Shown here: positions 1-18,297 of the stretch, one piece after another
Position numbering within the stretch: position 1 is the stretch's first letter
How the letters are laid out: the number at the start of each line of letters is the position of its first letter
NCBI GenBank assembly: GCA_024274695.1
Contig: JAJSAI010000002.1
Location: 1-18,297 of the forward strand
Source of the DNA: an archaeon
Lineage (GTDB): Archaea > B1Sed10-29 > JAJSAI01
Length of the DNA: 18,297 bases
Reading direction: 5' to 3'
Translations under genes and position numbers: made by a program
The notes under the pieces: model-generated
The model's database searches: none
What the model was told of the DNA's origin: nothing
What the model saw: only the letters and a program-made list of their open reading frames with translations

Positions 1-312
1 CTTTACCCTCAGCACCTCCTTCTTGCTCTTGAAGATTCTCTCCTCCCACGCTTCCTGGGTGGCGTCCCACGTTCTGAAACTCCTTTTGATCCTCTCGTAC
101 TCCTCTAACGGAAAACCCTTTTTCACAATCCCAACTTCTTTTACTTCCTTCTCTTTCAGGTATTCTGTCACCCTCCTTTTGACCTCTACCCCCTCTGGCT
201 TAACGGGCTCCCGTGTGAACAGCACCCTTCTTTTTTTGTCCCACGCGACTAACCCGTTAACACGGACTCCTGCAATGTGCTGGCACCAGCCCTCTCCGTA
301 CGCGAGTATCAT
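1..312 (-). CDS. N-terminal fragment of a probable M24-type peptidase (creatinase/Xaa-Pro type), cut by window edge
   Basis: An open frame of 104 codons starts at ATG 312 and runs off the left edge without a stop. Its ATG overlaps the stop of the M29 gene (ATGA), so the two are probably translated together. The visible part begins MILAYGEGWCQHIAGV and has alternating strand/helix character. Near its end it reads TQEAWEERIFKSKKEVLRVK. That resembles the linker (IKSxxEIxxIR) joining the creatinase N-domain to the catalytic pita-bread domain in Xaa-Pro dipeptidases. The metal-binding half lies outside the window, so the family is inferred from this linker and from the adjacent aminopeptidase. 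It could be an unrelated protein. Confidence 0.6.
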   Translation of the reverse strand, partial: MILAYGEGWCQHIAGVRVNGLVAWDKKRRVLFTREPVKPEGVEVKRRVTEYLKEKEVKEVGIVKKGFPLEEYERIKRSFRTWDATQEAWEERIFKSKKEVLRVK

Positions 313-1229
313 AGGATCATCTCGCCTTCTATCATAACGTCTGTTTCTCCTGCCTGCACAGTGGGCTTGAGCAGGATCATGTCCCAGTGCAGGCCTGCCT
401 TGACCTTGCCCCCGAAGTAGTAGTCAGAGCCTATCGCAAAGTGCACGGTGCCCAGCATTTTCTCTTCCTCGAGAATTCTTCCACTGAGCCTAGCGTTCGG
501 GTTCAGGCCGATCCCGAACTCTGCCAGGTGAGTCGCGTTCTTCACGCTCTTTATCTTCTTCCAGAACGCAGGGTCTCCCTCCACCTCCCTGACGGTACTG
601 TTCTTAATGTACAGTTTTGTCCTCGGCCTCGCGTGGGGGAAATGGTCTATTACTATGACCCCGTTCGCGTCCGCCGGGATCCCGAACACTTCTCCCGCGG
701 GAAGGTTCCCGTACGCTCCGGGTTCGGTTAGGCGCCCGTCGTCCACTATAGCGTGTTTTATCTTGAACACGATGTTGGTTCCGGTGGGCGTGGTCACCCT
801 GACCTTGCCCTTTTTTTCCAGCAATCTTCTTATTCTGTCTCCCAGGCTGGTCATGCGCTTGTAGTCCACGTCCAGGGCCCTCGCGAACATCTCCGCGGTT
901 ATCCCGGGCATGCTCGCCACCCTCGCCCCGTTCTCGGTCGCCTTCTTCCTTGCCTTCGTGTGAGTGAGCGAGAAGGTCGTCGGGCACACCACAGCACTGC
1001 ACTCTTTCATTAGCCTCGCGATCCCTGGCGCAGGCTCTCTCCCGTGATCTCCTGTCGGGGGCATGCTCACGAAGAACCCTTTTTCTGACACCATCCTGCC
1101 TGCCTTGAACAAAGCCTCTGCCACGTTCTTGTCAGCAGAGTGGTCAGTGAGCACGAGAAAGGATTCTCCTGGCTTTAGTCCTAGCAGCTGCCACGTTTTC
1201 TCCGCGGGTCTCAGAAGGCTTGCCTTCAT
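309..1229 (-). CDS. M29-type metallo-aminopeptidase (COG2309 family)
   Basis: 306 residues, ATG start. The C-terminal half carries the M29 (aminopeptidase T/AmpS) ligand pattern: Glu180 in NLPAGEVF, Glu237 in LAEFGIGLNP, His263 in TVHFAIG, Tyr270 in GSDYYFGG, and His281/Asp283 in GLHWDMI. Members are cytosolic two-metal exopeptidases that release N-terminal residues. The protein is somewhat shorter than the roughly 400-residue bacterial enzymes, mainly in the N-terminal domain, as is usual for archaeal homologues. A TATA-like run lies 23-31 bp before the start. It shares an ATGA junction with the next gene, a possible second peptidase, suggesting a small peptide-degradation operon. The family call is firm; the substrate is not known. 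Confidence 0.85.
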   Translation of the reverse strand: MKASLLRPAEKTWQLLGLKPGESFLVLTDHSADKNVAEALFKAGRMVSEKGFFVSMPPTGDHGREPAPGIARLMKECSAVVCPTTFSLTHTKARKKATENGARVASMPGITAEMFARALDVDYKRMTSLGDRIRRLLEKKGKVRVTTPTGTNIVFKIKHAIVDDGRLTEPGAYGNLPAGEVFGIPADANGVIVIDHFPHARPRTKLYIKNSTVREVEGDPAFWKKIKSVKNATHLAEFGIGLNPNARLSGRILEEEKMLGTVHFAIGSDYYFGGKVKAGLHWDMILLKPTVQAGETDVMIEGEMIL

Positions 1230-1236
1230 GCCTGCT

Positions 1237-1274
1237 AAAAAAGGACTCCGGGTTTTTTATTGGTTTTGCAGTCC
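1237..1274 (-). terminator. hicA terminator overlapping the promoter of the M29 gene
   Basis: On the minus strand, GGACT (1274-1270) can pair with AGTCC (1247-1243), directly followed by six T (1242-1237). The 22-nt loop contains an A/T run (1252-1260) correctly placed to be the TATA box of the M29 gene at 1229. Termination for hicA and initiation for the next gene would thus share 46 bp. The five-pair stem is weak; the T6 run is the stronger signal. Confidence 0.4.
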
Positions 1275-1275
1275 C

Positions 1276-1530
1276 CTACTTTTCAGGCCTTTTCGGCGTC
1301 TTTTTAGTAAAGTATTCCATGAATTCGTTCCGGGAGAGTTTACTTTGACGTATTATAGAGGAGAGGGTTCCTGGAGGAATTTCGTTATAGTAGGGGACTA
1401 TGACCACCGCAGTGACTTTGTTCTTCTTCTTTAGCCGAATGTGACTTCCTTTTCTGCCTACTATTTTGAATCCCTTGCGTGTCAAAAACAGGATTACTTC
1501 ACGTGCTGATAGGACTGGCAGCTTTGACAT
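1276..1530 (-). CDS. hicA: HicA-type mRNA interferase toxin
   Basis: 84 residues. The opening KLPVLSAREVILFLTRKGF followed by GSHIRL is the HicA (YcfA) signature: a small double-stranded-RNA-binding fold with catalytic His30. HicA toxins cleave mRNA and are held inactive by HicB. The basic C-terminal tail (FTKKTPKRPEK) extends slightly past the usual 60-80 residue core. It is downstream of hicB and overlaps it by 32 bp, so antitoxin is translated first and the pair is coupled. The ATG at 1530 gives the normal family N-terminus, which supports the overlap. Confidence 0.87.
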   Translation of the reverse strand: MSKLPVLSAREVILFLTRKGFKIVGRKGSHIRLKKKNKVTAVVIVPYYNEIPPGTLSSIIRQSKLSRNEFMEYFTKKTPKRPEK

Positions 1531-1726
1531 TCACTTCGACCTTCGTATAATAAACTTCTGGTTTTTCAGGTATTCTTACATCCTCGTCTTCAAGGTAGAG
1601 TTCTATTGCTTCTTTCAGGTTAGAAACAGCTTCCTCAATTGTCTTGCCCTGGCTGGCCACGTCAAGCTCCGGGCACCATGCTGAATACCAGTCCCCTTCT
1701 TTTTTTATCACGGCGCTAAACTTCAT
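1499..1726 (-). CDS. hicB: HicB-type antitoxin, short form without DNA-binding domain
   Basis: 75 residues with the HicB core: KFSAVIKKEGDWYSAWCPELDVASQGKTIEEAVSNL matches the F-x-V-x(n)-GxYxAxxPxLxxxxxGxTxEEA pattern of this partial RNase H-like fold. The family role is to block the HicA active site. The C-terminal helix-turn-helix or ribbon-helix-helix domain of longer HicB proteins is absent, so direct autoregulation by HicB alone is not expected. It is the first gene of the hicBA pair, with a TATA box at 1747-1756 and little or no leader. Confidence 0.87.
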   Translation of the reverse strand: MKFSAVIKKEGDWYSAWCPELDVASQGKTIEEAVSNLKEAIELYLEDEDVRIPEKPEVYYTKVEVNVKAASPIST

Positions 1727-1746
1727 GCGTTTACTTGGGCCGCGGA

Positions 1747-1756
1747 TTAATTTAAA
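1747..1756 (-). promoter_or_regulatory. TATA box of hicBA
   Basis: TTTAAATTAA on the minus strand, about 20-30 bp before the hicB ATG at 1726, the spacing expected of an archaeal leaderless transcript. Confidence 0.5.
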
Positions 1757-1810
1757 GCTTTTCCAGAAGCCTGTTCGGATTCAAGGTCTGCAGTCAGTCT
1801 GGCAAAAAGT

Positions 1811-1818
1811 ATTAAATA
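1811..1818 (+). promoter_or_regulatory. TATA box of the ferredoxin/thioredoxin-like gene
   Basis: ATTAAATA inside an A/T-rich run (1803-1819), 23-30 bp before the ATG at 1841, which predicts a leaderless mRNA. Confidence 0.55.
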
Positions 1819-1840
1819 TCCTCCCGCCTTACTGTTTTTC

Positions 1841-2449
1841 ATGCCCGTTCTCATAAACTTCAAGATCTGTGATAACGTTCCCGAGTGTAACGGGATCCAG
1901 GCATGCCCTACTGGAGCGCTTTACTGGGATGATGAGAAAAAGACTCTCGCGGTGGACGAGAGCAAGTGCATTCTCTGTGGAGCGTGCGAGAGGGCGTGTG
2001 AGGTCGGGGCGATCCGGGTTGCCAGGACCCAGGAAGAGTACGAGAGGATAAAGAAGGAGATAGAAGAGGACCCGCGCACTGTGGCAGACCTGTTCGTGGA
2101 CAGGTACGGGGCAATGCCCGTGGAGCCAGCGTTCAGGATAGAACACGGGTTTGACGTGGAGGTGCTCCAGTCTCCCAAGCCCACGGTGGTAGAACTTTAC
2201 AACGATGATTCCATTCAGTGCCTGATAAAATCGGTCCCAATAAAGCACTTGTTCCAGGGCAGGAACATCAAGTACCGGAAGACGGAGGCCACGCCTGAGT
2301 TAATGCAAGAGTATGGGATCAAGCAATTGCCCTGCCTATTGTTCTTCAACCAGGGCAGGCTGGTCGGGAAAGTAGAAGGCTATTATCCTCGCGAGCGCGA
2401 GCAAGAGCTGAAGCGGAAAGTGGACGAGATAATGGAGAGGCTGGAGTGA
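1841..2449 (+). CDS. ferredoxin-like domain fused to thioredoxin-like domain
   Basis: 202 residues. Residues 1-60 form a ferredoxin-like domain with cysteines at 10, 16 and 22 (C-x5-C-x5-CP) and a canonical C43xxC46xxC49xxxC53. The second motif with Cys22 can hold one [4Fe-4S] cluster; the first site has only three obvious ligands (10, 16, 53), so it may be a [3Fe-4S] site or degenerate. A charged helical linker (65-80) leads to a thioredoxin-like fold (about 112-202): strand PTVVELYNDD, single Cys127 where CxxC is expected, and a cis-proline region QLPCLLFF. Without a CxxC pair, ordinary dithiol exchange is doubtful. Cytosolic electron transfer or a redox-scaffold role is inferred. The partner is unknown; small membrane ORFs follow. 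Confidence 0.85.
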   Translation: MPVLINFKICDNVPECNGIQACPTGALYWDDEKKTLAVDESKCILCGACERACEVGAIRVARTQEEYERIKKEIEEDPRTVADLFVDRYGAMPVEPAFRIEHGFDVEVLQSPKPTVVELYNDDSIQCLIKSVPIKHLFQGRNIKYRKTEATPELMQEYGIKQLPCLLFFNQGRLVGKVEGYYPREREQELKRKVDEIMERLE

Positions 2450-2481
2450 CCGAGGCTGATGAACCCGAGTTCCAATAAGTC

Positions 2482-2736
2482 TTGGAAGAAGCTGGGCCAG
2501 GCAAGAGGCTCGTGATAATACGGACCGTTCGCGTTAGACGGGTGAACAGGGGCACGCTCACCCACCCCAAGTTTGATGCGCTGGCCGACCGCCTCAAGAG
2601 AAGGGTTTCAGGATTTCTCACAGCAAAAGGAGCCAGCGCCAGGACAGCTGATAGGATCGCCAATGTAGTGTGGACGGTAATGCTTTTTGGAGCGCTTTTC
2701 ATCATGCTTCCGTTTTTGGAGTTCTCTAGGCCCTGA
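2482..2736 (+). CDS. small protein with one C-terminal membrane segment, unrecognised
   Basis: 84 codons from a TTG at 2482 (GTG at 2512 is an alternative), 32 bp after the ferredoxin fusion on the same strand. The N-terminal half is strongly basic (RTVRVRRVNRG, RLKRRV) and would face the cytosol by the positive-inside rule. Residues 62-80 (VVWTVMLFGALFIMLPFLEF) form one membrane helix that ends only four residues before the stop. The next frame opens right there with more membrane helices, so this may be the 5' part of one broken gene. No family recognised. Confidence 0.5.
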   Translation: MEEAGPGKRLVIIRTVRVRRVNRGTLTHPKFDALADRLKRRVSGFLTAKGASARTADRIANVVWTVMLFGALFIMLPFLEFSRP

Positions 2737-2768
2737 CCCTGCCTTCCTCAGCGTGGTTCCCTATCAGC

Positions 2769-3083
2769 GTGGTCCTATCCGCACTCCAGTACTGTGCTGT
2801 CAGGGACTACAGCAGAACTTACTCTGGATTTTCTTTGCTCGCGTCCGTAACCATCATGCTCGCCTTTGCTTTCAGGACCGTTTCAGGACTGGGGCCGGAC
2901 GCGGGCATGTTCTTAAGTTTTATTATGCTGGGGTATGTGATGCTAGGAGCAGTGAGCTGGGATCCGAGCGTGCCGGAGTCCTACAAGAAGGCCTTTACAC
3001 TCTGCTCTCACGTGATGAACCTGTCCTTGCTGTCGATCAGCGCGTACCTCTTCCTGACAGGTTGGCCCTGCTTAGCGTGCTAG
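2769..3083 (+). CDS. hydrophobic multi-pass membrane protein, unrecognised, possibly the 3' part of the preceding ORF
   Basis: 104 codons from GTG 2769; the frame is already open from 2730 but offers no strong start or Shine-Dalgarno there. Three to four membrane helices are visible: about residues 1-12, 22-37, 46-63 and 80-98. The lack of a convincing start, and immediate continuity with the preceding ORF in another frame (a one-base shift near 2730-2735 would join them), suggest a single protein of about 200 residues. The stop lies 12 bp inside the end of the convergent DUF4405 gene. Function unknown. Confidence 0.45.
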   Translation: MVLSALQYCAVRDYSRTYSGFSLLASVTIMLAFAFRTVSGLGPDAGMFLSFIMLGYVMLGAVSWDPSVPESYKKAFTLCSHVMNLSLLSISAYLFLTGWPCLAC

Positions 3084-3320
3084 CAGGAGTGCCTTGAACG
3101 TCTTCCAGTTTATTGCAAGGTGCAGTACCGCGACCAGAGTGAACAATACTCCTGCGTACCAGTGGAGTGACTCAAGACCCTCCTTGGAAAGCCCGAGGAC
3201 GTTCCAGTCGGATGCTTTGGCAATCCTCCCGGACGGCGCGTTCAGTAATAGCACCCCTGTAACAAACACTACAATTAGGAGCAATACCAGGGCGATGTCT
3301 ATAATTGCTCTGCGTTTCAT
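3072..3320 (-). CDS. DUF4405-like two-helix membrane protein (putative heme-binding)
   Basis: 82 residues with two membrane helices: 7-27 (IDIALVLLLIVVFVTGVLLL) and about 55-72. The helix-2 motif LHWYAGVLFTLVAVLHLAINW places His53 and His67 fourteen residues apart, like the DUF4405 small b-type cytochrome group associated with flavin-based extracytosolic electron transfer. Heme binding is inferred from these histidines. It lies 4 bp after pyrE; the last pyrE codons supply a GGAGGAGG Shine-Dalgarno. It is the last gene of a three-gene minus-strand unit; the ferredoxin fusion and membrane ORFs converge on it from the other side. Confidence 0.65.
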   Translation of the reverse strand: MKRRAIIDIALVLLLIVVFVTGVLLLNAPSGRIAKASDWNVLGLSKEGLESLHWYAGVLFTLVAVLHLAINWKTFKALLLAR

Positions 3321-3324
3321 TTTC

Positions 3325-3840
3325 TCATCCTCCTCCGCATGTTTTCAGTAGTTCTTCTGCGGTCATCAAGTAGGTTAGCGGAACGGGTATTTTCCCTTCC
3401 CCTCGTTTTACGACCACGTGCGCGCTCAGGACCTGCGCGCCCGTTTCTCTGAGAGCATTGTACACATTTATAATACTTCCTCCTGTTGTGAACACGTCGT
3501 CAACGATCGCGATGATATCGTGTTTCCCTGGCGTGTACCCATCAATGAGGGATTGCTTTCCTCTGTCCTTTAGAGAGTCTCTTACCAAGCAAAGCTTTAA
3601 CCCTTGCTCTATGGATATTGTGGTGGCCAGGGGAATTCCTCCGTGCCCTCCTGCGGCCACGCAGGTGACTTTTTCGCTCATGCTCTTGTACAATTCCCCG
3701 GCAATCTCTTTTAGTAGGCCAGGATTCCCGTAGGCTTTTTTCACGTCCAGGTAGTACTCGGATTCTCCAGCATGTTTCAGGCGCACTTTCCCTTTGTACA
3801 CTATTCCTTCTCTGGCAAGCTTTTCAGCCAGGCTCGGCAC
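3325..3840 (-). CDS. pyrE: orotate phosphoribosyltransferase
   Basis: 171 residues, GTG start, overlapping the end of the DNA glycosylase gene by 17 bp. It transfers phosphoribose from PRPP to orotate to give OMP in de novo pyrimidine synthesis. The PRPP-binding motif IIAIVDDVFTTGG is at 109-121, the pyrophosphate-loop region VAAGGHGGIPLAT at 61-73, and the flexible-loop region RDSLKDRGKQSLIDG at 87-101. Length is typical for short archaeal enzymes. The start keeps the normal family opening (LAEKLAREGIVYKG). A related purine/pyrimidine PRTase cannot be wholly excluded, but loop and motif fit PyrE. Confidence 0.87.
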   Translation of the reverse strand: MPSLAEKLAREGIVYKGKVRLKHAGESEYYLDVKKAYGNPGLLKEIAGELYKSMSEKVTCVAAGGHGGIPLATTISIEQGLKLCLVRDSLKDRGKQSLIDGYTPGKHDIIAIVDDVFTTGGSIINVYNALRETGAQVLSAHVVVKRGEGKIPVPLTYLMTAEELLKTCGGG

Positions 3841-4663
3841 GAGTTCTCACCTTCCTCTCGTAATAGAACATGTACACGTGCGCGATTCCCGCGTGCTGCC
3901 CGAAGTAGTCCAGCGCGAACGCTCTGAGCTTGGCTTCGGACACGGGCTTTCCGGAAAAGTATTCCCTTTGGAGCGCGCGCTTGAGCCACACGTCCATAGG
4001 GAACGCGTCTGGTTTTCCCAGGCCGTACAAGAGTATGAGATCGGCCACCTTGGGCCCGATTCCCGGGAGCTTGACGAGCTCTTGCCGGGCTTCTTGGGTG
4101 CGCATTGCCTTGAACTCTTCTGGCACGAGCTCGCCCGTCGCGAGCAGCCTGGCCATTTGAAGCACGTACTTGGCGCGGTAGCCCAGCCTGCACTTGCGCT
4201 TCAGCTCTTCTTCTGAAGCCCGCGCGAGAGCCTGCACATTGAGCGTGCGCCCATTCCCGTAATTGGTTTTCAGAAGACGTTCCATCCTGTTGATGTGGGT
4301 TATGCTCGTGTTTTGCGTGACGAGCGGTTCTATGAACGCCCAGACGAGGTCCAAGCGCCGCATTGGCCTGATGCCCTTCCCGAAACGCAGGCAGTTCTGC
4401 ATGTACTCATCGTGTTGGAACTCGTGATAGAATTCTTCCAGAGGGTATTCCGCCCACAAGTGGTACAGCAGGTCTTGGGAGACGCGCTTGTCTGTCACCA
4501 GCCTGTCAGATTCAAGCCTGACCAGAACACTTCCCTTTTCAGGAGGTTCCCACTCCCACTCCCTTCCTTTTTTCTTCCACCGGTCTACCGGGTACTGGTC
4601 AGTGGCGATTGTTTTCTTGAGGTCCAGGCCCCCGTTGAATGCGCTCAGCCTGATCTCATGCAT
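3824..4663 (-). CDS. OGG1-type 8-oxoguanine DNA glycosylase (HhH-GPD superfamily)
   Basis: 279 residues. A mixed N-terminal domain (about 1-90) resembles the OGG/AlkA N-domain, followed by an all-helical HhH-GPD domain. The helix-hairpin-helix LPGIGPKVADLILLYG contains Lys205, and PMDVW contains Asp224. The spacing of 19 residues equals that of the Schiff-base lysine and catalytic aspartate of human OGG1, so a bifunctional glycosylase/lyase is expected. It removes oxidised guanine from DNA. It is first in an operon with pyrE and the DUF4405 gene, driven from a TATA box at 4687-4694. AlkA-type alkylbase glycosylase is the alternative but would normally lack Lys205. Confidence 0.85.
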   Translation of the reverse strand: MHEIRLSAFNGGLDLKKTIATDQYPVDRWKKKGREWEWEPPEKGSVLVRLESDRLVTDKRVSQDLLYHLWAEYPLEEFYHEFQHDEYMQNCLRFGKGIRPMRRLDLVWAFIEPLVTQNTSITHINRMERLLKTNYGNGRTLNVQALARASEEELKRKCRLGYRAKYVLQMARLLATGELVPEEFKAMRTQEARQELVKLPGIGPKVADLILLYGLGKPDAFPMDVWLKRALQREYFSGKPVSEAKLRAFALDYFGQHAGIAHVYMFYYERKVRTRAEPG

Positions 4664-4675
4664 TCAGCCTTCTTA

Positions 4676-4694
4676 CTGCCGGCAGGTTTTTAAG
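4676..4694 (-). promoter_or_regulatory. promoter of the glycosylase-pyrE operon with a 10-bp palindrome
   Basis: CTTAAAAA on the minus strand (4687-4694) lies 24-31 bp before the ATG at 4663. Between it and the start is the perfect palindrome CTGCCGGCAG (4676-4685), which might be an operator near the transcription start. Short GC palindromes are common, so the operator idea is weak. Confidence 0.4.
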
Positions 4695-4701
4695 CCTTTG
4701 G

Positions 4702-4740
4702 CAAAAATATATATTACATTGTATTACATATCATTACGGG
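4702..4740 (+). promoter_or_regulatory. promoter and triple-repeat operator of the RHH/RelE pair
   Basis: An A/T-rich TATA region (AAAAATATATAT, 4703-4713) is followed by three copies of ATTAC. The TTAC tetrads sit at 4714, 4724 and 4734, exactly 10 bp apart, so all lie on one helix face. A GGGTGAG Shine-Dalgarno-like stretch follows before the ATG at 4748. Ribbon-helix-helix antitoxins typically bind short repeats overlapping their own promoter, so this is the likely autoregulatory operator. Confidence 0.55.
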
Positions 4741-4747
4741 TGAGTTA

Positions 4748-5002
4748 ATGGCGGTTCTGGTCAGTGTAAGAATACCTGAGAATCTGAATAAAAGGATCAA
4801 GGCTCTAGCAAGGGCTTTGGACAGGCCGAAGTCATACATTTTCAGAAAAGCCCTGGAAACCTACTTGGACGAGTATGCAGACTATTTAATTGCTCTGGAG
4901 AGGCTAAAGAACAAGAGGGACGAGGTTATCTCTAGTAAGACGCTGAGGGAGGAGCTTGGTCTATCAAATAAAATACAAAAGGTCGGTCGTAAAAGATCTT
5001 AA
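4748..5002 (+). CDS. ribbon-helix-helix antitoxin
   Basis: 84 residues. Residues 1-45 form a ribbon-helix-helix domain: strand VLVSVRIPENL, helix NKRIKALARALD, then RPKSYIFRKALETYLDEY. Residues 46-84 are a charged tail of the kind that wraps around and inhibits the toxin. As a dimer it would bind the ATTAC repeats upstream and repress its own promoter. It overlaps the downstream RelE gene by 47 bp in another frame, a usual antitoxin-first coupled layout. Similar RHH proteins also act alone as regulators, but the partner gene makes antitoxin the likely role. Confidence 0.8.
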   Translation: MAVLVSVRIPENLNKRIKALARALDRPKSYIFRKALETYLDEYADYLIALERLKNKRDEVISSKTLREELGLSNKIQKVGRKRS

Positions 5003-5336
5003 GAACATTGCTTCTGGCGAGAGGGAACGGATTCTTGACAGAGTAGAAGAAATTTTGTCAGAGAACCCTTTCAGGGGAAGGGCTCTCAAAGGTCGTTTTA
5101 AAGGATTATACCGGTTGAGGGTAGGCAGTTTCCGTGTCATATACTGTATTGAGGAGAATAGTGTCATTGTACTTAGGATAGCGCACAGAAGAAAGGCATA
5201 CATTCAATCGTTTTCCATTTTGCTGATAATGTTTTCCAACCCTGCAGCGTTTTCCGCTTCTTCTATTTTCACTCCTATTTTTTCAAGGTATGACCTGAGT
5301 TCTGGCTGGAGGCCGTTGGGGTTAAAGGGAGAATAA
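4956..5336 (+). CDS. RelE/ParE-superfamily toxin with non-homologous C-terminal extension
   Basis: 126 codons from TTG 4956. Residues 2-82 are a complete RelE-type toxin: YQIKYKRSVVKDLKNI, the basic region LKGRFKGLYRLRVGSFRVIY, and the usual terminal strand VIVLRIAHRRKAY. Relatives usually stop right after this strand. Here the frame continues for about 44 residues (83-126), antisense to the 3' end of the SLOG-like gene. The tail does not look like a domain, so the ancestral stop has probably been lost or the assembly has a base error. Such toxins cleave mRNA at the ribosome (RelE) or target gyrase (ParE); which applies is not clear. Confidence 0.78.
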   Translation: MVYQIKYKRSVVKDLKNIASGERERILDRVEEILSENPFRGRALKGRFKGLYRLRVGSFRVIYCIEENSVIVLRIAHRRKAYIQSFSILLIMFSNPAAFSASSIFTPIFSRYDLSSGWRPLGLKGE

Positions 5337-5845
5337 GCTATGACAGTGTAGGGGAAGCGTGTTCCTGCCCTGGCGAGGGGATGGATTTTTTCAACCCTTG
5401 CCGCAACACCTGGTTTGGCGCCCTTGACCAGCTTGTACAGGTATCCTGCGTACGCGAGTTCTCCCGCGCTCCCAAGGCTTGTTCCCAGGTAAAGCAGGGC
5501 GTCTCCCATGAGCCCGATGATCAGGTCGTGCTTGTACCAGTCCCCGGTATCCACGGTCTCGTCAAACAACCCTTCCTCTTGTAAGAATGGCTCTAAATGT
5601 TTGGTGCCAAAGGTTCTGTCTGACAGTGGGGCAAGAGCAATGCATTTCTTTCCTCCTGTTTTCTTGTATTCTCTCGCCACGTGCACAGGCACTCCCCTGT
5701 CCGGCAATAGCCCTATCTCGACCCTGGTAGAAGAGAGTGCCCTGGCAATTCCTTTCACGTGCTCCCAGTACTCTGATTCTTTCATCCCGAGCAGTCTCGT
5801 GAAATGGTACTCTGTATCCCCTGGGCCGATTAGCACGAGCCTCAT
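5204..5845 (-). CDS. SLOG/LOG-like Rossmann-fold nucleotide-binding protein
   Basis: 213 residues. It opens with a Rossmann strand and glycine turn (MRLVLIGPGDTEYHF). RVEIGLLPDRGVPVHVAREYKKTGGKKCIALAP (41-73, key RG, A and TGG) resembles the middle of LOG/SLOG proteins. DLIIGLMGDALLYLGTSLGSAGELAYA (107-133) corresponds to the GGxGTxxE loop, with GTSLGSAGEL in place of PGGxGTxxE. SLOG domains bind nucleotides or their derivatives. The altered loop means enzymatic LOG activity (cytokinin-type phosphoribohydrolase) cannot be assumed. Its ATG overlaps the RNA ligase stop (ATGA), so the two are co-translated. Family assignment is from pattern recognition and is moderate. Confidence 0.62.
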   Translation of the reverse strand: MRLVLIGPGDTEYHFTRLLGMKESEYWEHVKGIARALSSTRVEIGLLPDRGVPVHVAREYKKTGGKKCIALAPLSDRTFGTKHLEPFLQEEGLFDETVDTGDWYKHDLIIGLMGDALLYLGTSLGSAGELAYAGYLYKLVKGAKPGVAARVEKIHPLARAGTRFPYTVIAYSPFNPNGLQPELRSYLEKIGVKIEEAENAAGLENIISKMEND

Positions 5846-7014
5846 TCTTCGCTCAACCCCCCTTCAAGGTAGTGCTTGGTTTTGTCGTTCGTGCTCTGGT
5901 ACCGTCTGCTTATCCAGAACTTGTATCCTTCGTTCGTTTTTTCTATCTTGTTTACTCTTATGACTATTCCCAGGTGCTCAAGGTGCCTGATGAACTCCTG
6001 CCCTAGCTTTTTGCTGGGCACGGTTATCCTGAAGTCTTCTGTGACCTCTCTCCCGCTGGCGATTTCCTGAATGGTCTGCACCATTGGGAGCATGATGCTC
6101 TTGCCCAGCCTGGCAGCCTCTTCTTCAAGCGCTTTTCCCTCAAGCCCTAGTTCCCAGGCCTGGAAGGCTTCTCTGACTATTCTCCTAAAGAAGAAGGCCT
6201 GCCCGTAGTCAGAATAGAACCTGAACGCGTACTCTAAGTCTCTGTTCGTGTTCTGGTTGCTCGTGTACTTTATTATTGTCCTGCTGTCAGGAGATTTTAG
6301 CACTACTCCCTCTCTGCCTTGGTCTCCTAGTTTCCTGACCTCTGTCAAGAGCTTTTTCCAGTCACTCGGTTTGAACAAACCGAGTAAGGGAACTTGTTTC
6401 ACACCATGCTCTTCGAGAACGGTCCTGCGTTCTTCTACCGGCAGGGGTTTGTTGGTCTTCTTGTCCCTGACGTCAAAAATATAGTACCCGAACTCTTTGG
6501 CTTCAGGATAACTTTTTTCCTGGTATGGGTTTTCTAGCCCGATTACTTCTCCGCATAACACTTTTTCAGGATTCTCTTCCAGGAATTCTGTTACCTGTTT
6601 TTCTTGTCTTTTTATCCTTTCGGTGGTATAGGGGCAGATGATCCCGCCTCTTGTGAGAGAGTACTGTTCTCCTCCCACGAGCACTGTTCTGACATTGTAC
6701 CCGTCAAGCTTTTCCTCTGCGTAAAACCCATCAGGAAAGTACTTTCTGAGGCCCTCCTTGAGAGTGTACAGTCTTCTTATTTTCGGGAACCCCTGTACTA
6801 TCTCCCGTTCCTCGGGGAATACCACCGTTCCCTTAAGGATTTTCCCGTGCTTGTGCCTGAACCTGTAGTACGGTTGGCCGTATTCTATCCTTTGGATAAC
6901 ATCTCTTTTCATGAGCCAGTATACCTTTTTGACCGGGAGCCCGGTCAGCTCCGCGACCCTCTTTATTTCTTTGTCCATGGTGGTGTCATGCTCCTTTTCA
7001 TTTGTGAAGCGCAT
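5842..7014 (-). CDS. ATP-dependent RNA ligase, Rnl3 family
   Basis: 390 residues from ATG 7014; ATG 6978 (MDKEIKRVAEL, 378 residues) has a GGAG 12 nt upstream and may be the true start. It shows the covalent nucleotidyltransferase motifs in order: motif I EEKLDGYNVR with nucleophile Lys102, motif III FGYYIFDV (175-182), motif IV EGVVLK (235-240) and motif V IIKY (247-250). An archaeal C-terminal domain follows, as in Pyrococcus Pab1020 and the Methanothermobacter enzyme. These homodimeric ligases adenylate themselves and join or circularise single-stranded RNA; the cellular role is unsettled. It lies between a zinc-finger gene and the SLOG-like gene with overlaps on both sides. Confidence 0.88.
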   Translation of the reverse strand: MRFTNEKEHDTTMDKEIKRVAELTGLPVKKVYWLMKRDVIQRIEYGQPYYRFRHKHGKILKGTVVFPEEREIVQGFPKIRRLYTLKEGLRKYFPDGFYAEEKLDGYNVRTVLVGGEQYSLTRGGIICPYTTERIKRQEKQVTEFLEENPEKVLCGEVIGLENPYQEKSYPEAKEFGYYIFDVRDKKTNKPLPVEERRTVLEEHGVKQVPLLGLFKPSDWKKLLTEVRKLGDQGREGVVLKSPDSRTIIKYTSNQNTNRDLEYAFRFYSDYGQAFFFRRIVREAFQAWELGLEGKALEEEAARLGKSIMLPMVQTIQEIASGREVTEDFRITVPSKKLGQEFIRHLEHLGIVIRVNKIEKTNEGYKFWISRRYQSTNDKTKHYLEGGLSEE

Positions 7015-7139
7015 ATTGTGCAGAGTCCTGTTTCAGGGTCATAGTGCTGTGAGCACACTCTCCTGCCGCACTTCCAACAGGTATATAAACTTCTGCTGGG
7101 TTTACCACATATATCGCAAGTTCCGATAACGTCGGTCAT
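6963..7139 (-). CDS. small zinc-finger protein
   Basis: 58 residues from ATG 7139. Four cysteine pairs and a histidine build a treble-clef or B-box/HIT-like double zinc site: CDIC, CWKC, VCSQH and CTIC, with conserved-looking CGRRVCSQHYDPETGLC. The frame is open to 7205, but that would overlap the divergent protease gene by 51 bp. The minus-strand TTTAAA at 7164-7169 lies 25 bp before ATG 7139, supporting this start as leaderless. The 3' end overlaps the RNA ligase gene by 16 or 52 bp. Nucleic-acid or protein binding is likely; role next to an RNA ligase is inferred only. Confidence 0.75.
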   Translation of the reverse strand: MTDVIGTCDICGKPSRSLYTCWKCGRRVCSQHYDPETGLCTICASQMKRSMTPPWTKK

Positions 7140-7169
7140 TCGGGGGAATGAGGGTTGAGAAACTTTAAA
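7081..7169. promoter_or_regulatory. divergent promoters of the zinc-finger operon and the M50 protease gene
   Basis: The plus-strand box GTATATAAAC (7081-7090) would serve the protease gene with a leader of roughly 40 nt. The minus-strand TTTAAA (7164-7169) would serve the zinc-finger gene. The two units therefore overlap head to head: each box lies inside the other gene's transcribed region. Confidence 0.45.
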
Positions 7170-8225
7170 TTGTTTTCGTTGTTCGGAATCGAACTCGAAC
7201 TCCACTGGTCTTTCGTGCTGTTCCTGGCACTGCTGCTCATACTAGACTGGGCGTTCGCCCTTCTGTTGTTGTTCGTGTTCTTGTTTGTCACCTTGCACGA
7301 GTTTTCTCATGCTCTGGTGGCCATGAAAAGGGGGATTGTCGTGAAAAAGGTTATCCTGCTCCCTATAGGTGGGATGGCGGTCATGGACCTGACGAACATA
7401 AAGCCGAAGGACGAACTTCTCATGGCCGTGGCCGGGCCTGCCTTCAATTTTGCCATGATGCTCTTAGTTTATCTCGTAGCGTCAGCGTATCATATGCCTT
7501 TAATGCAGTGGTTTGATGCTTTCCTGTCGGAGGGTGTTCCAGGACTCTCTGTTTTCGAGTTCGCGGTCTTTTACTCTTTCTGGGCGAACTTTATCCTGGG
7601 CGTGTTCAACTTTTTCATTCCCGCATTCCCCTTGGACGGGGGAAGGATACTGCGGGCTTTGCTTTCCGTTAAGCTCGGACCCCTCAGGGCTACTTTGATC
7701 GCAAGAAACATTAGCATTCTTCTTTCGGTGCTGATGATAACCCTGGGGTTCGTGGCGGGGAACGTGTGGCTGATCGTCATAGGCCTTTTCCTGATCTTTG
7801 GAGCGTCTTCAGAGTACGAGTCCCTGCGCGTGCTTAAGATGATAGAGGGTTATACTGCAGGGGACCTTCTTTCTAAGTTCTTCCTCGTTGTAGAATATGA
7901 CGATCCCCTGTCCGAGGTCGTCCGGAAAATGCTTTACTATCACACTACCTCCGCTCTTGTCAGAGCAAGGGGCAAGGGAGTTAGGGTGGTGAGCATTTCA
8001 CAGATAAACAAGATTCCAAGGGGAGAATGGAGCCTCGTACCTGCCGTGAAGGCCTCTGTTTACGTCCCGCCAGCCTCTCCAGGCTCTTCCCTTGAGAGCG
8101 TGCTGAAGAGGATGAACAAGTACGATGTTGGGCTTGTGCCCGTGGTTTCCGGAGGAAGGATAATCGGTGTTGTTGACAAGAACGCTGTGGAAAGCCTTGT
8201 GAGGCTGAAGGAGTTGCTCTCATGA
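7155..8225 (+). CDS. site-2-type intramembrane metalloprotease (M50) with C-terminal CBS-like region
   Basis: 356 residues, TTG start preceded by GAGG. The first 225 residues are membrane-embedded. The zinc motif HEFSH is at 48-52 in helix 2, and the second motif FFIPAFPLDGGRIL provides Asp161 of the LDG motif. GPAFNFAMM around 94-102 is also typical. Residues about 235-356 form a soluble tail with two half-repeats (DDPLSEVVRKML and SSLESVLKRMNKYDVGLVPVV) like a CBS pair, seen in archaeal and bacterial spore-type M50 enzymes and thought to sense nucleotides. It cleaves transmembrane helices. The stop overlaps the next ATG (ATGA). Substrate unknown. Confidence 0.9.
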   Translation: MRNFKLFSLFGIELELHWSFVLFLALLLILDWAFALLLLFVFLFVTLHEFSHALVAMKRGIVVKKVILLPIGGMAVMDLTNIKPKDELLMAVAGPAFNFAMMLLVYLVASAYHMPLMQWFDAFLSEGVPGLSVFEFAVFYSFWANFILGVFNFFIPAFPLDGGRILRALLSVKLGPLRATLIARNISILLSVLMITLGFVAGNVWLIVIGLFLIFGASSEYESLRVLKMIEGYTAGDLLSKFFLVVEYDDPLSEVVRKMLYYHTTSALVRARGKGVRVVSISQINKIPRGEWSLVPAVKASVYVPPASPGSSLESVLKRMNKYDVGLVPVVSGGRIIGVVDKNAVESLVRLKELLS

Positions 8226-8632
8226 GGATAGAACTCGCTCCTGATGTTCAGGACAAGATTCACCTGATAACGCGGGTGCTCAGAGAAGATTTCGCCCACG
8301 TTGACGCGAGGAAGGTAATAGCGATACGGAGTTACGGGACCAAGAACAATGCGGTGGCGAGAATCTGGGAGCTTCCGAGGGTGTGGCAGGTTGCACTGTT
8401 ATTGGAACCCCACTACGTTATAGAGGTCATATCAGAAAGGTATGACAAGCTCCCAGAGCCCGAGAAGGATAAGACCATAATCCACGAGCTGTTACACATC
8501 CCGAAAACGTTTTCAGGCGCCCTCGTCCCTCACAGGTGCTTCGGCAAGCTGAGGGTTGGCGAGAGGAAAGTCAAAAAACTTTATGAAAAGTATTCTGTGT
8601 TATTGGAAGGCTCGTGTAACATATTATTGTAG
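8222..8632 (+). CDS. small HExxH metallopeptidase (COG4900-like)
   Basis: 136 residues. HELLHIPKTFSGALVPH (88-104) holds the HExxH zinc motif with a third likely ligand at His104. The remainder is a compact minimal gluzincin-like or metzincin-like domain, resembling the predicted archaeal metallopeptidase group COG4900. There is no signal peptide or membrane segment, so it is cytosolic. Its ATG overlaps the M50 protease stop, so the two proteases are made together. The activity is predicted from the motif; substrate unknown. Its last 9 bp overlap the convergent NifX-like gene. Confidence 0.8.
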   Translation: MRIELAPDVQDKIHLITRVLREDFAHVDARKVIAIRSYGTKNNAVARIWELPRVWQVALLLEPHYVIEVISERYDKLPEPEKDKTIIHELLHIPKTFSGALVPHRCFGKLRVGERKVKKLYEKYSVLLEGSCNILL

Positions 8633-8950
8633 GTTTCTGGCCTTGCTTTTCATTTCGTTGAGTGCTTGTTTCACTGTCTCAGCATTTGTGGTGTACACCT
8701 TTATTCCCTTCTCTTGGAGCAAGTTTACTGCCTTCGGGCCTATTGCTCGGCATAATACAATTTTTACTCCCTTTTTTTCTAAGAGTTCAGGAGGGAGTCC
8801 TGATCCTCCCATGTGCTCGCTGGTATTGTCTATGATCTCCACAGTGTTTTTGTCCTCATCGATGATTGTGTATGTCTTGCTCCTTCCAAAGTGGTAGGCT
8901 ATTCTTTCCTCAAGCCCTTTTCTTCCTTCGGTGGGTATAGCGATTCTCAT
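8624..8950 (-). CDS. NifX/NafY-like iron-molybdenum cofactor-binding family protein (second copy)
   Basis: 108 residues. The frame is open further upstream, but ATG 8950 gives the family N-terminus MRIAIPTEG and an ATGA overlap with the previous gene. It has the dinitrogenase iron-molybdenum cofactor fold: AYHFGRSKTYTIIDED, then GGSGLPPELLEKKGVKIVLCRAIGPKAVNLLQEKGIKVY. Cys and His are sparse (Cys at the end of the third strand). Stand-alone archaeal members such as MTH1175 are not nitrogenase proteins; binding of a metal or Fe-S species is supposed. It is the last gene of a four-gene operon with two permease halves. Confidence 0.85.
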   Translation of the reverse strand: MRIAIPTEGRKGLEERIAYHFGRSKTYTIIDEDKNTVEIIDNTSEHMGGSGLPPELLEKKGVKIVLCRAIGPKAVNLLQEKGIKVYTTNAETVKQALNEMKSKARNLQ

Positions 8951-9255
8951 CCCAGGATCACTTCTAGCGCTTGCTTTACTGTAATACCGCCTAGCTCTCG
9001 ATAGGACATGCCCTTTTCTTTGATGGCCTGCATCATGTTTGGACCGAACCTTCCGCTTACGACCATGTCCACTCCTTCGTTTGCAAGCATTTTGGTCACT
9101 CCGTATCCTGCTCCTCCACTTCCTCTGGTGAACGGGTTCCTGATTTTTTTCACCAGTTTTTTGTCTTCGAATATGAGGTACCATGGTGCTCTGCCTGCTG
9201 TAGGACAGACAGGTGAGTCTATGGACTCTCCTTCTGATGCTATTGCTATCCTCAT
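8947..9255 (-). CDS. NifX/NafY-like iron-molybdenum cofactor-binding family protein (first copy)
   Basis: 102 residues with the same fold as the following gene: MRIAIASEGESIDSPVCPTAG, APWYLIFED, NPFTRGSGGAGYGVTKML, VDMVVSGRFGPNMMQAIKEKGM. The glycine-rich segment and the GxFGPN turn match the family. The two copies differ considerably, so this is an old duplication or a heteromeric pair. No nif genes are visible. ATGA overlaps at both ends couple it to the permease half upstream and its paralogue downstream. It probably works with the permease, perhaps as a metal- or cluster-binding cytosolic partner (inference). Confidence 0.85.
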   Translation of the reverse strand: MRIAIASEGESIDSPVCPTAGRAPWYLIFEDKKLVKKIRNPFTRGSGGAGYGVTKMLANEGVDMVVSGRFGPNMMQAIKEKGMSYRELGGITVKQALEVILG

Positions 9256-9755
9256 TTTGTTACCTCCAGTATTTTTTCAGTCAGCCAACCGGCAATAAAC
9301 GACAGAAACACTGTAACAAATGTTAAGACTGCTGCGTATTTCACTCCGAAGTAGAAGATGAGTAAGGGCATGAGAGGGATTTTCACAGCTCGGTTGTAAA
9401 GGAAGTTTGCTAAGAGCGCGTCCCTGACTCCATGTTTCTTGAGCTCGCTTAAGAGAGGGTACCACATGTATATTGGTCCCGTTGACAGGATCCCTGAAAC
9501 AGTGGTTATGATCCAGCCTCTTGCACCGGATTCTTTTCCCATGTATCTCGCAAGGCTATTTGGTTTGATGTAGTAGTTCATGACTGCGCTGACGCCTATG
9601 ATCAGCACAAAAACTGGCACAAGTTGTCCAAGGATGTTTGCCGCAAAACTTAGGGCAGGAGATACCTTGTCAGGCGCGATGATAAAAGTGACACCGTATG
9701 CTACGAGGACTGCTAAAAGAAAGTACCAGCCTGTATAACTTTTCTCGCTTGTCAT
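9252..9755 (-). CDS. permease half, COG0701/UPF0718 (ArsP-like) family, second half
   Basis: 167 residues from ATG 9755, which overlaps the preceding stop (ATGA); the open frame upstream of it is out of character. Four to five membrane helices. The family re-entrant motif region reads SGILSTGPIYMWYPLLSELKKHG, followed by AVKIPLMPLLIFYFGV. Full-length members of this family (about 300 residues) are two similar halves; here each half is a separate gene. Family members export metalloids, methylated arsenicals or metals. No cysteine pair typical of ArsP is visible, so substrate is open. Likely forms a heterodimer with the product of the preceding gene. Confidence 0.8.
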   Translation of the reverse strand: MTSEKSYTGWYFLLAVLVAYGVTFIIAPDKVSPALSFAANILGQLVPVFVLIIGVSAVMNYYIKPNSLARYMGKESGARGWIITTVSGILSTGPIYMWYPLLSELKKHGVRDALLANFLYNRAVKIPLMPLLIFYFGVKYAAVLTFVTVFLSFIAGWLTEKILEVTK

Positions 9756-10180
9756 AATATGTTCACCAGCACAAATGTCATTAGCGCTCCAACTATTGAC
9801 AGCAGGAACGCGACGGCGTTCCTGGTCAGTGCAAATCTTTTGCCTAGGAGTATTGATTCTGCGGGCAGTTGTACAATCCCCACGGTCACCCATGCAAGCA
9901 AGAAGCTTGTTACAGTGACAAGCCCTACACCCTGTTTTATCAGCTCTCCTCCTATAACATAGCTTGTCACAGGATTTCCCGCGAGAATACTTCCTAAAGC
10001 ACCTCCTATAAGAGGTCCAATGATCATACTATTGGAAAGCACTCCGGCCACTGTTTTGCTCGGTACTATGGCCTTGGTCAGGCTTACTAGGAGTACTACT
10101 CCCAGAATTACGGGTAGGGCATTCCAAATACTTTTTATTGCTTTAAACACTGCGTTCTTCCAGGACCTGGCAGAAACCAT
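9752..10180 (-). CDS. permease half, COG0701/UPF0718 (ArsP-like) family, first half
   Basis: 142 residues, ATG start. Membrane helices at about 19-37, 46-65, 85-103 and 119-140. The motif GSILAGNPVTSYVIGGELIKQG matches the corresponding region of the next gene (GILSTGPIYMWYPLLSELKKHG), showing the two are repeats of one ancestral unit. First gene of a four-gene operon. A TATA-like TTTAGATA (10203-10210) lies 23-30 bp before the ATG, and a perfect 14-bp palindrome sits between box and start. Control by a metal-responsive or ArsR-type repressor is plausible, but none is encoded in the window. Confidence 0.8.
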   Translation of the reverse strand: MVSARSWKNAVFKAIKSIWNALPVILGVVLLVSLTKAIVPSKTVAGVLSNSMIIGPLIGGALGSILAGNPVTSYVIGGELIKQGVGLVTVTSFLLAWVTVGIVQLPAESILLGKRFALTRNAVAFLLSIVGALMTFVLVNIL

Positions 10181-10182
10181 AT

Positions 10183-10210
10183 TGAATAATTATTCAGTTT
10201 GCTATCTAAA
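10183..10210 (-). promoter_or_regulatory. palindromic operator and TATA box of the permease/NifX operon
   Basis: The perfect palindrome TGAATAATTATTCA (10183-10196) lies directly between the TATA-like TTTAGATA (minus, 10203-10210) and the ATG at 10180, where it would cover the transcription start. A bound dimer would block initiation. Size and A/T-rich symmetry fit a winged-helix repressor such as ArsR/SmtB. Confidence 0.55.
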
Positions 10211-10234
10211 GGTTTCGGCCATTTTTAGCGTAAC

Positions 10235-10243
10235 TTTTAAATA
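10235..10243 (+). promoter_or_regulatory. TATA box of the 10,267 gene
   Basis: TTTTAAATA, 24-32 bp before the ATG at 10267, predicting a leaderless transcript divergent from the permease operon. Confidence 0.55.
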
Positions 10244-10266
10244 CGCTCTTCTCTTTTTTCATTTTC

Positions 10267-10965
10267 ATGGGTACACTCCTCGAGTTCATAGAGGCTCAGG
10301 AAAAGAGCCATTCCAGGTTGGGCGTTAGGAACCTGCACAAGCTGAAGCAGGTTTATGGTACGGGAATCAGCCAGCAGGACTTTGAGTTCCAGCTTAAGGC
10401 CGTTCTGAAGCTTATTGATTCCGCCAAGCCCAAGAGCCTTTCCGTGAACGTTGATCCTGAGTACACTAAGATAAGCAAGCTGGAGTTCAAGCCCACGATC
10501 TCAAGACCGAACTTTGTGTTCAGGGACAGGTTTGACAAGCCTTTTTCAGGATGGTACACTCCTACCGTGTACGTGCCTCAGACGAATTCTGTCACTTCCC
10601 TGAATCCCGACTTCCTGTTCTTCAGGGGAGACTTGGACTGCATGTACAGGATAGAGCCTGAGTTCAGGAGAGAGCTTTACTCGTACGAGTTCCTGTCGGA
10701 CCAGATGCTGAGAAAGCTTAGCATGAAACTGCTGTCAAGAATGCATCCAGTGCACCTTGCTGTTTTCGCCCGGAGGAGGTTTTATGACAGGGGCCTGGCA
10801 GAAATAAAGGCAGTCCAGTTCTATCTGAGGCCTAGGACTATGCTCGTGCTCTCAGAATCCGAGCTTTCCACAATGTTCAAGATGGGCTTGCCCGTGAATA
10901 CCAGGTTCATAGAAAAGGTTGACATGAACTACGAGAAAATAAAGCAGGAAAAACTGTTTTACTAG
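10267..10965 (+). CDS. conserved-looking soluble protein of unknown function
   Basis: 232 residues, ATG start with a well-placed TATA box, no Shine-Dalgarno needed. I do not recognise the family. It begins with a helical region (TLLEFIEAQEKSHSRLGVRNLHKLKQVYG), continues with a lysine-rich part (about 50-85), then an aromatic-rich middle (FVFRDRFDKPFSGWYTPTVY; FLFFRGDLDCMYRIEP) and a basic, helical C-terminal half (RKLSMKLLSRMHPVHLAVFARRRFYDRG). No signal peptide or membrane segment is evident. High Arg/Lys/Tyr content would suit nucleic-acid contact, but that is only a guess. It is a single-gene unit, convergent with the COG1709-like regulator, with 3 bp between the stops. Confidence 0.7.
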   Translation: MGTLLEFIEAQEKSHSRLGVRNLHKLKQVYGTGISQQDFEFQLKAVLKLIDSAKPKSLSVNVDPEYTKISKLEFKPTISRPNFVFRDRFDKPFSGWYTPTVYVPQTNSVTSLNPDFLFFRGDLDCMYRIEPEFRRELYSYEFLSDQMLRKLSMKLLSRMHPVHLAVFARRRFYDRGLAEIKAVQFYLRPRTMLVLSESELSTMFKMGLPVNTRFIEKVDMNYEKIKQEKLFY

Positions 10966-10968
10966 CCT

Positions 10969-11652
10969 CTAGGTGTTCTTGGCTATTCTTGACTTTATTT
11001 CTTTTATCGGGAGTACTGTTGTTGCTATTGGTACTCCTTCTATCTCAGAGATCCTGATTGCTAAGGGATCCACCTTGGGAATATTGTGCAGTACTACCAT
11101 GCTCGGTTTTAGTTTGGTTACTCTGATGGCCACCATCGGGCTTCTTCCCATGCTCACGTTAGTGAATATTAACGCCCTCTCTGTCGTGGACCCGTATATC
11201 TTCACGAACTCGTCGGCAGGAAGCTCGAGAATAGCGCGCAGGGAGTCCACGAATGTTACTCCGAATATTGTGCTGTTCTTCAGTTTTCTTTTGTTCGTCA
11301 CGATCTTGCACTCTATTGATTCGGCAAATTCTAGTCCTGGCATAGGCTTTTTGAACTCCACGACCTCGTATATGTCCTTCTTCTGCTCAGGAGGCGCCAG
11401 GTTTTTGAGGGTCCACCCTCCTCTTTTCCTGTCTATTTCGCACAGCGCTTCTATGAACCTTCTTATGAGCCTGATTCCAGGGCTTTTTCTTCTGTTTGAC
11501 TCGTAGTCAGAAATCGTGCTTGGGGTTACCTTCATCTGCTCTGCGAGCTCTGTTTGGGTTACCCCGAACATTTCCCTCCATTTTTTCAAGCTCGCTCCGG
11601 GATTGTCGGAAAGGGTTATTTCTCCCGCGATCCTCTGGATTATCTCTTCCAT
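10969..11652 (-). CDS. Xre-type HTH transcriptional regulator (COG1709-like)
   Basis: 227 residues. An N-terminal Cro/Xre helix-turn-helix (about 20-75: SLKKWREMFGVTQTELAEQM then TPSTISDYESNRRKSPG) is followed by a C-terminal domain (about 90-227) with alternating strands and the motif ERALIFTNVSMGRSPMVAIR, typical of the archaeal predicted regulator COG1709. The C-domain may sense a ligand. Two ATTAACGT copies flank the TATA box of its own promoter, so autoregulation is likely. A hairpin element followed by T6 lies further upstream on the same strand and could be part of a longer leader. Confidence 0.85.
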   Translation of the reverse strand: MEEIIQRIAGEITLSDNPGASLKKWREMFGVTQTELAEQMKVTPSTISDYESNRRKSPGIRLIRRFIEALCEIDRKRGGWTLKNLAPPEQKKDIYEVVEFKKPMPGLEFAESIECKIVTNKRKLKNSTIFGVTFVDSLRAILELPADEFVKIYGSTTERALIFTNVSMGRSPMVAIRVTKLKPSMVVLHNIPKVDPLAIRISEIEGVPIATTVLPIKEIKSRIAKNT

Positions 11653-11660
11653 GCTCTTAG

Positions 11661-11690
11661 ATTAACGTGACGGGTTTAAATAATTAACGT
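11661..11690 (-). promoter_or_regulatory. promoter of the COG1709-like gene flanked by two ATTAACGT repeats
   Basis: ATTTAAA on the minus strand (11675-11681) lies 23-29 bp before the ATG at 11652. Identical octamers ATTAACGT (plus-strand reading) lie at 11661-11668 and 11683-11690, 22 bp apart, one on each side of the box. A third ATTAACG is at 11855-11861. This is a likely operator set for the adjacent HTH protein. Confidence 0.5.
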
Positions 11691-11743
11691 ATACCTTGTT
11701 TGGGGTGTTAGCCTTCACATAATCAGCGGGTAAAAAAGTGTGG

Positions 11744-11797
11744 TGGAGAGGAGGCTCACCCAAGAGGCCAGGAGTAGAAGCGTTCGGCTCCTCTCCG
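11744..11797. ncRNA. hairpin element E1, related to E2; strand unresolved
   Basis: A perfect 9-bp stem, GGAGAGGAG (11745-11753) with CTCCTCTCC (11788-11796), encloses a 34-nt loop. Three blocks are shared with E2 in the same order: GAGGCTCACCC (11751-11761), CAAGAGG (11761-11767) and GTTCGGC (11782-11788). On the minus strand, a strong box (ATATAAATATTAA, 11827-11839) lies just upstream and T6 (11737-11732) just after the hairpin, making a short transcript of about 75 nt toward the COG1709-like gene. On the plus strand the TTTAAAT at 11675 could also serve, but no T run follows. It may be a small RNA or a leader element. No known family recognised. Confidence 0.45.
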
Positions 11798-11826
11798 TGG
11801 AGAATACGGCAGTATATACATGCCAG

Positions 11827-11861
11827 TTAATATTTATATGCTTTCCGTTAGAACATTAACG
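11827..11861. promoter_or_regulatory. A/T-rich promoter and CGTTA/TAACG inverted repeat
   Basis: The TATA-like run TTAATATTTATAT (11827-11839) is usable on either strand. Next to it CGTTA (11846-11850) and TAACG (11857-11861) form an inverted repeat with a 6-bp spacer. The right arm is part of ATTAACG, the same motif that flanks the promoter of the HTH gene. Confidence 0.4.
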
Positions 11862-11973
11862 AAACGACGTTTGCCGAATGACGTAGAAAGTGCTTTTCTC
11901 GTGCGCAGAAGAGAGATTTTGTTGAGGTTCTAACAAATTATACTGCTTAGGTTAGCATTCTGAACGATCATTC

Positions 11974-11983
11974 TTTTATATTA
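11974..11983 (+). promoter_or_regulatory. TATA box for the E2 transcript
   Basis: TTTTATATTA on the plus strand, predicting a transcription start near 12003-12006, just before the E2 structure. No start codon with a convincing reading frame follows. Confidence 0.45.
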
Positions 11984-12002
11984 CTATAGTGTTTAGAAGT
12001 TC

Positions 12003-12141
12003 GGAGGTGATAGGAGCGCCTCTAAATAGGTCGGCTGTCTGATGAAGAGGTGGGGGGATGAGGCTCACCCGGCCAAGAGGGCTTTGTTCGGCGTCCCACC
12101 CCCTCTGATCCAAACCCCTATTTTAAACGTCTCTATTTTTT
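12003..12141 (+). ncRNA. structured RNA candidate E2 (about 139 nt)
   Basis: The region between the TATA box at 11974-11983 and T6 at 12136-12141 can fold with a closing stem AAATAGG (12024-12030) with CCTATTT (12117-12123). It encloses a GC-rich hairpin starting AGAGG (12046-12050) with CCTCT (12102-12106) and continuing through a G-rich/C-rich arm pair with a few mismatches. The apical part carries GAGGCTCACCC (12060-12070), CAAGAGG (12074-12080) and GTTCGGC (12086-12092), the blocks shared with E1. No gene fits here. Promoter, closing stem and T run agree on the plus strand. It does not match tRNA, SRP or RNase P signatures I know. Confidence 0.5.
12136..12141 (+). terminator. T6 terminator after E2
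   Basis: Six T directly downstream of the E2 closing stem; oligo-T runs are sufficient for termination by archaeal RNA polymerase. The convergent PRC gene ends 41 bp further on. Confidence 0.4.
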
Positions 12142-12182
12142 GTGCACGGGAGAAATTGAGAAAAAAGGAGGTATTCCAGCGC

Positions 12183-12425
12183 TCAGGCTGGGAAGTCTAC
12201 CAGAACGTACTTCCCGAACGCCCGCACGTCCCTGTAAGGGATCTCGAGAAGTTTATCCTTTGTGAGCCTCTGCTGTATTTCAGGGGTCATCTTAAGGGGC
12301 TTTACGAGGACGCTGGTGATTGTCCCTCCTTCTTCAAAGTACGCGTCCACGAGCACTCCTAGTTCTGTGCCGCTCGTGGTAACGACCTTGCGTCCGTTTA
12401 TTTTTGAGCCTAGCACTGTTGCCAT
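12183..12425 (-). CDS. PRC-barrel domain protein (second of a pair)
   Basis: 80 residues, one PRC-barrel: GSKINGRKVVTTSGTELGVLVDAYFEEGGTITSVLVKPL, with the glycine-containing turns and small beta-barrel alternation of the family, ending in a strand VRAFGKYVLVDF. PRC-barrels in archaea are small stand-alone proteins linked to RNA processing or photosynthetic-type assembly elsewhere; the archaeal function is not established. A strong GAGGAGG Shine-Dalgarno lies 9 nt before the ATG, and the previous gene ends 14 bp upstream, so this is the second gene of a two-gene unit. Confidence 0.8.
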   Translation of the reverse strand: MATVLGSKINGRKVVTTSGTELGVLVDAYFEEGGTITSVLVKPLKMTPEIQQRLTKDKLLEIPYRDVRAFGKYVLVDFPA

Positions 12426-12439
12426 GATTCTAAACCTCC

Positions 12440-12679
12440 TCAGGACCTTATGATGATTATGTCTCCTGTGGCTATCACTTTATCGAAGGGGATTATGTTC
12501 TTCTTCAGGAACTCTTTAGCCTTGGCAGTATCCCTTCCCAGGATTGAGGACAGGTCTGCCTTTACCAAGAACTTTATCTTCCCTTCCTGGGGTTCGATTA
12601 TGACGTCTCTCGCAACTCCCACGTATTCGCTATTCTCCGTGTAAATCCGTTTCCCGTACAGTTCGGTCATCCGGTTCAT
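12440..12679 (-). CDS. PRC-barrel domain protein (first of a pair)
   Basis: 79 residues: MTELYGKRIYTENSEYVGVARDVIIEPQEGKIKFLVK, then a helix (DTAKAKEFLKKN) and FDKVIATGDIIII. This is the PRC-barrel pattern with the conserved G-x-V/R-D turn. A GGAGG motif lies 8-9 nt before ATG 12679; ATG 12670 is also possible. The two PRC proteins are clearly diverged and are expected to form a pair or work in the same process. The likely TATA box (TTATAAAAA) overlaps the stop codon of the DHH gene upstream, so this unit starts exactly where the superoperon ends. Confidence 0.8.
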   Translation of the reverse strand: MNRMTELYGKRIYTENSEYVGVARDVIIEPQEGKIKFLVKADLSSILGRDTAKAKEFLKKNIIPFDKVIATGDIIIIRS

Positions 12680-12719
12680 TCTGCATTCCTCCTTTCAAGT
12701 TAGTTAAGTGTTTTTCTTT

Positions 12720-12728
12720 TTATAACCT
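12720..12728 (-). promoter_or_regulatory. TATA box of the PRC-barrel pair, overlapping the DHH stop codon
   Basis: On the minus strand GGTTATAAAAAG spans the DHH stop (12722-12720). A start about 25 nt later leaves a leader carrying the AAAGGAGG motif before ATG 12679. Confidence 0.4.
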
Positions 12729-13637
12729 TTTCGCCCATTTTTTGGCGTTTTCAACGCATTCGAGGAGCACTTCCTTGAATTTTTCAGGGGGGACTCCCTG
12801 CATGGCCGCCGCGCCCTTGTGTCCTCCTGCCGTGCACCCGTGCTTTTCAGCCACTGGTTCCAGTACGTGTTCTACGAGATCAAACCCTTTTGCGGTGATC
12901 CAGGGCCTTGCCCTCGCGCTTATCCTTTTGTTTTTCTTGCTTCCCACAAAGCTCACGTCTGCGCCCACCTGCGTGAGCGCTGCCGCGGTCTGGCCTTCGA
13001 AGGCAGAGACCGCCGCGCTAGCGATTATTACCCCGTTTTCCCTTTCTATTCTGGCCCTCTGGCACGCTTTCAGCCTGGCTATTTTTTCGCTCTCGTCCGG
13101 CTCTACTCCCATCATGCTTATTTCTTCTGCTATGTTCTTGTTGTCCTCTGGCATGAGCTCTGCCAGGGCCAGCAGGGACTCTTTTCTGGCCACCCTGAGG
13201 CTTACTGTGTCATAGTATATTCCTGCCATCATCACTCTTCTCAGTTTTTCTCCCGGTTCCACTCCAAGCTCTTTCATTATCCTCCACACGAGCTCGGTTG
13301 TGGACCCTGCTCCAGGGTCTATGAGGTACCCGTCCAGTTCTTTCAGGAATTCCCTGTCCGGGGGATGATGGTCTATGACTATCTTCTTTTCTTTCCTTTC
13401 AAGTATGCCGGGGCACATTTCAGGAGAAGAAAAGTCAACGCAGACTATGAGTTTGTACTCTTCTTCAGGCCATTCTGTGAGAACCTTTTCCCCGTCCAGC
13501 ATGCTCCTGGCCATCTTGTTCAGGCTTTCGGGAACGAGGATGTCTGCTTTTCCGATAATTTTTTTCACGGCTAGAGCGGACGCTAACGCGTCCGCGTCAG
13601 GGATCTTGTGGGTTACGATCAGCGCCTTTTCGGTCAA
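12720..13637 (-). CDS. DHH-family phosphoesterase (NrnA/RecJ-like nuclease)
   Basis: 305 residues, TTG start preceded by GAGGA. Metal motifs in order: PDADALASA (Asp14, Asp16), VCVDFSS (Asp68), IDHHPP (DHH at 89-91) and YYDT (Asp143). A DHHA1 domain follows with the substrate-binding GGHKGAAAM at 271-279. Such enzymes hydrolyse short oligonucleotides, cyclic dinucleotides or pAp, or act as 5'-3' exonucleases with two Mn ions. Lack of extra domains favours an NrnA-like nano-RNase or a RecJ-like archaeal exonuclease. As last gene after the exosome genes it could degrade oligonucleotides left by the exosome (inference). Confidence 0.88.
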   Translation of the reverse strand: MTEKALIVTHKIPDADALASALAVKKIIGKADILVPESLNKMARSMLDGEKVLTEWPEEEYKLIVCVDFSSPEMCPGILERKEKKIVIDHHPPDREFLKELDGYLIDPGAGSTTELVWRIMKELGVEPGEKLRRVMMAGIYYDTVSLRVARKESLLALAELMPEDNKNIAEEISMMGVEPDESEKIARLKACQRARIERENGVIIASAAVSAFEGQTAAALTQVGADVSFVGSKKNKRISARARPWITAKGFDLVEHVLEPVAEKHGCTAGGHKGAAAMQGVPPEKFKEVLLECVENAKKWAKRL

Positions 13638-13643
13638 TCCTCT

Positions 13644-13991
13644 TCACTTTTTGAGCTTCTTGAGGGCTTCTTCTATTTTCTCCTGCAGGCTCTTGGCGTT
13701 GTTCTTGAGCCTTTCTTCCTGTTTCTTGAGGGTATCGAGTTTCAGCTTGTTGTTCTCCTTTTTCTCCTCCAGTTCTTTTTCAACAGCTTCTTTGTTTTTT
13801 TCTATTATTATTCCCCCGATGTTCTTGTATACCTTGCCCTTGCATTCCTTCAGCTCTGCTAGGGCCTGTTCGATCAGCATGTTCTCCATTTCCAGCTGCT
13901 GCTCTTGGGCGACTATCATCTGCAGTTGCCTTTGTATGGCCTGCAACCTCAAAAGGTCTTCTTGAACTTCTTTCGGGAGTTCTGCCGGCAT
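13644..13991 (-). CDS. pfdB: prefoldin beta subunit
   Basis: 115 residues: a long N-terminal helix (LPKEVQEDLLRLQAIQRQLQ), a short central beta hairpin (KVYKNIGGIIIEK) and a long C-terminal coiled coil rich in Lys and Glu. This is the usual prefoldin beta layout and length. With the alpha subunit it forms a cytosolic jellyfish-shaped hexamer that holds unfolded proteins for the thermosome. A GGAGGTG Shine-Dalgarno inside the end of the Brix gene precedes the ATG. The position between Brix and DHH genes is normal in archaeal exosome superoperons. Confidence 0.93.
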   Translation of the reverse strand: MPAELPKEVQEDLLRLQAIQRQLQMIVAQEQQLEMENMLIEQALAELKECKGKVYKNIGGIIIEKNKEAVEKELEEKKENNKLKLDTLKKQEERLKNNAKSLQEKIEEALKKLKK

Positions 13992-13994
13992 TCT

Positions 13995-14447
13995 TTAAGC
14001 ACCTCCAAATTTGATCATGAGAATTCTTTCCCCGTACTGGGAGAAAGACCATACCGTCTTGCCAGCATCCACTATTGTGTCAGGTTCTTGGTCTTCCAGT
14101 TCCTCTATCCCGAATAGTTGGATGAACTCCTCGCTTTTTTCTCCCCTGACATGGATGCTCTTGCTGGGTTTTTTGGTCCCAACGAGATTGTATCCCTTGA
14201 ACCTGATGATTTCTGACCACTCTGGCTCTGGCACGGTGTTGAGGAACATTAGTCTTCCAGGGTTCCCGTGGTATTCCCCTACTATGCAAACTCTAGGGTA
14301 ACCCTTCTTGTGGGCTATGCTGGCGAGGGTTTCTATGTTTGCCTTTCCTCTGGTGATGTACTCCGAGAAGGGTATGAGCCTTGAGAGTGTTCTGGCGAAT
14401 CTTCTCGTGGTCTGGGAAGGTTTCCTGCTTGTTGTGAAGAGGATCAT
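13995..14447 (-). CDS. archaeal Brix domain ribosome-biogenesis protein
   Basis: 150 residues from ATG 14447. MILFTTSRKPSQTTRRFAR is the Brix opening, where the nucleotide-like TSRKPS turn is diagnostic, followed by the sigma70-like beta/alpha repeats (GYPRVCIVGEYHGNPGRLMFLN; HVRGEKSEEFIQLFG). Relatives are Imp4, Brx1 and Rpf1, which bind rRNA during ribosome assembly; archaea have one such protein. The frame is open upstream to 14522 but that stretch is the RNA polymerase subunit P gene in another frame. Two bases separate the rpoP stop and this start. Confidence 0.88.
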   Translation of the reverse strand: MILFTTSRKPSQTTRRFARTLSRLIPFSEYITRGKANIETLASIAHKKGYPRVCIVGEYHGNPGRLMFLNTVPEPEWSEIIRFKGYNLVGTKKPSKSIHVRGEKSEEFIQLFGIEELEDQEPDTIVDAGKTVWSFSQYGERILMIKFGGA

Positions 14448-14449
14448 GT

Positions 14450-14575
14450 TCAATCTGTCTTGATTTTTTTCACTATGGGTGGTTTTTCTTTTTCGAGTAT
14501 CCTGTACCCGCAGTACGGGCATTTTACGGTGCTTATGTCTTCAACTTCTCTTCCGCACTTAAGACATTTCCACAC
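14450..14575 (-). CDS. rpoP: DNA-directed RNA polymerase subunit P (Rpo12)
   Basis: 41 codons, GTG start, reading WKCLKCGREVEDI, VKCPYCGYRILEKEKPP, IVKKIK. It is the Rpb12-like zinc ribbon: C4xxC7 and C19xxC22, the invariant PYCGYRIL loop and the basic PPIVKK tail that touches the polymerase core. Cytosolic transcription machinery. The 5' end overlaps the L37Ae gene by 17 bp. GTG 14575 is preferred because GGTGG sits upstream; GTG 14584 would add three residues. L37Ae-RpoP-Brix-prefoldin order is conserved in many archaea, which supports the call despite the small size. Confidence 0.92.
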   Translation of the reverse strand: MWKCLKCGREVEDISTVKCPYCGYRILEKEKPPIVKKIKTD

Positions 14576-14828
14576 GCTTACCACCCAGTATTGAGGTTAT
14601 TGTCCTCCATACTCCCGTGTGCGGAGAGTACGCTCCTCCTGCCATTACAGCACCACACTTGGTGCATTCCCAGACTCCGTTGCTCTTCCTCTTCATGCTC
14701 TTCCTACCGCACTTGGGGCACTCGTGCTTTGCTCTCTGCACCTTTTCAATTTCTCCCGCTCTTTTCTTTATCCGGTATCCGTAGCGCGGTCCGTACCTGG
14801 CCATTGGGCCCAGTTTTTTGGTCTTCAT
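14559..14828 (-). CDS. rpl37ae: 50S ribosomal protein L37Ae (eL43)
   Basis: 89 residues with C37xxC40 and C55xxC58 zinc ribbon (HECPKCGRKSMKRK; VWECTKCGAVMAGGAYSP) and a basic N-terminus (GPMARYGPRYGYRIKKR). It is a component of the large subunit that binds 23S rRNA. The C-terminal half WRTITSIL is typical. The ATG overlaps the rrp42 stop (ATGA) and is preceded by AAGGTGAT. Its last codons overlap rpoP. Confidence 0.93.
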   Translation of the reverse strand: MKTKKLGPMARYGPRYGYRIKKRAGEIEKVQRAKHECPKCGRKSMKRKSNGVWECTKCGAVMAGGAYSPHTGVWRTITSILGGKRVEMS

Positions 14829-15619
14829 TTTTTGATCACCTTCTTGCGCAGTTCTCCTGTCTTTTTCACGGCGATGTCGAATAGTTTTTCTACGTCCTCC
14901 TTTTTATATGCGCATACTCCTCCTTTTTGGGCTGCGCACAGGTTCCCATCGTCCCGGATCGTGAGCGTGAGCCTCCCGTCCATGGATTTTTCTTCTCCCA
15001 GGTCTGGATCGAGGAGGTCTTTGTCTCCTATTCTCACGAACGTGCTTGATATTGGAGCCCACCTCACGGGGAGAGGGTCTTTCTTTTCAGAGTATATGAT
15101 CACATCGTCCTCTAGTTTCGGGATCCTGGTGGTGTGCAGTGCAGCGGTCGCCCCGAGGATTGCAGCATCGAAAAGGTTCCCGTCGTAGTCGAGCACGTGC
15201 ACGTCAACTATCACGTTCCAGACGAGTTCTCCTTCTCTTACGCATAGTTTTTCAAGGTCTATCATCTGAGACTCTCTGATTCCTCTGTCCACAACCCTCG
15301 CGAGCTCTATGGCGTTCTCGTCAGGTGGCCCTGGAGTGAATATTGGCGCGGCTATAGGGACCATTTCCGCGTTGGTTATCAGGTTCCCTTGGTTTGGAGT
15401 GTCCTGGTACGGCTCTCCGACGTCCATTTTCACTCCCACGAGCACCTGGGTCTTCCCGAGTTTTACGAGAGCGCTTCCCTCTGCTCTTTTCACGTAGTTG
15501 GTCTTGACTTCTACTGGCCTGTAATCGTAAAAGTCCCTGCCGTCCATTCTTTTTCCGGACAGCACAAGGCTTCTTATGGCTTCTTTTTTAACTTCCCAGA
15601 TTATGTCATCATGCTCCAT
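14825..15619 (-). CDS. rrp42: exosome complex subunit Rrp42 (non-catalytic RNase PH-like)
   Basis: 264 residues from ATG 15619, preceded by AAGGTGA at 5 nt; GTG 15628 would add three residues. RNase PH fold: GKRMDGRDFYDYRPV, ALVKLGKTQVLVGVK, ELARVVDRGIRES, NVIVDVHVLDYDGNLFDAAILGATAAL. The active-site acids of Rrp41 are not conserved, as expected for the structural subunit. Three Rrp41-Rrp42 dimers form the hexameric ring that degrades RNA 3' to 5' phosphorolytically. It lies directly after rrp41, with one base between. Confidence 0.95.
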   Translation of the reverse strand: MEHDDIIWEVKKEAIRSLVLSGKRMDGRDFYDYRPVEVKTNYVKRAEGSALVKLGKTQVLVGVKMDVGEPYQDTPNQGNLITNAEMVPIAAPIFTPGPPDENAIELARVVDRGIRESQMIDLEKLCVREGELVWNVIVDVHVLDYDGNLFDAAILGATAALHTTRIPKLEDDVIIYSEKKDPLPVRWAPISSTFVRIGDKDLLDPDLGEEKSMDGRLTLTIRDDGNLCAAQKGGVCAYKKEDVEKLFDIAVKKTGELRKKVIKK

Positions 15620-15620
15620 T

Positions 15621-16346
15621 TCATTCACCTTCTATCTTGTACCTTTCTTTTAGTGCTTTTTTCTGCAGCTCGTACACCTGCATTGCCCCGTTGATCGCTG
15701 TTTCCAGGGCTTCGGTGAGCTCTTCTCTTGTGAAGTTCCCGTCCATCTGCATGAGCACTATCTCTTTTGTTCTTGGCATTATGGCTATGGGAAAGTCTGC
15801 TTCCCCGTAGTTGTCTTCTTCCTTCATCAGGTCGAGGGCTATCTTTCCCTCTATTTTTCCGGCAGCGCATGCTGTTACCAGGTCCCGCATGGGTATGCCC
15901 GCGTCCGCCAGGGCAACACTGGCGGCAGTCAGGGCAGCGCACCTGGTCCCAGCCTCTGCCTCCAGCACTTCCACGTAAACGTCTATCTGTGTTTTCGGGA
16001 ACTCTTCGAGGAATATTGCTTTTTCAAGGGCTTCTCTGCTGACCTTGCTTATCTCGATGGATCTCCTGCTGGGGCCTGGTCTTGCCCTCTCGTCTACTGA
16101 GAAGGGCGCGAGGTTGTACCTGTAGACCACTCTCGCCTTAAGGGGATCTGCAAGGTGGCGTGGGATGACCTCCCTGGGTCCGTAGACTCCTGCCAGGACC
16201 TTGTTGCCACCCCACTCGAGATAGCATGATCCGTCAGCCCTGTCAAGAACTCCTGCCTTTATTGTTATTGGCCTGAGTTCTTTGAGTCCTCTTCCGTCAA
16301 GTCTTTTTCCGTTCTCGTCCAACAGTTTTATTCCAGGATTTTTCAT
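15621..16346 (-). CDS. rrp41: exosome complex exonuclease Rrp41 (catalytic)
   Basis: 241 residues. Opening [23 protein letters not shown]- and phosphate-binding arginines in [17 protein letters not shown] (Arg94/95) and AGTRCAALT (Arg135), and the catalytic acids in [15 protein letters not shown] (Asp178, Asp184). It is the phosphorolytic 3'-5' exonuclease of the archaeal exosome, adding heteropolymeric tails in reverse. Its ATG is preceded by AAGGTGA and the gene overlaps rrp4 by four bases. Confidence 0.95.
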
Positions 16347-16939
16347 CTGCTTTCACCTTCTAAGAAGTTTTTGATTGTCTCGGTTAGTCCGGTAGCGTGA
16401 GTGTGTTTGACTATCATGTCAATGGCCTCTGCGGCCTTTGATGTTTCTTCTCCCTTTATCCAGATCCTGCCGTTCCTGCCGACAACTATTTTCGTCCCTG
16501 TCTTTTCTCTTATCATGTCTATCATGCTGTTGTTCTTCCCTATTATCCTAGGTATCTTGACCGGGTCTACTTCTACTAGGGCTCCTCCGAACAGTTTCCT
16601 GTCGTTGGTGAGCCTGGCTTCTTTTACTTCGTTTATGGAGTCCACTTCTGCTGATATAAGGTCTCCCTGTTCGTACTCTCTTTCCGTGGGCAGGAACGCG
16701 GATTCTGCGGTGTTAATGTCAACAAGGCATCCTCCGTACTTTATTTCTTCTATTACTCCTATGACAATGTCTCCCTTTCTTGGGACGTAGTGTCCTTTCA
16801 GGGGGACTATTCTCCCCACTCCCTTGTCTTCTATTAGGACACCGTACACTTTTGAGTAGAATTTTCCGTTCCTCTCGTAAACGTGGTCTTTGACTCTTGC
16901 CTTTATCTCTTCTCCTGGTATTACTATCCTTTTTATCAA
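16343..16939 (-). CDS. rrp4: exosome RNA-binding subunit Rrp4
   Basis: 198 residues from TTG 16939. The open frame allows GTG 16948, but that GTG lies inside the Shine-Dalgarno AAGGTGAT and the TTG four bases later gives the family start ([10 protein letters not shown]). Domains: N-terminal barrel (1-55), S1 domain ([24 protein letters not shown], about 55-120) and KH domain with [24 protein letters not shown] (GxxG-like loop, about 132-170). It caps the Rrp41-Rrp42 ring and feeds RNA. It follows SBDS and precedes rrp41. Confidence 0.93.
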
Positions 16940-16944
16940 AAGAA

Positions 16945-17643
16945 TCACCTTCTTTCAAGTATTGTTGTTTCAGCCTCCCCGTGAGTGAGCTTGTTCAGCG
17001 TGTCGTAGAACTCGGATTGTAATCCTCCGGGGAGTTCCACCACAACACTAAGAGAACCGTCAGACTGCCAGTTCTCTTTGATTATCTTGTACTTTTTCAG
17101 AACACCGTATATCCTCGTGGCATGCTGTCCAGGGATTCTTGCCATTATCTGGACTGTTTCCATTTTTATGGGTATTATCTTCCTGATTTTTTCGAGCACT
17201 GCCTCCACTTGGTCGCTGACCCTCCTCAGGGGATCCACGTGCACCCCTGCTTCTTCCATTGCCAGTTCTATTCTTTTAGGGGTGTGGGGCGCGTGTGTCC
17301 TCGGGTCAACTGCGTTCCTGCTTATGTACTCTATTATCTGCCTTTTCTTTTCCTCTTGCATTCTTCTCCTCTGTTCTGTAGTGAGCCTTATTTCTCCTTC
17401 TTTGATCATTTTCAGGGCGACTTCCTCAAAGTCGGTGGTCCCGAACGCGTTCATCAGGTCTTCGTCGCTGGCTGCTGTCGCTTGTCCGATGTCATGGTAT
17501 ATTCTGTCCACTGCCAGAACATCGTCCAGGTCGTACTCTTTTCCTGCTTTCATTTCCAGGACCTTGTCAGGGTCAGCGAGTATCTCGAACTTCTCCTTCC
17601 CTTTTTCTACCCTGACTATTGCTGCCTTGTCTACCGGTATCAT
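16945..17643 (-). CDS. sdo1: ribosome maturation protein SBDS homologue (Sdo1)
   Basis: 232 residues. N-terminal FYSH domain (1-90: VRVEKGKEKFEILADPDKVLEMKAG, VLAVDRIYHDIGQATAASDEDLMNAFG), central helical domain with TTEQRRRMQEEKKRQIIEYISRNAVDPRTHAPHTPKRIE, and C-terminal ferredoxin-like domain with IIPIKMETVQIMARIPGQHATRIYGVLKKY. The protein releases an anti-association factor from the large ribosomal subunit. ATG 17643 is preceded by GTGATG; six bases separate it from the proteasome gene stop. SBDS next to exosome genes is the standard archaeal order. Confidence 0.95.
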   Translation of the reverse strand: MIPVDKAAIVRVEKGKEKFEILADPDKVLEMKAGKEYDLDDVLAVDRIYHDIGQATAASDEDLMNAFGTTDFEEVALKMIKEGEIRLTTEQRRRMQEEKKRQIIEYISRNAVDPRTHAPHTPKRIELAMEEAGVHVDPLRRVSDQVEAVLEKIRKIIPIKMETVQIMARIPGQHATRIYGVLKKYKIIKENWQSDGSLSVVVELPGGLQSEFYDTLNKLTHGEAETTILERR

Positions 17644-17649
17644 TTGGCA

Positions 17650-18297
17650 TCACTTCTTTTTGGCAACCTTTTTAAGGTATTCTTCCAGTTCGCTTTTTGG
17701 TATGGTCTCCGCTTTTTTGGTTTTCTCAGGGACTATGAGCATGTCAACGGTTTCAGGGGATATTTTCCTGTCCCCAACTCCTTTCAAGGCCTTCAAGGCC
17801 AACCTGATAGCCTCGTCCTTGCTCATCTTCTCGTCGTACTCTTTTTCGAAGAGGTCTATTACCTTCTGCTTTCCTTCTCCTATCGCGGAGGCGTGGCTTT
17901 CCCAGAACGCTCCTGAGGGGTCTGTTTCGAACAAGTGCTTTCCCTTGTCGTCCACTCCTATTATGAGCAGGGCCGCTCCGAAAGGCCTTGCTCCCCCGTA
18001 CTGGGTGTACGCCTGCTTTAGGTCGCACAGTTCCTTGGTCAGGGCTTCAATGCTTATCGGCTCGTTGTAGAGGTACCTTTCCTCCTGCGCGATCCTTCTG
18101 GAGTAGTCTACCAGTCGTCTGGCGTCTGCCACGAGCCCTGAGATTGCTGCGGCGATATGGTCGTCTATGATGAATATTTTCTCCAAGGACTCTGCTTTCA
18201 GGAGCCTTGACTGTATGTTCTTGTCCACCGCGAGCAGGACCCCGTCCTTGTAGACTATTCCCAGGGCGGTCGTGCCCCTTTTCACGGACTCCCTGGC
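17650..18297 (-). CDS. psmA: proteasome alpha subunit, 5' end beyond window
   Basis: At least 215 residues are visible; the frame is open to the right edge, where it reads ARESVKRGTTALGI, the normal family sequence (YAREAVKRGTTAVGI). The initial gate helix and start codon are outside. GTTALGIVYKDGVLLAVDK, AAAISGLVADARRLVDYSR, YTQYGGARPFGAALLIIGVD and LFETDPSGAFWESHASAIGEG are alpha-subunit signatures. The alpha rings of the 20S proteasome gate substrate entry and bind PAN or other AAA ATPases. Non-catalytic. It is the most upstream superoperon gene visible here. Confidence 0.95.
   Translation of the reverse strand, partial: ARESVKRGTTALGIVYKDGVLLAVDKNIQSRLLKAESLEKIFIIDDHIAAAISGLVADARRLVDYSRRIAQEERYLYNEPISIEALTKELCDLKQAYTQYGGARPFGAALLIIGVDDKGKHLFETDPSGAFWESHASAIGEGKQKVIDLFEKEYDEKMSKDEAIRLALKALKGVGDRKISPETVDMLIVPEKTKKAETIPKSELEEYLKKVAKKK

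Follow-up and report, generated by a model that had tools for sequence, protein, structure and literature searches.

A Predicted Pseudoknot RNA Family Shared by Two Archaeal Lineages and Frequently Encoded Divergently from an Lrp/AsnC-type Regulator

RESULTS

Two Related Elements Share an Intergenic Gap

The window analyzed here is a stretch of 18,297 nucleotides from an archaeal contig (JAJSAI010000002.1), in which an intergenic gap of 530 bp (11653–12182) holds two related elements, E1 and E2. The genes and features of the locus are as follows, where R1 and R3 are covariance models and P1, S1, and S2 are helices, all described below.

10969–11652, minus strand: gene for an HTH_3-type regulator (Pfam HTH_3, 6.1e-11), divergent from E1 and E2
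11675–11682, strand unassigned: TTTAAATA, candidate TATA box for either E1 (plus strand) or the HTH gene (minus strand)
11744–11797, plus strand: E1 (local alignment with E2 beats 5000 of 5000 shuffles; R3, 15.3 bits)
11974–11982, plus strand: predicted TATA box of E2 (TTTTATATT), about 20 nt 5' of the predicted start
12003–12141, plus strand: E2, predicted RNA gene from its GGAGG start to its T6 end (R1, 31.4 bits; R3, 44.3 bits)
12003–12023, plus strand: tentative 5' hairpin of E2 (12003–12009 with 12017–12023; minimum-energy fold from the predicted start)
12024–12030, plus strand: tentative closing stem, 5' strand AAATAGG, pairing with 12117–12123 (read from sequence and fold)
12046–12060, plus strand: P1 5' arm AGAGGTGGGGGGATG (six modelled inner pairs, all with two-sided changes)
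12062–12081, plus strand: predicted pseudoknot core GGCTCACCCGGCCAAGAGGG (S1, 12062–12064 with 12072–12074; S2, 12068–12070 with 12079–12081)
12092–12106, plus strand: P1 3' arm CGTCCCACCCCCTCT (same basis as the 5' arm)
12117–12123, plus strand: tentative closing stem, 3' strand CCTATTT (read from sequence and fold)
12136–12141, plus strand: T6, likely termination site
12183–12425, minus strand: PRC-barrel gene (Pfam PRC, 3.1e-10), convergent with E2

A PRC-barrel-like protein, judged by sequence resemblance only, is also encoded downstream of the RNA copy in another genome of the class (G004).

An earlier note on this DNA had described E1 and E2 as two related hairpin RNAs, and the observations it drew on hold up. 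Three blocks are common to both elements in the same order (GAGGCTCACCC at 11751 and 12060, CAAGAGG at 11761 and 12074, and GTTCGGC at 11782 and 12086), the paired arms differ (GGAGAGGAG/CTCCTCTCC in E1, the two P1 arms listed above in E2), and E2 does possess a TATA box, a 7-bp closing stem, and a terminal run of six Ts at the positions given. The likeness is beyond chance. The local alignment scores 39, and dinucleotide shuffles average 18.6 (sd 3.3), with none of 5000 attaining that score; nor did any other 54-mer drawn from the window attain it. The GTTCGGC block is confined to E1 and E2 and is absent as a block of the wider family. The window also returned zero Rfam matches, in agreement with the note, which had recognized no Rfam family. 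The folding energies of E2 (z = -0.27) and E1 (z = +0.33) are ordinary relative to shuffled sequence. Since neither element is in Rfam and neither folds better than its shuffles, comparison alone could decide whether they are RNAs.

The ends of E2 were placed from the TATA spacing and the T6 run. A TATA match of at least 7 of 8 positions is found in all 12 members of the class (shuffle mean 6.5, sd 1.7) and lies 20–25 nt from a GGRG motif in nine of them, which puts the start of E2 at about 12003; in the second phylum introduced below, which is AT-rich, the enrichment of TATA matches is weak (27 of 33, versus 22). We call the closing stem and 5' hairpin tentative because leader folding of this kind does not beat shuffles across the family. 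The predicted 5' end, GGAGGTGAT (12003–12011), resembles a perfect Shine-Dalgarno string as judged against typical 16S 3' ends, and GGRGG recurs at the matching position in most members. Short open reading frames from GGAGGTG or GGAGATG were considered and rejected, as neither frame nor length is conserved. Upstream of P1, a leader GGRGGGATYCAATYCTA is strongly conserved in a set of loci (L062, L081, L082, L086–L089, L093, L106, and L109), with matching changes at Y (C/C or T/T) in one subgroup.

Homologues Occur in One Class and a Second Phylum

When 61 genomes were searched at the DNA level, three belonging to the same class showed short matches, each of them on a single conserved stretch, GGCTCACCCGGCCAAnnGGG. 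A pattern search found this stretch in 10 of the 19 class genomes, and a reversed control pattern gave no match. Because the 3' arm was misplaced in plain MAFFT alignments, the first covariance model (R1) was seeded with three sequences of equal length. Of the 19 class genomes, 11 gave strong R1 matches, one of them two; a convincing match was absent in the other eight, including one that is 98% complete (G008). Outside the class, R1 also matched a locus (L062, in G078) that keeps P1 and has the loop changed to CACCATGCTAATATGGT, with the CCC/GGG pairing replaced by ACCAT/ATGGT. With a model that included this locus (R2), 41 of the 87 genomes from a second archaeal phylum gave a match at E 0.05, and most of these matches were convincing on reading. 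One locus (L090) was left out as it appears coding. The last model (R3), made from an alignment of 40 sequences (A6), was used to scan 394 archaeal genomes, where every match except one fell within the two lineages.

The sole outlier (L112, in G312) was rejected as its sequence reads as 23S rRNA. Also discarded were two further R1 matches outside the class (G313 and G058), which look like chance, and a pattern match in IMG/VR that resembles coding DNA of bacteria. A pattern scan of GTDB contigs yielded only three class members already in the set and chance bacterial matches.

The earlier note had proposed a covariance-model search for homologues elsewhere, and the final tally gives them in 11 of 19 class genomes and, for the second phylum, in 48 of 87, the latter with 56 copies in total. 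Genomes carry one or two copies, with two in one class genome (G003) and in eight of the second phylum (G037, G306, G439, G409, G410, G414, G420, and G425). Among these eight, mostly one copy lies beside an Lrp-type gene and the other elsewhere, and the leader of some second copies reads GAGGTGGTT or GGAGATGGTTT, together with an ACTC-type S2.

Known RNA classes do not account for the element. No Rfam 15 family matched the window or 11 homologous loci at the gathering cut-off, and the best sub-threshold matches under relaxed settings had E values of 1.1 and 7.9. RNase P RNA and SRP RNA have their own separate loci in 15 and 18 of the 19 class genomes, respectively. Nor is there a match to a tRNA-like or box C/D RNA, either of which would have undone the earlier reading: ARAGORN finds no tRNA gene in the window, and the strings resembling C (RUGAUGA) and D (CUGA) boxes that flank P1 in E2 are missing in most homologues. 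The RNA founds a new family that, within the genomes scanned, is limited to a single class and one further archaeal phylum; no description of it was found in the literature searched.

The Conserved Core Is a Long Stem around an H-type Pseudoknot

The part conserved across the family is the long stem P1 around an H-type pseudoknot (AGGCUCACC-NN-GCYAA-NN-GGU), with the signature AGGCTCACC..GC[CT]AA..GG. Helix S1 is GGC/GCC and is followed by conserved unpaired As, and helix S2 is CCC/GGG in the class of the window and a variable ACCNN/NNGGU elsewhere. In an alignment of 12 sequences (A4), 95.4% of cells are paired, all six inner pairs of P1 have two-sided changes, and covariation is 0.594, versus 0.200 after shuffling and no more than 0.126 after sliding. 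The larger alignment A6 has 104 cells with two-sided changes versus 29 in shuffled versions, and a covariation of 0.570 versus 0.202. The changes fall in all six modelled P1 pairs, in two S2 pairs (CG33/UA6/UG1 and CG23/AU15/GC1), and in one S1 pair, the outer one (GC16/GU11/AU4), the remaining two S1 pairs being invariant.

As A6 was fitted to a model that already holds P1 and S2, which biases these counts in their favor, S2 was also tested without an alignment. The five bases before the GC match their own downstream segment with a score of 132, versus 109 for the segments of other members, a value reached in 0 of 5000 permutations, and this result, together with an earlier fit made without S2, partly answers the bias. 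Two interleaved helices with compensatory change are thus found, strongly for S2 and by one pair for S1, as is required of an H-type pseudoknot. Neither helix varies within the class of the window, where the knot is therefore assigned by homology. Loop lengths differ by single bases among class members, which argues against coding.

Six regulator-adjacent loci (L141, L143, L150, L151, L158, and L161) keep P1 and AGGCTCACC and seem to have no second strand of S1 and S2; the knot may have been lost or replaced in these copies.

Support for the RNA family and for its pseudoknot is good and leaves little room for doubt, and E2 is very likely a real structured non-coding RNA. The proposal that selection acts on RNA structure at both elements is borne out for E2, through its homologues and the compensatory changes in P1 and the knot helices, while for E1 it extends only to its relatedness to E2.

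E1 Is Probably a Diverged Second Copy

R3 detects E1 with E = 0.0012 over 651 bases, and R1 does not find it (E 4.2). The element keeps P1 and AGGCUCACCC with a perfect stem of 8–9 bp, and its core has inserted bases and a weak S2. On account of this insertion and weak helix we read E1 as a second copy that has diverged and is probably degraded. It might instead be a specialized variant that works with E2 in one dual-RNA unit, an idea to which the intact P1 and the occurrence of two copies in nine other genomes lend something, and which we nevertheless find doubtful given the state of its core and the fact that no homologue of E1 itself was found.

An Lrp/AsnC-type Regulator Gene Recurs beside the RNA

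A reading of the neighboring genes revealed that an upstream gene of one kind, on the opposite strand, recurs beside RNA copies. Fifteen members that align well were used to build an alignment (A7), whose profile matched AsnC/Lrp in the PDB at 1.4e-7. A structure model of the regulator (pLDDT 88.9) has an order of elements that fits an N-terminal HTH and a C-terminal beta-alpha-beta-beta-alpha-beta RAM domain, as in Lrp/AsnC proteins, which were also its best Foldseek matches (E down to 9e-8). Two members scanned against Pfam gave no match at E 0.001. The partner regulator is, as judged from profile and model, of the Lrp/AsnC fold.

This gene is present in 65 of the 87 second-phylum genomes and is nearly always single-copy. 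It adjoins 34 of the 56 RNA copies, in all 34 cases divergently and across a gap of 158–210 nt; the remaining 22 copies, several of them second copies, are not beside an A7 regulator. The regions upstream of 30 further regulators gave 15 additional model matches at E below 0.01, and more RNAs could be read there by eye, some apparently without the knot; no RNA match was found upstream of the regulator in four f61 genomes. The divergent and adjacent arrangement of a regulator-linked sRNA is therefore conserved across genomes, and as gene order in the second phylum the link is well supported, with high confidence.

Between gene and RNA, inverted repeats of the form TGTA-N5..9-TACA occur in 20 of 30 second-phylum regions (shuffle mean 11, max 19), for a motif that was picked after looking at the regions; they are a possible, putative operator.

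Nearer the window, the pair is present in a genome of the same order (G005; 36% identity, E 3e-48), and AsnC-type regulators of other subfamilies lie beside the RNA copies of two class genomes (G004 and G014). In the window itself the RNA is doubled, its upstream neighbor is the HTH_3 regulator and not an Lrp protein, and the closest relative of the A7 regulator in that genome sits on a different contig. The regulator link at this locus thus rests on analogy.

Other neighbors were also observed. In four class genomes (L049, L051, L053, and L058) the RNA is beside an SMC-like gene, in three of them with a tRNA-like sequence downstream (tRNA-Arg CCT by eye, no call by ARAGORN). At L062, L088, and similar loci in many second-phylum genomes, the convergent gene resembles DNA topoisomerase I by sequence.

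DISCUSSION

Archaeal Lrp genes often adjoin their targets, also divergently, and most autoregulate (PMC2995911), and the enterobacterial sRNAs SgrS, OxyS, and GcvB are encoded divergently from their regulators (PMC4423775). Given these layouts, the simplest reading is that E2 is an independently transcribed sRNA that is controlled by the adjacent regulator and acts in trans, to which, as a whole and by analogy, we assign a probability of roughly 0.6. E2 would be transcribed from its own TATA promoter into a structured RNA of about 140 nt, with the long hairpin P1 and the small H-type pseudoknot in its loop as the heart of the molecule. The regulator would bind the shared intergenic region and so control both its own gene and the RNA, which would act in trans as the output of the regulator. 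The conservation of the knot suggests that a protein or ligand may use it as a docking module, and the variable leader beginning GGRGG may be the part that meets targets. Control by the regulator together with action in trans seems to us somewhat better than an even bet.

Among the alternatives, the RNA could be constitutive, its knot binding a fixed protein partner in an RNP, with the Lrp adjacency merely inherited gene order. The strongly conserved structure, the promoter that the RNA has for itself in the class, and the copies that lie away from any Lrp gene or beside SMC-like genes would all be in keeping with such a particle. We nonetheless consider it unlikely, since a functional link is suggested by the divergent spacing, nearly constant across 34 genomes from many families, by the recurrence of the pair in the order of the window, and by other copies that adjoin AsnC-type regulators from different subfamilies, and since several near-complete genomes of both lineages give no match.

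Several known aptamers have compact pseudoknot cores of a similar kind, and the strictly conserved core here could be taken for a metabolite-sensing, riboswitch-like aptamer acting in cis on a neighboring gene. The position is not that of a riboswitch-type leader, on the same strand and upstream of genes of one pathway: the downstream gene is mostly convergent and differs between genomes, the constant Lrp neighbor is divergent so that the RNA lies outside its leader, and both flanking genes in the window are on the opposite strand, all of which makes this quite improbable. A conserved DNA element, whether regulatory site or mobile repeat, is scarcely credible, even though the sequence occupies an intergenic region shared with the gene for a DNA-binding protein, since two-sided changes preserve base pairs in P1 and S2, the pseudoknot geometry comes with a fixed orientation relative to the TATA box, and one or two copies per genome do not suit a mobile repeat.

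Returning to an sRNA under its neighboring regulator, few archaeal sRNAs are conserved in structure, have homologues in more than one phylum, and can be tied to a clear genetic partner; all three hold for this RNA. Its hosts are small-genome archaea, whose regulation is very poorly known, and annotation pipelines miss it because it is absent from Rfam. The near-constant spacing suggests a hypothesis open to direct test, in which the intergenic region is bound, and the RNA controlled, by the regulator. The strictly conserved pseudoknot provides a handle for finding a protein or ligand. More tentatively, and with the odds against it, the RNA might represent a new class of archaeal regulatory RNA in which the pseudoknot is a sensor for a small molecule or the binding site of a dedicated protein, and which forms with the Lrp-type partner a two-part response module of small-genome archaea. 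If true, this would add to archaea a kind of structured sRNA not described there before, lineage-wide and coupled to a regulator.

Aptamers of the preQ1-I class are small H-type pseudoknots with two short interleaved helices and an A-containing third loop. The E2 knot shares the interleaved short helices and the A-containing third loop, and differs in that it sits inside the long P1, has another sequence with no Rfam match, and is not part of a leader. Among archaeal RNAs, sRNA162 of Methanosarcina mazei is a trans-acting sRNA tied to a transcription factor gene, as is proposed for E2, and differs in pairing with mRNAs via an unstructured linker (PMC3510493). No pseudoknot family or homologue relation between the two was found. 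Archaeal Lrp/AsnC systems with a divergent target (PMC2995911) also have an Lrp-fold regulator that adjoins and diverges from its likely target, which here would be an RNA gene, and the two subfamily members scanned here have no Pfam match at E 0.001. The closest parallel in arrangement is offered by the OxyR-OxyS, GcvA-GcvB, and SgrR-SgrS pairs (PMC4423775), where an sRNA gene and a transcription factor gene point away from each other on either side of a shared intergenic region. No sequence relation to these pairs was found and regulation in the present case is inferred; what sets the archaeal arrangement apart is its archaeal TATA promoter, its Lrp/AsnC-type regulator, and its strictly conserved pseudoknot.
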